Below are positions 1 to 57,468 of a stretch of DNA of 57,468 nt, piece after piece. Within the stretch, counting starts at the first letter, position 1. Each line of letters opens with the position of its first letter. The position numbers and the translations under genes were made by a program. This DNA comes from Gemmatimonadota bacterium (GTDB lineage: Bacteria > Gemmatimonadota > Gemmatimonadetes > Longimicrobiales > Gaopeijiaceae). The stretch lies in the NCBI GenBank assembly GCA_015664885.1, contig DQPL01000020.1, positions 1 to 57,468 of the forward strand. The letters are read 5' to 3'. Below the pieces are notes generated by a model, which was not told the DNA's origin, searched no databases, and was given only the letters and a program-made list of their open reading frames with translations.

Positions 1-90
1 TAGAGCTGCGGGGGCTTCCTGGGCGGTGGCTAGCTCAGCACCAGTCATCACCGCGAGCAGCGCGACGAGAAGCAAAGATGTCTTGTGCAT
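1..90 (-). CDS. Secreted protein, N-terminal fragment (cut by window edge)
   Basis: Reading leftward from an ATG at 90 gives 30 codons that run off the window edge. The start MHKTSLLLVALLAVMTG continues to a small-residue site ending ELATAQE, a typical Sec signal peptide with cleavage near A-Q. Nothing of the mature protein is visible, so no function can be given. It is divergent from the gene starting at 205, leaving a 114-nt shared upstream region in which I see no clear operator. Confidence 0.5.
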   Translation of the reverse strand, partial: MHKTSLLLVALLAVMTGAELATAQEAPAAL

Positions 91-204
91 GGATCGCGAA
101 GTTGGGGTTGTCGGCCGGGTGGATAAGACGAGCCACAAGATAGGCATGGCGGAGCTGGTCGGGGTATGGTTCATTGGCCTCACCACCTCTAGCCGAGTTG
201 ATCC

Positions 205-1329
205 ATGACGACAGGATTCTCGCAAGCGACCTCTCGACTCAATCAGGTCCTTCTGGCCGCCGGCCTAGCCACCCTGGCGATCTCGAGCCCTGCCGTCGCC
301 CAGGCCCAGACCATGCGCCAGTACCAATTCGGCGTATTCGACGACGAGGTCCGGCTGGTGATGAAGGAAGTGGCCCAGCCCACTCCGGGCGCCAACGAAG
401 TCCTGGTCCGCGTGAGAGCGACCTCCCTGAATCGGCGAGACCTGTCGATCCTCCAGTCGCAGTACGGCGGCGGGAATCCGCGCACCGGCCTGGTGCCGCT
501 GTCGGACGGAGCCGGCGAGGTGATCGGCGTCGGACCCGGTGTCACTCGCTTCGAGGTCGGGGACCGCGTGGCCGGGATCTTCTTCGCTAGCTGGGTGGAC
601 GGAAGACCGAGCGCGCGGACGAACGCATCCGCCAGAGGTGGCGCCATCGACGGCATGCTCTCGGAGATGATCGTCAGTCATGAAGACGGGCTGGTCGAGA
701 TCCCGGAGCACCTCTCGTTCATAGAGGCCGCCACCCTCCCCTGTGCGGGTGTGACCGCGTGGAACGCGCTCTTCAAACACGGCGGCCTGGTGGAGGACGA
801 CTTCGTCCTGTTGGAAGGCACGGGCGGCGTATCCATCTTCGGCCTGCAGTTCTCGGTGGCAGCCGGAGCCAGGCCGATCATCACCAGCTCGAGCGATGAA
901 AAGCTGGTGCGCGCCCGCGAGATGGGGGCGTACGGCACCGTCAACTACCGGACCAACACCGAGTGGCAAGACGAAGTGCGCGCCATCACCGGCAACGCGG
1001 GCGTGACCCAAGTGCTCGAAGTGGGCGGCCGCGACACACTGCCCAAGGCGATCCGGGCGCTCGGATACGGCGGCCACATCGCGATCATCGGAGGCTTGTC
1101 GGGCTTCGCAAACGCCATGCCCATCGGCTCGTTCATCGGCCGCAGCATCAAAGTGACGGGAATCTATGTTGGTTCCAGGGCGGACTTCGAAGCCATGAAC
1201 GCCTTCATCACACAACACCAACTGCGTCCGCTCGTCGACAAGGTCTTCACGTTCGACAATGCACCGGCGGCCTACGATCACATGGCCAGTGGTAACCACA
1301 TGGGGAAGATCGTAATCGCGAGTTTCTAG
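205..1329 (+). CDS. Exported medium-chain dehydrogenase/reductase (quinone oxidoreductase-like)
   Basis: A 374-residue MDR-superfamily protein. The catalytic GroES-like half (about residues 37-160) is followed by a Rossmann half with the loop EGTGGVSIF (about 199-207), then the downstream pattern of zinc-free quinone-reductase-like MDRs (AREMGA, VNYRT, GGHIAIIGG). No zinc-ligand pattern is evident, so NAD(P)H-dependent C=C or carbonyl reduction is the family-level expectation. The unusual part is the N-terminus: residues 1-36 form a convincing signal peptide ending SPAVAQAQ, which would put an NAD(P)-binding enzyme in the periplasm. An internal Met at residue 37 would give a cytoplasmic form, but no Shine-Dalgarno precedes it. 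Its stop overlaps the stop of the convergent cyclase gene in a shared CTAG. Confidence 0.8.
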   Translation: MTTGFSQATSRLNQVLLAAGLATLAISSPAVAQAQTMRQYQFGVFDDEVRLVMKEVAQPTPGANEVLVRVRATSLNRRDLSILQSQYGGGNPRTGLVPLSDGAGEVIGVGPGVTRFEVGDRVAGIFFASWVDGRPSARTNASARGGAIDGMLSEMIVSHEDGLVEIPEHLSFIEAATLPCAGVTAWNALFKHGGLVEDDFVLLEGTGGVSIFGLQFSVAAGARPIITSSSDEKLVRAREMGAYGTVNYRTNTEWQDEVRAITGNAGVTQVLEVGGRDTLPKAIRALGYGGHIAIIGGLSGFANAMPIGSFIGRSIKVTGIYVGSRADFEAMNAFITQHQLRPLVDKVFTFDNAPAAYDHMASGNHMGKIVIASF

Positions 1330-2282
1330 AACACCGCGATGGGGTTGAGCGCCGCCCCTGCCCCATGCGGTACGCCGTGGGGCGAGGCCATGAACATGAA
1401 CTCCCACCGGTTCAGCTCGTTGGCCGTCCTGGCCAGGTCTTCGAGCCCCAGGTTGTCGAAGAGGTGCACGCCAAGCGATACCAGAGCGAAGAAGTGAATG
1501 GGGACGGTGACCCCCTCCACCCGGCCGCCCTCCTGGGGCACGTCGGAGCCGAGCAGCGCGATGTCCCGCTCCTTGAAGAACGGGATCAGAGAAGGATGAT
1601 ATCCTCCCCTTTGCCCGACGTCGCGGCCTGTGCGCAAGAAAAGGGCATCGCCGGACGAAATCGTGATGCCGGTCTCGGCTTCCCAGGCCTCGATGTCCTC
1701 CGGACGCACGGCCTTCCCCGGCAGATCCACCAGGATGCCGCGAGTGACGAGCCCGTCTTTCAAGTTGACGACGCCCAGCTGGGTGCAGCCGTCCTCTTTC
1801 GAGGCGACGTCCTCGAACGGCAGACCGTTGTACACCTTGCCGTTGTACGCCACGTGGCAGAGCGCATCGAGATGTGATACGAGGCTACCGTGATATTCGA
1901 TCTCGTATCGCTCCCAGAAGTAGCCACCATTGGTATCGATATCGAACACGCTACGGACCGAGCCCACGAGCACCGGGGCTCGGTTCGCGCTCGCCTCGTC
2001 CGGGTTGTCGAGCGTTTGGATCGTCATGGCGCGCGCCATCGAGACGGTCCTGCCTTCCTCCACCAGTCGAGCCGCCGCTACTCGCTTTGCAGGAGTGATG
2101 AGGTTGAGGGCGCCGAGCTGGTCGTCTGCCCCCCAGCGGCCCCAATTCGACAGCTCGCTCATCCAGGCGTCGTATTGCTGCCTACTGACTTCGCCGCCTG
2201 GATCAACCTGGGCGCTCGCATTGGTCCCGAACGCAACCATGGTCGTGGCCACTAGGCCACAGAGAAGAGCTATCACTCGCAT
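1326..2282 (-). CDS. Exported cyclase-family (kynurenine formamidase-like) hydrolase
   Basis: A 318-residue protein of the cyclase/kynurenine formamidase family (PF04199), metal-dependent amidohydrolases that open formamides or close polyketide rings. The motif HLDALCH (about residue 137) corresponds to the family's metal-binding HxxxxxH, and downstream segments such as GILVDLPG and GDALFLRTG are typical. Residues 1-24 (MRVIALLCGL to NASAQ) form a Sec signal peptide, unlike cytoplasmic formamidases, so it probably acts in the periplasm. The ATG at 2282 is preceded by GGAGG at good spacing. The substrate is unknown. It is convergent with the MDR gene and divergent from the operon at 2536; the 253-nt gap between holds nothing else I can support. 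Confidence 0.8.
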   Translation of the reverse strand: MRVIALLCGLVATTMVAFGTNASAQVDPGGEVSRQQYDAWMSELSNWGRWGADDQLGALNLITPAKRVAAARLVEEGRTVSMARAMTIQTLDNPDEASANRAPVLVGSVRSVFDIDTNGGYFWERYEIEYHGSLVSHLDALCHVAYNGKVYNGLPFEDVASKEDGCTQLGVVNLKDGLVTRGILVDLPGKAVRPEDIEAWEAETGITISSGDALFLRTGRDVGQRGGYHPSLIPFFKERDIALLGSDVPQEGGRVEGVTVPIHFFALVSLGVHLFDNLGLEDLARTANELNRWEFMFMASPHGVPHGAGAALNPIAVF

Positions 2283-2535
2283 GATGTCCTCCAGAAGGGT
2301 TACTGCAGCGGCTAAAAATGCGTCGTCGCCACGTCGGGCGGCAAGCGACTCCCGTTTGGGCCGTCCCGGGCAGTGCCTACACGCCGGCCAGCTCCGCTGG
2401 CGCCCCGAGATGACACTCTATAGCCTGTCGCTGCACGCTACCCGACGCTCGGATCTCAACTACCAGCGGGCAGAGACGAGAGACAACACATGAACCGGCA
2501 CGCGTTAGTCAGAACCCACCACTCGAGCTTCGAAC

Positions 2536-3444
2536 ATGATCGTTGAGCCCGGAACTACTCGCATCGGCTGGATCGGCCTGGGAGTCATGGGGCGCAGTAT
2601 GTGCGCCCACCTCGTCGACGCAGGCTTTTCGGCGACCGTCTACACGCGCACTCAGGAGACTGCCGACTCGGTGCTCGCCAAGGGCGCGACCTGGGCCGAC
2701 ACGCCGAAGGCGGTAGCCGAGCAAAGCGACGTAATGTTCACCATCGTGGGCTTCCCGACCGACGTGCGCGAGGTCGTGCTCGGGCCCGACGGCGCTCTGG
2801 CGGGTTGCGAAGCCGGCAACGTGCTCGTGGACATGACCACCAGCGAGCCGTCCCTAGCGGTAGAGATCTACGAAGCAGCGAAGGCCAAGGGAGTGGCGAG
2901 CGTGGACGCGCCGGTCTCGGGCGGAGACGTCGGCGCGAAAGAAGCGCGCCTGTCCATCATGATTGGCGGGGACGCCGACGTCGTAGAGTCGCTCGATCCG
3001 TGCTGGAACGCCATGGGCAAGGCGATCGTGCGCCAGGGCGGTCCGGGCGCGGGGCAGCATACCAAGATGGTGAACCAGACGCTGATCGCATCCGGCATGA
3101 TCGGGGTCTGCGAGGGCCTACTCTACGCCTACAAGGCGGGGCTCGACCTGGATACCGTGATGGAGTCCGTCGCCTCGGGAGCGGCCGGCAGCTGGTCGCT
3201 CTCGAACTACGGTCCGCGCATGATCGCCAACAACTTCGATCCCGGATTCTTCGTGGAGCATTTCATCAAGGACATGGGCATCGCGCTCGCAGAGGCGAAC
3301 CGGATGGACCTGTCCCTGCCGGGCCTGGCGTTGGCGCATCAGCTCTACACCGCGCTACGGGCCCAGGGCGGAGGAAGGAAGGGAACACACGCGCTTCAGC
3401 TCGCGATGGCGAGCCTATCGCACATCGACTGGGAGCGACGCTGA
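2536..3444 (+). CDS. NAD(P)-dependent beta-hydroxyacid dehydrogenase (3-hydroxyisobutyrate dehydrogenase family)
   Basis: A 302-residue member of the 3-hydroxyisobutyrate dehydrogenase family, which includes tartronate semialdehyde reductase and succinic semialdehyde reductases. The Rossmann motif [13 protein letters not shown] (about 12-24) starts the NADP domain. The substrate motif [11 protein letters not shown] (about 125-135) and the catalytic-lysine region [13 protein letters not shown] (about 170-182) are both present, so it looks active. There is no signal peptide, so it is cytoplasmic. It is the first gene of an operon: its TGA overlaps the ATG of the dihaem cytochrome gene by one base, which in turn overlaps a PQQ dehydrogenase. 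That suggests the enzyme handles an aldehyde or hydroxyacid linked to the alcohol oxidised in the periplasm; the exact substrate is inference. Confidence 0.85.
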
Positions 3445-4241
3445 TGAGGGATGACGGGCGGACATTCGCACGGCTCGGCCTCCTGGGTTTCTGCGCGGTC
3501 GCGTGGCTGCTTCCCGCTGCCGAGCAGGGTCACGCACAGGCTTCGGGAGACCATCAATACACCAGCGAAGACATCGAAGCGGGCTCCCGTGTCTATACCT
3601 CCGAGTGTGCGCTGTGCCACGGGGCGAACGGGGACGATGTGGACGGCGTGAACCTGCGTCTGGGCCAGTTCCGGAGTTCGGTGTCGGACGACGACCTTCG
3701 CGGGGTCATCACGACGGGTCTCGCCAGCGCCCGCATGCCGGCCTTCGACCTGAATTCCGATGAGCTCAACGGCGTCATCGCCTACATCCGTGCGGGTTTC
3801 GATCCGAGCGGGGTCGCGGTAAAGGTGGGTGACGTCGCTCGCGGCCAGGATCTCTTCGAGGGCCAGGGTGATTGCTCGTCGTGTCATCGCGTCAATGGGC
3901 GAGGCCCACGCACCGCGCCCGACCTGAGCGATATCGGCGCCGTGCGCACCCCTGCAGCACTCCAGCGAGCGATTCTCGACCCCATCACCGCTTTGTTGCC
4001 CATCAACCGACCAGTGCGGGCCGTGACTCGCGGCGGTGAGACCATCCAGGGGCGACGGCTGAACGAGGACACCTACACCGTGCAGCTGATCGACTCGGAA
4101 GGACGCCTACGCTCGCTCGTGAAAGCAGATCTGGCCGAATACGAGGTTAGTAACACGCCCACGATGGAGCCCACCACACTCTCCAGCGACCAGGTCGCTG
4201 ACCTCATCGGATACCTTCTTTCGCTCAGGGGCATGCAATGA
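3444..4241 (+). CDS. Dihaem c-type cytochrome, probable PQQ-dehydrogenase electron acceptor
   Basis: A 265-residue exported protein: signal peptide about 1-32 (ending GHAQA), then two cytochrome c domains. The haem-binding motifs are CALCH at 55-59 and CSSCH at 144-148, with Met98 and Met241 (TPTMEP) as likely axial ligands. The stretch GRRLNEDTYTVQLID (about 204-218) resembles the putative haem-binding domain common in Planctomycetes and Verrucomicrobia. The frame stays open far upstream of the chosen start, but the ATG at 3444 overlaps the preceding stop (TGATG) and directly begins the signal peptide. It overlaps the next gene by ATGA, so the two are translationally coupled. By context it accepts electrons from that PQQ dehydrogenase and passes them to the respiratory chain. 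Confidence 0.85.
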   Translation: MRDDGRTFARLGLLGFCAVAWLLPAAEQGHAQASGDHQYTSEDIEAGSRVYTSECALCHGANGDDVDGVNLRLGQFRSSVSDDDLRGVITTGLASARMPAFDLNSDELNGVIAYIRAGFDPSGVAVKVGDVARGQDLFEGQGDCSSCHRVNGRGPRTAPDLSDIGAVRTPAALQRAILDPITALLPINRPVRAVTRGGETIQGRRLNEDTYTVQLIDSEGRLRSLVKADLAEYEVSNTPTMEPTTLSSDQVADLIGYLLSLRGMQ

Positions 4242-5893
4242 AACCCCTTCGCACGTTGCTTTCGTTGTTCGTGCTCGGGGGGCTGCTCGCGTCTGCAGAG
4301 CTCGATGCTCAGGTGACATACGATCGTATCCTGGCCGCTGACGACGAGCCCGAGAACTGGCTCACCTACAACGGCAATTACTCCAGCCAGCGGCACAGTG
4401 GGCTCGAGCAGATCACGCGCGACAACGTCGACGATCTCGAGATGAAGTGGATGCTCCAGAATCAGACGTTCGGGGCTTGGCAGTCCAACCCGATCGTGGT
4501 CGACGGAATCATGTACATCACCGAGCGACCCAACGACGTCATGGCGGTGGACGCCGTCACTGGTCGGGTGTTCTGGCTGTACCGACACACGCCGTCCGAG
4601 GACGCGTCGGTGTGCTGCGGTGCCAACAACCGCGGGGTGGCTATCCTCGGCGACAAAGTGTTCATGGGCACGCTCGACGCGCGGCTGATCGCGATCGATG
4701 CGATCAACGGCAAGCCGCTCTGGGACATCGAGGTCGCCGACGTGAACCTCGCGTATTCGATCACGATGGCACCGCTGATCATCAAGGACAAAGTCGTCGT
4801 CGGCGTCGGTGGCGGTGAGTTCGGGATTCGGGGGTTCATCGCCGCTTACGACGCCGAGACGGGAGAGGAAGCGTGGCGCTTCTATACGATCCCCGGCCCC
4901 GGCGAGCCCGGTCATGACACTTGGCAGGGCGACGACTGGGAGCACGGCGGCGCCCCGGTTTGGATCACCGGCTCCTATGACCCCGAGCTCAACTTGACCT
5001 ACTGGGGCGTGGGGAATCCGGGTCCCGACTGGAACGCTGGCCAGCGTCCAGGCGACAACCTCTACTCCGACGCGGTCGTGGCTCTCGACGCCGACACCGG
5101 CGAGCTCGTGTGGCACTTCCAGTTCACTCCGAACGACGGCTACGACTACGACTCGGTACAGGTCCCCGTGCTCGTCGACATGGACTGGGACGGAAGGCCA
5201 AGAAAGCTGATGCTGTGGGCCAACCGGAACGGCTATTTCTACGCGCTCGACCGCGAGACAGGAGAGTTCCTCCTGGGCGAGCCGTTCGTGAAGGTCAACT
5301 GGTCGAGCGGCCTCGACGAGAACGGAAGGCCGATCCCGACACCACAGCCGGCTGGCTCCCCCACCTGGCCGGGCAATCAGGGAGGGACAAACTGGTATCC
5401 GCCGTCTTACAGCCCGAGCACGGGCCTCTTCTATTTCGCGGCATGGGAAAACTACGCGACGATCTACGAGCCCGAGGACTCCGAGTACAGGCCTGGTCGG
5501 TTTTTTCTGGGCGGCGGCTTCAGCGTGCTGGCGCCAGTACCGGGCGCTCCCACCATCGGGATCGGTCGCACCACCCCGATCAACAACTGGACGGACGAAG
5601 TCGGGTACGGTGCGGTGATCGCCATGGACCCCCGCTCGGGAGGCGCAGCCTGGAAGTTCCGGCAGTTCGACGTCAGCGACGGCGGCATGTTGACTACGGC
5701 GTCGGATCTGCTGTTCACGGGTGGCCGAGAAGGCCACTTCCACGCGCTCGACGCGTGGACCGGGGAGTTGCTGTGGAAAGCGAGTCTCGGCGGACAAATC
5801 GTGATGGCGCCAGTCACCTTTATGGTAGACGGCCACCAGTACGTGTCGGTCATTTCGGGCCACACCTTGGTCACCTTCGCGTTGCGCGACTAG
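4238..5893 (+). CDS. PQQ-dependent alcohol dehydrogenase with lanthanide-type Asp pair
   Basis: A 551-residue periplasmic quinoprotein of the methanol/ethanol dehydrogenase family: signal peptide about 1-25 (ending ELDAQ), then an eight-bladed propeller with repeated W/ETG blade motifs. The vicinal cysteines at 126-127 (CCGANNRG) match the disulfide that stacks on PQQ. The catalytic Asp303 lies in GYDYD, and Asp305 sits two residues later, where XoxF-type lanthanide enzymes have their extra metal ligand and calcium-type MxaF has Ala. On family knowledge this predicts a lanthanide cofactor; it is not proven here. There is no fused haem, which agrees with the dihaem cytochrome encoded immediately upstream. 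Substrate unknown. Confidence 0.88.
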   Translation: MKPLRTLLSLFVLGGLLASAELDAQVTYDRILAADDEPENWLTYNGNYSSQRHSGLEQITRDNVDDLEMKWMLQNQTFGAWQSNPIVVDGIMYITERPNDVMAVDAVTGRVFWLYRHTPSEDASVCCGANNRGVAILGDKVFMGTLDARLIAIDAINGKPLWDIEVADVNLAYSITMAPLIIKDKVVVGVGGGEFGIRGFIAAYDAETGEEAWRFYTIPGPGEPGHDTWQGDDWEHGGAPVWITGSYDPELNLTYWGVGNPGPDWNAGQRPGDNLYSDAVVALDADTGELVWHFQFTPNDGYDYDSVQVPVLVDMDWDGRPRKLMLWANRNGYFYALDRETGEFLLGEPFVKVNWSSGLDENGRPIPTPQPAGSPTWPGNQGGTNWYPPSYSPSTGLFYFAAWENYATIYEPEDSEYRPGRFFLGGGFSVLAPVPGAPTIGIGRTTPINNWTDEVGYGAVIAMDPRSGGAAWKFRQFDVSDGGMLTTASDLLFTGGREGHFHALDAWTGELLWKASLGGQIVMAPVTFMVDGHQYVSVISGHTLVTFALRD

Positions 5894-5942
5894 AGGGAGC
5901 GTGATGGCGCCCTCAACACCCCGTTAGACGGTCATCCCCGCG

Positions 5943-6842
5943 ATGACGATTGCCGTCACTGGCGCCAATAGCAGCGTCGGTCAAAAGCTGTTGGCGCACG
6001 TCGTCGCAAGCGGCGGCATCGATGTCATCGCCGGAGTGCGATCAGAACGCGCGGCCGATTCACTGCCATCCTCGCCTCACATCACGCGCCGCATCATTTC
6101 GTATGATGTCGGCGAGCTGGCCGAGGCCATGCGAGGTGCGTCGTGCGTCGTGCACCTGGCGGGCATCCTGATCGAGAGCAAGACGTCCAACTATGCTGAT
6201 GCGAACGTGGCCGCGACCGTCTCCGTCGTGCAGGCTTCCAGAACCGCCGATGTGGGGCACATCGTCTTGATCAGTGTCCTCGGCGCTAGCCCGAACTCGG
6301 CCAACGCCTTCCTGAGATCCAAGGGTGATGCCGAGCGCGCAGTCGCGCAGTCGGGCATCCCGGCAACCATCATCCGCACTCCTATCCTGCTCGGACCGGG
6401 CACGGCGGGCGCCGACGCGCTTTTGCGAACGGCCAGGCGCGGGAAGGCCTCACTCCTGGGCGGGGGTGGCCATGCACTGCGCCCGCTGGATCTCGATGAC
6501 CTGTGTCGTGCCATACTGCGCGTCTGTGAGACTCGGCCTGAAGGCGTCTCCACCCATAAGCTGGTCGGGCCGGAACCCATATCTTATCGGGACCTGGTCA
6601 TACGGGTCGCCGATCTCCTGGGCACAGCGGTGTCACTGCGGACGACCCCGGTTTGGCTGGCCAAGTTGGGCGCATCAGTCACCAGCCGCATGAGGGGGGG
6701 AGGCATCTCGCCGACCGTCATCGATGTCATCACGACGAGCGAGGAAGTGCATCACAATGCAGCCGATGACTTAGGCGTTAGCCTCACACCGTTGTCGGAG
6801 ACATTGAACAAGATCCTTTCAGCCGAAACGGAATCGACATGA
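5943..6842 (+). CDS. Atypical SDR / NAD(P)H-binding sugar-epimerase-like protein
   Basis: A 299-residue atypical short-chain dehydrogenase of the NmrA/NDUFA9-like type. It starts MTIAVTGANSSVGQKLL (TGANSSVG replaces TGxxGxxG), has VVHLAGI in the position of the NAG-type strand, and later the segment IRTPILLGPG typical of complex-I-associated and ubiquinone-associated SDRs. The classical YxxxK is not obvious, so it may bind NAD(P)H structurally or act as an epimerase or reductase. It ends in ATGA shared with the next gene, making it the first of a coupled three-gene set with a polytopic membrane protein and a CDP-alcohol phosphotransferase; a lipid head-group role is inferred from that. The gap to the preceding PQQ gene is about 50 nt, so it may also be read through. 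Confidence 0.75.
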   Translation: MTIAVTGANSSVGQKLLAHVVASGGIDVIAGVRSERAADSLPSSPHITRRIISYDVGELAEAMRGASCVVHLAGILIESKTSNYADANVAATVSVVQASRTADVGHIVLISVLGASPNSANAFLRSKGDAERAVAQSGIPATIIRTPILLGPGTAGADALLRTARRGKASLLGGGGHALRPLDLDDLCRAILRVCETRPEGVSTHKLVGPEPISYRDLVIRVADLLGTAVSLRTTPVWLAKLGASVTSRMRGGGISPTVIDVITTSEEVHHNAADDLGVSLTPLSETLNKILSAETEST

Positions 6843-7831
6843 CGGAACCCGGAGCCGAAGCCACCACCGCGCCTAAGAAACCGAGCGCATTGCAGCGCCT
6901 TCTGTTCCTAGGTCTGACCGGGCTGTGTTTTGCCTACCTGTACTACCGCTTGAACGGCGCCGCCGGACGCGAGGGGCTCCCGCTCGTCGACTATATGTCT
7001 CAAGTGTTCTCCAACGTTGCCTGGCTCCCTTGGCTGTTCTTGATGGTGGCGTACTCGTTGTTCTATTTCTTCATCGATACCCTGGTGGTGACGCACGCAC
7101 TCGGGTGGTTCATCAAAGACATTCCCTACCGCGACATCCTCCCTATACGCGCCAGCGCCTACATCATCTCGATGTTCAATGAGCAGATCGGGAAGGGTGC
7201 CATGGCCTACTACCTGAATAGGCGCGATCAAGTACCGGGCTGGGAAGTCGGCTCGGTCATGCTGTTCGTCATGTTCTGCGAAGTTTTCTACTTGCTGGTC
7301 TGGGCCACGATCGGGTTCTACGTCAGCCGTGACTCACTTCCGGAAGTGTTCGGTCTGATTCCCACCATCGCCTTGGTAGCAGCCGTAGGGCTCGCCTTAT
7401 GGATGCTGTACTTCCAAGGCAAGATCCTACCCAGCAGCCAACTGCGTGAGAAACGACTGCTGCACGCCTTCAAGTTGGCCAAGCCATGGCACTACGGGGC
7501 GTTCTTCCTGTTGCGTTCCCCAGCCATCATCGCCGCCGTCTTCGTCTATACTATCGCGCTGACGTTGTTCGGCGTTGATGTCTCCTTGACCTCTTTGCTC
7601 GGGTACTTGCCCGTGATTTTCTTCGCGGCCACGGTCCCCACGCCCATGCGCGCTGCTGCGATCACGTTCTGGGTCATCCTCTTTCCCGAGAACGAAGGTC
7701 AGATGGCCGCCTTCGGCTTCGTGCAGCACAACTTCTTCATTCTGTTCAACGCAGGAATCGGACTTCTTTTCTGGCGACGCGCCCAGCGCGACTTGTTTGG
7801 TACCAATGGCCGACCGGATGCGGGTGGCTAA
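6839..7831 (+). CDS. Polytopic membrane protein, lysylphosphatidylglycerol synthase TM region / UPF0104-like
   Basis: A 330-residue integral membrane protein with about eight hydrophobic segments, for example LLFLGLTGLCFAYLYY (about 22-37) and WLFLMVAYSLFYFFI (about 65-79). The arrangement and the segment EQIGKGAMAYYLNR (about 115-128) resemble the UPF0104/YbhN family, related to the flippase half of lysyl-PG synthases. The assignment rests on topology and short motifs, so it is tentative. It overlaps the upstream SDR gene by ATGA and the downstream CDP-alcohol phosphotransferase by about 26 nt, which fits a membrane-lipid synthesis or translocation unit. No catalytic residues can be named. 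Confidence 0.6.
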   Translation: MTEPGAEATTAPKKPSALQRLLFLGLTGLCFAYLYYRLNGAAGREGLPLVDYMSQVFSNVAWLPWLFLMVAYSLFYFFIDTLVVTHALGWFIKDIPYRDILPIRASAYIISMFNEQIGKGAMAYYLNRRDQVPGWEVGSVMLFVMFCEVFYLLVWATIGFYVSRDSLPEVFGLIPTIALVAAVGLALWMLYFQGKILPSSQLREKRLLHAFKLAKPWHYGAFFLLRSPAIIAAVFVYTIALTLFGVDVSLTSLLGYLPVIFFAATVPTPMRAAAITFWVILFPENEGQMAAFGFVQHNFFILFNAGIGLLFWRRAQRDLFGTNGRPDAGG

Positions 7832-8363
7832 CCTACTCACCGCTCTTCGATTGATATTGGCACTGCCGGCCGCGCTAGCCTTTGCACAGCCGGAGTTGAT
7901 GTCGCCTCTGTTGCTGCTCGCAATAGTGATCACTGCGATCGCGACCGACTTTGCGGACGGTGTCGTGGCACAAAAGACGCACACCGCCTCACCTCGCGGC
8001 CTACTCTTCGATCACGCCACCGACTTCCTTTTCGTCACATCCGGTCTCGCCGGGGCTGCTTTCGCCGGCCTGTTGTCCGCTGCGCTTCCCCTGCTCGTGG
8101 TGGTGGCGTTCTCCCAGTACGTACTGGATTCCTACTGGCTCCACCGCAACAAACAACTGCGCATGAGCTTTCTGGGGCGTTGGAACGGCATCCTCTATTT
8201 CGTGCCCTTGGTCTTGATTGCACTGTCACGCTTCGATATCGTGCTCGACTTTGGTCAAATGCTTTCCATATTAATTAAATCGTTGACCTATCTTCTCGTG
8301 CTCTCGACAGTAGTTTCAATCATTGATCGGGCCATTGCGCCACGGAGCCTTGCTAGGCCATGA
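7806..8363 (+). CDS. CDP-alcohol phosphatidyltransferase family protein, atypical motif
   Basis: A 185-residue membrane enzyme of the CDP-alcohol phosphatidyltransferase family, which moves a phosphatidyl group from CDP-diacylglycerol to an alcohol. The signature D-x2-D-G-x2-A-R-x8-G-x3-D-x3-D is present as DFADGVVAQ ... GLLFDHATD (about residues 46-71). All four Asp and both Gly are kept, but the conserved Arg after Ala is Gln. About five hydrophobic segments follow. I start at the ATG at 7806 rather than the TTG nine bases earlier; both lie inside the 3' end of the previous gene, implying coupling. The alcohol acceptor cannot be told from sequence. The Arg-to-Gln change may mean altered substrate or lower activity. 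Confidence 0.75.
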   Translation: MADRMRVANLLTALRLILALPAALAFAQPELMSPLLLLAIVITAIATDFADGVVAQKTHTASPRGLLFDHATDFLFVTSGLAGAAFAGLLSAALPLLVVVAFSQYVLDSYWLHRNKQLRMSFLGRWNGILYFVPLVLIALSRFDIVLDFGQMLSILIKSLTYLLVLSTVVSIIDRAIAPRSLARP

Positions 8364-8408
8364 CCGGATCTATGATTTAATTCGAGACTCGATGTCAGGA
8401 CGCACGAT

Positions 8409-8831
8409 ATGTCACAACTGAACGAGCGAATCGGCCACATGCTCGAGAAAGAGCTGCGAGCCAACCCGAAGGCCGCGACTGCAGACCTCCAGAAGAAGGC
8501 GGCCAAGATCACGAAGGGGGTCGCGGAGATGAGCCTGCGCTCCTTCCACGGAACGTACGTGGGAGCGGTGAAGAGACGGATTTCCGGCAAGAAGGGCGGG
8601 AGGAGAAAGGCCAGCGTCAAGAAGTCCGGGCAGCGCGCCCATTCAGGGGCGCAGGCAACCGCTGGCCTGAGAGGTAGGATCAACTCTATGATCGAGCGAG
8701 AGATCCAAGACGCCCACAAGTCCTTCAACGGAGCGCTCGACAAAGCCCTCCGGAGAGCCAGGAAGTTGGACAGAATCGAAGACTTCGAGAAGATTCATGA
8801 AGTTCTCACGGAAGCGACGGGGATGCTCTAG
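8409..8831 (+). CDS. Small basic protein of unknown function
   Basis: A 140-residue protein I do not recognise. It is rich in Lys and Arg. A central segment (about residues 57-78) is almost entirely basic and small residues (KRRISGKKGGRRKA), which resembles a histone-like or nucleic-acid-binding tail. It is flanked by predicted helical halves (about 1-50 and 85-140) rich in Glu, Lys and Ala. There is no signal peptide or membrane segment. It lies 45 nt after the lipid operon and 35 nt before a dead amidase gene. Codon use and GC look like the neighbours. A DNA- or RNA-binding role is only suggested by charge. Confidence 0.6.
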   Translation: MSQLNERIGHMLEKELRANPKAATADLQKKAAKITKGVAEMSLRSFHGTYVGAVKRRISGKKGGRRKASVKKSGQRAHSGAQATAGLRGRINSMIEREIQDAHKSFNGALDKALRRARKLDRIEDFEKIHEVLTEATGML

Positions 8832-8865
8832 GAAGAACGAAGCGAGGAAGCGAGGGGAGGGGCCT

Positions 8866-9765
8866 GTGAAATCGGTTGTGTTTGCTTTCGCGAGCGTGTT
8901 TGCTATGGGGCTCGTGGTGCTCGGCCTCGAGTCCGCGCGCCGGGATCTTATCGAGGGCACGCCGCCCGGCCCTACTGCCCTCCAAGGCCTCGTGGAACCG
9001 GACCCCGAACGCGCGCCCGAGCCCCCTCAGGAGCAGACGACGCTGCGCTTGGACATGTCTGAAACGACGCGGGTCCAAGTACGCGCGCTGGAAGCCGTCG
9101 CTCCCTAGGTCGCTACCCCTCGACGCTCTCGCTCCCGAAGCTGGAGCCGAAGTCGGAACCGGTATCCAGGGCCGATTCCCACGCCCGCGGATTGGCAGCC
9201 ACCCGAGGGACCCGTGCGAATCGCGCTGCAAGCGGGCCACTGGCGAGCTGACGAGGCACCGCGCGAAGCTCTCCGGCCTGCGCGGCAACGGCACGTCCTG
9301 GCGAGGCACCGCGGAGTAAGAAAGCAATCTGCAGATCGCGCGCAGCGCAGGAGCGATGCTCGAGCAGCTGGGCTACGAGGTGGACATTCTTCCGGCCGTC
9401 GTACCGCCGAACTACCGGGCTCACCTCTTCATCGCAATACACGCTGACGGGAGCAACGACTCCAACGCGTCCGGCTACCGCGTAGCCGCGCCTCTCGCTT
9501 CGTGAGACTGCTGGAACGCAGCTACGGAGAGGTGACGAACCTGCGCAGGCTCCCGACCGTCACGCGACGCATGCAGAATTACTACGCGTTCAACTTCCGC
9601 CGCTACGAGCACGCGCTGCATCCGATGACCATTGGCGTCATCATCGAGACGGGTTTCCTGACGAGCTCCACGGATCGGCGCGTGATCCTGAGCGATCCGG
9701 AGCGCGCGGCGCGCGGCATCGTGGAGGCGGTCGTGGCATTCCCGGAGACTCCGCCACCGAGGTAG
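8866..9765 (+). pseudogene. N-acetylmuramoyl-L-alanine amidase gene, multiply broken
   Basis: Fragments of a zinc amidase (Amidase_3 fold) occur in order but in different frames. A GTG at 8866 after GAGGGGAGGGG opens an N-terminal anchor plus Pro-rich linker of 80 codons that stops at TAG 9106. The same frame resumes with VRIALQAGHW (9214), holding the first zinc His. The frame then shifts into LRGNGTSWRGTAE, which ends at TAA 9317, and continues to LFIAIHADGS (second His). Another shift near 9490 leads to the C-terminal domain VIIETGFLTS (catalytic Glu). At least two stops and two frameshifts exclude a functional enzyme. The family cuts peptidoglycan cross-link stems in the periplasm. Confidence 0.82.
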
Positions 9766-9857
9766 TCCAGCCTTCGACAACCTGGCATGAGCGCTCGTCT
9801 CGTCTCACATTCTCCGACTTGTGAAGTGATTTGTTTGTCTCGTGCTCGAGGTGTTCG

Positions 9858-11159
9858 ATGACCAAAGCGTGCCGACGTGTCGTGGGTTCGAGGGCTCCGT
9901 TACTCCTTCTCGCGACGCTTGCCTGTGCCTTGCTGGCACTCTCTCCGAACAGCGCGTTGGCCCAGCGCGGTGCATCGGGCCCGCCTGAGCACGCCAACGT
10001 CGAGCCGGTCAACCACCTGCCGAACCCTTACGAGACGGTCCGTGACTGGGGCGTCCTGCCTGACGGACGGACGTGGGGCTCGGTGAGCGCGGTCAACGTC
10101 GACATCGACGGCATCCACATCTGGGCGGCGGACCGCTGCGGTACCAACTCGTGCGCGCTCTCCGACGTGGACCCCATCGTCAAGCTCGATCCCAACGGGA
10201 ACGTGGTAGAGTCCTTCGGTGCGGGCCTGATCCTCTGGCCCCACGGCATGGACGTGGACAGCGATGGCAACGTCTGGATCGCCGACGCTCGCTCCGCTAA
10301 CGCGCGGGAGCTCGAGGCCAACCCGGCGGCGGCCGGCAGGGGACATGCCGTCCTGAAGTTCAGCCCCACGGGTGAACTGCTGCTCACGCTAGGCACCCCA
10401 GGTGAGGCCGGTGACCCGCCCACGCACTTCACCGAACCCAATGACGTGCTCGTGGCGCCGGACGGCAGCATCTTCGTCGCCGAGGCACACAGCGCCCAAT
10501 TCCAGGACGAGCCGGGACCAAACTCGATCGGACGTATTTCCAAATTCGCGCCGGACGGGACCTTCATCATGAGCTTTGGTTCCTGGGGCTACGAGGATGG
10601 CCAGTTCCGCGCGCCTCACTCCTTCGCCATGGACTCGCAGGGCCGGCTGTTCATCGCCGACCGGGGCAACCGACGCATCCAGATCTTCGATCAGGAAGGC
10701 ACTCACCTCGACACCTGGTATCAGTTCAGCCGCAACAGCGGCATCTACATCGACGCCAACGATGTGCTGTACGCCATCGACTCTGAATCCGACGACAACT
10801 ACAACCCCGGTTGGAGGAAGGGACTCAGGGTGGGCAGCGCCAGAACCGGTGAGGTCTGGTACTTCACTCAGGAGCACGTATCTGCGCGGGCCTCGGGCAT
10901 GGGCGGTGTCGGGTCGATGGGCGAAGGAGTCACCGCAGACGCCGAAGGCAACGTCATCGCCGGCGAAGTCGGTCCCGTTCAGGGACTCACCAAGTTCGTG
11001 CCACAGCTGACGCGAGCCGATCTGACCCTGGGTGCGACCTCAGAGGACAGGAAGCAAAACTGGGCGTTCCCGTTCGGAGCAGGGCTGCTGGTAATGGGCG
11101 GGCTCATGCTCGGCGCCAAGATGTTCGGAGGTAACGAAGCCGACAAGACCGCCGCCTAG
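9858..11159 (+). CDS. Secreted NHL-repeat beta-propeller, C-terminally anchored (peptidyl-amidating-lyase-like)
   Basis: A 433-residue exported propeller. A signal peptide about 1-36 ends NSALAQ. NHL-type repeats follow, with the recurrent pattern 'WPHGMDVDSDGNVWIAD', 'EPNDVLVAPDGSIFVAE' and 'APHSFAMDSQGRLFIAD' (about residues 120-290). This arrangement is shared with peptidyl-alpha-hydroxyglycine alpha-amidating lyase-like proteins. A hydrophobic stretch near the C-terminus (FPFGAGLLVMGGLMLGA) is a probable membrane anchor. I chose ATG 9858 over a TTG 27 nt upstream because it starts the signal peptide cleanly. The next gene, another propeller, starts two bases after its stop, so the two are co-transcribed. 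Ligand or reaction unknown. Confidence 0.8.
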   Translation: MTKACRRVVGSRAPLLLLATLACALLALSPNSALAQRGASGPPEHANVEPVNHLPNPYETVRDWGVLPDGRTWGSVSAVNVDIDGIHIWAADRCGTNSCALSDVDPIVKLDPNGNVVESFGAGLILWPHGMDVDSDGNVWIADARSANARELEANPAAAGRGHAVLKFSPTGELLLTLGTPGEAGDPPTHFTEPNDVLVAPDGSIFVAEAHSAQFQDEPGPNSIGRISKFAPDGTFIMSFGSWGYEDGQFRAPHSFAMDSQGRLFIADRGNRRIQIFDQEGTHLDTWYQFSRNSGIYIDANDVLYAIDSESDDNYNPGWRKGLRVGSARTGEVWYFTQEHVSARASGMGGVGSMGEGVTADAEGNVIAGEVGPVQGLTKFVPQLTRADLTLGATSEDRKQNWAFPFGAGLLVMGGLMLGAKMFGGNEADKTAA

Positions 11160-11161
11160 CC

Positions 11162-12298
11162 ATGGGGAACACACGCAAAGTGCGACTCATCACCGTCCTA
11201 CTGCTGGCCGCGGCGTGCTCCGCCCCGACGGACTCGCCCGGTCAGGCCTCGGGCGGCGACGGGACACAGACGCAAGCGAGCTTCGTGCAGGTGCCGGCGG
11301 GCTTCGAGGCGTCGATCTTCGCCGAAGGGGTCTCGGGCGTGCGCATGATCGAACTCGGTCCCGACAACCGACTCTACGCGGTGCGGTCGGGCGCCGGAGA
11401 GGTGATTCGTTTCGACTTGAACACGGACGGGACCGCCGGAGGCGCCCCGTCGGTCGTGGTATCAGGACTTCGTCAACCGTTCGGACTCGCCTTCCGCGGC
11501 GGAGACCTCTACATCGGCGAGACCCATCAGGTCATCCGCCTGACGGGGCCGGCCTTTACTCAAGAGACCGTCGTCGTGCCCGGGCTTCCGGCAGGAGGCA
11601 GTCACTGGACGCGTGAGATCGTATTTGGTCCCGACGACCGGCTGTACGTCTCTGTGGGTTCGACGTGCAACCTGTGTGAGGAGGCGGACGAGCGCCGCGC
11701 AGCGGTCATTCGCTACGCAGCAGATGGTTCGGGCGAAGAGCTCGTCGGCGTGGGCCTACGCAATGCTGTGGGACTGGCGTTTCACCCGGGAACTGGCGAG
11801 CTGTGGGCGAGTCAGAACGAGCGCGACCGTCTGGGAGACGACGTTCCCGCCGAAGAGCTGAACATTCTGGTGCCAGGCGGCGCGGTCGAACACTTCGGGT
11901 GGCCGTACTGCTACGAGTCTCGCGTGCCCAATCCCGAATACGCGGATGCCCAGCGATGCGCGGGAACTGTGCCACCGGCGCTCGAGATGCAGGCGCACTC
12001 TGCGCCGCTCGGGATGGTCTTCTACGATGGGGAGCAGTTCCCGGAGCAATATCGTGGCGATCTTTTCATCGCGTTCCACGGCTCATGGAATCGCTCCGAG
12101 CGAACCGGTTACAAGGTCGTCAGGGTGCGCGTGGAAGACGGCCGACCCGTCTCCTATGAGGACTTCGCCACTGGTTGGCTCACCGGGGCAGGAAGCGTGC
12201 GCGGTCGACCCGTGGCGGTCGAGGTCGGGCCCGAGGGGAGCCTGTATATCTCGGATGATGGCGCGGGCCGCATCTGGAGGGTGCGCTGGACGCAGTAG
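11162..12298 (+). CDS. PQQ-dependent sugar dehydrogenase-like lipoprotein (sorbosone/glucose dehydrogenase family)
   Basis: A 378-residue lipoprotein: signal sequence with lipobox LAAAC (Cys19), then a six-bladed propeller of the GDSH/sorbosone dehydrogenase family, which oxidises sugars in the periplasm using soluble PQQ. Family marks are VPAGFEASIFAEG (about 41-53), a REIVFGPDDRLYVSVGS stretch (about 150-166), GLRNAVGLAFHPGTGELW (about 198-215) and the conserved HFGWPYCYE (about 243-251). The C-terminal GRIWRV closes the propeller. It immediately follows the NHL-propeller gene. Its cytochrome partner is not adjacent; the dihaem cytochrome at 3444 could serve, but that is a guess. Convergent with the moxR/bat operon. 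Confidence 0.82.
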   Translation: MGNTRKVRLITVLLLAAACSAPTDSPGQASGGDGTQTQASFVQVPAGFEASIFAEGVSGVRMIELGPDNRLYAVRSGAGEVIRFDLNTDGTAGGAPSVVVSGLRQPFGLAFRGGDLYIGETHQVIRLTGPAFTQETVVVPGLPAGGSHWTREIVFGPDDRLYVSVGSTCNLCEEADERRAAVIRYAADGSGEELVGVGLRNAVGLAFHPGTGELWASQNERDRLGDDVPAEELNILVPGGAVEHFGWPYCYESRVPNPEYADAQRCAGTVPPALEMQAHSAPLGMVFYDGEQFPEQYRGDLFIAFHGSWNRSERTGYKVVRVRVEDGRPVSYEDFATGWLTGAGSVRGRPVAVEVGPEGSLYISDDGAGRIWRVRWTQ

Positions 12299-12335
12299 AG
12301 CGGAGGGAAGGAGGGCGCGCAGAGCTCGGTCGGCG

Positions 12336-13133
12336 CTAGCGCTTCGGGCCCACCTTCGCGAGCTGTCTTCCCCACCGGGCACGGCTTTCGAGCGCGAGCA
12401 ACTTCCCCAATATCATGGAACCGTCGAGCCCGGTCGCTTCGAGGATCTCGATGGCGTCGGACATCGAAAGAGGGCCTGCGTCGAGCAACTGAGCGAGTGC
12501 CTCGTCCTCGCCGTCCAGGGGCGGAGCTCCGATACTCGTCGACTCCTCTTCCACCTCGATCGTGTTGTCGGCACGCAGTCGATCATCGGAGGGGCCCAAC
12601 TCGTCGGCCGACGACATGCCGCGTCTTCGGTTGGCCGCGTCCAGCGAATCGAGCATCCGCTGCGCCATCGCGAGATTCCACTTGGCTTCAGGTTGCTCGG
12701 GGTTGATGCGCAGCGTGCTGCGGTTGGCTTCGACCGAGACGGCGGCGTGGACCCGCATCGAGTCGCCGCCCTCGGCAGCCACCGCGCGGAAGAGCCGCGA
12801 AACGCCGATGTTGTAGAGAGCGAGCGCGCGGACTTCCTCGTCGGCGCTCTCCGTGCCGATGACAAGCTCCACTTCGGCCGCCGAGCTCCCCAACTCGAGC
12901 AGCGAGGTGCCGAGGTTGTAACGAAGATCGGGCCGCGGCGATTGCACGTCCGTGCGACCCCGGTAGATGGCGGCGGCCTTGGGTAGGACCCCGCTGCGGT
13001 GCAGACGATTGCCGCGCTCCACGCTGCTGCGCTCTCTCGCGGCTACGTAGAGCAGGCCCGACAGCGCGAGCGCCGCCACGGCAGCGGACCGCCACCAGCG
13101 GGCGAACACGGCATCCAGATCGGCGCGCTTCAC
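12336..13133 (-). CDS. Membrane-anchored TPR protein at the end of the bat operon (BatC-like)
   Basis: A 265-residue protein with one N-terminal membrane segment (WRSAAVAALALSGLLYVAA, about 14-32) followed by tetratricopeptide-like helices: LRYNLGTSLLELG (about 70-82), ALYNIGVSRLF (about 102-112), and AKWNLAMAQRMLDSLD (about 150-165). A low-complexity acidic linker and a helical C-terminus follow. Bat operons usually carry one or two TPR proteins that scaffold the VWA proteins, and position and architecture support that here. The start is GTG at 13133, overlapping the upstream stop as GTGA. Function is by analogy with Bacteroides aerotolerance genes. Confidence 0.72.
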   Translation of the reverse strand: MKRADLDAVFARWWRSAAVAALALSGLLYVAARERSSVERGNRLHRSGVLPKAAAIYRGRTDVQSPRPDLRYNLGTSLLELGSSAAEVELVIGTESADEEVRALALYNIGVSRLFRAVAAEGGDSMRVHAAVSVEANRSTLRINPEQPEAKWNLAMAQRMLDSLDAANRRRGMSSADELGPSDDRLRADNTIEVEEESTSIGAPPLDGEDEALAQLLDAGPLSMSDAIEILEATGLDGSMILGKLLALESRARWGRQLAKVGPKR

Positions 13134-14161
13134 TCTTTTTGCTCCCCGAGGCGGGGTAGCTCAACGATGCCCGGTGCGTCCATTCTGGCTTCGACGAACA
13201 AGAGCGGAATCGCTAGCAGGACAAGCCACAGCGCCACGCCCACCGCCTCGCCTCCGGGTGCCGACTCCGTGCCAGCGCGCCGGAAGACACCGAGCAGCGA
13301 GCGCAGGCCGGTACCGCCGCTGACGTTGCGATAGCCTCCTTCACCCGCGGAGGCTATGCGCCTGAGCAAGCCGTCGTTCAACCGTGACACCACCGGCTCG
13401 CCATCGTCCCCCAGGACCGGAAGCGGATCGGGGTCGAGCGTGGCCAGCTGCGAGCCCCCGCTGGTGCCGACGCCTGCCGTCCAGACGCGTACTCCAGCCT
13501 CGGCGGCGGCGACCGCCGCGTCCAAGATCTGCGTTTCGTTCTCATGACCCTCGCCGTCGGTGATGAGCAGAATAACCTGCTGGGCCTCGGGCCGTCGGCG
13601 TGTGCCCAGCATCTCGAGGGCGTGCGTAATCACCAGCGCGAGTGACGTGCCCTGGTCACGCTCGACGATCAATTCCGGCGTGAGCGGTTCGGCGAAGAAG
13701 CGTACCAAGGCCGGGTCATCGGTCATGGGTAGAACCGAGTAGGGCCAGTCCGCAAAAACTGCGAGGCCGAGGCGCTCCTCGGGCATCGACTCCGTGAGCT
13801 CCTGGATGACGAACTTGGCACGCTCCAATCGGCTCGGCCGCACATCGGCCGCGGTCATCGACAAGGAGAGGTCTACCGCGATGACGAGGTCGACCGGTTG
13901 CGTCGGGTCGAGGCTCGCGCCCAGATCGATGTAGGGGCCAGCGGCCGCGAGACTCATCGCCGCACCGGCTCCGATGAGGCAAGCGAGGCGTCGCCGCGGG
14001 AAGCTCGAGAGGTCCCTCGACGTCAAGCGTCGAGCGGCCGCCGCTCCTCCGAAGGCCTGCGCGAGCTTCAGGTGCCGACGGGCCTGGCCGGCGAGCGCGA
14101 GCGTCAGCACGAGTACGACGATCGGGACGAGAGCCAAAAGCTCGGGGCGGGAGAAGGTCAC
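13130..14161 (-). CDS. VWA-domain membrane protein, BatB-like
   Basis: A 343-residue protein with two N-terminal membrane segments, a von Willebrand factor A domain and a C-terminal membrane segment (VGVALWLVLLAIPLLFV). The MIDAS metal site is visible as VIAVDLSLSM (DxSxS), with the later ligands in DQGTS and LLITDGEGHENE. The N-terminal segment RPELLALVPIVVLVLTLAL is a typical BatA/BatB start. I chose the GTG at 14161 because it overlaps the upstream stop as GTGA; the open frame runs 25 codons further upstream into the batA gene. Bat proteins are linked to oxidative-stress tolerance and envelope integrity, acting with a MoxR ATPase. Confidence 0.85.
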   Translation of the reverse strand: MTFSRPELLALVPIVVLVLTLALAGQARRHLKLAQAFGGAAAARRLTSRDLSSFPRRRLACLIGAGAAMSLAAAGPYIDLGASLDPTQPVDLVIAVDLSLSMTAADVRPSRLERAKFVIQELTESMPEERLGLAVFADWPYSVLPMTDDPALVRFFAEPLTPELIVERDQGTSLALVITHALEMLGTRRRPEAQQVILLITDGEGHENETQILDAAVAAAEAGVRVWTAGVGTSGGSQLATLDPDPLPVLGDDGEPVVSRLNDGLLRRIASAGEGGYRNVSGGTGLRSLLGVFRRAGTESAPGGEAVGVALWLVLLAIPLLFVEARMDAPGIVELPRLGEQKE

Positions 14162-15108
14162 GGGACCAGCCCCCACCGCGATCCACGCAGCGCGGTGGCG
14201 CCAGCGACGAGAGCCATACCGGTGAGCAGGAGCCACAGCCCGAGCGGTATCGCTTGCTCTCGCGCGACCATCACCTCGGACACGGACTCGAGCCGGTCGA
14301 TTTCGTCGTAGATCTCCTGCAACGCTCGCACGTTGCTCGCGCGGAAGTACTGCCCGCCCGTGATGCGCGCCGTCTGCGACAGCACCGTTTCCATGGCCGC
14401 CGCTTGAGCCCCCTGGGCCTCGTCGGTGCCGATGGCGATCGGATAGACCTTGATCCCGAACGTTGCCGCCGCGCGGGCCGCGAGCGACGGGACCATCCCC
14501 GCTTTGTTGTGTGCGCCGTCGGTAACCAAGATGAGCACCTTCGAGTCGTGGGGCGTGTCCTTGAGCAGCCCAGCCCCCGCGGCGATTGCGCCGGCGACAT
14601 CGGTACCGTCGATCGCCAGTCCGACCTCCATGGCTTCGACCGCCATCTCGACTGCGTATGGATCGTCAGTCAAAGGCAAACGGATCAGCGCCTCACCGGC
14701 AAAAGCGACGAGACCGACGTCGTCGCTGCGTTGCTGGAGAAAGCTCTTCACGGTCGCCTTGGCGACTTCGAGTCGCGTCGTGCGTTCCGCCATGTCCTGC
14801 GCCCACATCGACGAAGACAGGTCGATCGCGAAGGCAACGCCCACGCCTTCGGTGATCGGTTCCTCGATAACGCGCACGATCCGGGGCTGGCTGAGCACGA
14901 GCACCAGGCAAAGCAACGCCGCCAGCCGCATGGCAAACGGAAGCAACTCGATGGCGCGGCCGCGCCAGCCGCCGAGCGAGAGAGATTCGGCGTCCTGCCC
15001 CCGGGGAACGAGCAGTCCGGTGAGCCCCATCGGCCGCACCCACAACCACCAAACTGGCAACAGCGCTAGCAGCGCCAGAGAGCCGGGACGGCCGAGCTCG
15101 ATGCTCAT
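14158..15108 (-). CDS. VWA-domain membrane protein, BatA-like
   Basis: A 316-residue paralogue of the following gene: a short N-terminal BatA domain with two membrane segments (LALLALLPVWWLWV and LAALLCLVLVLSQP), the VWA domain with MIDAS motif FAIDLSSSMWAQDM, conserved DGTDVAGAI and ILVTDGAHNK, and a C-terminal membrane segment (GLWLLLTGMALVAGATAL). The ATG at 15108 overlaps the preceding stop as ATGA, the same coupling seen along the operon. The VWA domain faces the periplasm in this family. The pair BatA and BatB probably forms a complex modulated by the MoxR ATPase; partner binding is metal-dependent. Confidence 0.87.
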   Translation of the reverse strand: MSIELGRPGSLALLALLPVWWLWVRPMGLTGLLVPRGQDAESLSLGGWRGRAIELLPFAMRLAALLCLVLVLSQPRIVRVIEEPITEGVGVAFAIDLSSSMWAQDMAERTTRLEVAKATVKSFLQQRSDDVGLVAFAGEALIRLPLTDDPYAVEMAVEAMEVGLAIDGTDVAGAIAAGAGLLKDTPHDSKVLILVTDGAHNKAGMVPSLAARAAATFGIKVYPIAIGTDEAQGAQAAAMETVLSQTARITGGQYFRASNVRALQEIYDEIDRLESVSEVMVAREQAIPLGLWLLLTGMALVAGATALRGSRWGLVP

Positions 15109-16133
15109 GACTCGATGCCCCGCGACGCGTGCACCCAGGTTCTCAGGTCTCCCCAGTGGCCTTCTGCGGTGCTCGCGTCGGGACGCAGGAGCCCGAACTT
15201 GACGATTTCCGCCGCGCGCATCGACGCATATAGCTCGCTCGCGGATCCATTCGTCGAGGCTTCGAGTCGGCCCATGAGCTCGGAGCTCGTGAGGCTCGAA
15301 CGCCATTCGGCGTCGAACGCCTCGACGAAGGTGCGTACGACGGCGCTGCTACGGCTATAGAACTCGTCGGTCCGCCCCTCGGTATGAAGCCCGAGCGCGA
15401 GGATGCGGTCCAACTCGTCGAGCGCCTTCTGCCAACGCACCAGGTCGGAGTCCGGTGGCGGCGCGCTGGCTAGCGCCTCCTCTCTTTGGCGGTCGGGCAG
15501 CAGACTCAACGCGACCGACCGCGCTATCACGAGCAGGAGCACCGATAGACCCAGCATCGTCGCGAAGGCCAGTCGGTTCCACCCTGGCCCCAAGACGTCC
15601 GCGGGGGGTCTCGGCTCGAGCCCGCTCGCAATGTCCTCGAGCACGATAATCGAAGAGACCCACACCTCTCGGCGTGGTATGGCGGCCCGCGTGAGCGAAG
15701 CGCTGACGACCGTTCCGGTCTCGATGTCGCGCCAGGACCCAACCACCGATCCGCCCGGCAGTCTCTCGCCACCAACGTCCGCCGCGCGGCCGATGAACAC
15801 ATCGAGGCCGGGTACCGGAGCGAGACCAACGCGAAACGCGATGAGCGGATAGGTCAACGTCAGCGTCGCGCCGTCGCCCGCGGACTCCGCGCTCCACGTG
15901 ACCGGGCGGAAACTCTCCAACGCGAAGGCGGTCGCCACCGAGTCCGGGAAGTAGACCGCGCTGCCTGGAGAGACCTCGACGGTAACGAACAGTTGGAAGA
16001 CGTCGCCCAGTCCGATCGTGTCAGCGGACAGCGTGGCCGCGGCTTCTGCAGTGACCTGCGCGGCCGCCGGCGCCGCACCCCGCGCGGCGACCACAGCAAC
16101 CATCAGAGCGGTCATCAAGGCCCATCGCATCAC
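15105..16133 (-). CDS. BatD-like / DUF4381-like membrane protein
   Basis: A 342-residue protein: signal peptide (ending APAAAQ, about 1-26), an N-terminal periplasmic beta-sandwich reminiscent of BatD (VTAEAAATLSADTIGLGDVF), a single membrane segment (FATMLGLSVLLLVIA, about 195-209) and a cytoplasmic helical C-terminus (about 225-340) resembling the DUF4381 type found beside VWA proteins. The GTG at 16133 overlaps the preceding stop as GTGA; an ATG three bases later is equally possible. It is shorter than full BatD (about 550-600 residues), so it may be a compact version combining both roles. It sits between DUF58 and batA, the usual place for such a gene. Confidence 0.7.
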   Translation of the reverse strand: MMRWALMTALMVAVVAARGAAPAAAQVTAEAAATLSADTIGLGDVFQLFVTVEVSPGSAVYFPDSVATAFALESFRPVTWSAESAGDGATLTLTYPLIAFRVGLAPVPGLDVFIGRAADVGGERLPGGSVVGSWRDIETGTVVSASLTRAAIPRREVWVSSIIVLEDIASGLEPRPPADVLGPGWNRLAFATMLGLSVLLLVIARSVALSLLPDRQREEALASAPPPDSDLVRWQKALDELDRILALGLHTEGRTDEFYSRSSAVVRTFVEAFDAEWRSSLTSSELMGRLEASTNGSASELYASMRAAEIVKFGLLRPDASTAEGHWGDLRTWVHASRGIES

Positions 16134-17038
16134 CGAGTCACCCGCTCTCGCCGCCGGAAAAAGACGATCAGAGGCAACACGTAGTCCTCCGCGGAGCTGA
16201 CCTCGATCACGTCGAGGCGGAGCTCTCGGAACAACGTGTCCATGGCTGAGCGCTTCGCTGCGCGACGCTCCGCGTATTGCCGTCGCACGCGCTCGTCACC
16301 CGTGTTCACGATGTGACGCAGACCCGTCTCAGGGTCCGCGAGCGAAAGCAATCCGACATCGGGAAGCGTCACGGTGCCCGGGTCGCTGAGCCGGATGGGA
16401 ACCAGGTCGTGCTCGCGGCTGAAACGCCGCGCGTCGTGGACGAATACCGGGTCTGACTCGTCGTCCATCATAAAATCGCTGATCAGAAATACGGCAGTCC
16501 GCCGGTGCAGCACCCGCGCCGCGTACTCCAGTGCCTGGGAGAGCTTGGTACCGCGCCCGGCTGGGCGAAACGAGAGGATATCGAGCACGAGACGCAACGC
16601 GTGGCGGCGACCACTATCCGGCGGAACGAAGAGCTCCACCCGGTCCGTAACCAGGAGCAGGCCCACCCTGTCGTTGTTGTTCGTCGCGGCGAGCGCCAGG
16701 ATCGCCGCGATCTCGGAGGCAATGACCGCGTTGGTTTTCGTGCCGGTACCGAAGTCCTTGGACGCCGACAGATCAACAATCAGTAGCGCCGTGAGCTCAC
16801 GCTCCTCGATGTGCTCTTTGACGAAAGGACGACCACGGCGGGCCGTGACGTTCCAGTCGATCGCGCGCACGTCGTCGCCGGGTTGGTACTCCCGAACGTC
16901 GGAGAACTCCATGCCCCGGCCTTTGAAGACCGAGCGGTACTCGCCGCTGAAGAGCGATTCGACGAGGCCACGCGTGCGAAGCTCGATTCGCCGCACCTGT
17001 GCGGCGACTTCCTTCGAGAAGACGCGCTCGTGCCTCAC
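16130..17038 (-). CDS. DUF58 domain protein (VWA-like, MoxR-associated)
   Basis: A 302-residue cytoplasmic protein with the DUF58 hallmark GMEFSDVREYQPGDDVR followed by AIDWNVTARRG (about residues 42-69). A VWA-like fold follows: LIVDLSASKDFGTG (about 86-99), GTKLSQALEYA and VFLISDFM. DUF58 proteins are nearly always encoded next to MoxR ATPases and are thought to be its co-chaperone. It starts with GTG at 17038, five bases after the moxR stop, and overlaps the next gene by GTGA. It has no membrane segment. Confidence 0.87.
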   Translation of the reverse strand: MRHERVFSKEVAAQVRRIELRTRGLVESLFSGEYRSVFKGRGMEFSDVREYQPGDDVRAIDWNVTARRGRPFVKEHIEERELTALLIVDLSASKDFGTGTKTNAVIASEIAAILALAATNNNDRVGLLLVTDRVELFVPPDSGRRHALRLVLDILSFRPAGRGTKLSQALEYAARVLHRRTAVFLISDFMMDDESDPVFVHDARRFSREHDLVPIRLSDPGTVTLPDVGLLSLADPETGLRHIVNTGDERVRRQYAERRAAKRSAMDTLFRELRLDVIEVSSAEDYVLPLIVFFRRRERVTR

Positions 17039-17043
17039 GGCGC

Positions 17044-18027
17044 TCAGGGGGCCGGCACCGCCGCAAGCACACGCCGCATGATCTCATCGGCGTCGATGCC
17101 ACGGGCGTCCGCCTCGTAGGTGGTGCGTAGACGGTGCCTCAGAACAAGGGGAGCCATCGCCTTGACGTCGTCAGGCATCACGAAGTCCCTGCCCTGTACG
17201 TAGGCACGCGCGCGGGACGTGCGCGCAAGGAAGATCGTGGCACGAGGCGAGGTACCGAATTCGATCAGATCCTCGAGATCCTCCATTCCGTACGCGGTGG
17301 GCTCGCGCGTTGCGAAGCCGAGCTCGACCACGTAGTCGAGTACCTTCTCCTCGAGGTGCACCGCGGCCACCTGACCTTTGGCAGCGGCGATCTGCTCGAC
17401 GGTAGCGACGGCTTCGATGGGAGAGGAATCGGCGTGGGCGACGCGTCGCACGATGGTCTTTTCCTCCTCGCGCGAGGGGTAGCCGATGTTGAGCTTCATG
17501 GCGAAACGGTCGAGCTGTGCCTCCGCGAGTGGGTAGGTCCCATGGAGCTCGACTGGATTCTGGGTGGCGAGCACCATGAACGGGGAGTCGAGGGTGTAGG
17601 TCTCTCCCGCGATCGTGACCTGGCGTTCCTCCATCGCCTCGAGCAGCGCGGCCTGAACCTTGGGCGGCGCGCGGTTGATCTCGTCGGCGAGGATGATGTT
17701 GGAGAAGATGGGGCCTTTGTGGACCTTGAACTCACCACTGCGTTGATCGAAGACCGGCGTGCCGACGATGTCCGTGGGCAGCAAGTCCGGAGTGAACTGG
17801 ATGCGACGGAAGTCCGTATGAATCGCCTCCGCCAGAGTCCTCACCATGAGTGTCTTGGCAAGTCCGGGCAGCCCTTCCAGGAGGACGTGCCCCCCCGTAA
17901 GCAGCGCGATCAGCAGCCCCTCGACGGCCTCGTCTTGCCCGACCACGCGCTCGTGCACCGCTCCGGCGAGCGTGGTGAGCAACTCGCTCCCGGTACCAGC
18001 CGTCGCCTGCTCCACGTCAGTTTGCAT
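17044..18027 (-). CDS. MoxR-family AAA+ ATPase
   Basis: A 327-residue AAA+ ATPase of the MoxR family. Walker A is GLPGLAKT (about 54-61), Walker B is ILADEINRAPP (about 111-121), and sensor 1 lies in LATQNPVE (about 153-160). The lid domain with GTSPRA (about 262-267) is typical. MoxR ATPases act as chaperones that mature metal enzymes or drive VWA-protein complexes. It is the first gene of the six-gene minus-strand operon moxR-DUF58-batD-batA-batB-TPR. GAGG lies about 11 nt upstream of the ATG. The 106-nt gap to the preceding AGPS-like gene could hold its promoter, though read-through from that gene is also possible. Confidence 0.92.
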   Translation of the reverse strand: MQTDVEQATAGTGSELLTTLAGAVHERVVGQDEAVEGLLIALLTGGHVLLEGLPGLAKTLMVRTLAEAIHTDFRRIQFTPDLLPTDIVGTPVFDQRSGEFKVHKGPIFSNIILADEINRAPPKVQAALLEAMEERQVTIAGETYTLDSPFMVLATQNPVELHGTYPLAEAQLDRFAMKLNIGYPSREEEKTIVRRVAHADSSPIEAVATVEQIAAAKGQVAAVHLEEKVLDYVVELGFATREPTAYGMEDLEDLIEFGTSPRATIFLARTSRARAYVQGRDFVMPDDVKAMAPLVLRHRLRTTYEADARGIDADEIMRRVLAAVPAP

Positions 18028-18133
18028 CCACGATCCTCACGTTGCGACCTCCTAGGTCTCGAATCCGCTCGTTGGAGCGAGTGGACAATCTTCGGTGAGG
18101 GCGGGCAGTACGCTAGTTAGGGGCCCGCTTCGC

Positions 18134-19843
18134 CTAGTCGCTGCCGTCGATCCGGGCCGGACCTTCGGAGGCGAGTAGGCCACCGGGATTCATGATTCCA
18201 TCCGGGTCGAGCGACTCTTTGAGCTGACGAAGGGACGCTAACCCCCGTTCCGATAGCTCACGCTCAATCCAAGGCCGATGCTCGTAGCCGACGCCGTGGT
18301 GGTGTGACAGGGCACCACCGCCGCTCACGAACGTCTCGGTCGCGACCCGCTTGATCTCGGAGTACTGCTCGATCGCCTCTTCTGGTGTCGAACCCTCCCG
18401 ACAACGGACGGCGATGGTGTAGTAGAGGCAGGCGCCCGTCTCGTAGAGATGTGAGATGTGGCTGCCGATGTAACCGTGGAACCCTGTCACGTCACCTATG
18501 ACCCGGCGCAGCGCCTCGTTGCTCGTCTCATACAACCGCATGAGGTTGGACCACACCGTGGATGTCTCGAACGAGTCGGCGATCGCGCCGTAATCCATCA
18601 TGAAGTCACGCAAGTAGGGGACATCGTAGCGGGACTCCTTCCACGACTCCCCTGGACTCGCGCCGAGATCGAACGTCCGGTGCTTCTTGAAGATCGCCAT
18701 CGCGCCTCGGCGCAGTTCTAGAGTCAACTGTCTGGGACCCTCGAACGCCAGGACCAGCGCCGCCGGACGACCGTATCCGCGCGCTTTGAGCAGCTTTTTT
18801 GCGGGACCCTCGATCCAACGCTGAAAGCCGGTCGCAGGGTGCTTCGCCGCGAACATGAACTCGGTCTCAGCTTCGTCGCTCAGACGCGCCAGGCTAGGCA
18901 TATAGCCGCATTGAACGCACTCGTGCAACGCTGCGAATCCGTCCTGGAACGTCGGGAAAAGCAGCATGCGATAGTCTTCATACTCGGGAATCGCATGCAC
19001 GCGCATCGTGGCTCTCGTGATGACCCCGAACGTGCCCTCGCTGCCTACGAGAAGCCGATTCAGATCGGGTCCATTCGAAGCGGCAGGCAACGCTCTGGTC
19101 TCGATGACGCCGGTGGGCGTAACCACCGTCATGCCGACGACCATGTCCTCGATCTTTCCGTAGACGTTGGACTGCGTGCCGGCGGAGCGCGTGGCGAGCC
19201 ATCCTCCGAGCGTGGAATAGATGTAGGAATCTGGGTGGTGGCCCAACGTCAGACCGTGGGGTGCCAACGCCTCCTCGATCTGAGGTCCGAACAACCCGGG
19301 CTCGAGATCGGCGGTTCTCGACTGGGCATCCACCGCGAGCAGCCGATTCATACGGCGCATGTCGAGGGTGATGCCGGGCCGTGAATCGTGCGCAGTCCGC
19401 TCGACGCAACCGGCTACATTCGTGCCGCCCCCGAAAGGAACGAGAGTCGCGCCGTGCTGTGTTGCCAGCTCAACGATCCTGACCACGTCGTCGTGTCCTC
19501 CCGGATAAACGACGAGGTCCGGGGCGGTGTCGACGATCCCCGCACGCAGCCTGGCAACGTCCCGATAGCTGCGTCCGTAACAATGAACCAGACGATCGTC
19601 GTCGTCACCTCGGACGTTGCAGTCCCCCACAACCATTCTCAGCGCGCTCGCGAGTGACTCCGTGTTCCTCGCTGGTGGCAGACGGATCTCGGAGAGGTCT
19701 ACACGGGGCCGTAGATCCGGATCATCCCCCAACTCTCCTTTCTGTCGAATCCAGGGCCAGAGGCTTGGTCGAGCATCCATGTCGTACTCGATGCCCTCAA
19801 GCCCCCAGCCCCACCACTTATGCCGATACTTGTCGTCGCTCAT
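18134..19843 (-). CDS. Alkyl-dihydroxyacetonephosphate synthase-like FAD oxidase (ether-lipid synthesis)
   Basis: A 569-residue FAD-linked protein of the alkylglycerone-phosphate synthase family, which swaps the acyl chain of acyl-DHAP for a fatty alcohol to make the ether bond. The N-terminal KWWGWG (9-14) is typical of the bacterial relatives. The FAD-binding PCMH domain contains VPFGGGTNVAG (135-145), and the active-site histidine motif HHHGVG is at 514-519. The substrate cap and the C-terminal LDPDGIMNPGGLL are also present, so it appears complete. It overlaps the upstream fatty acyl-CoA reductase gene by 26 nt, so the two are coupled. Other FAD oxidases of this class (glycolate or D-lactate oxidase) lack the triple His, which supports the AGPS call. 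Confidence 0.85.
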   Translation of the reverse strand: MSDDKYRHKWWGWGLEGIEYDMDARPSLWPWIRQKGELGDDPDLRPRVDLSEIRLPPARNTESLASALRMVVGDCNVRGDDDDRLVHCYGRSYRDVARLRAGIVDTAPDLVVYPGGHDDVVRIVELATQHGATLVPFGGGTNVAGCVERTAHDSRPGITLDMRRMNRLLAVDAQSRTADLEPGLFGPQIEEALAPHGLTLGHHPDSYIYSTLGGWLATRSAGTQSNVYGKIEDMVVGMTVVTPTGVIETRALPAASNGPDLNRLLVGSEGTFGVITRATMRVHAIPEYEDYRMLLFPTFQDGFAALHECVQCGYMPSLARLSDEAETEFMFAAKHPATGFQRWIEGPAKKLLKARGYGRPAALVLAFEGPRQLTLELRRGAMAIFKKHRTFDLGASPGESWKESRYDVPYLRDFMMDYGAIADSFETSTVWSNLMRLYETSNEALRRVIGDVTGFHGYIGSHISHLYETGACLYYTIAVRCREGSTPEEAIEQYSEIKRVATETFVSGGGALSHHHGVGYEHRPWIERELSERGLASLRQLKESLDPDGIMNPGGLLASEGPARIDGSD

Positions 19844-21470
19844 CCGAGGTCCGTTCAGCAGTCTGGCCGCGCGCAGACCTAGTATCGGCTGGTGGTCTCT
19901 GGGCGCTAGCCCGTGGATCGCCCGCCACCTTCACGAGTCCAGGCAGCCAAGCGTTCACGACGTAATCGCGCCACGCGATGACGTCGATGTCCCAGGAGAA
20001 ACGATCACTGTCGACCGGCGCCAAAGCTTTGAGCAACGCACCCGAGTTGTCGGTGTCGAACTCGGGGCTTCGCTCGACGTAAAAACCGTAGACGTCGACG
20101 AACTCCTTCAAGCGCGAGAGACCGCGCAGCCGCACCGCAGCTCGACGGGCTGGACCCTTGAGGCCCAACCATGAGAGCAGCCTCCGTAGCAACTTGAGTA
20201 GCCGGCGCGCCCTCTCGAGCCTTCCAGAAAAAACACGCGGTGGGGTCCATTTGAACCTCCGGTCCTTCCAGTTGGGAGGAGCAAGCTCGCCGCCTCCTCG
20301 CTTGTATGCTTCCCGAACAAAGGTAGACATGTCGCCGAACGTCACGGGGTTCCTCTGGGCCGTCGCGATCTGATAAACCTCGAAGTGGGTAGGATCGTCG
20401 GGTGGCGCAGACGCAAGCGTCAGATTCGTGACTAGATCACAGGGCACGAGATCGAGTTTCGTGTCAGCGTAGCCCGCGAACTCGCGAAGATTGCCATGTC
20501 CGTACTCGATGGCGATGGGGTGAAACATTCGAATTTTGTCGAACCAGCCCGGCACGGGCTCGGCGATCGTTCCCTCGATGATCGAGGGGCGTACAATCGA
20601 CAGTGGAACGGACCCGCGATCGCGAGCGAGCAGCTGCTCAGCCAACGACTTGCTGAACTGATACGCATCCCTCCAGCCGTGCTCGATGGCAACCTCGGTC
20701 CCGTACTCGATAGCGGCACGGTTGGACAGATTTCGCCGTGACCGACCGCGTGTCTGCACGATGACCGGAACGGCCCGGCCGTTCTCGCCTGGCGAGTGGT
20801 CGGGGCGCTCGAGAAAAGTGGCGGCCCGAAGCGCGGCGCACCGAGCGAGCATTTGGTCGATCTCTTCGTCGAGAGAGAATTCAGCTGCCAGCCCCCCCTT
20901 CAAGGTTCTCAGCGTATGCCCGAGGGGGATAACTCTTTCGGGGGAAAGCTCGTAGGTGGTTTCGTACACGTAGGCCGTGGACACGTGTACGAGCGGAACG
21001 TTTCCGGCGTCCTGGGCAAGCTTCAGAATACGCCGCGCGCCTAGGGCGTTCACTTGAAGCGCGCGGTCGAACTCTTCCCGGAACGAGCAGGTCGCACCGC
21101 AGTTGATGATCATGGTCACTTCGCCGGCCAACTTCTCATACGCTGCGTCGTCGAGCCCCAAGTGCTTGAGGGCCAAGTCGCCGGCAACAGCCTCGACCTT
21201 GCTGCTCATCCTGGCGTGGAAGTGGCTCTGCCACTGGCTCCGGAGACGATCGAATACCGGAGAACGGATGATCTCCCAATCGACCCGCTCGATGGCGTCC
21301 ACCGAGCGACGCGGTCGTACGAGCAGATAGACCTTTTCGACGGACGGCAGATCGCGCAGGATCTTCTCGAGAACAGACTTCCCCAACATGCCGGTAGCGC
21401 CCGTCAGGAGGATGCGCTGCCCGGCGTACCGTTCCTGCAGCGGCAAGAGTCTCTTGGCTTCCGTCGTCAT
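19818..21470 (-). CDS. Fatty acyl-CoA (or acyl-ACP) reductase, male-sterility type
   Basis: A 550-residue NADPH-dependent reductase of the FAR family, producing long-chain fatty alcohols. The Rossmann motif is TGATGMLG (23-30), the catalytic YQFSK is at 270-274, and the strand VHVSTAYV (161-168) and segment SIVRPSIIEGT fit the family. A C-terminal FAR_C-like helical part (about 400-500) is followed by a polar tail of about 30 residues that overlaps the next gene. The product is the substrate expected by the AGPS-like enzyme encoded immediately downstream, so together they form the core of an ether-lipid pathway. Acyl-DHAP synthesis would have to come from elsewhere in the genome. Confidence 0.83.
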   Translation of the reverse strand: MTTEAKRLLPLQERYAGQRILLTGATGMLGKSVLEKILRDLPSVEKVYLLVRPRRSVDAIERVDWEIIRSPVFDRLRSQWQSHFHARMSSKVEAVAGDLALKHLGLDDAAYEKLAGEVTMIINCGATCSFREEFDRALQVNALGARRILKLAQDAGNVPLVHVSTAYVYETTYELSPERVIPLGHTLRTLKGGLAAEFSLDEEIDQMLARCAALRAATFLERPDHSPGENGRAVPVIVQTRGRSRRNLSNRAAIEYGTEVAIEHGWRDAYQFSKSLAEQLLARDRGSVPLSIVRPSIIEGTIAEPVPGWFDKIRMFHPIAIEYGHGNLREFAGYADTKLDLVPCDLVTNLTLASAPPDDPTHFEVYQIATAQRNPVTFGDMSTFVREAYKRGGGELAPPNWKDRRFKWTPPRVFSGRLERARRLLKLLRRLLSWLGLKGPARRAAVRLRGLSRLKEFVDVYGFYVERSPEFDTDNSGALLKALAPVDSDRFSWDIDVIAWRDYVVNAWLPGLVKVAGDPRASAQRPPADTRSARGQTAERTSDERRQVSA

Positions 21471-21568
21471 CGGCTGTAGTTAGTGGTTGATGCGGACCCG
21501 CACCAGAAACAAAAATAGGAATCTAGACCGCCATATGCGAGACTCCACCCCGAGACTCGGAGACCACA

Positions 21569-21859
21569 ATGGTTCCAGCGCAGTGCACCACCTGTGGAGA
21601 GACCGCCCGCACCTTTTGGCGGGAAGCGATGTCCCTGGCCACGAGGACCGTATGTGGCGGTTGTGGTCAAGAGGTGGTGAAGAGGGGGCGGAGCAGGGAA
21701 ACAGTGGCCGGCATCAGGTTCGTACTGGTCATGGCACTGGCCATCGCAGTGGCGAGGGAGGGCCTCGGGCTTCGACTCGGCCTCGCCTGCCTTGCCTACC
21801 TTCATCTACTTGGAGTGGTGGACGTGGCACACGGTAGTATGGGACGTGGAGACAGGTGA
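21569..21859 (+). CDS. Small zinc-ribbon membrane protein
   Basis: A 96-residue protein starting MVPAQCTTCGETARTFW, with a second pair CGGCG at about 28-32, so CxxC-x20-CxxC forms a probable zinc ribbon. A hydrophobic stretch (IRFVLVMALAIAVA, about 50-63) and a second shorter one follow, suggesting a membrane anchor. After about residue 78 the neighbouring frame reads IYLEWWTWHTVVWDVETG with an acidic tail and stop at 21925, which looks more protein-like than the annotated end. A one-base slip near the 3' end is therefore possible. It lies upstream of the dead WecG gene. Function unknown. Confidence 0.45.
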   Translation: MVPAQCTTCGETARTFWREAMSLATRTVCGGCGQEVVKRGRSRETVAGIRFVLVMALAIAVAREGLGLRLGLACLAYLHLLGVVDVAHGSMGRGDR

Positions 21860-21971
21860 GTTGGACGATGACGCCACGGGACCCGCCGAGCTGAGCGGAG
21901 GCGCGGAACCCGCCGCGTCCGGCTAGACGCCTCCTCAGGCACCCTGATTGACTACGCAAAGCGGGAGAAGA

Positions 21972-22732
21972 ATGAGCCGTAGCCCCACCCGCGTCTTGGG
22001 CGTGCCGATCACGCATCGCAGCCTGGACACGGCCACATCAGGAATCCAAGCCCGTGCCTCGTCCGGGCGGGGTGGCTACGTCTGCCTCACCAATGTGCAC
22101 ATGATCATGGAGGCGTTGGACGACCCGACGTTCTTCGAGGTGCTCGAGCAGGCCGAGGCGGCGGTCCCCGACGGCATGCCATTGGTCTAGTCGCTGCGGG
22201 CGGACGATTGTCGGGAAACCGAGCGTGTCGCGGGCATCGATCTCACGACCGCCGTGCTCGGTCTCGCTCAAGAAGAGGGACTGGCCGAGGGATTCTGTAG
22301 GGGGCAGCCGGATGTGCTGGAACAGCTACTCGAGTTTGTGCGGTCGCGGTGGCCAAGGGTGCGCATCGCGTATTCGTGCAGCCCCCGTTCCGCCCGCATA
22401 GCGAGAGCGAGGTGGAGCAACAGATCCAGCAGATCAACAGCTCAGGGGTTCAAATCCTGTTCGTGGGTCTGGGATGCCCCAAGTAGGAGCGTTGGATGGC
22501 CGCGAATCGGGCGCGGACGCCGGCCGTGATGCTCGGAGTCGGAGCCGTTTTCGACGTCCTCGCAGGGGCGAAGCCGCACGCGCCACTACTGATTCGCCGC
22601 CTGGGCTTCGAGTGGCTCTTTCGGTTGGTGCTGGAGCCGCGAAGGCTCCTCTGGAGATACGCGCGCCACAATCCTCGGTTTGTGTGGAGGCACATCACCG
22701 AGAGGGTGGGTCGGCAGCAGCTAAGGCCGTAA
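21972..22732 (+). pseudogene. WecG/TagA/CpsF-family glycosyltransferase, broken
   Basis: A complete WecG/TagA-like gene (UDP-sugar transfer to a lipid-linked carrier in surface polysaccharide synthesis) can be traced but is interrupted three times. It begins with ATG 21972 after GGGAGAAG and reads LGVPITHRSL ... CLTNVHMIMEAL ... AVPDGMPLV. A TAG at 22188 follows where the family has Trp. The frame goes on through AGIDLTTAVL and WPRVRIAYSCS, then shifts near 22375-22385 into PPFRPHSESEVEQQ. The signature GLGCPK-ERWMAANR has TAG (22484) for the usual Gln. The remainder to TAA 22732 is intact. Both nonsense codons are single transitions from TGG and CAG. The 3' end overlaps the convergent MFS gene by 12 nt. 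Confidence 0.85.
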
Positions 22733-23965
22733 CGTCTCGTACATGCGCAGCGCCACCACGAGCGCCGACAGCGCGGTGAGCCCCGCAACCGCCCAGATCG
22801 CTGCTTCGATCGATACGGCGTCGGCGATGATGCCGGCCACCAACGCACCGACCGCGAAACCAGTGTCCCGCCAGGTGCGGTAGACGCCTACGGCGGACGC
22901 TCTCCACTGTGGATGCGCGACGTCGCCAATCGCCGCAAGCAGTGTTGGATAGACCATAGCGGTGCCCACCCCCAGCAACGCGGACGCCGCAGCCCAGGCC
23001 CAGATCGCACTGGTGGACGCGATCGCAGCAATCGCTACAGCCTGCACCCCCATGCCGCCAGCAATGAGCCACTTTCTGCCCACACGGTCTGACAGGCCGC
23101 CGGTGAAGAGCTGGCCGAGCCCCCAAATGGCTGGGTAGATCGCGGTGAGCAGCCCGATCTGCCCCACGCCGAGGCCCTGGCTCGCGAAATAGATGGGGAA
23201 GACGCCCCAGGCGAGGCCATCGTTGAGGTTGTTAACCAACCCCGCCTGGCTGCACGCGGACAGCGCAGGCTCCTTGAAACTCGTGAGCATGAACACCTCG
23301 CGGGTCGATAGGCTCGCGGATGCGCCTGGATCTTGGGGTTGCCAGGAAGCGCTTTCGAGTCGTGCGAACTCGCGTGTCTCGCGCACAAAGAGCAGCGACA
23401 GACCCAGGCCCAGGCCCGCATACGCCAGCCCAAGAAAGAAGGGCTCGGGCCGCAGGCCCGCGCGTTCAGCGATGTAGCCCGTCAGCAGGGCGGTCACAGC
23501 CACCGCGAGGTAGCCCGCGGCCTCGTTGAAGCCCATCGCCAGGCCCCTACGTTTGGGTCCGACGAGGTCGATCTTCATGATGACCGTGGCCGACCACGAC
23601 AGTCCTTGATTCACCCCCAGCAGAGCGTTGGCGAAGACGACCCAGGACCAGGTAGGCGCCCAGATCAGTAGCAAAGGGACCGGGATGCCCACGATCCATC
23701 CGGCCAGCAGGACCGGCTTACGGCCGAAGCGGTCGCAGAGAGTACCGGCAGCGAAGTTGGCCGCCGCCTTCACAAGGCCGAACGCGATGATGAAGGTCAG
23801 CGCCGAGGTCAGCCCTGTGAGGCCGAACTCCTGCTCGGCAAGCAGAGGCAGGACCGCGCGCTCCTGCCCGATCATTCCGCCTACGAGGGCGTTTACGCCG
23901 ACGAGCAGGGAGAACTGGGCGAGGTTTTCCTTGAGGCCCAGCTGAATCGGCGGTCTTTCGGTCAA
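22721..23965 (-). CDS. MFS transporter
   Basis: A 414-residue major facilitator with twelve hydrophobic segments. The inter-helix 2-3 loop reads GTLCDRFGRKPVLLAG (about 95-110) and its second-half counterpart is GGLSDRVGRKWLIAGG; both match the MFS motif G-x3-D-R-x-G-R-[KR]. The start must be TTG at 23965, because no ATG or GTG lies upstream in frame before a stop and GGAG sits about 8 nt before it. The substrate cannot be told; the sequence resembles sugar-phosphate or drug exporters only loosely. Its 3' end overlaps the tail of the WecG pseudogene. Confidence 0.85.
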   Translation of the reverse strand: MTERPPIQLGLKENLAQFSLLVGVNALVGGMIGQERAVLPLLAEQEFGLTGLTSALTFIIAFGLVKAAANFAAGTLCDRFGRKPVLLAGWIVGIPVPLLLIWAPTWSWVVFANALLGVNQGLSWSATVIMKIDLVGPKRRGLAMGFNEAAGYLAVAVTALLTGYIAERAGLRPEPFFLGLAYAGLGLGLSLLFVRETREFARLESASWQPQDPGASASLSTREVFMLTSFKEPALSACSQAGLVNNLNDGLAWGVFPIYFASQGLGVGQIGLLTAIYPAIWGLGQLFTGGLSDRVGRKWLIAGGMGVQAVAIAAIASTSAIWAWAAASALLGVGTAMVYPTLLAAIGDVAHPQWRASAVGVYRTWRDTGFAVGALVAGIIADAVSIEAAIWAVAGLTALSALVVALRMYETLRP

Positions 23966-24047
23966 GCGCTCGTCTCCGGCTGCGACGCGAGGATTCTCGC
24001 GCTCATCTACCTCGAGGAGCTGAAGCGGCGGGTGGGGAAATAGGCCG

Positions 24048-24905
24048 CTATTGCCTCACGGCCCGCTCGCGCTTCCCCACGATGTTGAAGAACGCGAACA
24101 CCTTCGACAGCGTCTCAGGCACCTCCCGCACAAACAGCGAGTGGTCGCCACCCGGCACCTCGATGTAGACGTGCTGCATGCCCAGCTCTCGCATGCGCGC
24201 CACCCAGGTGCGACTCCCTGCGACGGGCACGGTCGCGTCCCCGTCACCGTGCAGTACCAACACGGGAATGTCCTTGAAGGCCTCAACCTCATCGAGAGCC
24301 TCACGGCGCGGAGCCGGCGCGGCGACGGCCAGCCCAGCCCAGATCTCGGGGTAGCGGGCAGCGAGGTGGTAGGTGCCCGCGCCACCCATCGAGTGACCCC
24401 ACAAATAGATGCGGCTGTCATCGATGTTGTAGCCCTCCTGCGCGATCGCGAGAACGTTCATGACGTCCTGCTCGCTCAGCTCACCGAGGTTGTCGGGCAG
24501 CGTGCCCTCGTCCGCGGCACGCGCGGCGCCGCGCGGGATTCCGTAGCCGCGACTCCCGTACCAAGCGCGACGGTGGTAGCCCAACGGAGACACGACGATG
24601 TACCCGTCCCGTTCGGCTGAATCGATGAAGCTGTCGTAGCCCATCATCCAGTCGTAGGGCCTGCCCAAGCCATGAAGCGCGACGATGAGCGGCCACGCTC
24701 GTGAGGCGTCGTAGTTGGAAGGCACAAAGAGGGCATACGGCACTTCTACGCCGGTCTCCTCGAATACGTAGCTGAGGCCCATCACCCTCGAGTCCGCGTC
24801 GACGACCGTGCCGGGCTCCTGGGCTGTCACGCCAACCGGGACGGCCACGCAAATCACTGCAGCCAATGCCAGTAGGCCGATAGCTCGGTGGCAACGCTCG
24901 ATCAT
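24048..24905 (-). CDS. Secreted alpha/beta-hydrolase esterase
   Basis: A 285-residue exported esterase or prolyl-oligopeptidase-like hydrolase. The signal peptide (MIERCHRAIGLLALAA to GVTAQE) is followed by the fold start VPYALFVPSNYD and oxyanion motif ALHGLG. The nucleophile is in GHSMGG (about 187-192), the acid in DGDATVP, and the His in GGDHSLF near the C-terminus, so the triad is complete. The open frame extends about 60 codons upstream, but ATG 24905 begins the signal peptide. The family includes feruloyl and PHB-depolymerase-like esterases; the substrate is not known. It is divergent from the SMP-30 gene. Confidence 0.82.
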   Translation of the reverse strand: MIERCHRAIGLLALAAVICVAVPVGVTAQEPGTVVDADSRVMGLSYVFEETGVEVPYALFVPSNYDASRAWPLIVALHGLGRPYDWMMGYDSFIDSAERDGYIVVSPLGYHRRAWYGSRGYGIPRGAARAADEGTLPDNLGELSEQDVMNVLAIAQEGYNIDDSRIYLWGHSMGGAGTYHLAARYPEIWAGLAVAAPAPRREALDEVEAFKDIPVLVLHGDGDATVPVAGSRTWVARMRELGMQHVYIEVPGGDHSLFVREVPETLSKVFAFFNIVGKRERAVRQ

Positions 24906-25068
24906 GGTTCTGTCCTCAGTTGACGGCCCCTCACTGTGCCCTGCCAACATCCGGTGCGGCACACGGACGGGCAAGCGGCTTGGTGCTGCGCTGAGCAAAG
25001 CCGCATACTGACTAGCGCACTCGCCGACCTCTCCCCGAGGTAGCTCTGGCAATAGAGGAGATTCGAGA

Positions 25069-25887
25069 ATGGACGGAGAGATCATCGCAACGGGCCTCGC
25101 GTTCCCTGAGGGGCCGGTGTGGCTGGACGGCAGTCTCTACGTCACCGAGATCCACACGGGACGCATATCGCGCTGGACCGTCGACGCAGGCATCGAGCTG
25201 GTCGCGGAGACAGGCGGCGGACCCAATGGGGCCACGCTGGGGCGGGATGGCGCGCTCTACGTGACCCAAAACGGAGGTGCATGGAGCGAACATCGAGCGA
25301 CTCCCGCGATCCAACGTGTCACGCTCGAGGGCGAGGTGAGCACGATCACGACCGAGGTGGCAGGGCTTACGCTCGGGGCGCCGAACGACCTCGCGTTCGG
25401 GCATGACGGCCGCCTCTACTTCACTGATCCTCGAGGCGCTCCCGACCCCGCGGAGAACAGCGACCCTGGACGGCTCTTCGTATGGGACGTCGAGGCAGTT
25501 ACCGGCGAGTTGCTGCGCGAGCTCGATCCGGTCTTCCCGAACGGGATCGCGTTCGCCGCGGACGGCACCATGTTTTGGACGGAGTCGTTCAGCCGGCACG
25601 TGATGAAGCTTCGGGACGGGAAAGCTCAAATCGTGATCGAGCTACCGGAGCGACACTTCCCCGACGGCATGTGCATCGGCGACGATGGGCGCCTCTACGT
25701 GGCCTCGACCTACGCGCACTGCGTGACGGTGCTCGACGGCGGTGAGATCGTAGACCGTCTGCTCTGCGGCGACGGCATGATTACGAACTGCTGCTTCGGA
25801 GGTACCGACCTATACGTCACCGAATCCCGCCATGGGACGCTGTGGCGATTTCCGGTGGGGTGCTCTGGCCTGGACCTACTGAGCTAG
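25069..25887 (+). CDS. SMP-30/gluconolactonase-family lactonase
   Basis: A 272-residue cytoplasmic propeller of the SMP-30/gluconolaconase/LRE family, calcium- or zinc-dependent lactonases of sugar-acid metabolism. It has the metal Glu in LAFPEGPVW (about 8-16), NDLAFGHDGRLYFTD (about 106-120) and PNGIAFAADG (about 148-157), with the catalytic Asp region PDGMCIGDDGRLYVAS (about 196-211). ATG 25069 is preceded by AGAGGAGA. The C-terminus ends abruptly (CSGLDLLS), and its stop lies inside a short degenerate repeat, so the last residues may have been altered. It may process lactones released by the PQQ sugar/alcohol dehydrogenases in this window; that link is inference. Confidence 0.83.
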   Translation: MDGEIIATGLAFPEGPVWLDGSLYVTEIHTGRISRWTVDAGIELVAETGGGPNGATLGRDGALYVTQNGGAWSEHRATPAIQRVTLEGEVSTITTEVAGLTLGAPNDLAFGHDGRLYFTDPRGAPDPAENSDPGRLFVWDVEAVTGELLRELDPVFPNGIAFAADGTMFWTESFSRHVMKLRDGKAQIVIELPERHFPDGMCIGDDGRLYVASTYAHCVTVLDGGEIVDRLLCGDGMITNCCFGGTDLYVTESRHGTLWRFPVGCSGLDLLS

Positions 25888-25940
25888 GACCAGTCTACTG
25901 AGCTAGGCTCGATCTCCTTAGCTGAGCTCGGTCTCCTTGA
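25876..25940 (+). repeat. Degenerate ~20-nt tandem repeat at a gene end
   Basis: CTACTGAGCTAGG occurs exactly twice (25876-25888 and 25895-25907) with a 19-nt period. Two poorer copies follow (CCTTAGCTGAGCTCGG and CCTTGAGCC). The first copy contains the stop codon of the SMP-30-like gene. It looks like local slippage or duplication rather than a mobile element. Confidence 0.5.
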
Positions 25941-25969
25941 GCCAGCAGCTCGCGCGGCCAGACTAGCGG

Positions 25970-27985
25970 TCAGCCCGGAAGCGCAAAAATCATGACGTTC
26001 GGCGCGCCCGACGGGCCCGCCCGCCAGTTGAGCCCGGACGGACGGCCCGACGACACTGCCACGTACTGTTTCCCGTCCACGGTATACGTCACCACTCCGC
26101 CACCGATCGGTCCCGAAGTCCTAGACCGGAAGAGCTCGTCGCCGGTCTCTGCGTTGAACGCTACCAGATCGCCGGTCAGCTCGCCCAGGAAAAGAAGATT
26201 GCCGGCAGTCGTCGTGACGGCACCCAAGACGGGCAGTTCAGACCGGTACATCCAGCGCACCTCCCCCGTGGAGGCGTCCACCGCGGTCACTCGACCCTCG
26301 TTCTCGGGATCGGGTCGAAACGTGCCCCCCATGTAGAGTTGCCCCGGCACAAACCGCACGCTGTCGGTGAGCGCGAAAGTAGTGCACCAGTCGATGGCAC
26401 CGATGTAGAGCTGATTGGTGCCGGGGTTGTACGCCGGACCGTGCCAGAGCACGCCGCCATTGACTCCGGGACAGACACGAACACCCTCCTTGGTGAGCGG
26501 CACGTCCGCGTTCAGTTGCCTTGAAATCGGGGTTTCGTACAGACGCTCGTGGGACTCGCGGTCCAGGACCCGTAGGAAGCCGTCCTTGCCCACCGTAGCA
26601 AGCAAGTCACGCTCTCGACCTTCGATGGTCGTTTTGAACAGCGGGCTCACTTGCGTCAGATCCCAATCGTGGAAATCGTTGGGCACGACCTGGTCGTACC
26701 AGCGGAGTTCGCCCGACCGAATGTCGAGCGCCACGACCGAGTTGGTGTAGAGGTTCAGACCCGGCCTGAGGTGCGCTGGAAGATCCGGAGCCGGATTCGT
26801 CACCGCCACGTAGAGCTCTTCGGTCTCCGGGTCGAGGGACAAGGGCGTCCACACTCCTCCACCGCCCAGGACGATGTTCTCCGGATTCGGCCAGGTACCC
26901 GTGCCGTCCTTCGCACCCGGCACAGTGTTGAAGTGCCAGACCTTCTCTCCGTTCTCCAACTTGAACGCCGCCACCCATCCTTCTATCGCGAACTCGCTTA
27001 CCGCAGGCCCGATCACGATCAGATCGTCGTAGATGAGGGGGGGCATCGAGAATGTCTCCCCCTGCATGGTCTGGGCGACCTGTCTCGCCCACAGGAGCTC
27101 TCCGTTCGCCGCATCCAACGCGAGCAGGTAGCCATCCGGTGTCGCCCTCACGACGCGACCATCCTTGATGGCGACGCCCCGGTTGTTGATGGGAATCTGA
27201 AGGGCCTGCGGCTCCCACTCGTGCCGCCACTGCACCTGGCAGGTCGCGGCATCGAGGGCAACGGTCGAGCGCAGGGTAGTCACATACATGACGCCATCGC
27301 GCACAATCGGGCCGGACTGGAACGACCCGGCACCCCCCATCGCGTACATGCAAACAGGTGCTAGCTGGCCAACGTTGTCAGCATTGATATCCGTGAGCTC
27401 CGAGTAGCGTCGCCCAGAGTAGTCGTGCGTATGGTAGAGCCAGTCGTCACTGTTTCCGCCGGCCGCGTTCAGATCGTCCTGGGTGGGGCCAGTCGCCTCG
27501 GGCACCAAGCCGCGAGACCCCCTGATGAAGGCGGTCGTGGATCGCGTGGTAGGGGCCGCGTCGTCCTGACTCTCGAGGGTGACCGCCGTCAGCTCCGTGG
27601 CGTCGGCTGTGAGTTCCCGCTCACCTGCGCTGTATCCGTTGCGCAAAAGCATGTAAGCGAGCACGTCCAGGTATTGCTCTTCCGAAAGCGTTCCGCCCTC
27701 ACCCTCGGGCATCGTGGTCCGAGTGATGAAAAAGAGGTCGTCGAGCGTGCGGCCGGCGCGGCCCCACGACAGCACGAACTCGTCCCCCGCAAGCGGGGGA
27801 GCCACCCCGTCATCGAGCGCCTCACCATGACACGACGCGCATTCGCTGGAGTAGACGTCCCGGCCGTGCTCAGCCTGAGCAGCGGTGAAATGCGCGCCCT
27901 CCGGTTCCTGCGCCCAGGCCGCGGTCGTGCGGACAAGAAGCGTGAGAGTCAGAAACGCGGCGATTCTGCTAAAGGCCCTGGGCAT
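25970..27985 (-). CDS. Quinohaemoprotein dehydrogenase with N-terminal cytochrome c domain
   Basis: A 671-residue exported protein: signal peptide about 1-25 (ending TAAWAQ), a cytochrome c domain with CASCH (49-53) and Met92 as likely axial ligand, then a PQQ propeller from about 178. The haem is at the N-terminus, whereas classical quinohaemoprotein alcohol dehydrogenases carry it at the C-terminus. The usual vicinal Cys pair is absent (the equivalent reads LQIPINNRG). The catalytic Asp is in HDWD (440), with a second Asp two residues on (442), the lanthanide-type arrangement. ATG 27985 starts the signal peptide; the frame is open 21 codons upstream. Divergent from the hotdog-protein gene. 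Substrate unknown. Confidence 0.85.
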   Translation of the reverse strand: MPRAFSRIAAFLTLTLLVRTTAAWAQEPEGAHFTAAQAEHGRDVYSSECASCHGEALDDGVAPPLAGDEFVLSWGRAGRTLDDLFFITRTTMPEGEGGTLSEEQYLDVLAYMLLRNGYSAGERELTADATELTAVTLESQDDAAPTTRSTTAFIRGSRGLVPEATGPTQDDLNAAGGNSDDWLYHTHDYSGRRYSELTDINADNVGQLAPVCMYAMGGAGSFQSGPIVRDGVMYVTTLRSTVALDAATCQVQWRHEWEPQALQIPINNRGVAIKDGRVVRATPDGYLLALDAANGELLWARQVAQTMQGETFSMPPLIYDDLIVIGPAVSEFAIEGWVAAFKLENGEKVWHFNTVPGAKDGTGTWPNPENIVLGGGGVWTPLSLDPETEELYVAVTNPAPDLPAHLRPGLNLYTNSVVALDIRSGELRWYDQVVPNDFHDWDLTQVSPLFKTTIEGRERDLLATVGKDGFLRVLDRESHERLYETPISRQLNADVPLTKEGVRVCPGVNGGVLWHGPAYNPGTNQLYIGAIDWCTTFALTDSVRFVPGQLYMGGTFRPDPENEGRVTAVDASTGEVRWMYRSELPVLGAVTTTAGNLLFLGELTGDLVAFNAETGDELFRSRTSGPIGGGVVTYTVDGKQYVAVSSGRPSGLNWRAGPSGAPNVMIFALPG

Positions 27986-28109
27986 GGCTCGGTCCTCGGC
28001 GAGGCGGGATGACAGGCCAACATCCCCTGCGTGAAGGCAGGTACGCAAGCGAGAATCTCGATTCCCACACCACCTCCCGTCCCTTGGCGGACCCCGCGAT
28101 AATTAGGGC

Positions 28110-28577
28110 ATGACTCACCCTGCATGGAATCCACAGGCCTTGCGCGGCCATCTCAACGCTTTCGCGCCGTTCACTGGCGCGGGCATCGTCATCACGCACA
28201 TCGCTGAAGACGCCAGCGAGATCCGCGTCGAGATGCCACTCACCGAGAGCAACCTGAACCTCGTCGGCACCCACTTCGGGGGCAGCCTGTACGCCCTGGT
28301 CGATCCGCACCTCATGATCCTGGTGATGCAGCGCATGGGTCCCGACTACATTGTTTGGGACAAGGAAGCCTGCATCGACTTTCGGAAACCCGGCACCGGA
28401 ACTGTGCGCTCCGTGGTTCGCGTCACCGACGAAGAGATCGATGCCATTCGAGCGGCTACCGCGAATGGAGAGAAACACCTGCCGAAGTGGACGCTCGAGG
28501 TCTTGGACGAGGAGGGTGGAATGGTCGCCACGGTGCTCAAGACCCTCTACGTGCGGCGTAAACGCAGTGCGCATTGA
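28110..28577 (+). CDS. Hotdog-fold protein, DUF4442 (thioesterase-like)
   Basis: A 155-residue cytoplasmic protein of the DUF4442 family, a hotdog fold related to acyl-CoA thioesterases. Typical features are the helix NAFAPFTGAGI (about 16-26), VEMPLTESNLNLVGTHFGGSLYAL (about 46-69, the conserved central Asn-x-x-GTHFGG) and the later strand CIDFRKPGTG. Hotdog enzymes hydrolyse acyl-CoA or acyl-ACP, but DUF4442 members are poorly characterised. It starts at ATG 28110. GATAAT some 16 nt before the start resembles a -10 box. The cysteine synthase gene follows after 55 nt. Confidence 0.8.
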   Translation: MTHPAWNPQALRGHLNAFAPFTGAGIVITHIAEDASEIRVEMPLTESNLNLVGTHFGGSLYALVDPHLMILVMQRMGPDYIVWDKEACIDFRKPGTGTVRSVVRVTDEEIDAIRAATANGEKHLPKWTLEVLDEEGGMVATVLKTLYVRRKRSAH

Positions 28578-28632
28578 CCGTGTCGCCGAGAGATTCTTAC
28601 ATTGACCCAATGACTCTCCTGAGGGCGACGCC

Positions 28633-29547
28633 GTGATCGATGCGCTCATCGGGCGCACCCCCGTGGTGCAGCTGGAGCGGGTCGTCGAACCCGATTCCGC
28701 CGAGGTTTGGGTCAAGCTGGAAGGCATGAACCCCGGCAGCTCCATCAAGGACCGGCCGGCGCTCGCGATGGTGCTCGACGCGGAAGAGAAGGGACTGCTC
28801 TCCCCCGGCGCCACCATCGTGGAGCCCACGTCGGGCAACACGGGCATCGGTTTGGCGCAGGTCGCCGCCGCACGCGGATACAGACTCATATTGTGCCTTC
28901 CGTCGTCCATGAGCATGGAGCGCAAGCGCACGCTTCGCGCCTACGGTGCAGAGCTCGTGCTCACCGATCCCGAACTGCGCATGATCGCCGCGATCGCGGA
29001 AGCCGAGCGCATTCGTGACGAGACTGGGGCGTACCTGCCCAACCAGTTTTCCAACCCAGCCAATCCGAAGAGCCACTACGAGACCACCGCCCCTGAGCTG
29101 TGGGACAGCCTCGACGGACGCATTGACGCCTTCGTATACGGGAGTGGGACGGGCGGCACGATCTCAGGCGTTGGACGGTTTCTTAAGGAGCGCCTCGACG
29201 ACGTGCTGGTTGTCGCGGTCGAGCCCGCGAGGAGTGCCGTCATGTCCGGAGAGCCGCGCGGCCCACACAAATTCCAGGGCATGGGCCCCGGATTCATCCC
29301 CGACAACCTCGACCGGTCCGTGATCGATCGGATAGAGAAGGTGCTCGAGGAGGACGCCTTCCCACTGGCTCGCCGACTCGCGCGTGAAGAAGGACTGTTC
29401 GTGGGGATGAGCAGTGGCGCCATCGTCTGGGCGGCGCTCAAGATCGCGCGCGAGCTGGGACCGGGACACAGAGTCGCGTGCATCGCGCCGGACTCGGCGA
29501 GTCGGTACTTGTCGACGGAGTTATTCGAGCACGAGGAGGATGAGTAG
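28633..29547 (+). CDS. cysK: Cysteine synthase (O-acetylserine sulfhydrylase)
   Basis: A 304-residue fold-type II PLP enzyme that makes cysteine from O-acetylserine and sulfide in the cytoplasm. The PLP lysine is Lys39 in SSIKDR. The substrate loop TSGNTG (about 73-78) and the phosphate-binding GSGTGGT (about 174-180) are present, as is the C-terminal GMSSGA that contacts the pyridine nitrogen. Length matches CysK rather than cystathionine beta-synthase. The start is GTG at 28633, after GAGGGCGAC. Discrimination from CysM or O-phosphoserine-using enzymes is not possible by eye. Confidence 0.9.
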   Translation: MIDALIGRTPVVQLERVVEPDSAEVWVKLEGMNPGSSIKDRPALAMVLDAEEKGLLSPGATIVEPTSGNTGIGLAQVAAARGYRLILCLPSSMSMERKRTLRAYGAELVLTDPELRMIAAIAEAERIRDETGAYLPNQFSNPANPKSHYETTAPELWDSLDGRIDAFVYGSGTGGTISGVGRFLKERLDDVLVVAVEPARSAVMSGEPRGPHKFQGMGPGFIPDNLDRSVIDRIEKVLEEDAFPLARRLAREEGLFVGMSSGAIVWAALKIARELGPGHRVACIAPDSASRYLSTELFEHEEDE

Positions 29548-29583
29548 GGTCCAGTGACCGCGACTCAGGACCAGCGGTTCCCC

Positions 29584-29736
29584 CTAGAACTCGACCGGCG
29601 TGAAGCCTTCCAGACGCGCGGCCATCCCGAGCCTATCGTCGAGCGTGCAAACCCGATGGGAATCCGGTGGACCCTCCGCCCAGATCAACACCGCACCGAG
29701 CTGGAGCGCATCTCCGGCGCGGAGCGGGTGCCGGGG
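29584..29736 (-). pseudogene. PIN-domain (VapC-like) toxin, C-terminal remnant
   Basis: Reading leftward, about 50 codons match the end of a PIN-domain ribonuclease: LRAGDALQLGAVLIWAEG contains the conserved Asp-Ala-Leu-x-Leu helix, and CTLDDRLGMAARLEGF has the final acidic D-x-R-L-x-x-A-A-x-x-E-G motif, ending in a proper TAG at 29584. Nothing of the N-terminal two thirds (first catalytic Asp) or of a VapB antitoxin is nearby. The fragment stops at about 29736, where a piece of an unrelated permease gene on the other strand begins. Confidence 0.65.
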
Positions 29737-29739
29737 TCC

Positions 29740-29940
29740 GTCGGGGTGGCGGCTGGTCTGCTGGGAGCGTTTTGGCTCTCCAGATTCGTGGACGCCTATC
29801 TCTTCCGCGGGAAGCGCTGGGACCCCACGACGTACGTCTCGGTCGCACTTGGGCTCCTGATTCTCGGCACATTGGCCGCGTACGTTCCGGCGCGGAGGGC
29901 GGGGCGTGTGTCGCCCGTAGATGTGCTCAGGCAGGAGTAG
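29740..29940 (+). pseudogene. ABC transporter permease (FtsX/MacB type), C-terminal remnant
   Basis: About 66 codons encode the last two membrane segments and tail of a MacB/FtsX-type permease: GVAAGLLGAFWLSRFVDAYLF, then YVSVALGLLILGTLAAYVPARRA and the diagnostic ending SPVDVLRQE before TAG 29940. The open frame continues upstream to 29554, but that part is only the antisense of the PIN remnant, so the 128-codon reading frame is an artefact of the junction. Full permeases of this kind have 400-800 residues. Confidence 0.72.
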
Positions 29941-29945
29941 CTCGA

Positions 29946-31523
29946 TCAGTCCTTCAGAATCTCCCGAGCCGCATTGAACCCAGGCACGCCAGTGACCCCA
30001 CCGCCCGGATGGGTCCCGGCCCCACACAGGTAGAGTCCCTTCACCGGCGCACGGTACCGTGAGGCACCTGGTACCGGCCGCATGAAGAGTAGCTGGTCCA
30101 GCGTCATCTCGCCGTGGTAGATGTTGCCCTCAGCCAGCCCGAAGTCCCGCTTGAGATCAAGTGGCGTCAGCACATGCCGCGCCTCGATGAGCGATGCCAG
30201 GTTAGGCGCATACTCGGCCAGAGTCTCGACCGCCAGGTCGCCCAGCTTCGCGCTGGCCGCATCGTCCCAGGCGCCGTCCCTCAATGAATAAGGAGCGTAC
30301 TGGAAGAGGATCGACATGAGGTGCTTTCCGTCCGGCGCTACGCTGGCATCGGAAAGCGACGGGATCGAGGCTTCGAGATAGGGACGCTGCGAAATGCGGC
30401 CGTACTTGGCCGCGTCGAACGCCCGTTCGACGTACTCCAGGCTCGGGCTGATAGAAATCACGCCCTTCAGGTGATCCCCCGCGCCGGGCTGGCACGTGAA
30501 GTCCGGCAAGCCACTCAGCGCGAGGTGCACCTTAGCGCACACGCCCCGGTAGCGGATGTTGCCCATCTTGCGCGCGAACTCCGGAGTCATCTCGCTGGGC
30601 TCCATGAGCTCGAAGAAGGTGCGGCGCGGATCCGCGCTCGATACGACGCGCTGAGCACGAATCTCAGCTCGATCGACGAGCACGCCCACTGCAGTGTCGC
30701 CCTCGACCAGGATGCTTTCGACGGACGCACCCGTTCGAACCTCGGCTCCGGCCTGCTTACAGGCGGTGACCAGCGCATCCGCCAGTCGCCCAACTCCGCC
30801 GCGAACACGGCGCGTCGGCCGAATGACGCCGGCGCCGGCACCAACATGATGATGCAGCAGGGTGTACACCGTCCCGCCCGCCATCGGCCCCTGGCAGAGG
30901 CCGGTAACGGCCGACGCGGCGATAGCTCCCTTCACCAGGTCACTTTCGAACCACTCACCGAGCAGCTCGTACACCGACATCGGCAGAATCCGCATGACCT
31001 CTACCATGTCCCGCTTGCCGAGCCTGCGCAGCTTCAGGCCGAGCTTGGCGGTGGCGAACAGGTCCCCGAGGTCGTTGCCGGTCACGTCTGGGGGAGTGGA
31101 CGTCCAGGCCGCTTCCAGGAAGCTGGCAGCCTTTCCGATCAGCTCCGTGAACGGGACCCAGGCATCGGCATCTGTAGCGGAGATCTCCCGGATTGCCTCG
31201 GCCGTCTTGCGGGGGTCTCGCCAGAGCGTGAGCGGCGTGCCCCCGAGCACCGGGACGAATGCGGTGGCTTCCGAGTCGATCAGTTCGAGACCGTGACGAG
31301 CCAATCCCAGATCGTTTACCACCGTGCTGCTGAGGCCGCCGAGCCGGTGCGCGCCCGTGTCCACCTTGAAGCCCGGGAATACCTCTTCCGTCGAGGCGGC
31401 ACCCCCGACCACGTCACGCTGCTCGAGCACGAGCACCTTGTGGCCAGCCCTGGCCAGGTACGCGGCGGTGACGAGGCCGTTATGCCCTGCCCCGATGACC
31501 ACGGTGTCATAGGAGACACTCAT
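29946..31523 (-). CDS. FAD-dependent phytoene-desaturase-like oxidoreductase (PYROXD2-like), copy A
   Basis: A 525-residue flavoprotein of the phytoene desaturase/PYROXD2 group. The FAD-binding motif VVIGAGHNGLVTAAYLA (about 8-24) is followed by GGAASTEE, and the C-terminal FAD contact is LCGAGTHPGGGVTGVPG (about 502-518). The frame is open further upstream, but ATG 31523 overlaps the preceding gene's stop by one base and starts the Rossmann strand directly. It is a tandem paralogue of the next gene upstream, with many shared blocks (GIDxIxPS-type, HPGGGVTG). No carotenoid synthesis genes are nearby, so a desaturase or amine-oxidation role is open. Confidence 0.83.
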   Translation of the reverse strand: MSVSYDTVVIGAGHNGLVTAAYLARAGHKVLVLEQRDVVGGAASTEEVFPGFKVDTGAHRLGGLSSTVVNDLGLARHGLELIDSEATAFVPVLGGTPLTLWRDPRKTAEAIREISATDADAWVPFTELIGKAASFLEAAWTSTPPDVTGNDLGDLFATAKLGLKLRRLGKRDMVEVMRILPMSVYELLGEWFESDLVKGAIAASAVTGLCQGPMAGGTVYTLLHHHVGAGAGVIRPTRRVRGGVGRLADALVTACKQAGAEVRTGASVESILVEGDTAVGVLVDRAEIRAQRVVSSADPRRTFFELMEPSEMTPEFARKMGNIRYRGVCAKVHLALSGLPDFTCQPGAGDHLKGVISISPSLEYVERAFDAAKYGRISQRPYLEASIPSLSDASVAPDGKHLMSILFQYAPYSLRDGAWDDAASAKLGDLAVETLAEYAPNLASLIEARHVLTPLDLKRDFGLAEGNIYHGEMTLDQLLFMRPVPGASRYRAPVKGLYLCGAGTHPGGGVTGVPGFNAAREILKD

Positions 31524-33106
31524 CACAGTGCCTCCTTCAGGATCTTCAGTGCCGCCAAGCGCCCGGACGCTCCAGTCACACCGCCGCCGGGGTGCGTCCC
31601 CGAGCCGGCCTGGTAGTACCCCCGCACCGGCGTAGTGTAGTCGGCATGCCCCACCGTGGGCCGCATGCAAAAGAGCTGGTGCAGCGAGAGCTCGCCGTGG
31701 AAGATGTTGCCGTCCGTGAGCCCCATGTCCCGATCGATATCCCAGGGCGTCAGCACCTGCCGGTGTAGAATTGCCTCAGGAAGGTTGGGGGCGTACTGGG
31801 CGAGCGTGTCGACGACGGCATCGCCAAACGCCTCACGCTTGGTCTCGTCCCAACCGCCGCGTAGATCCGACGGAGCGTACTGCACGAAGATCGACATGAC
31901 GTGCTTGCCCGGAGGCGCCATGCCCGCATCGATCATGGAGGGCATGATGATGTCCATGTACGGACGGCTGGAGAAGTCACCGTACTTGGCCTCGTCGTAG
32001 GCGCGCTCCAGATAGTCGATGCTCGGGCTGATCGAGACCGCTCCCTTGTGCAGCGGACCCACGCCCGGCTTGCTGGTGAAGTTCGGGAGCTCGCTGAGCG
32101 ACAGATTCACCTTGCCCGACGAGCCACGAATCTTGAAGCGCTCGATGTCACGAACGAAGTCATCGGGCAGACTGTTGGCATCGACGAGGTCCAGGAACGT
32201 GCGCTTGGGATCGAGGCCCGAGACCACAACAGAAGCCGTGTACTCCCTGCCATCGTCCAGGACGACACCCGTCGCCTTTCCGTTCTTCACGGCGACCTGC
32301 GCCACTCCGGCCTCGGTAAGGATCTCGGCACCGTGCTCGCGAGCGGCGCTCGCGATCGACTCGCTCACCGAACCGGTGCCGCCTTTGACGAAGCCCCAGG
32401 CGCGCATCGCCCCGTCGATCTCTCCCATGTAGTGGTGCAGCAGCACGTATGCGGTGCCGGGCGAGCGTGGCCCGAGGAACGTGCCGATGATGCCGCTCGA
32501 CGACATCGTGGCTTTCAACGCCTCGGTCTCAAACCACTCGTCCAGATAGTCCGCCGAGCTCATGGTCATGAGCTTGTGCAGCGCATGGAACTGCTCGTGG
32601 CCGAGGCCCCGGAAGTGTTTGCCGAGCCTGAGGAATCCCATGAGGTCCTTGGGACTCATGGATGTCGGATCGGGCGGTACCATGGCGAGGATCGGCTTCA
32701 CCGCCACCGCCAGCTGATACATCAGCTTGCCGAAGTCGTCGTACGCATCGGCGTCCCGCGGAGAGTGCCGATAAATCTCGCGCCGGGTCTGATCGTGGTC
32801 CCCCCAACGCGCCAAGTAGTCGCCGTTCGGCAGCGGCGTGAAGGTGCTCTCGAGCGGCAAGATCTGTAACCCGTGCTTCGGCAGCTCGAGGTCGCGGATG
32901 ATCTCGGGCCGCAGCAGGCTCACCACGTAGGAGCACACCGAGTATTTGAAGCCGGGATTGATCTCCTCGGTGACCGCGGCACCCCCGAGCACGTGCCGCT
33001 TCTCCAGCACGAGCACCTTCTTGCGTGCGCTCGCGAGATAAGCCGCCGTGACGAGTCCGTTGTGACCGCCCCCGACGATGATCGCGTCGTATCGGCTCGC
33101 GCTCAT
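31523..33106 (-). CDS. FAD-dependent phytoene-desaturase-like oxidoreductase (PYROXD2-like), copy B
   Basis: A 527-residue paralogue of copy A. It starts with a standard FAD motif IIVGGGHNGLVTAAYLA (about 9-25), then VLEKRHVLGGAAVTEE. The mid-part contains SISPSIDYLERAYDEAKYG, shared almost unchanged with copy A, and it ends GSGTHPGGGVTGASG. It overlaps the GcvT-like gene (ATGA at 33106-33103) and the copy A gene (one base), so three genes form one operon. Two adjacent complete paralogues suggest a heteromer or two sequential oxidations. Relatives in animals are mitochondrial; bacterial function is not established. Confidence 0.83.
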   Translation of the reverse strand: MSASRYDAIIVGGGHNGLVTAAYLASARKKVLVLEKRHVLGGAAVTEEINPGFKYSVCSYVVSLLRPEIIRDLELPKHGLQILPLESTFTPLPNGDYLARWGDHDQTRREIYRHSPRDADAYDDFGKLMYQLAVAVKPILAMVPPDPTSMSPKDLMGFLRLGKHFRGLGHEQFHALHKLMTMSSADYLDEWFETEALKATMSSSGIIGTFLGPRSPGTAYVLLHHYMGEIDGAMRAWGFVKGGTGSVSESIASAAREHGAEILTEAGVAQVAVKNGKATGVVLDDGREYTASVVVSGLDPKRTFLDLVDANSLPDDFVRDIERFKIRGSSGKVNLSLSELPNFTSKPGVGPLHKGAVSISPSIDYLERAYDEAKYGDFSSRPYMDIIMPSMIDAGMAPPGKHVMSIFVQYAPSDLRGGWDETKREAFGDAVVDTLAQYAPNLPEAILHRQVLTPWDIDRDMGLTDGNIFHGELSLHQLFCMRPTVGHADYTTPVRGYYQAGSGTHPGGGVTGASGRLAALKILKEAL

Positions 33107-34320
33107 GCCGGCACCTCGTCCGCCACGGACGGATTACTGCGCTTGCGCTCCGGATTGAAGAACTGCGTCTCGACCACACGCGCCGCTGCCTTCTTCCGGT
33201 AGTGCTCGACGGTCACCTCCACGCGCAGGTTGGTGCCGATGCCAGCGTACTGAGACTGAATATGGGCGAGCGCGATGTACTTCTTGAGCAGCGGCGACCA
33301 GCATCCGCTGGTCGCGTACCCAACCTGAGTATTTCCGCTGTAGACGGGCACACTCGTCCGCCAGCCCTCGGAGGGAAGCTGGGGCGGTAGGCCCACCTCT
33401 CCGTACAAGGCCTCTAGCGAGTCCCAACTCACGTCGAGGCCCCGGAACTCCCATTCAGGCCCGCGCTCCTTCTCGGCAATCAACGCGTCGCGTCCCACGA
33501 ACCAGTTCCCGCCTAGCTTGACCGTCCAGCCAAGGCCCAACTCGAACGGGGACGACTTCCGGCCCTCGATGACGGCCTGATGAGCCGGCACGTAGTCGAC
33601 GCTGATCAGAATCAGACCCGCCTCGACCCTCGCGACGTCGAGCGCGAGCATGCCGGCCGGGAGAATGCGATGCTTGTCCCCTGCCTCCATGAGCCCATCC
33701 CACAAGGCCTCCGCGTTGGCGGGGTCGGTCCAGATCTCGTAGCCGAGATCGCCCGTATATCCGGTACGGGTGATCTCGACAGGTACACCCCCGATCTCGC
33801 CTTTGGTGAGTCGGAAGAAGCGCAGGTCGTCGGCCGCTCCGTCCGCGGCGTCATGCAGAATCCGGCGAGCGTTGGGCCCCTGGAGCGCCAGCGCTGCCAG
33901 ATCGTCGGAGATGTCCCTGATCCCGACGTTCATGCCGAGGGCGTTGTCTTGCAGCCAACGTAAGTTCGGTTCGGCCGAAGTGAGCCGAAACGAGTCGTCG
34001 GCGAGACGCGTCAGCGTGCCGTCGTCCATCACCTTTCCATCATCGTCGCACCAAGGAGTGTAGAACACCTGGTGCAGCTCGCACTTGGTGACGTCACGCG
34101 TCACGACGCGGTCCAGCAGGCGCTCCGCGTCGGGCCCTTCGATCCCGTATTTGTAGAGAGGCGAGACGTCGATCATCGCCGCAGAATTGCGGATCGCCCA
34201 GTACTCGCGGTTGTGGTGGAACTCGTAGGCACTCGCCGCGAGATACCCCGACCAGCGGCGCCAATTCTGCGCCAGATTCAGGGGTGCAATGCGGGAATGA
34301 AACGGGGTGGTTCTCAACAT
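33103..34320 (-). CDS. GcvT-like aminomethyltransferase / tetrahydrofolate-dependent demethylase
   Basis: A 405-residue protein of the GcvT/DmdA/sarcosine-dehydrogenase C-domain superfamily, which transfers one-carbon groups from a substrate to tetrahydrofolate. It starts RTTPFHSR and has WAIRNSAAMIDVSPLYKYGIEG (about 42-63), the folate motif YTPWCDDDGKVMDDG (about 87-101, conserved Asp pair) and TRTGYTGDLGYEIW (about 189-202, usually YTGExGYEI). The C-terminal barrel is present (VGYATSGCWSP). Alone it lacks any flavin domain. It leads the operon with two flavoproteins and is divergent from a Rieske oxygenase, so an O-, N- or S-demethylation pathway with folate as carbon acceptor is likely; the substrate is unknown. 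Confidence 0.8.
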   Translation of the reverse strand: MLRTTPFHSRIAPLNLAQNWRRWSGYLAASAYEFHHNREYWAIRNSAAMIDVSPLYKYGIEGPDAERLLDRVVTRDVTKCELHQVFYTPWCDDDGKVMDDGTLTRLADDSFRLTSAEPNLRWLQDNALGMNVGIRDISDDLAALALQGPNARRILHDAADGAADDLRFFRLTKGEIGGVPVEITRTGYTGDLGYEIWTDPANAEALWDGLMEAGDKHRILPAGMLALDVARVEAGLILISVDYVPAHQAVIEGRKSSPFELGLGWTVKLGGNWFVGRDALIAEKERGPEWEFRGLDVSWDSLEALYGEVGLPPQLPSEGWRTSVPVYSGNTQVGYATSGCWSPLLKKYIALAHIQSQYAGIGTNLRVEVTVEHYRKKAAARVVETQFFNPERKRSNPSVADEVPA

Positions 34321-34325
34321 GGCGC

Positions 34326-34351
34326 GGAGTCTACACTGTGAACTAGACTCC
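34326..34351. promoter_or_regulatory. Operator-like inverted repeat between divergent operons
   Basis: GGAGTCTA (34326-34333) and its exact reverse complement TAGACTCC (34344-34351) flank a 10-nt spacer in the middle of the 65-nt region separating the GcvT-like and Rieske genes. Arm length, spacing and position fit the site of a dimeric repressor or activator controlling both sides. It could also form a 5'-UTR hairpin. Confidence 0.5.
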
Positions 34352-34385
34352 TCCAAATCGAAAACGACTATCCACAGGAAAAAGC

Positions 34386-35489
34386 ATGTCGTCTCGCACC
34401 GCACAGGACGCCAAGACCCTTGCCCGCAGGTACTACACGGGTCAAGACGTCTATGACGCCGAGACCCGAAACGTCTTCTTCGAGCGCTGGATCTACGCTG
34501 GGCGCGCGAGCACAGTCTCGGACCCTGGCAGCTACTTCCTGTGCGAGATCGAGTCGGAAAGCGTCATCGTGCTCAAGGACTCAGACGGTAAGCTGCGCGC
34601 GCACCACAACGTGTGCCGACACCGCGGGACGCGGCTGCTCACCGAGCCACAGGGCCAGCTCCCCAAGTCCATTCAATGCCCCTACCACGCCTGGACCTAT
34701 GCGCTCGATGGTACGCTCATCGGCGCGCCGTTCATGGATGAGGTGGAGTCCTTCTGCTCGGACGACTACCCGCTCAAGGCCGTGGCGGTGGCCGTCTGGG
34801 AGGGCTGTGTCTTCATCTGTCTCGCCCTGGAGCCCGAGCCCTTCGAGCAGGCGTTCGCCCCGCTCATCGGCAAGTTCGGCTCGTGGACGATGCGAGAGCT
34901 GGAAATCGCTCACAGCATCAGCTACGACGTCCTCGCGAACTGGAAGTTGATCTTCCAGAACTACTCGGAGTGCTATCACTGCCCGAGCCTCCATCCGGTC
35001 CTGAACAAGCTCACACCGTTCCGGAACTCCTCGAACAACCTGGAGGAGGGACCGTTTCTCGGTGGCCCCATGCGCATGTCGATCGACGGCGGCAGCATGA
35101 CCATGAGCGGGCAGACCTGCGCGCCATCGCTCGGCGACCTGAGCGGCGAAGCGCTCAATTGCGTCCAGTACTACACGCTCTACCCCAACATGCTGTTGAG
35201 CTTGCTGCCCGACTACGTGCTCATTCATCGCATCGAGCGTCTGGCGCCGGACCGTTCCCGAGTGATCTGCGACTGGCTCTTCCACCCTGCGGCGACGGCG
35301 GCCCCGGACTTCGACCCCAGCGGTGCGATTGAGTTCTGGAGCATGACCAACGAACAGGATTGGGGCGTGAGCGAGCTATCGCAAAAGGGCATCTCGTCGC
35401 AGGCGTACACGCCCGGACCGTACTCCGAGCTGGAGAGCATGATCGCGGCGTGGGACCGGGAGTACTTGAGTTCGATCGACGAGCTGTAG
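34386..35489 (+). CDS. Rieske non-haem iron oxygenase, alpha subunit
   Basis: A 367-residue oxygenase component. The Rieske [2Fe-2S] ligands are Cys77/His79 (CRHRG) and Cys98/His101 (CPYHAW). The mononuclear iron site is NYSECYHCPSLHP (His198, His203) with an Asp probably in NEQDWG (about 334). Length and motif fit the group that includes glycine betaine, carnitine and stachydrine demethylases as well as ring hydroxylases. The neighbouring folate-dependent GcvT-like gene favours oxidative demethylation, because such reactions release one-carbon units. No ferredoxin reductase is encoded nearby, so electrons must come from elsewhere. ATG 34386 lies 8 nt after AGGAAAAA. Confidence 0.87.
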   Translation: MSSRTAQDAKTLARRYYTGQDVYDAETRNVFFERWIYAGRASTVSDPGSYFLCEIESESVIVLKDSDGKLRAHHNVCRHRGTRLLTEPQGQLPKSIQCPYHAWTYALDGTLIGAPFMDEVESFCSDDYPLKAVAVAVWEGCVFICLALEPEPFEQAFAPLIGKFGSWTMRELEIAHSISYDVLANWKLIFQNYSECYHCPSLHPVLNKLTPFRNSSNNLEEGPFLGGPMRMSIDGGSMTMSGQTCAPSLGDLSGEALNCVQYYTLYPNMLLSLLPDYVLIHRIERLAPDRSRVICDWLFHPAATAAPDFDPSGAIEFWSMTNEQDWGVSELSQKGISSQAYTPGPYSELESMIAAWDREYLSSIDEL

Positions 35490-35590
35490 ACCCCTTCCCC
35501 TTTTAATCCAGCGTGTTTAGCTATCTATCCACGTTGGATACATCGACGACTGTGGAAGATGATGAAGAGGAGGGGAGGATGGTCTCGACC

Positions 35591-36316
35591 ATGAGGTGAG
35601 CGTTCTGCGCTTGCGGACTCGTCATGTTGGCGGCGACGGCCGCGGTGGATGTAGCGGCGCAGAACGCCGCATCGACCGAGCGTTCCTGGTCCTTCGGCGG
35701 CGGCATGAGCTGGCTCGAGCGGAACGGGGAGAAACGGCTCGTGCGCGGCGACCGCAAGGTCGTCACCACCAACGCTACGGGCGGACTGGCGCCGTTCCTG
35801 GAAGCGTCCTTCAAACTGAATGATCGCTAGAGCTTGATCTTGGGTGCCACGAGAGTCGAGTCGCGATACACACACAACGAGACGTTCACCAACGGACTGA
35901 GCGTCGAGACGATTGACGATCTGACGCTCGGGATGATGAGCGGAGGAGTGAAACGTACCTGGGGAGCGCCAGGCGGTCTGAAGCTGAACGTCGATGCGCA
36001 TGTGGCTTTCCTGCTCTACAACGACCGACTCGAGCTCCTGTCCGAACAGCAGCTGCCCGCAGAGCTCTCGACGATCGACCCGACCCCATTCAACCTCAGC
36101 GTGCTCAACAGTTTCGGAGGCGGCCTTGGAATCGGGGTCGAGGCGCCGCTAGGGCACGGCGGGGTCTTCTTCAGCGCCGGAGCCCGCCTGACGCTCGGTT
36201 TCATGCCCGCTGACATCATCAACGATCCCGAGGATCCCGAGGACGGGCATGACGTCAATTCCCCCATGCACCCGTTGAGCGTCGGCTTGGGTGTGGGGTA
36301 CCGACTCGGGGGTTAG
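35591..36316 (+). pseudogene. Outer-membrane beta-barrel protein gene with two nonsense codons
   Basis: One frame encodes a plausible exported barrel throughout: ATG 35591, codon 3 TGA, then a signal-like AFCACGLVMLAATAAVDVAAQ and alternating hydrophobic strands (SWSFGGGMSW, GGLAPFLEASFKL). A TAG at 35828 interrupts between NDR and SLILGATR, and the frame then runs unbroken to the terminal PLSVGLGVGYRLGG before TAG 36316. No frameshift is needed, only two point mutations. An in-frame ATG at 35624 could start a short product, but without the complete signal peptide and barrel it would be useless. The ancestral product was about 240 residues. Confidence 0.72.
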
Positions 36317-36357
36317 GGGTAGACGGACCTGGACATCAACTCGAGAAGTTTTGACGA

Positions 36358-36783
36358 ATGAACGCTCATAGACTCGGTCTCATCGCTCTCGCTGCCGCAA
36401 TCACGGCATGCGCAGGTACCCCGGGGCCCGGAGACGCGGGCTACCCGTACAACGTGGAGGGAGCCTACACCGGATCGATCACGGTCAACGGCGTCCCCTT
36501 CGCGGGAAATCTCACAGTCGAAATCGGAGAAGGTGGCGTTGTCCGGGGCACCTTCAATGTGACCCAACCAGCAGCCCTGGAAGTGCGTCTCACGGGCACG
36601 GTCGTCGGAAACGAGCTCACCGTCGAGATGAACTACGACGGGAACCCGGCCACCGGGTGCACGACGCCTGGCACGGCCACCGGCACCTTGATCATCGCCG
36701 ACGGTGGCGCGGAGCTGAGTGGCCCGGTGACGGTCCAAGAGTGCGGACAGACACTGCCAGCGAGTGCTCAATTCACGAGGTAA
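36358..36783 (+). CDS. Small lipoprotein of unknown function
   Basis: A 141-residue protein with a lipoprotein signal: MNAHRLGLIALAAAITAC has Cys18 in a TAC-type lipobox. The mature part is small and rich in Gly, Thr and Val, with repeated short beta-like segments (YTGSITVNGVPF, LTVEIGEGGVVRG, LTGTVVGNELTVEM). That suggests a small beta-sandwich or barrel. Two Cys late in the sequence (GCTTPG, QECGQ) could pair. I do not recognise a family. It follows the barrel pseudogene by 41 nt and is convergent with the S9 peptidase gene. Confidence 0.7.
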   Translation: MNAHRLGLIALAAAITACAGTPGPGDAGYPYNVEGAYTGSITVNGVPFAGNLTVEIGEGGVVRGTFNVTQPAALEVRLTGTVVGNELTVEMNYDGNPATGCTTPGTATGTLIIADGGAELSGPVTVQECGQTLPASAQFTR

Positions 36784-36807
36784 CCGAGCCCGCATCCGCT
36801 CCTGATA

Positions 36808-39603
36808 CTACCGCCCGTCCCCGCCGATCTCCTTCTGCTCCAGCCACGGCATCTCCTGGGCGATCCAGGACGCGGCTTCCCCGCCCCTCAAATAGTGGTC
36901 GAACCAGTCGAGAATGCGGCGTTGGTAGTCGGCCTGGTTCTCCTCCTGGCGGAGACCGTGGTCCTCCCCGTAGTAGACGAGCATCGTGAGCGGCTTATCT
37001 GCGCGGCGGGCGACGTTGTACAACTCGATGCTCTGACGCCAATCGACATTCTGGTCGGAGTCACCCACCTCCAATAGCAACGGCGTGTTCAGCGACTCGA
37101 TATTGAACACGGCCGAATTTCGCATGAAGGCCTCCGGGTCGACGTAGTACGGCACTTCCATGCGCTCCTGACCGACCTCGAAGTGCCCCGACTCGGGCGC
37201 CCCCGCGACCCAGAAGATCGAGCCGTACATCGTCACCAGGTTGCTTATGCCGGCTCCCGACACGGACGCGGCGAATATGTCTGTGAACGTCGGCACGAAC
37301 TGCGCCTGATAGCCACCCCAGGAATGACCGATGAGCCCCACTTTTTCCGGGTCGACCACGCCGGCCTCTACCACGGCGGCGACGGCACGCTCGAGGGTCT
37401 TCGCCGATGAGACACCCGGGTCCCTTGAATCAAAGATGATGTCGGGCTGAAGCACGAAGTATCCCTCGGCAGTCCAGACCGCAGGGTTGTAGTAGCTCCG
37501 GTGGCTCGGAACCGAATACTGCTTCGCGCTCTGGGACCGGAACTCGTAGATGTACACAATCATCGGGTACGTCAGCGAAGGGTCGTAATTCGCGGGATAG
37601 AAGAGCGCGCCGTGCAGCGGTACGTCGTTGTGGTTCGTGTATGGGATGAGCTCCGTGCGTCCCCAGGCGTAGTCCCCATGGAAGGGATTGCTGTGGGTCA
37701 CCTGGTGAGCGTCGTCGAAGTCACCCCCCACGAAGTAGTCGGGCGAGTCGTCGAAGTCTTGGGCGACGTAGGCAAATACGTCGGCATTCTCAGCCTTGGT
37801 GAGTCGCGCGACGTTGTCGTCCTGGTAGATCAGCCGCTCAACCCGCCCTCCGCTGAGACGGGCGGCGCCGCTGTGAAGTGTCCACTTCCCACGGAGCGTG
37901 AGGTAGAGGCCTTCGTCGAGGTTGACCGGATCGGCATCCGGATCCAGACGAGCGATGCGGTGCACGATCTCCTCGTCGCGCCCGTCGGTAAGACGCCGGG
38001 GCGCGCCCTCGATCGGCAGCTCCCACACGTCGAATTCATCGTAGACAAGAAGAGACGCGTCCCCGTCGGTCCAGCCGCTGACGCCGTAGGAGGGCAACTC
38101 GGGCACTGGGTGATCGTAGGCAATATTCGCGAAGGTCACGCCCGCGTAGGCCGACAGCGCGATCGTGGACCCACGTTCGCGATCGAACGCGTAGAAGTGT
38201 CCGCCCCGGTAGTAGTGCACGTATCGTCCCGTGTGGCCGGCGCCGTTGGGGGAGCCGATGTTCTCAGCGGCGACCTGGCGCTCGCCGGTATCCGGGTCGA
38301 TCGCGTACAAATCCACTCGTCCTCGACCGAACATGCCGTCGAACGCATAGGCGTCATCATTGGTTGCGAGCACCAACTGGCCATCGGCGACGACCCGGGG
38401 CCGGTCGAGTGTTTCGTCCGTCAGGCGCAGTGTGCGTGCAGAATCGAGATGCCATACGAACAGGTCGTTCCGCCGCTCGTCGCCCCGCTCGTCACGCTTT
38501 TGAGTGGGGAGCGTCCGCTCGTCGCTGGAGCGCCAAATCTCCATCTCCGCCGGATCGAGCTCGTCCGATTCGTCCGCGGCGTCGTCCTCCTCCGAGTCGT
38601 CGTCAGGGCCGTCGTCAAGGTCGTCGTCGGAGTCGGGGTCGTCCTCGGAGTCGGCATCATCAGACTCCGAGTCGTCGTCGTCCTCTGAGAGCTCCCATTC
38701 CTTCACGCCAAAGAAGATCGATCCCCCATCTTCGGCCCACGTCAGCGAACGGAAGGCGACGATGCGGTCGTCGAGCCCGATAGCCTCGTGACCAGACGGG
38801 TCGAGATCGAAGCTGGTCGCCGCCCCCGCGAGATCGCGCCATGCCAGAAGCACGTGGCCCGCGTCTTCATGGCCTTCGTCCTCGAACGCCCGTAGCACAG
38901 CCAGATCGGACGAATCCTCCCGCCACGTCAATTGCGCGTACTTGGATTCGCTCGAGTCGAGGCTGCTCACACGGCCCTGGGAGGCGTCATAGAGTTGAAC
39001 GCCGTTACCGACTCCATCGGCCCCGTGGACGGTGAAAGCGAGCAGAGGGCCATCATCCTGCCATGCCCAGCTGTCCACGCCCGCGAAACTGACACGGTCA
39101 CCGGTGGCTAGCCCCCGCACAATGACAGCGCGAACGCTGTCCGTCGCATAACGCGCGACCGCCAGATGCGTGCCTCCGCCTCCAAACGCAAAACCCTGGA
39201 CTTCGACGATCGTGCTCTGCTCGCCAGTGGCGAGGTTCACGAGACCCAGATCGTCCCGCACCTCCCCGTCGTCCTCCTCGATCTGCTCACGCTCCTCTTC
39301 CGACTTGCCGATCGCGTAGGCCACCCACTGCCCGTCCTCAGAGAAGGAGGGCCGTGCGCCGTATGCCACAACGATGACGGAGTCGGAGTTCGTGTGGTGG
39401 ATGCGGAGCTCGTTTTCTCGATTTACGCGCGAAATCGATACCGCGAGCCACTCGCCATTCGGGGAGAGCGTGCCAGAGCCCAGGGACTCCCACTGTCCGT
39501 AGTCCTCGAGCTGGACGGGGGTCTGGTCTTGAGCGTGGAGCGGAAGCGCCAGGGCGGCGGACAACAGTACGTGCGCTAAGGGTCTGACAATCCTCGTCAT
39601 CAT
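36808..39603 (-). CDS. Secreted S9-family peptidase with a polyacidic insert
   Basis: A 931-residue exported prolyl-oligopeptidase-family (S9) enzyme: signal peptide about 1-24 (ending LPLHAQ), a beta-propeller to about 650, then an alpha/beta-hydrolase domain. Catalytic Ser761 is in GHSWGG, Asp850 in GDSDQN and His882 in EDHG, so the triad is intact. Ordinary S9 enzymes have 650-750 residues. The extra length includes an insert at about 306-351 made almost only of Asp, Glu and Ser (from SEDDDDSESD to ADESDELD), within the propeller. The start is one of two adjacent ATGs (39603 or 39600) after AAAGG. It probably degrades peptides in the periplasm. Divergent from a PQQ dehydrogenase lipoprotein gene. 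Confidence 0.88.
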   Translation of the reverse strand: MMTRIVRPLAHVLLSAALALPLHAQDQTPVQLEDYGQWESLGSGTLSPNGEWLAVSISRVNRENELRIHHTNSDSVIVVAYGARPSFSEDGQWVAYAIGKSEEEREQIEEDDGEVRDDLGLVNLATGEQSTIVEVQGFAFGGGGTHLAVARYATDSVRAVIVRGLATGDRVSFAGVDSWAWQDDGPLLAFTVHGADGVGNGVQLYDASQGRVSSLDSSESKYAQLTWREDSSDLAVLRAFEDEGHEDAGHVLLAWRDLAGAATSFDLDPSGHEAIGLDDRIVAFRSLTWAEDGGSIFFGVKEWELSEDDDDSESDDADSEDDPDSDDDLDDGPDDDSEEDDAADESDELDPAEMEIWRSSDERTLPTQKRDERGDERRNDLFVWHLDSARTLRLTDETLDRPRVVADGQLVLATNDDAYAFDGMFGRGRVDLYAIDPDTGERQVAAENIGSPNGAGHTGRYVHYYRGGHFYAFDRERGSTIALSAYAGVTFANIAYDHPVPELPSYGVSGWTDGDASLLVYDEFDVWELPIEGAPRRLTDGRDEEIVHRIARLDPDADPVNLDEGLYLTLRGKWTLHSGAARLSGGRVERLIYQDDNVARLTKAENADVFAYVAQDFDDSPDYFVGGDFDDAHQVTHSNPFHGDYAWGRTELIPYTNHNDVPLHGALFYPANYDPSLTYPMIVYIYEFRSQSAKQYSVPSHRSYYNPAVWTAEGYFVLQPDIIFDSRDPGVSSAKTLERAVAAVVEAGVVDPEKVGLIGHSWGGYQAQFVPTFTDIFAASVSGAGISNLVTMYGSIFWVAGAPESGHFEVGQERMEVPYYVDPEAFMRNSAVFNIESLNTPLLLEVGDSDQNVDWRQSIELYNVARRADKPLTMLVYYGEDHGLRQEENQADYQRRILDWFDHYLRGGEAASWIAQEMPWLEQKEIGGDGR

Positions 39604-39769
39604 CGTCGTTCACACCTTTGATTCACTGGTCCACCGAGTCGTGGCTGGAGCAGATGATCGCGGTTCGGACAAGAAGCCGCCACGACACCGCGCGGCTTGT
39701 GACGCCACAGCCCCGACCGCATCTTGGCGGGACACAAATTCAGAGGTCGCCTCTCCGAAGGAGCTCGTC

Positions 39770-41560
39770 ATGAAGCCGTCACCATCCCCCGCGCTGCCGC
39801 AGCGTAACGCTCGGGCCCTCATGTCGGTGATGGCAGTGTTTGCTCTGTCGGCTTGCTCGACGTCCTCGCCTGAGGGGGTTGCCGGAATCGCCCCAGTGGC
39901 CATGCCCCTGCCGCGACCTGAAAACCCCGCGCCGCTCACCGAATGGACGGCCCACGGCCTCGACTTCGCCGAAACCCGGTTCAGCCCTATCGATCAGATC
40001 GACTCCGACAACGTCGGCCGCCTCGGCGTTGCGTGGAGCTGGGAGATCCCGAGAGCCGGCGCGCGGCTCGAAGCCACGCCGTTGATCTCGGACGGCGTAC
40101 TCTACGCCACGGGCCCGCGGAGCTACGTCTACGCGGTCGACGCCCGCACTGGTGAAGAGATCTGGCACTGGGATCCGGCCATCCCCGACGAGTCCGAGGG
40201 CGGGCCGAGCGCGTGCTGTGGGGACGTGAACCGCGGCGTCGCGCTCTACAATGACAAGATCATCGTGGGACTGCTCGACGGCCGCCTGGTAGCGTTCAAC
40301 AAGGCGAACGGCGACATCGAATGGGTGCAGCAGACGACGCCGCCCGGCGACTACAGCATTACCGGCGCACCTCGAATAGCCGGCGACAAAGTCATCATCG
40401 GAAACGGTGGGGCCGAGTACGGAGTGCGCGGCTACGTGACCGCGTACGATGCCGACACCGGTGAGCAGCGCTGGCGCACCTACACGGTGCCGGGTAACCC
40501 CGCCGATGGCTTCGAGAACGAAGCGATGCGCCTAGCAGCCGAGACTTGGAACGGCGAGTGGTGGATCGTGGGTGGTGGCGGAACCGCCTGGGACGCGATG
40601 GCCTACGACGACGTCGCAAACCTGCTCTACATCGGGACCGGCAACGGCGCTCCCTGGAGCCGTGACATCCGTAGTCCTGGCGGAGGAGACAACCTCTACC
40701 TGTCCTCGATCCTCGCACTGAACGCCGACGACGGAGAGATGGTGTGGTACTACCAGACGACTCCGGGTGACGACTGGGACTACACGGCGACCCAGCCGTT
40801 GATGCTGCTGGACCTGACGATCGACGGGCGAGAGCGACAAGTCATCGTGCAAGCGCCCAAGAACGGGTTTTTTTACGTGGTCGATCGCCTTACTGGGGAG
40901 CTGCTGTCCGCGGAAACCTTCGGAGACGACGTGACTTGGGCGACGGAGATCGACCCCGAGTCTGGACGCCCGGTCGAGACCGCCGAGGCGCGTTACGGAA
41001 TGAACAGGCGGGGCGCTTACCTGTCTCCGGGCCCGACGGGCTCGCACAACTGGCGACCGATGTCGTGGAATGCCGAGACCGGCCTGGTCTATCTACCTGC
41101 TCAGAACACCCAGTCGTACTACGAGATGGCGGACTCACTCGTGTACACGCAGGGTCGCTGGAATACCGGGACGACGATTAGAGGAGGAGGCACGCCCAGG
41201 GCCGAGCGGGGGGAGCGGCCTGAGCTCACCGGACCGCGGACCATGTTGTTGGCCTGGGATCCGGTCACGAACAGCGAGGTGTGGCGCGCGACGGGTAAGG
41301 GCGGCAACGGAGGCACCCTGTCCACCGCTGGGAATCTGGTATTCTGGGGAACGGGCAACGTGATGGTCGCCTACGATGCGCAGAGCGGCGAAGAGCTGTG
41401 GTCGGCCGAGGTGGGGCGCAATACCGCGACTCCGGCCACCTACGTGCTCGACGGTCGTCAATACATCACGATCGCGGGCGGGTCCGGGGGCAGGAACGAT
41501 GCGCCGCGCGTGACCACGTTCACGCTCGACGCTCTCAGCGCGGCTGACCCGGGGAACTGA
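39770..41560 (+). CDS. PQQ-dependent alcohol dehydrogenase, lipoprotein, calcium-type
   Basis: A 596-residue quinoprotein with a lipobox (VFALSAC, Cys29), so it is anchored at the membrane. The propeller carries the vicinal Cys pair at 149-150 (CCGDVNRG) and the catalytic Asp337 in DDWDYT. The residue two after it is Thr339, not Asp, which is the calcium-type pattern also seen in quinohaemoprotein ethanol dehydrogenases. PKNGFFYVVDR (about 361-371) is typical of that group. The C-terminal cytochrome domain of true quinohaemoproteins is missing. ATG 39770 follows a good GAAGGAG; an upstream open frame is ignored. Electron acceptor and substrate unknown. Confidence 0.87.
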   Translation: MKPSPSPALPQRNARALMSVMAVFALSACSTSSPEGVAGIAPVAMPLPRPENPAPLTEWTAHGLDFAETRFSPIDQIDSDNVGRLGVAWSWEIPRAGARLEATPLISDGVLYATGPRSYVYAVDARTGEEIWHWDPAIPDESEGGPSACCGDVNRGVALYNDKIIVGLLDGRLVAFNKANGDIEWVQQTTPPGDYSITGAPRIAGDKVIIGNGGAEYGVRGYVTAYDADTGEQRWRTYTVPGNPADGFENEAMRLAAETWNGEWWIVGGGGTAWDAMAYDDVANLLYIGTGNGAPWSRDIRSPGGGDNLYLSSILALNADDGEMVWYYQTTPGDDWDYTATQPLMLLDLTIDGRERQVIVQAPKNGFFYVVDRLTGELLSAETFGDDVTWATEIDPESGRPVETAEARYGMNRRGAYLSPGPTGSHNWRPMSWNAETGLVYLPAQNTQSYYEMADSLVYTQGRWNTGTTIRGGGTPRAERGERPELTGPRTMLLAWDPVTNSEVWRATGKGGNGGTLSTAGNLVFWGTGNVMVAYDAQSGEELWSAEVGRNTATPATYVLDGRQYITIAGGSGGRNDAPRVTTFTLDALSAADPGN

Positions 41561-41578
41561 CTCGAAGTCGAGGCGGGG

Positions 41579-41610
41579 GGATCGGCCGCTAGGCGGTTAG
41601 CGGCCGATCC
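41579..41610. terminator. Bidirectional terminator-like hairpin
   Basis: GGATCGGCCGCTA (41579-41591) is exactly complementary to TAGCGGCCGATCC (41598-41610), with a six-base loop. It lies between two convergent genes and includes the last codons and stop of the minus-strand barrel gene. There is no clear U-tract on either side, so efficiency is uncertain. Confidence 0.55.
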
Positions 41611-42103
41611 TCACGCGGGCGCCGCCCGTCACGACCCAGAGGCCGTTCGAATTCTTCCACTCCAGAAACGGGTCCGCCGGAAGCCGAGGCAGTCGGACGC
41701 CTAGAATGAGATTGGGCTTCCACCCGGCGCGGGTCGACGTGCTGCGGAGGCCGTCGACCGGGAGCGACAGATGCGCTCGGGCGTAGCGCATGCCGAGGCC
41801 GGCATACGGTGGGATGGCTCTACTGGGATCGAAGTGGTAGAGCACGTTGCCGTTGAGCTGCCAAGAGCCGCGGCTCACTGCCACACCTGGATCAGCGACT
41901 CCGTCCTCGTCGGGAAAGAAGAGTAGCGCCTGGCCCACGAGCTCCAGCCCCCCGACCACATGCAAGCCCACTCGGCCACCGATGGTCGCGCCCCGGAGCT
42001 CCGTCCAACCGACCTCTGGGGTCGCGTACAGGTGCTGGGCCGCTGCAGGCGCCCCGACGGCCGAGCCCAGCAGCAGCCAGAGTGCGAAGATCCGCAGGCT
42101 CAC
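41597..42103 (-). CDS. Outer-membrane beta-barrel-like exported protein
   Basis: A 168-residue protein: signal peptide about 1-23 (SLRIFALWLLLGSAVG to PAAAQ), then alternating segments typical of an eight-stranded barrel: TIGGRVGLHVVGGLELVGQALLF, QLNGNVLYHF, YAGLGMRYARAHL, and a last strand VTGGARVRIGR. I chose GTG 42103 because it begins the signal peptide and overlaps the preceding stop as GTGA; the open frame extends another 39 codons. It follows a broken PHB-depolymerase-like gene and was probably co-transcribed with it. No family could be named beyond small porin-like barrel. Confidence 0.65.
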   Translation of the reverse strand: MSLRIFALWLLLGSAVGAPAAAQHLYATPEVGWTELRGATIGGRVGLHVVGGLELVGQALLFFPDEDGVADPGVAVSRGSWQLNGNVLYHFDPSRAIPPYAGLGMRYARAHLSLPVDGLRSTSTRAGWKPNLILGVRLPRLPADPFLEWKNSNGLWVVTGGARVRIGR

Positions 42104-43062
42104 CAACCAGCTTCGGCCACAGAGTAGCCGTTGAAGAAATCGACCATGACGCGGCTCGCGTCCAAGTCCCGTGACTTTCGACCCAGCCCGCGGCTCAGGT
42201 TCAGGGGCGACCCGGGCCAAGTGTGCCCGCCGCCCAGGATCTTGTAGAAAACGAAGCCACTACCGGCTGCGCACTCGGCATAGTCCCACCGCTCGACGGA
42301 CGTGCCATCGTCTGCCAGGTGCGGCAGAGCGGTCATGGTCCGCTGAGGTTAGCATCCGTTGTTCATGGCCCACCACTGGGCACTGCCCGCCCCGCCCAGC
42401 ATGCCCGATGCGGCGGTGAATCCGTCCGACCAAAAGAACTGCGGATCTGTGTCGCCGAAGAAGAACAGCGCGGGTATGGGCTGACTCGACGGGCAGTTCT
42501 GGGAGATCTCCAGCGACATGCTCGCCCCGACCATGGCCACCGCCGCGAACCGGTCGCCCCGAGTGCACGCCAAGACCTCGGTGAAGATGGCCCCATTGGA
42601 GAAGCCGGCCACATGAAGCCGGGAACGGTCCACACCGAACTCTCGGTCGATGTCGTTGATGACCTCGTCCACGACGGGCACGTCGGGAACGTCCCAATAC
42701 CGCGGGAGGCTATTGGGGGTGTTCCAGTAGTCCCCCGTAGCCTGCGGGTCGGCAACGATCAGGCCCTCGGCGTCCGCGAGCGGGTAAAGCCAACTCATCA
42801 GCGCGGCGCCGGAGGCGGTCTGGGTCGCGCCATGAAAGACCAAGAGAAGAGGAGTCGAAGGCGACGCCGCAGCCGAGGCTGGCACGTAGAGCCAGTAGCT
42901 ACGCGAGCTGCCTTGCACGTCGACCGTCCTCACCAGCGTGTCGACCTCTCGAACCACGGTGGGTCCGTCTCCGCACGCCATGAGCGCCAGACTCAGCAGC
43001 GACAGGCTCCTGACCGGCAGCCCACGAAGGAGCCCCGTGTTGTGACACCTGCTGGATGGCAT
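42100..43062 (-). pseudogene. Secreted PHB-depolymerase-like esterase with in-frame stop
   Basis: One frame encodes the whole esterase apart from TAA at 42351-42349. The first part has a lipobox (SLALMAC), the fold start LLLVFHGATQTASG, nucleophile HVAGFSNGA and acid FFFGDTDPQ, then WWAMNNGC and the stop. The frame resumes with TALPHLADDGTSVERWDYAEC and the catalytic His in GGGHTWPGS, ending at 42100. The truncated product would lack the His, so it should be inactive. Family members degrade polyesters or feruloyl esters. A single substitution (for example CAA to TAA) explains the lesion; a re-sequencing check is worthwhile. Confidence 0.75.
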
Positions 43063-43126
43063 GTGGTGGACCTATAGAGATCAGCGGCCTGACAACGGGG
43101 CTTCCTACGAGGTCCGCCCTCGGTAC

Positions 43127-44080
43127 TTACACGACGAGCCAGCGCTCGGTTTGTGTCCACAAGCGCTCGGCAACCGCGACGTCCTGAGCTTCCGCACTCG
43201 CCGGCTTGGGCTGGCAGTCGGAGAAGTACCGGCCGGCCAACTCGGCCGTATGGGGATGCGTGGCGCACACGATGGATGTGGACGCACCGCAAGTCACGTC
43301 CTTGGTGAACGGGCTCATGAGCGTCATCGCGATGCTGGCTAGCCGCGAGCTGCGCGCGATGTTGGTGGCCATCATGGTCCCCGGATGCAGAGAGCATGCG
43401 GTGATCCCCTCGTCTCCGTATCTGCGCTGGAGCTCTGATGCGAACAGCACGTTGCACAGCTTCGCCTGGCCGTAGGCCACCAGCCCCGAGTACTGGTCGG
43501 CCGTGAGCGGAAGCCGATCGAAGTCGAGCCTGCGAGGCGTGCGGTGCGACTCACTCGACACCATGACGACCCGCCCACCACCGTTTGCGAGAAGCTTCGG
43601 CAGCAGGGCCTGCACTAGTAGGAAGTGCCCGACGTGGCATACGCCGACCGTTCGCTCGAGCGCACCATCGACCTCCTCGTAGCGGCCACCGAACACGCCG
43701 GCATTGCATACCAGCACGTCGACCGAGTCGGCGTCGATGCGCCCGGCGAAGTCACGAATGCTCTGGCGAGACCCAAGATCCAACTCGCCGAGCTCTGCGA
43801 GCGCCCCGGGGTGCTGCGAGATCGCACGCGCGACCGCATCAGCGCCTGTCGTTCCATCGCGGCACGCGAAGATCACGCGGGCGCCCGCCGAGGCCAGCGC
43901 CCTCGCCGTGTGGAAGCCGATTCCACTGTTGGCGCCCGTCACGATCATGAGCTGCCCAGACAGGTCCAGGCCGGCCACCGCCTCGTCCGCCGTGGTCCGG
44001 GGCCCGAAGGTCCCACTCCAGTCCCGCAAAGGTCGGCTCCTGTTCAGTATGTTCGTCCCGACATCCCCAGAAACTCGCAC
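43127..44080 (-). CDS. Short-chain dehydrogenase/reductase (retinol-dehydrogenase-like)
   Basis: A 317-residue classical SDR. The cofactor motif TGANSGIGFHTARALA (about 48-63) is followed by VDVLVCNAGVF (about 119-129), the catalytic Ser in VMVSSESH (about 172-179) and YGQAK (YxxxK, about 202-206). The N-terminal extension and the phrase SLHPGTMMATNIAR are typical of the retinol dehydrogenase/WW-oxidoreductase-like group. The start is GTG at 44080. The substrate is unknown. It is divergent from a secreted protein gene at 44188 and lies about 65 nt downstream of nothing else on its strand. Confidence 0.85.
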   Translation of the reverse strand: MRVSGDVGTNILNRSRPLRDWSGTFGPRTTADEAVAGLDLSGQLMIVTGANSGIGFHTARALASAGARVIFACRDGTTGADAVARAISQHPGALAELGELDLGSRQSIRDFAGRIDADSVDVLVCNAGVFGGRYEEVDGALERTVGVCHVGHFLLVQALLPKLLANGGGRVVMVSSESHRTPRRLDFDRLPLTADQYSGLVAYGQAKLCNVLFASELQRRYGDEGITACSLHPGTMMATNIARSSRLASIAMTLMSPFTKDVTCGASTSIVCATHPHTAELAGRYFSDCQPKPASAEAQDVAVAERLWTQTERWLVV

Positions 44081-44187
44081 TCTGGCGCTCGAGCAGAAGA
44101 ATCTCGACTATGCTCCAAGGCCACTTCGCACACCTCGGATCCCTATCCCACCGTGGCGCCGCAGATGTCGCCGAGGAGCACAATTCG

Positions 44188-44823
44188 ATGCCAGACCACC
44201 GCATCGCGCGAGCGATCACCACGCTCGCCGGACTGTTCGCGCTTCTGGCGCTCGCGACGGCAGACGTCGCCGCACAGCGCATCGTGCGCGCAGACTCTCT
44301 CCGGCAAATCCAATCCGTAGTGCCGATGAGCGGCCCTGCGGGCACTCAGATCTCGGTCAGCTCCGACAACCTGCCACTGGCCGCTCGAGTGCACATCGCG
44401 GTCGGGATGCTGCACGCGGGCTTCGAGACGATCGGCCAGGCGGCACAAGGGGAGTGGGGGGAGATCAGCGCGTCGGTCCAGATCCCGGCGGCCTCGACGT
44501 GGGACCGGCCCCTCTACGTGATCGCGCTGGACGGCGTGTTCAGTCCGATCGGAATCTCGGATCCGTTCCACGTCACCAACGATGACGGAATGATTCGACG
44601 TACGGGGCGCGTGATCGACGAGGGAGGACCGTGCTTGGCGCTACTGGACGACAACGGCCTGCTTTACGCGCTCGCCGGCGAGCTCGGCGGCTTCCGACCC
44701 GGCGACGAGGTAGTGGTGGACGGCACGTACTCCGGATCGAGCCCCTGCAGGGACGGCAGCACGATCGGTGTAGCGCGCATCGAGGCGCGAGACCCTCCCC
44801 TGGGCGGCCCAAGAACGCCATGA
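44188..44823 (+). CDS. Secreted protein with IPT-like and C-terminal OB-like domains
   Basis: A 211-residue exported protein with a signal peptide (MPDHRIARAITTL to VAAQR, about 1-30). A TIG/IPT-like segment follows (VVPMSGPAGTQISVSSDNLPL, about 43-63), then a beta domain (GPCLALLDDNGLLYALAG to GVARIEARD, about 145-200) resembling DUF5818-type small barrels; two Cys there could form a disulfide. ATG 44188 follows GAGGAG. Its stop overlaps the start of the broken cupin gene by ATGA. Function unknown. Confidence 0.6.
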   Translation: MPDHRIARAITTLAGLFALLALATADVAAQRIVRADSLRQIQSVVPMSGPAGTQISVSSDNLPLAARVHIAVGMLHAGFETIGQAAQGEWGEISASVQIPAASTWDRPLYVIALDGVFSPIGISDPFHVTNDDGMIRRTGRVIDEGGPCLALLDDNGLLYALAGELGGFRPGDEVVVDGTYSGSSPCRDGSTIGVARIEARDPPLGGPRTP

Positions 44824-45090
44824 GCGAGGTAAGAGTCGTCCGACCCGGTGGACCCAGTAACGGTCACCCGAGGCGCTGGCGACGAATACCGCTATCTGGC
44901 GACCGGGGCCAACACCGACGGCACATACTTTCTCATGGAAGCCCTCGTACCTCCGGGTGCCGGGCCGCCACCACATACGCAGACGCGTGAGGAGGAGGGC
45001 TTCTACATACTCGAGGGAAGCCTGACGTTCTGGCCCGACGGCGAAGAGACTCGGGTAGGGCCAGGCACCTTCATCAACGTGCCCAAGGGG
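44820..45090 (+). pseudogene. Cupin-domain protein, frameshifted and 3'-truncated
   Basis: An ATG at 44820 overlapping the previous stop reads MSEVRVVRPG. A shift of one base near 44848 then leads into a clear cupin: VTVTRGAGDEYRYLATGA, LMEALVPPGAGPPPHTQTREEEGFYILEGSL and GPGTFINVPKGV. This is cupin motif 1 (P-P-H-x-[HQ]-E) and the start of motif 2. After about 45090 the cupin similarity ends and the sequence becomes the antisense of another gene's 5' end. Cupins of this group are small metal-binding proteins of about 150-170 residues. Confidence 0.7.
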
Positions 45091-45183
45091 GTAGATGATT
45101 TTTCCGAACCCTGCCAGGAGATGTGCGGTGCCGAGGCCAAGCACGATGGCCATCAGTGCCATGACGTACTCGAACTCGTTCAA
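45091..45183 (-). pseudogene. Membrane-protein gene, 5' stub
   Basis: A TTG at 45183 after AAAGGGGG opens NEFEYVMALMAIVLGLGTAHLLAGFGKII, the conserved first transmembrane segment of an uncharacterised bacterial inner-membrane family. After about 31 codons it runs into the broken cupin on the other strand and loses similarity. Only the start of the gene survives, so a deletion or recombination joined two truncated genes at about 45085-45095. Confidence 0.6.
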
Positions 45184-45297
45184 TCATCCCCCTTTCGGTT
45201 CGCCTGCCCAACTTGACCTCGCGGCCCGATACAGTCCCAAGCGTAGCCAGAACATGGCGCTCGGCGCGAATAGCAGCCAGGCGGGTTCCGAAAACAT
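45184..45297 (-). CDS. Possible 37-codon hydrophobic peptide or upstream gene end
   Basis: ATG 45297 opens MFSEPAWLLFAPSAMFWLRL and ends with TGA directly before the TTG start of the membrane-protein stub, an arrangement suggesting coupled translation. The frame is open a little further upstream. The sequence has a hydrophobic patch with Trp and Phe, like a small membrane peptide. It may equally be the tail of an eroded gene. I do not recognise it. Confidence 0.25.
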   Translation of the reverse strand: MFSEPAWLLFAPSAMFWLRLGLYRAARSSWAGEPKGG

Positions 45298-45536
45298 CCT
45301 CTTCACTCCAATAGGGACGCCGCATAACGGACAAGCTTACGAACCCTATCGCTTATCGATCCTCACAGTCAGACTCCCGAACCTCGACAATTGGCACGAT
45401 CATTGAGGAAATCGCACACGGTTCGCAAAGAGGGACGATTCACCTTGTCTAGCGCCATCGCCCGTAGTCAACCGCATCACGCGTCAGAATCACTCACCTC
45501 GCTGCTTCGGGGCTGCTAGGTGGTCCTCTCCGGCTG
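45298..45536. other. Non-coding gap, nothing recognised
   Basis: About 240 nt between the stub region and the 3' end of the aminotransferase gene. Short open frames exist on both strands but none resembles a protein. No hairpin with U-tract, tRNA or repeat is apparent. It is probably residue of the same deletion that truncated the neighbours. Confidence 0.4.
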
Positions 45537-46799
45537 CTAGGCGCCTAACGCGAGATAGTCACGCACGCGTTCAAATCCAGCGTCGATCTTCGGGAGATCG
45601 TGCACCCAGGGGCCGAACGACACACGGATTGCATGCTCGAGTGACGACCCGAAGCCGCTCCCGGGCACGAAGATCACACCGGTGTTCTCGAGGATTTCTC
45701 GAACAAACCGGTCGCCGTCGCGGCCGACGTTGACGACGCAGAAGAGCCCGCCTTGGGGAGGCATGTGGGGCATGCCGAGGTGTTCTTCAATGCACCGAGC
45801 AGTATGCTCACCCGCCCTCTTGTACTGCTGCCGAGCCTCTTCCAGGTACTCCCCGAGCGATCCGTCCTTGACCGCCTTGTGCAGGTAGTTGGCGAGCGCG
45901 TATTGGTGGACTGTGTCGCCGCACAGCGTGGTCGTTTGCTGCACGATCTCGAGCGCTTCTATGACTTCCGGTGCCGCCTCGACCCACCCCAAGCGACGCC
46001 CTAACCCCCGACACCACTTCGAGTTGGAATGCAGGCGCACGAGGTTGGGGAAGCGCACCGGGCTCGCTGAATAATGATCGGGCTGCTTCTCTAGGAAGCA
46101 CTGCGCTCGGTATGCGAAGTCGACCACGACGAAGCAGCCGGCCGCCCGCGCGCGCTCGACGATCTCGAAGAAGAGAGCGTCGGGCACCATCTGACTCGTC
46201 GGATTGTCGGGGGAGGAAAAGAGCATCATGCGCGGACGATCTCGCTCGAGGATCTGGTCGAGCGCGAGCAGCAACGCTTCGGAGTCCGACATGAACGACC
46301 AACTGCCCAGATCGAGCACGGGTAGCCGAACGATCTCGATCCCCTGCGGCCCGAAGCCCAACTGGGGTCCGTAGTTCGCGTACGACGGATCGAAAAGCAG
46401 CACGCGATCGCCAGGATCGAGCAGCGCCATGAAGAGGCTGTGGGTGAGCTGCGTCGAGCTCTGTCCGACGAGGATATGCTCGTCGGCCAGACCCTCGGTC
46501 TTGTACAGCGCCTGATCAGCGCATACGAGCGCCTCACGCAACTCGGGAAGCCCGCGAGTCGGCCCGTAGGCCCCCAGTTCGTGAAAGAGGCTTGAGTCGT
46601 CCGCGACCCTCTGGTATGCGGCGCGTAGCGCTTCGGGCGCGCGATGGTTGACCCATCCGCCCGCGAACGAGATGACATCGTCGGGGTCGAGTCCGAGCGC
46701 GATGACGTTTTGTCGGTCCGCAAGCTTCATGATCTCGCGAATCGGACTCTGCTTGAGCTTCGGATCGCGTAGACGAGCGGACACAGGTGGAATGTTCAT
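45537..46799 (-). CDS. PLP-dependent class I/II aminotransferase
   Basis: A 420-residue fold-type I aminotransferase. PLP contacts are all present: SSPDNPTSQ (Asn199), VVDFAYRAQ (Asp227, Tyr230), the Schiff-base lysine Lys261 in HSNSKWCRGLG, and a C-terminal Arg in IRVSFG that binds the substrate carboxylate. GAYGPTRGLPELREAL (about 77-92) is the usual glycine-rich early motif. The frame is open 71 codons further upstream, but ATG 46799 starts the conserved N-terminus. Substrate specificity (aspartate, aromatic, or 2-aminoadipate type) cannot be told. Divergent from the J-domain pseudogene. Confidence 0.87.
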   Translation of the reverse strand: MNIPPVSARLRDPKLKQSPIREIMKLADRQNVIALGLDPDDVISFAGGWVNHRAPEALRAAYQRVADDSSLFHELGAYGPTRGLPELREALVCADQALYKTEGLADEHILVGQSSTQLTHSLFMALLDPGDRVLLFDPSYANYGPQLGFGPQGIEIVRLPVLDLGSWSFMSDSEALLLALDQILERDRPRMMLFSSPDNPTSQMVPDALFFEIVERARAAGCFVVVDFAYRAQCFLEKQPDHYSASPVRFPNLVRLHSNSKWCRGLGRRLGWVEAAPEVIEALEIVQQTTTLCGDTVHQYALANYLHKAVKDGSLGEYLEEARQQYKRAGEHTARCIEEHLGMPHMPPQGGLFCVVNVGRDGDRFVREILENTGVIFVPGSGFGSSLEHAIRVSFGPWVHDLPKIDAGFERVRDYLALGA

Positions 46800-46920
46800 C
46801 GGCAGAGGATGACGGAGCACGTATCTATCTGCAACCGCGGGGCGTCTCACGGCGTCAAAGAGACGCGAGGCACGTTGCGATATGTAACGAGCCCAAGTCA
46901 CATGATGTGGGGACAGCAGG

Positions 46921-47846
46921 ATGCCTGAGGATCGACTCGCCACGGTAGCTAAGTCACTCGGAATGTCGCGGACGCCGGAGAGCATGGAGGCGCTGCGCAG
47001 GGACATCCGCACGGAGCTCAGTGACCTCCACCCGGACCGGAACGGAACGGAGGCGACTTCGCCAGTACCGAATTTCGGGAGCGCTACACTGAGCTCTCGA
47101 ACGCCCTAGCGGAGCTCGACGGCGATACCGGCACTACGGCCTTGGTTCCGGTTTCGACTGTCGCCCCCATGGTCACCGCAATTCTCGAGGCGCTCAACAC
47201 GTCCGGCCAATTGGAGGGCCAGAAGCGTTCCTCGGTGGAGCGCGGCGCAGCAATTCGCGCGGAGGCCAAAGGGGAGGCCGCGTATCGTTTTCGGCTGTCT
47301 CGTTACACGTCGGGAGTCGTCGGGATGCTCGCCTCGGCGGTCTGGCTCTTCCCCACCATGGTCAGCGCTTTCGGCAGCGAGGACGCGTCCACAGTGCTCG
47401 AGGCGTCGATCCTCACGCCCATGTTCGCGCACGCGCTGTTCGAGCCCGTCTCGTTCGGAATCGGCCTCTATGCGTGGATGTTCTTCGCGCTCACATGGTT
47501 CATGGAGCAAAACGACCGCTCCCGCATTGATTGGGTTACGACCGACGCCGCGCGCAGCGCGCTCATGCGCCGTGCCATTGCGTCCGCGCGGGTCCGCGGC
47601 GAGCAGGACTCGATCACCAAGTCGGGCTTGCGTGACGCCGTGGGCAGTCGTTTCCGCCCGATCTTCGCACTACGCGCGCTGGGCGTTCGTGACGTGACCG
47701 CCTCGTTCCTCGATCGCGTCGTGGGTCATCACATCACTGAGCTCGTAGCTCAAGGTGGGCTCACGCCGTCGGAGTCGGCATCGCTCAGCCCTCGCTACTC
47801 GATCGCCGAGTCCGTGACCAGCGAGCTCAACCTCGGCGAGGAATAG
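46921..47846 (+). pseudogene. J-domain membrane protein disrupted by a 5-bp duplication
   Basis: ATG 46921 opens an N-terminal J domain ending in the diagnostic ELSDLHPDRNG. Directly after HPDRN the pentamer GGAAC is present twice (47039-47043 and 47044-47048). Removing one copy restores GGDFASTEFRERYTELSNALAEL and joins smoothly to the rest, which has two membrane segments (GVVGMLASAVWLFPTMVSAF and FGIGLYAWMFFALTWFM) and a helical C-terminus ending at TAG 47846. The repaired protein has about 307 residues, a J-domain co-chaperone anchored in the membrane. As sequenced, translation stops at 47109. An internal start could give a product without the J domain. Confidence 0.75.
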
Positions 47847-47899
47847 CCGCGGAGAGCCTGGCGTCTGACATTCACGGGTGGCGTTGACGATCGCCCTCG

Positions 47900-49042
47900 C
47901 TAGAAGATGTTCGCTTCCACTGCTACACCCTCTGAGAAACGCCCGTGGCGGAAGGCGCTCACATCGACAGTTCGCGCCTCGCCGTCTGCAACCAACTCCG
48001 AGACCGCCAACCCCGTCGCCGGCGCGTGCATGATGCCGTGCCCCGAAAAGCCACAGGCGTCGATCCACGCCTGGGCGCGGGGGTTGAATCCGATAATCGG
48101 GCTGTTGTCCGGGCTCACGCCGTAGTAGCCCCACCAGCTGCCCTTGCGGTCGATCCCGAGGTCTTCCCACCACGGGAAGCGATCGACACCGGTCAGCAAA
48201 ACGTGCTCCAACCACTGCTCTTCCACCCCCTCGGTGAAGCCATACTCCTGCTCGAGATCGTCGAGCCCGAAGAGCACGCGCTCGCCCTCGCTGCGCAGAT
48301 AGACCCCGGTCGCAAGGTCGATGGTCAACGGGTAGGTGCGCGTGTCGTCGATGGGAGCGCTCAAAAAGATTTGGATGCGCTTCGGGCCGACCTGCAGCTC
48401 CAGCCCGGCCAGTGAGGCGACGCCCCCCGACCACGCTCCGGCCGCGTTGACCACATGTGCGCAGTGGAAGACCTCATCTCCGCTGCGCACCTCCCATCCC
48501 GACGCACGGGGGGCGATTCGCGTGACAGGTGTTGCGAATCGATACGCCACCCCGAGCTGCTTTCCCATCGCCACCCATGCGTGCGTGGCCAAGTGCGGAT
48601 CGATCACACCGTCCCACGGGCCGAACGTCGCGCCCGCTAGACCCTCTGCATTGAAGTCCACATAGCGCTGGGCCTCCTCGGTGTCGAGCACGTCGACCGG
48701 GGCGCCGAGACTGCGTTGCAGAGCAACCGACTCCAGATGCCGGTCCCACCTTTCGTGCGGTACCAGTAGTAGGTATCCGATGTCCTGGTACCCGATTCTG
48801 TGGCCGTGCTTCTGTTCGAATTCCCGGTAGACCGCGAGCGAGTGCATCGACAGTCGAACGTTGGCCTCGGTAGTGAATTGCACGCGTACGCCGGCCGCGC
48901 TCTTCCCGGTCGAGCCCATCGCGGGAGCGACCTCCTTCTCCACTACCATGACGCTGAGTCCCCGCGAGGCGAGGTGCCAGGCGCTCGAGGCACCGACGAT
49001 TCCCGCGCCGATGACCACGACGTCTGGGGCGCTCGTATTCAG
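47900..49042 (-). CDS. FAD-dependent amine/amino-acid oxidoreductase (sarcosine oxidase/DAO family)
   Basis: About 380 residues of the DAO family (D-amino acid dehydrogenase, sarcosine or glycine oxidase). The FAD motif VVVIGAGIVGASSAWHLA (about 7-24) is followed by VVEKE and GSTGKSAAGVRVQF (the flavin-contact region), the middle strand VVNAAGAWSG (about 200-209) and the C-terminal GYYGVSPDNSPIIG and CGFSGHGIMHAPATG. The start is uncertain: no ATG or GTG lies near the N-terminus, and a CTG at 49042, overlapping the preceding TGA as CTGA and preceded by GGAGGGGACGGA, fits best. An ATG at 49141 would overlap the TolC remnant by 100 nt. It could demethylate N-methyl amino acids, in line with the Rieske/GcvT genes, but that is speculation. 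Confidence 0.8.
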   Translation of the reverse strand: MNTSAPDVVVIGAGIVGASSAWHLASRGLSVMVVEKEVAPAMGSTGKSAAGVRVQFTTEANVRLSMHSLAVYREFEQKHGHRIGYQDIGYLLLVPHERWDRHLESVALQRSLGAPVDVLDTEEAQRYVDFNAEGLAGATFGPWDGVIDPHLATHAWVAMGKQLGVAYRFATPVTRIAPRASGWEVRSGDEVFHCAHVVNAAGAWSGGVASLAGLELQVGPKRIQIFLSAPIDDTRTYPLTIDLATGVYLRSEGERVLFGLDDLEQEYGFTEGVEEQWLEHVLLTGVDRFPWWEDLGIDRKGSWWGYYGVSPDNSPIIGFNPRAQAWIDACGFSGHGIMHAPATGLAVSELVADGEARTVDVSAFRHGRFSEGVAVEANIF

Positions 49043-49724
49043 TCCGTCCCCTCCATCACTCCGAAGCGTTGCAGTAGTGGTATGCCGAGCTCGAAGTCGT
49101 AGAAAGTGAGCTGCTGGATGCGGAGCAGCGAGCGACGCCATCCGAGGTAGGCGTCGAGGAAATTATTCGTGGTGTCGACCTGACGCCGGAAGCTCTGAAG
49201 CAGATCGAGCGCCGCGATCGAGCCCTGCAGGTAGAGCTCCAGACTCGACGCCGACAGCTCGGTGGCCAAGAGGAGGTTCTGCTCCATCGCAAGCGCGCGG
49301 TCCCCGAACTCTTCGGCGTTGCGCACCTGGTTCACCACGTCGGACCGGATCGACTGCTCAGCCTGGTCGATTCGCAACCTGGTCTGATCAAGCCCGATGC
49401 GAGACGCCGCGATACGGCAGCTGTGCTCTCCCCAATCCCAGATGGGGAGGTAGGCGTTGACCTCGACGGTATACGTGTTCGTGGGGTCGGCCCTAATCCG
49501 ATCGAAGATCGGGTCCTGGGCTTCACGGCCGTAGCTGAACGCGAGATCCATGCGAAAGCCGCGCCTACCCTTCGTTTCTTCCAGCCTGATCTCGTTCTCC
49601 CGAAAGTTGATGTTGAGTTGGCGCATGCGCGCTGCGCCGCGCCGGGCGCGGCACCCTTGAAGGCGGCAACCGTGATGAGCACGGTCGTGAAAGTCCACAC
49701 CCAGCGCCTACTGACGTCCATCAT
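49039..49724 (-). pseudogene. TolC-family outer-membrane efflux protein, internal deletion
   Basis: ATG 49724 (or 49721), after AAAGGGG, starts a good signal peptide (MMDVSRRWVWTFTTVLIT to PGAAQ). Directly after it, near 49625, the frame changes and only the second half of a TolC-type protein follows: LNINFRENEIRLEETKG, YLPIWDWGE, LRIDQAEQSIRSDVV and the helix SSLELYLQGSIAALDLLQSF. TolC proteins have about 430-500 residues; here roughly 220 remain, so some 200 codons of the first repeat are gone and the junction is out of frame. The end overlaps the FAD oxidoreductase start. Confidence 0.75.
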
Positions 49725-49883
49725 CCCAGTCCCCTTTGTCGGATTCTGCCTAGCCACAACGGTCGTTCCTACGCGGCTCGCGGTGAAGAGTTGCACGACC
49801 CTAATGGGACATCTGGCAGGTCGCGGGTGTTTACGCACCTTCCGAGGGTACGCCGGCGGGATCGAAGAACTGGTCCGCCAGGG

Positions 49884-50213
49884 TCAGGGGCGAGAAATAG
49901 GCCCGTGCCTTTCGGCACGGGCCCGGTCGCCGCAGCGACAAGACCGCAACTCGATTGGATGCTCTCCTGGAGCCTGCTTGTGGTTCGCCTCCACGGCGAT
50001 GCTGATATCGACGCTGTCACCAACTACGACGTTCGCCGCCCAACTTCCGACACCGACACCACAGTCGCCGCGAACGACTCTGAGCTCCGTCTCGAAGCTC
50101 GCGACCTGCATGACGCCACCCAACATCTCCTGCATCTACGCCGGAATGTCTTTCACGCCGAGGATGGTGATGGGCAGCTCAACCACGTGCACCCGACCCC
50201 AGCCACGGCCAAA
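49884..50213 (-). pseudogene. YceI-family lipid-binding protein, C-terminal remnant with nonsense codon
   Basis: Reading leftward: VVELPITILGVKDIPA, then TAG (50138-50136), then MQEMLGGVMQVASFETELRV, GVGVGSWAANVVVGDSVDIS and IAVEANHK. This order is the second half of a YceI-type protein (exported isoprenoid/lipid-binding barrel). Upstream of about 50213 similarity ends and a plus-strand gene fragment begins. The frame runs through the terminator hairpin at 49900-49923, so the natural stop was also lost. About 100 of roughly 200 codons remain. Confidence 0.68.
49900..49923 (-). terminator. Rho-independent terminator of the former YceI gene
   Basis: GGCCCGTGCC and GGCACGGGCC form a perfect 10-bp stem. 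The minus-strand RNA has a GAAA tetraloop and is followed by U-AUUUCU. It lies just after the YceI remnant's coding part, so it is the terminator of that dead gene, still intact. Confidence 0.75.
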
Positions 50214-50242
50214 ACGCGCTCTGTGTCCTGTTGCTCGAGTCC

Positions 50243-50626
50243 ATGGTCGCGGATGCCGCCGAAGCACTGGATGCAGACGAGCTGGTCGCCGAGCTCAAGC
50301 GCGTAACGGATCTCGGGCCCCCGGGGCAACGCGCGCGCGATGTCGCCAACATGGAGCTCGCCAAGTTGCTCGAAACACGAGGGGGCTACGCCAACGCTAG
50401 TGACGCCGCATATTCGTTTAATAATGGCGGCGACATGAGCTACCACTCGACGATGGTGCGGGAGGGTGCTCGCTTGGCAGATCTGGGCGGCGACGTGGGG
50501 CAGGCTCTTGTATGGTACAGGAAGTTCCTAGACCTATTTGTGGCGGCCGACCCAGAGTTCTCGGACCTCCTCGAGAGCATGCGCGCTAGGGTGGCTGAAC
50601 TCGAGACTCAACTCGCGGAGCACTGA
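50243..50626 (+). CDS. TPR-like protein, probably 5'-truncated
   Basis: From ATG 50243 (or TTG 50231) 127 residues are predicted: VADAAEALDADELVAELKRV, then a helical part (ARDVANMELAKLLETRGGYANASDAAYSF, GQALVWYRKFLDLFVAADPEF) in the style of tetratricopeptide or alpha-solenoid proteins, ending in a short coiled coil (RARVAELETQLAEH). The upstream sequence belongs to the opposite-strand YceI remnant, so this is likely the C-terminal end of a longer gene. It overlaps yajQ by one base (TGATG), which suggests they were or still are co-transcribed. Confidence 0.5.
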   Translation: MVADAAEALDADELVAELKRVTDLGPPGQRARDVANMELAKLLETRGGYANASDAAYSFNNGGDMSYHSTMVREGARLADLGGDVGQALVWYRKFLDLFVAADPEFSDLLESMRARVAELETQLAEH

Positions 50627-51126
50627 TGGCCAAGAAAGCCTCATTCGACATCACCACCGGCGTCGACCTCCAGGAGATCGACAACGCGGTGAACATGGCC
50701 AACAAGGAGATCGCCACGCGCTACGACTTCAAGGGCACCACCTGTACGCTCGAGTTCGATCGCGACGCGTCGGCGGTACACCTCGATGCCGACGACGCGT
50801 ACCGGATGGACGCCCTGCTGGGGGTGCTGCGCGAGAAGCTCGCTCGCCGCAAGGTGCCGTTGAAGAACGTCGACGAGGGTAAGGTCGAGATGGGCACGCT
50901 CGGTCGCGCGCGCCTGACTGTGGGGCTAAAACAGGGAATCGATCAGGAGACCGCGAAAAAGATCTCGAAGGACATCCGGGACAACGGCTTCAAGAAGGTC
51001 CAGGTGTCGATTCATGGTGACGAGTTGCGCGTGACGTCGGGCTCCCGCGACACGCTGCAGGAGGTGATGGCGTTCGTTCGCGGCAAGGACTACGGCATGG
51101 AGCTGTCGTTCGGAAATTACCGCTAG
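50626..51126 (+). CDS. yajQ: YajQ-family nucleotide-binding protein
   Basis: A 166-residue protein of the UPF0234/YajQ family, two linked ferredoxin-like domains that bind nucleic acids and, in some species, cyclic di-GMP. It starts with the family pattern SFDITTGVDLQEIDNAVNMA (about 6-25, usually SFDIVSEVDxQEVxNAV). RYDFKG (about 32-37) is invariant. The middle QGIDQETAKKISKDIRD and final RGKDYGMELSFGNYR match the family end (usually LQFVNFR). It is complete and in-frame, in the middle of a decayed region. Function in this organism unknown. Confidence 0.93.
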   Translation: MAKKASFDITTGVDLQEIDNAVNMANKEIATRYDFKGTTCTLEFDRDASAVHLDADDAYRMDALLGVLREKLARRKVPLKNVDEGKVEMGTLGRARLTVGLKQGIDQETAKKISKDIRDNGFKKVQVSIHGDELRVTSGSRDTLQEVMAFVRGKDYGMELSFGNYR

Positions 51127-51263
51127 CTCGGCTGTTACAAGGCTCCTACGTCGCTCGCTGGCCAGCCGTACGCCTCATGACGGAACGCGTCGGGCCCTCC
51201 CCAGAACGACTCTCCCTGAGCAGGACGTGAACATCGCGTTCGCCACGCTCAGAGGGAGGGAAG

Positions 51264-51524
51264 ATGATGGGAATGAAACGTGAGACAGGCCTTCGGCGAG
51301 AAACACGCCCGAGGATCGTGGACGATTGGGTGAATCATCCGCCGGGAGGCGCAATGCTCTGGTGCGAACCGACTCCGCTACCGCCCGCGGACGCTATCCC
51401 GGCAGACGAAGCGACAGGTGAAGATGGTCCGCCGTCCCGACATGGCGGAGCGAATGAAAGCCCAGCGCCCAAAAGGCCATTTCGACCGCTCGGTTCCTTC
51501 ATTCCGGACGACCATTCGTTCTGA
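51264..51524 (+). CDS. Possible small proline-rich protein
   Basis: ATG 51264, right after GAGGGAGGGAAG, gives 86 codons: a basic start (MKRETGLRRETRPR), one Cys/Trp-containing segment (GGAMLWCEPTPLPP) and a Pro-rich tail. The good ribosome site is the main support; no family is recognised. It overlaps the 3' end of the broken membrane-protein gene on the other strand by 26 nt. Confidence 0.3.
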   Translation: MMGMKRETGLRRETRPRIVDDWVNHPPGGAMLWCEPTPLPPADAIPADEATGEDGPPSRHGGANESPAPKRPFRPLGSFIPDDHSF

Positions 51525-52110
51525 GGTCGAGCGCATGCACGAAGCCGTCCTCCTGCTCGAAATGCAACGAGGCTTCGTTCACGGGAAGGCCCATCGCGTA
51601 GTAGTCCTCGGCGGAACGGCCCGCGTCGGTGATGACGGGGCTCGGGTCGACGAGGATCAATGAGCTGGCCGCGACGAGCAGCAGAGGGTGGATGGCCGAG
51701 TATTGCCCCTGGATGTCCTCGGACTTCACGTTGGCGCTCGCGACGTAGACGAGCGCGTATCCCGAGTAGGCGATCACGATCGCTCCTCGGGTGAGCACCC
51801 AGCGAACGCTCTTGCCCGCCCCGACCTTCCGGCTGAAGGCCTAGGCGTAGCCCGCGAGCAGCAGCGTCGTGACCGCCACCGCCAACGCGGGCCAGGTTCC
51901 GAGCGCCCATTCGCGGTACGCGAACACGCCACCACGTATGAGGACCGCAAACGGAAGCACCGCCAGGATCACGAGTCCGACGGCCCACTTCAGCATCACC
52001 CACGGGAACCTGATCAACCGGCTCCGCCGTGCTTTGCGCTGTCCAGATTGCTTCCGCCCCTCGTCCACCATCCCGCTCAAATCGCTGTAGTCGATCCGTA
52101 TTCCGCTCAC
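51499..52110 (-). pseudogene. Membrane protein gene with in-frame amber codon
   Basis: ATG 52110 opens MSGIRIDYSDLSGMVDEGRK, then membrane segments (WAVGLVILAVLPFAVLI and WPALAVAVTTLLLAGYA). A TAG at 51843-51841 follows, and the same frame then continues AFSRKVGAGKSVRW, a third segment (GAIVIAYSGYALVYVA), SAIHPLLLVAASSLILVDP and a soluble tail ending at 51499. The change is probably TGG to TAG. The combined length of about 203 residues shows no frameshift. I do not recognise the family. A truncated product with the first two membrane segments might still be made. Confidence 0.65.
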
Positions 52111-52163
52111 GTCACGCTCCTCGTCATCCCCCCAAACACGCCATCGGAACCCACGACCGCCGG

Positions 52164-53687
52164 CTAGTGGCCGTCCACTTCTGGCACGGCCTCTATCAGC
52201 ATCTCGAACGCGGCATTGAGCGCACGTCCGCCGAACTGAGCCGCGCTATACTTGCCTAGACGTACAACCACCAAGTCGTGTGTCGGAATAATGGTCGTGC
52301 TTTGCCCGCCCGCGCCGCGCATGCCGAAGGCACTGGTCGGCAGCGGCCAGCCGCCGTCACCGTTCACCCACATGAACGCGCCTCCGTACACGGGTCTTCC
52401 GTCTGAGACCCAGGTCGGTGCCAGCGTGCGCGCATACTCCACATATCCCTCGGGTAAAATGCGCTCTCCGTTCCACATGCCGTCCTGTAGGTACAGGTTG
52501 CCAAGCCGCGCCCAATCGCGCGCCGGCAAATACTCGTAGCCCTGGGTGAGGAAGTTGCCGAAGGGATCGGTCTCCAGTATCGCGTCGCGGATCCCGATCT
52601 TGTCGAAGAGGTTGCGCTGCGGGAACGAGTGGTATTCCTCCCCCCTGCCTTCGACGGCCAACCGAATCAGATAGTTGGTCAGCACGGGGTCGCTGTTCCG
52701 GTATCGCCCGACCGTATTGGGCTTCCACTCCTGTGGTCGCGTAGCGGCCCACTCGTAGGAGTCCGCCGTCCCAGTGTAGAAGTACACGTGATCCGGATAG
52801 CCAAGCGCCGGGTCGAAATCAGGGTCCTGCGGCGCCCGAATCCGAATACCAGAGGACATGCGCATGATGTCGCCGATCCGGATCGCCTGGCGCGGATCGC
52901 CCTCGGACTGCCACTCGGGAACCGGTGCGGGCTGCCACAGCTCGTATTCGCCCTGCTGAATGAGCACACCCATCTGCGCGCCTGTCAGGCTCTTGCCCAT
53001 CGACCAACTCTCGAGCGGCGTGTGCATGTCGATGCCCTCACCGTATCGCTCCCCGAGCATGCGGCCCTTGTAGGTCACCACGAGACCCAGCGTCATCGCC
53101 TCCGGTGGTCCGAATCCGACGTCGAGCGCCTGATCGACCTTCTCCATGTCAATTCCGTCCGGCCACGGCTCATCGGGGACCAAGTCGCCCATCGGCCACG
53201 CCGTTGTCGCGGCTGGCGGCAGGTGCCGCGCCACGTCGGTCGGCGTGAAGTGGACCGAGTCTTCGCCAATCGGCAACGTGACGCAGCCCTGGTTCTTGTA
53301 CTTCTTCGCGGTGCGCGTGACGCCGTCGGGAAGCGTGAGCGAAACGCGTTGCGCCGAGAAGTCGACGACCGTGTCGACCACGTGCGCTCGTTCACCGAAC
53401 GGGCTAGTAAAACCGCCCACGTTGGCCGCTGCGTCCGCCGGGTCGAGCCCGGTGATGAAGACGGCGGAGCAGAGGATCTTGGCGAAGCCGGAGGTGTGGT
53501 GGTGCAGGTTCTCCCCCGGGGGAGGGCTGTACTCGGTGTCGAGCTCGAGCGCGCTCGCGCGGGCGATCAGTCCTTCGGTGGACCCATCCGAGGTCGGAAT
53601 CTCCGGCGCGTCCTCAGAGGAACAGGCCGCCAAGTAACAGACCGAAAGAATGGCTAGCGTCGCGGCAGCACGCGGTGAGTGGCGCAA
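52164..53687 (-). CDS. Serine hydrolase lipoprotein, beta-lactamase (class C) family
   Basis: A 507-residue exported serine hydrolase of the AmpC/esterase fold. The start is TTG 53687, set by AGGAGG exactly six bases upstream; the frame is open about 54 codons further. A lipobox (VCYLAACSS) follows. The nucleophile motif SxxK is in ESWSMGKS (about 255-262), the Tyr-x-Asn motif is in GRYRNSDP (about 355-362), and GMRGAGGQ (near 470) takes the place of the third KTG-like motif. Family members are esterases, D-aminopeptidases or peptidoglycan-related hydrolases; true beta-lactamase activity is unlikely. An N-terminal extension of about 200 residues precedes the catalytic domain. Divergent from the M24 peptidase gene. 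Confidence 0.85.
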   Translation of the reverse strand: MRHSPRAAATLAILSVCYLAACSSEDAPEIPTSDGSTEGLIARASALELDTEYSPPPGENLHHHTSGFAKILCSAVFITGLDPADAAANVGGFTSPFGERAHVVDTVVDFSAQRVSLTLPDGVTRTAKKYKNQGCVTLPIGEDSVHFTPTDVARHLPPAATTAWPMGDLVPDEPWPDGIDMEKVDQALDVGFGPPEAMTLGLVVTYKGRMLGERYGEGIDMHTPLESWSMGKSLTGAQMGVLIQQGEYELWQPAPVPEWQSEGDPRQAIRIGDIMRMSSGIRIRAPQDPDFDPALGYPDHVYFYTGTADSYEWAATRPQEWKPNTVGRYRNSDPVLTNYLIRLAVEGRGEEYHSFPQRNLFDKIGIRDAILETDPFGNFLTQGYEYLPARDWARLGNLYLQDGMWNGERILPEGYVEYARTLAPTWVSDGRPVYGGAFMWVNGDGGWPLPTSAFGMRGAGGQSTTIIPTHDLVVVRLGKYSAAQFGGRALNAAFEMLIEAVPEVDGH

Positions 53688-53831
53688 GAGGGACCTCCTC
53701 GTGGTGACGGTGCGACCGTCAACCTGCGGCTCCCCACGGACCGGGGCAAGCGTTCTCATGGCGCCGCCCCTGCCGTGGTCAGTCGGCCGTTGAGGCCCTA
53801 TCATGCGCGCCTGCCACTTTCGGAGAGACCA

Positions 53832-55127
53832 ATGATCTCGAGACGCCACTTCCTAGGAGCCTCCGCGGCAGCGACCGCGGGCGCCACGCTCACGAGGCCC
53901 GAAGCGCTGCTGGGGGCCGAGCCTGCCCCACAGCAGATGCCGCCATCGATCGCGCGCCTGAGCTCCTGGGCGGATCGGGCACACCCCATCACTTCCACCG
54001 AGCGGGCGGCTCGAGTCGAGAAGGCCAAGCGTCTGATGCGGGAGCATGGCCTCGACGCGCTCGCGCTCACCGGTGGCACTTCAATGGTCTACTTCACCAA
54101 CGTGAGCTGGGGCGGAGGCGAGCGCCTGTTCACGGTCGTCATCCCCGTACGGGGCGACGCTTTCGTGGTCTGTCCCGCCTTCGAGGAAGACCGCGCGCGT
54201 GAACAACTCGCACTCGGCCCCCTGGGGGGCTCGGCGGTTTACACGTGGGAAGAGCACGAGAGCCCCTATGAGCGTGTCACCCAAGGCTTACAGGACCGCG
54301 GCATCACCACCGGCAGGGTCGGCGCGGAAGAGACCATGCAGTTCCGCTTCAGTGACGGCATTGCACGCGCGGCGCCTGCGCTTACCGTAGCGGACGCCAC
54401 GCCGATCAACGCGGGCTGCCGCGGCGTGAAGGACGAACACGAGCTAGCACTGATGAAGCTCGCCAACGAGGCCACGCTCACCGCGTACAAGGCGGCGTAT
54501 CTGGCGATGGACGAGGGCATGACCCAAAGCCAGTTCGGCGGCCTTGTGTCGATGGCTCACGATCGACTCGGCTTTTCCGGCGGATCGAGCGTGCAGACGG
54601 GTGAGTGGTCCGCTCTCCCTCATGGCTCTATCACCCCTCAGGTCATCCGCGAGGGCACCATCCTGATGATCGACGGTGGCTGCGGCGTGGAGGGCTACCG
54701 CTCCGACATCAGCCGGACCTTCGTGCTCGGGACCCCGACGGACAAGATGAAACGCGTCTACGACATCGGGTATCGGGCTCAGACCGCGGCATTCGAGGCA
54801 GCGGCTCCGGGCGTGCCCGCTGAAGACGTCGACGCAGCCGCGCGCAAAGTCATCGAGGACGCCGGATACGGTCCCGGTTACAAGTACTTCACGCATCGCG
54901 TCGGCCACGGCATCGGCATGGACGGGCACGAGTGGCCCTACCTCGTGAAGGGTAACAAGGAGCCGCTCGCCGTGGGCAACACCTTCAGTGACGAGCCCGG
55001 GATCTACATCCCCGGCGAGTTCGGGGTGCGTCTCGAGGACGACATGGTCATCACGCAGAACGGCGCCGAGCTGTTCACGCCCCAAAGCCCGTCACTGGAG
55101 GAGCCGTTCGCGAACTGGGAGCACTGA
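53832..55127 (+). CDS. Tat-exported M24-family peptidase (Xaa-Pro aminopeptidase-like)
   Basis: A 431-residue pita-bread metallopeptidase. The start MISRRHFLGASAAATAGATL is a twin-arginine (SRRHFLG) signal, so it is exported folded. The N-terminal creatinase-like domain is followed by the M24 catalytic domain: metal ligands are in IDGGCGVEGYRSDISRTF (two Asp), the His in HRVGHGIGMDGHEWP (about 352-366), and Glu in DEPGIYIPGEFGVRLEDD (two Glu). All five ligands appear present. ATG 53832 is preceded by GGAGAG. Family members remove an N-terminal residue before proline. It probably works in the periplasm on peptides released by the S9 enzyme. Confidence 0.88.
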   Translation: MISRRHFLGASAAATAGATLTRPEALLGAEPAPQQMPPSIARLSSWADRAHPITSTERAARVEKAKRLMREHGLDALALTGGTSMVYFTNVSWGGGERLFTVVIPVRGDAFVVCPAFEEDRAREQLALGPLGGSAVYTWEEHESPYERVTQGLQDRGITTGRVGAEETMQFRFSDGIARAAPALTVADATPINAGCRGVKDEHELALMKLANEATLTAYKAAYLAMDEGMTQSQFGGLVSMAHDRLGFSGGSSVQTGEWSALPHGSITPQVIREGTILMIDGGCGVEGYRSDISRTFVLGTPTDKMKRVYDIGYRAQTAAFEAAAPGVPAEDVDAAARKVIEDAGYGPGYKYFTHRVGHGIGMDGHEWPYLVKGNKEPLAVGNTFSDEPGIYIPGEFGVRLEDDMVITQNGAELFTPQSPSLEEPFANWEH

Positions 55128-55128
55128 G

Positions 55129-55767
55129 TCAGAACTCTCGCACGACACCCGTACCGCGCGTGACATCGGCCACGGCGCCGCGAAACGAGTCCAACGCCCA
55201 GGCCGGCACGCCACAGGAGTACTGTACCTCCGACCCGTATTGCTCGGCTGTGACCGTGACGTCCGACTCCTCCATCAGCCGCTGCAGCGCGTCCACGTCC
55301 GCATAGGTGACGGTCACTTCCACCAACACTCGCTCCACCTTCTGCTCTACGGGCAGGGAGCCCAGCAACAGCTTCACGCCGCCTGAGTAGGCCCTGGAGA
55401 GCCCTCCGGTCCCGAGCTTCACGCCTCCGAAGTAGCGCGTACTCACCGTGACGATTTCGCCGACGCCTCCGTGAAGCAAGGTAGTGAGCATGGGGCGCCC
55501 GGCGGTGCCGTGCGGCTCACCGTCGTCGCTCATTCCGATGTGGGTCGTGCTACCGGGCGGACCCGCGACGAAGGCCCAGCAGTTGTGGGTGGCGTCCGGA
55601 AACTCGTCGCGGACGTGCTGAACGAAGGTGTGCGCGGCGTCCGCGTCGGGAGCATGCGCGCCGGATGTAATGAACCGGCTCCTCTTGATGATTTCTTCGA
55701 CACGGTGAGTCCGCGCCGGAATCGCGTAGCCAGAGGAGTCGGCTGCCAACTCTATCCGGACCGACAT
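55129..55767 (-). CDS. yigZ: YigZ/IMPACT-family protein (UPF0029)
   Basis: A 212-residue cytoplasmic protein of the YigZ/IMPACT family. It has the family's conserved RSRFIT (about 29-34), ATHNCWAF (about 59-66), MSDDGEPHGTAGRPML (about 78-93) and STRYFGGVKLGTGGLSRAYS (about 108-127). A C-terminal DUF1949 domain (about 140-205) completes the usual architecture. The eukaryotic relative inhibits the GCN2 activator GCN1; the bacterial role is not settled. It overlaps the preceding secreted-protein gene by 16 nt. Confidence 0.92.
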   Translation of the reverse strand: MSVRIELAADSSGYAIPARTHRVEEIIKRSRFITSGAHAPDADAAHTFVQHVRDEFPDATHNCWAFVAGPPGSTTHIGMSDDGEPHGTAGRPMLTTLLHGGVGEIVTVSTRYFGGVKLGTGGLSRAYSGGVKLLLGSLPVEQKVERVLVEVTVTYADVDALQRLMEESDVTVTAEQYGSEVQYSCGVPAWALDSFRGAVADVTRGTGVVREF

Positions 55768-56303
55768 CCCACGGCGCGCAGCGCTTCTCGTGCCGCATCC
55801 GCGACCGCGTCGGCCTCAAGGCCGTGCTCGGACAGAAACTCCCGCATCGAAGCATCCGGCTGCACAGCCAGGACGAGCAGAACGTTGAGTGGCATCACGA
55901 CAGACAGATCCAGGTCGACCGACACTTGGATCGCCGATGTGAACCACTGTGGCGCGCCTTGCGCGAGAAGCGCTTGCTCCCGTTCAGCGGTGGACTGCCA
56001 GGGAGAGGCACCCACATCGGAGGGAAGATCGATCCCAACCGCACCTGCATCCATGAGCACAGCCGCGACCAGTAGATCGTTCACGAGGACGGCAAATAGC
56101 TGTTCGGTGTCTTGATGAGGGGGCGGCGACAACGGATCCGCCAGCGACATCGCTCCGACGAGCACGTCGACGAACTCATCGGTGAGCCCTACGGCTCCCT
56201 CGGTCTGCGAGGCCTGCGAGGTCTGCGCGCTCAGGTGGGTTGAAAACAACAGTGCTGTAGCGATCGCCGCGACAGTCAGGCGTCCTTGCCTTGCGGTGGT
56301 CAT
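55752..56303 (-). CDS. Secreted protein of unknown function
   Basis: A 183-residue exported protein: MTTARQGRLTVAAIATALLF to HLSAQ is a standard signal peptide. The mature part is alanine- and leucine-rich and probably helical (EFVDVLVGAMSLADPL, LFAVLVNDLLVAAVLM, DLDLSVVMPLNVLLVLAV), ending in an Ala-rich helix (ADAVADAAREALRAVG). No catalytic pattern is visible. ATG 56303 is preceded by GGAG at normal distance; an upstream in-frame Met is ignored. Co-transcribed with the YigZ gene by overlap. Confidence 0.65.
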   Translation of the reverse strand: MTTARQGRLTVAAIATALLFSTHLSAQTSQASQTEGAVGLTDEFVDVLVGAMSLADPLSPPPHQDTEQLFAVLVNDLLVAAVLMDAGAVGIDLPSDVGASPWQSTAEREQALLAQGAPQWFTSAIQVSVDLDLSVVMPLNVLLVLAVQPDASMREFLSEHGLEADAVADAAREALRAVGCRSG

Positions 56304-56444
56304 CCTTGCTCCGAACGGCGGAAATGTCGGGTGTGTCTGCTTCAAAGTGTCTCCATGGAAGCGGCAGGCGCCAGCACTTCGTTTCCCGCGGCCCGCTATC
56401 CGCCCGCTAGGCTTCTGCGACTGGGTGAGAGGCCCACTGGTGGC

Positions 56445-57230
56445 TCACCCCGCGGACAAGCGGTCGAGGAACTGGCGTTCCGGAGGCGTGAGACTCCCCG
56501 GACCGTCGGCGTCGACTTTGCTCAGCAAGCGCACGACCTCTTCACGGTTCAGGTCGTGCATCCCATCGACCGAGATGCCTTTCCACCGTGCTGCGGCGAG
56601 CCGGTCACCCACCATGCCCTTGGGCGTTGCGTCCGGGTGGAGTTGTGACTGGAAGGCGCGCTGCGCCGACCCCTTGTTCCACTCCCACCACTTCAGGAAT
56701 GCGAATGCGAAGGCGAGGCCCCCCAGGTGGGCGAAGTGCGCGGTATTGGACCCCGCCGCCGGGTTGATGCCCGAATAGAGCGAAGCGATGACGAGGATGG
56801 TGGCGAGCAACCACGCCTCGACCGGCAGAATCATCCACAGGTAGATCTTCTCTCGCGGCCAGTTCATGGCGAAGCCAAGCAGGACGCCATACACACCGGC
56901 CGACGCGCCAACCACCAGGGCCAAGGGCGAAAAGATCAGGCTGAAGAGCGCCCCACCGGCCCCGGAAAGGAAATACAGCCAAAGAAATCCTTTGGCCCCG
57001 AGCCGGTTCTCCAGGCGTGGCCCAAAAAAATACAGGCCGATCATGTTGAAGATCAGGTGGCCCATACCGCCATGGAGGAACATGTAGGTCACCAGTGACC
57101 AAGGTCGGATGAAGACCTCGGGCGGATACAGCACCATCATCCGGGACACGATCGGCACCGCACCCGACACGAAGAACATCGCGATGTTCGCGATGAGAAG
57201 GCGCTTCACCCACGTGGTCATTGGAAACAT
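56445..57230 (-). CDS. Rhomboid-family intramembrane serine protease
   Basis: A 261-residue membrane protease with six hydrophobic segments. The conserved HGGMGHLIFNM (53-63) forms the oxyanion region, the nucleophile Ser110 lies in VGASAGVYG, and the general-base His168 is in HFAHLGG. After the membrane core a cytoplasmic tail of about 75 residues contains a DUF6576-like end (LNREEVVRLLSKVDADG, TPPERQFLDRLS). Three starts are possible (GTG 57239, ATG 57230, ATG 57221); I use the first ATG. The protease cuts transmembrane substrates, none of which can be inferred. Confidence 0.88.
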   Translation of the reverse strand: MFPMTTWVKRLLIANIAMFFVSGAVPIVSRMMVLYPPEVFIRPWSLVTYMFLHGGMGHLIFNMIGLYFFGPRLENRLGAKGFLWLYFLSGAGGALFSLIFSPLALVVGASAGVYGVLLGFAMNWPREKIYLWMILPVEAWLLATILVIASLYSGINPAAGSNTAHFAHLGGLAFAFAFLKWWEWNKGSAQRAFQSQLHPDATPKGMVGDRLAAARWKGISVDGMHDLNREEVVRLLSKVDADGPGSLTPPERQFLDRLSAG

Positions 57231-57239
57231 GCGACCCAC

Positions 57240-57468
57240 TACCCCACCCGACCCTTAAAGAGTTTCATTCGCGGCCTGAGACTAGACTCGTACGATCCCA
57301 TCAGCGGCGCTAGAGAGAGTACGAAGCGAAGCGCAAGGAACATCAAAGGTGCGCCCCTGAGGGCTGCGTCATCCTTGCCGCGGCCGGCAAAAATAGCGAA
57401 CAGGGCATCCTCGTCCAGAGAAAGTGGTACACCCTATCGCGTTGTTATATAACGGCTTAGGGGAATCA
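57240..57468. other. Upstream region without genes
   Basis: The 229 nt before the rhomboid gene show no open frame resembling a protein. Near the end lies the 10-bp palindrome GTTATATAAC (57444-57453), which is AT-rich against the GC-rich background and may be a -10 element of a gene beyond the window. Nothing else is recognised. Confidence 0.3.

Follow-up and report, generated by a model that had tools for sequence, protein, structure and literature searches.

Ether-lipid synthesis of the aerobic, DHAP-based kind has been described mainly in eukaryotes and myxobacteria. The window analyzed here (57,468 nucleotides of contig DQPL01000020.1 from a Gemmatimonadota bacterium) carries two overlapping genes for the predicted first steps of such a pathway. 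A preliminary description had read the pair as a fatty acyl reductase (FAR) coupled to an alkylglycerone-phosphate synthase (AGPS)-like enzyme, and both open reading frames were recovered with exactly the boundaries it had proposed (Table 1). The two genes probably form a two-gene operon that is translationally coupled.

Table 1. Features of the FAR-AGPS locus, in window positions.
Feature	Position	Strand	Remarks
FAR gene	19818..21470	(-)	550 aa; first of the pair; ORF checked
FAR NAD(P)H-binding motif TGATGMLG (residues 23-30)	21381..21404	(-)	Motif scan
FAR catalytic motif Y-x-x-x-K, YQFSK (residues 270-274)	20649..20663	(-)	Motif scan
Overlap, FAR stop/AGPS start	19818..19843	(-)	26 bp; same length in congener G088
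AGPS gene	18134..19843	(-)	569 aa; second of the pair; ORF checked
AGPS Arg320 (guinea-pig Arg419)	18884..18886	(-)	Alignment; PDB 4bc7 is the Arg419His mutant structure
AGPS Arg412 (guinea-pig Arg515)	18608..18610	(-)	
AGPS Tyr474 (guinea-pig Tyr578), proposed catalytic base	18422..18424	(-)	PDB 4bca is the Tyr578Phe mutant structure
AGPS His514-His515-His516 (guinea-pig His615-617), HHHGVG	18296..18304	(-)	

The product of the first gene is predicted to be a long-chain fatty acyl-(CoA/ACP) reductase. It is composed of FAR domains only, with a Rossmann reductase domain (Pfam NAD_binding_4, PF07993, E 9.6e-64) followed by a C-terminal Sterile domain (PF03015, E 8.8e-10), both above the cut-off, and its best match among solved structures was a fatty acyl-CoA reductase (7eoz, 5.7e-60). 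These two domains, together with the GxxGxxG and YxxxK motifs, are those of an alcohol-forming FAR, and the Tyr and Lys of the second motif were kept in the eight AGPS-linked FARs that were aligned. One relative of this protein (L026) was found to be fused to a partial AMP-binding domain.

By sequence and predicted fold, the FAD protein encoded by the second gene is an alkylglycerone-phosphate synthase (AGPS/ADPS, EC 2.5.1.26) of the vanillyl-alcohol-oxidase (VAO) fold. It displayed the VAO-type Pfam domains FAD_binding_4 (PF01565) and FAD-oxidase_C (PF02913) and was 34-38% identical to the two eukaryotic enzymes that were its best solved matches, the Dictyostelium (2uuu, 2e-119) and guinea-pig (4bby, 1.9e-97) ADPS. 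The next structural family was D-lactate dehydrogenase at 1e-29, a gap of about 90 orders of magnitude in E-value between the AGPS match and that of any oxidase. The predicted model (pLDDT 88.2) aligned over residues 1-557 with all listed ADPS entries (Z 40-44), thus covering the full-length fold, while the best non-ADPS structure, a D-lactate dehydrogenase (Z 34.7), aligned from residue 59 only. D-lactate dehydrogenases are without the N-terminal part of the ADPS fold. The HHHGVG motif was located at residues 514-519, and the catalytic Arg419, Arg515, Tyr578, and His615-617 of the guinea-pig enzyme were all present, residues that are necessary but not sufficient for the assignment, as much of a separate clade of AGPS-like proteins (see below) keeps them too. 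Within the clade of the window protein, T309, R419, R515, S527, C576, Y578, and H615-617 (guinea-pig numbering) were kept in five of five members.

Phylogenetic analysis was used to separate the protein from related oxidases, as the preliminary description had proposed, and placed it inside AGPS and apart from GlcD and D-lactate dehydrogenase. A single branch (support of 100, by SH-aLRT only, in a tree with a very long outgroup branch) united the window AGPS with both eukaryotic ADPS (Dictyostelium and guinea-pig) and 37 FAR-linked bacterial AGPS, and separated this group from 17 AGPS-like proteins, including 11 encoded beside GlpD. The latter flavoproteins (L142, L143, L144, L147, L151, and others) resemble AGPS at the level of the superfamily and mostly keep the HHH, yet form their own clade, in which the neighbors are not FAR but glycerol-3-phosphate dehydrogenase, accompanied in some cases by a glycerol-type kinase. 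Their existence raises the alternative that the window protein acts in the catabolism of glycerol or glycerol phosphate as an AGPS-like flavoenzyme, with the neighboring FAR serving some other purpose. Since the GlpD-linked proteins, from the same phylum and from archaeal MAGs, retain HHH, Tyr578, and mostly Arg419/Arg515, these residues alone cannot separate the two functions. Three observations, however, make a catabolic role highly improbable: (i) the window protein lies across the fully supported branch, with the eukaryotic enzymes; (ii) it shares Ser527 and Cys576 with the animal enzyme, positions occupied in the GlpD-linked group by Thr and mostly by Ser/Asn, respectively; and (iii) GlpD adjoins none of the 79 AGPS-proper loci. 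A FAR gene was detected within 4.5 kb at 37 of these 79 loci, but at just 1 of the 17 loci of the other clade. The HHHGVG motif, earlier taken as an AGPS signature, is thus present but not diagnostic, and we rejected it as sufficient evidence for AGPS on account of the mostly GlpD-linked clade that also has HHH. FAR linkage combined with clade membership, not HHHGVG, may serve as a genomic marker by which environmental surveys could distinguish true AGPS from look-alikes of glycerol metabolism; AGPS was called by BLAST alone in at least one such survey.

The FAR-AGPS pair was identified in five Gemmatimonadota genomes, with the gene order kept in G088, L025, L026, and L027/G062, while a more distant AGPS in G054 is divergently paired with a FAR. 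An additional gene, encoding a 657-residue protein (U657) with no Pfam match, was observed between FAR and AGPS in L084; this protein was seen only in L084 and L090. Both window genes are under purifying selection, with dN/dS values relative to the G088 orthologues of ~0.16 for AGPS and about 0.23 for FAR. The recurrence of the pair in these genomes, the low dN/dS, and the 26-bp overlap of identical length in G088 indicate that the arrangement is not due to chance. Within the family, AGPS was found in only 4 of 121 genomes, and the FAR-AGPS pair is likewise rare, so AGPS is not a core membrane trait. FAR-type enzymes commonly supply wax esters (PMC11948995), and the window FAR could accordingly work mainly in the production of wax esters or free fatty alcohol, with AGPS drawing on only a fraction of the alcohol or with common descent as the sole link between the genes. 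We consider this quite improbable, as the two species compared share the overlap and five genomes of the clade have FAR next to AGPS, a conservation that argues for a shared purpose of the two enzymes.

Taken together, FAR-AGPS is with high probability an operon that encodes the committed first steps in the synthesis of alkyl-ether glycerolipids, and animal-like alkyl ethers are very probably among the membrane lipids of the bacterium; alkyl-ether lipids are the best-supported product predicted from the genes. In the proposed pathway, FAR would produce a fatty alcohol by reducing a long-chain acyl thioester; AGPS would then form an N5-flavin adduct with 1-acyl-DHAP, from which the fatty acid leaves and to which the alcohol is added, generating 1-O-alkyl-DHAP. 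Other enzymes would later convert alkyl-DHAP to alkyl-G3P, acylate the sn-2 position, and attach the headgroup to yield plasmanyl (alkyl-acyl) phospholipids. We infer the substrates, the coupling of the FAR and AGPS products, and all of the later steps. A precedent for a FAR/AGPS pathway is provided by the FARAT of Dictyostelium (PMC7375469). Gene presence is, however, no proof of the lipid, as Pontiella has elbD while ether lipids were not detected (PMC11868695), and the literature searched yielded no report of ether lipids from Gemmatimonadota. Of the ether-lipid module as earlier claimed, the core stands on phylogeny, active-site residues, fold, and repeated FAR linkage, while its plasmalogen part (see below) is not supported. 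For the upstream DHAP acyltransferase, which the preliminary description had proposed to look for, a search of the genome (99% complete) for GNPAT/GPAT_C (PF19277) acyltransferases gave no match, while the E. coli control was detected. Four small PlsC-like (PF01553) proteins, on contigs C53, C130, C67, and C23, are the sole candidates found for making acyl-DHAP. An acyltransferase adjoining a DegT-type aminotransferase gene in the window genome (PlsC67) had been considered as a dedicated DHAP acyltransferase, because proteins of 32-34% identity adjoin AGPS in Acidobacteria, and was rejected as not specific: relatives occur in 18 of 395 genomes of the phylum, and only two of these (G000 and G088) have AGPS.

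The preliminary description had also anticipated plasmalogen-like lipids. Continuation of the pathway to plasmalogens would depend on the Lipid_desat protein of contig C117 (8297-8977), the only CarF/PEDS1-family desaturase of the genome. This protein matches PF10520 (E 2.1e-45), shares 39-41% identity with CarF of Myxococcus and of Comamonas, and retains both the DT aspartate and the PFREHH motif; only 2 of the 121 genomes of the family have such a protein. It has, however, a Tyr in place of His113, a residue that is essential in CarF and whose mutation strongly lowers activity in mouse (PMC9131029); His was kept at this position in six of six CarF-family proteins of other AGPS-carrying genomes. 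In addition, the protein scored 155 bits against the NF045946 equivalog cut-off of 500 for aerobic plasmalogen synthesis by CarF/PEDS1, and its gene follows genes resembling those of menaquinone synthesis. The two traits are also separable, with the congener G088 having FAR-AGPS without such a desaturase and G090 having the Tyr form without AGPS. We therefore rejected a plasmalogen prediction from PF10520 presence, because His is replaced by Tyr and the equivalog score falls short of the cut-off; this route appears improbable, the making of true (vinyl-ether) plasmalogens is doubtful, and their formation is not predicted from the gene content.

A further branch of the pathway is suggested by an association for which no paper was found in the literature searched. 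One DegT subfamily occurred in 5 of the 9 AGPS-proper genomes of the phylum sample versus 1 of 386 others, counts drawn from genomes that are not phylogenetically independent. DegT adjoins AGPS in L025, L026, L027, L088, L153, and L036, loci that belong to two phyla and fall at more than one place in the AGPS tree. As alkyl-DHAP has a free C2 ketone, the AGPS product could be aminated rather than reduced, in which case DegT (C67:13872-15074 of the window genome) would act on this ketone and an N-acyltransferase would complete a 2-amino, ceramide-like ether lipid. The PLP lysine (SFGxxK) is kept, and in L026 and L027 DegT has a GNAT-type acyltransferase as its neighbor. Counter to this proposal, G113 and G055 have DegT without AGPS, the window-genome copy resides in a fatty-acid-synthesis operon on another contig, and the known DegT substrates are mostly keto-sugars. 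We regard the amino-ether variant as unlikely and the branch as a candidate; if true, it would represent a new class of amino-ether lipids that merges ether-lipid and sphingolipid-like designs.

When compared with known systems, the plain alkyl-ether pathway proposed here resembles that of eukaryotic peroxisomes, in which AGPS works with FAR1/GNPAT or FARAT, in its active-site residues, full-length fold, VAO family, and partner FAR activity; it differs in that the organism has no peroxisome and a GNPAT/FARAT-type acyltransferase was not found, so a GNPAT-initiated, eukaryote-like DHAP pathway is not indicated. The parallel drawn earlier to the myxobacterial route holds for the gene linkage and needs care otherwise, as M. 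xanthus makes its ether lipids mainly through ElbD, and a strain lacking its AGPS (MXAN_1676) showed only a slight drop in ether lipids (PMC9131029). ElbD likewise supplies ether lipids through a FAR domain, but is one multidomain FAR-ACS-ACP-acyltransferase protein (PMC9131029), whereas the window FAR is free-standing and the pair is not ElbD. The closest arrangement is the M. xanthus MXAN_1676-1675-1674 operon (PMC9131029; related locus L069 of Myxococcus sp. CA023), where AGPS also adjoins FAR and alkyl-ether synthesis has been proposed. In that operon, AGPS precedes a FAR that carries a fused GNPAT-like acyltransferase, while in the window FAR comes first and terminates in the Sterile domain, with no acyltransferase; the two AGPS (window and L069) are 34% identical and belong to different clades. 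Thus, FAR-AGPS linkage itself is already known from MXAN_1676-1675, and what is new is (i) the phylum; (ii) the unfused, full-length FAR without GNPAT; and (iii) the unexpected association of AGPS with a DegT subfamily. With an AGPS clade distinct from the myxobacterial one, the compact Gemmatimonadota operon offers a minimal bacterial system to express.

The preliminary description of this stretch reported an overlapping gene pair for a fatty acyl reductase (FAR) and an alkylglycerone-phosphate (alkyl-DHAP) synthase (AGPS), and its coordinates and gene identities were borne out by open reading frames, domains and solved relatives. The two minus-strand genes overlap by 26 bp on contig C106, which makes up the entire window and comes from a genome of 3.96 Mb with completeness rated at 99%. 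Both FAR domains exceed the Pfam cut-offs, the TGATGMLG and YQFSK motifs are retained, and among solved structures the best match is 7eoz, a fatty acyl-CoA reductase (5.7e-60). For the FAD protein, in which both Pfam domains were found, the top solved relatives were the alkyl-DHAP synthases of Dictyostelium (2e-119) and guinea pig (1.9e-97), with D-lactate dehydrogenase far behind (1e-29). Elsewhere in the window lie two overlapping tandem FAD proteins of the amino-oxidase fold (PF01593), each with an N-terminal dinucleotide-binding motif.

Coordinates of the features discussed
Feature	Location	Strand	Remarks
FAR, fatty acyl reductase, 550 aa	window 19818-21470	-	NAD_binding_4 + Sterile
AGPS, FAD protein, 569 aa	window 18134-19843	-	FAD_binding_4 + FAD-oxidase_C
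Tandem FAD proteins	window 29946-33106		PF01593
Lipid_desat protein	window genome (G000), contig C117:8297-8977		PF10520; loci L016, L017
DegT-family aminotransferase	G000 C67:13872-15074		same subfamily as the AGPS-adjoining DegT
SDR-KASIII-FabA-FabZ-FabF-ACP-PlsC-like-DegT operon	G000 C67:13872-20804		L020 3873-10804; L156, L157
FAR fusion	locus L026 3627-5954		directly upstream of AGPS
FAR, 657/685-aa protein, AGPS, SDR	loci L084 2147-8444, L090 456-9459		
CarF-family desaturase cluster	locus L040 4603-10637		Legionella MAG

Phylogeny could have placed the FAD protein with oxidases outside AGPS. A tree of 98 rows, computed under LG+C20 by quick search and having a very long outgroup branch, instead united it, at a branch with a support of 100 by SH-aLRT only, with both eukaryotic ADPS (AGPS) sequences and 77 further bacterial ones, of which 37 are FAR-linked. 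Left outside this clade, hereafter AGPS proper, were 17 AGPS-like sequences, 11 adjoining GlpD, one such GlpD being confirmed by PF16901. A FAR gene was found within 4.5 kb at 37 of 79 AGPS-proper loci versus 1 of 17 others (Fisher 0.002). The window clade retains Thr309, Arg419, Arg515, Ser527, Cys576, Tyr578 and His615-617 (guinea-pig numbering). The HHH motif, previously taken as the mark of AGPS, is present and necessary but not sufficient, because most GlpD-linked proteins also keep the triad. The GlpD-adjoining clade (loci L142, L143, L144, L147, L148, L151 and L154; also L039, L042 and L095) sometimes has a glycerol-type kinase as a further neighbor, and three Euryarchaeota MAG members of it carry Tyr in place of Arg419. 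Residues 1-557 of an AlphaFold model of the window AGPS (pLDDT 88.2) could be aligned with each of the ADPS entries listed (Z 40-44), compared with Z 34.7, from residue 59, for the best non-ADPS match, D-lactate dehydrogenase.

AGPS relatives were detected in 4 of 121 genomes of the family and 17 of 395 sampled genomes of the phylum; by neighbors and tree, nine of the 17 are AGPS proper and the remaining eight fall in the second group, most of whose members are GlpD-linked. The congener G088 (AGPS 82% identical) has the window's FAR–AGPS order, as do L025, L026 and L027/G062 (all 55-64%), G062 being a genome of the same family. G088 also shares the identical 26-bp overlap and the downstream MoxR gene, with dN/dS relative to the window of about 0.16 (AGPS) and 0.23 (FAR). 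Genome G054 pairs a differing AGPS (33%) divergently with FAR. In L026, FAR carries part of an AMP-binding (acyl-CoA synthetase-like) domain as a fusion, recalling the FAR-ACS part of ElbD. In two loci from Gemmatimonadota and Latescibacteria genomes, a 657/685-aa protein stands between FAR and AGPS; the 657-aa copy had no Pfam match, and this intervening protein is a candidate for a new acyltransferase or an accessory factor.

The sequence and model evidence shows what the two genes encode, that their active sites are kept, the fold and clade of the AGPS, and a coupled arrangement that is conserved and under selection; the pair is very probably a real ether-lipid module. As to substrates and all downstream steps, we infer that AGPS would act on 1-acyl-DHAP and fatty alcohol by the established mechanism, in which an N5-flavin adduct forms, the fatty acid is expelled and the alcohol is added (PMC3509576); FAR would supply the alcohol, and the alkyl-DHAP would then undergo reduction, acylation and headgroup attachment. 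A search of the window genome for the DHAP acyltransferase, as proposed earlier, found no GPAT_C/GNPAT protein (E. coli control positive) and four small PF01553 acyltransferases, which are candidate makers of acyl-DHAP.

The plasmalogen-like lipids of the preliminary description fared less well. The single Lipid_desat protein of the genome, encoded after genes resembling menaquinone synthesis, aligns well with the plasmalogen desaturase CarF but has Tyr at the essential His113 position and reaches 155 bits where the NF045946 equivalog cut-off is 500. Moreover, same-family genome G090 has a 71% identical Tyr-form desaturase without AGPS, G088 has AGPS without the desaturase, and His is kept in all six CarF-family proteins from other AGPS-carrying genomes (Myxococcus, a record labelled Comamonas, Chlamydiae, two Spirochaetota and Legionella). 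From these sequence features, we predict plasmanyl rather than plasmenyl lipids; the C117 protein is possibly a desaturase with another substrate. Separately, a Legionella MAG groups a CarF-family desaturase bearing the diagnostic His with AGPS, SDR, HMG-CoA reductase-like and PlsC-like acyltransferase genes, a candidate cluster for plasmalogens beyond the myxobacteria and Leptospira, and a Chlamydiae MAG carrying AGPS (L037) also has a His-bearing desaturase (L114).

A DegT-family aminotransferase adjoins AGPS in L025, L026 and L027 of the window's AGPS clade, in L088 and L153 from another part of the tree, and in L036 (Verrucomicrobia). The window genome encodes a DegT of this subfamily in an operon matched in G088. 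DegT occurred in 5 of 9 AGPS-proper genomes versus 1 of 386 others in the phylum sample (Fisher 1e-8), a set of non-independent genomes (G000 and G088 belong to one genus) for which the AGPS-proper count was set after the tree was seen; G113 and G055 carry DegT without AGPS. The free ketone of alkyl-DHAP makes its amination and subsequent N-acylation chemically conceivable, but we consider this reading unlikely.

BLAST counts of AGPS homologues span many phyla (PMC11868695), and GlpD-linked AGPS-like flavoproteins are likely miscalled as AGPS in such surveys. No report of ether lipids in Gemmatimonadota was found among the open-access papers searched. Dictyostelium joins FAR and DHAP acyltransferase in one fusion (PMC7375469). 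In the M. xanthus AGPS–FAR operon MXAN_1676-1675, FAR and a GNPAT-like domain form one protein; losing AGPS has a minor effect there, with ElbD as the main route (PMC9131029). Bacterial AGPS–FAR linkage is therefore already known, and the window pair is a variant of such systems, differing from that of M. xanthus in phylum, AGPS clade, gene order and its unfused, full-length FAR without a GNPAT domain.
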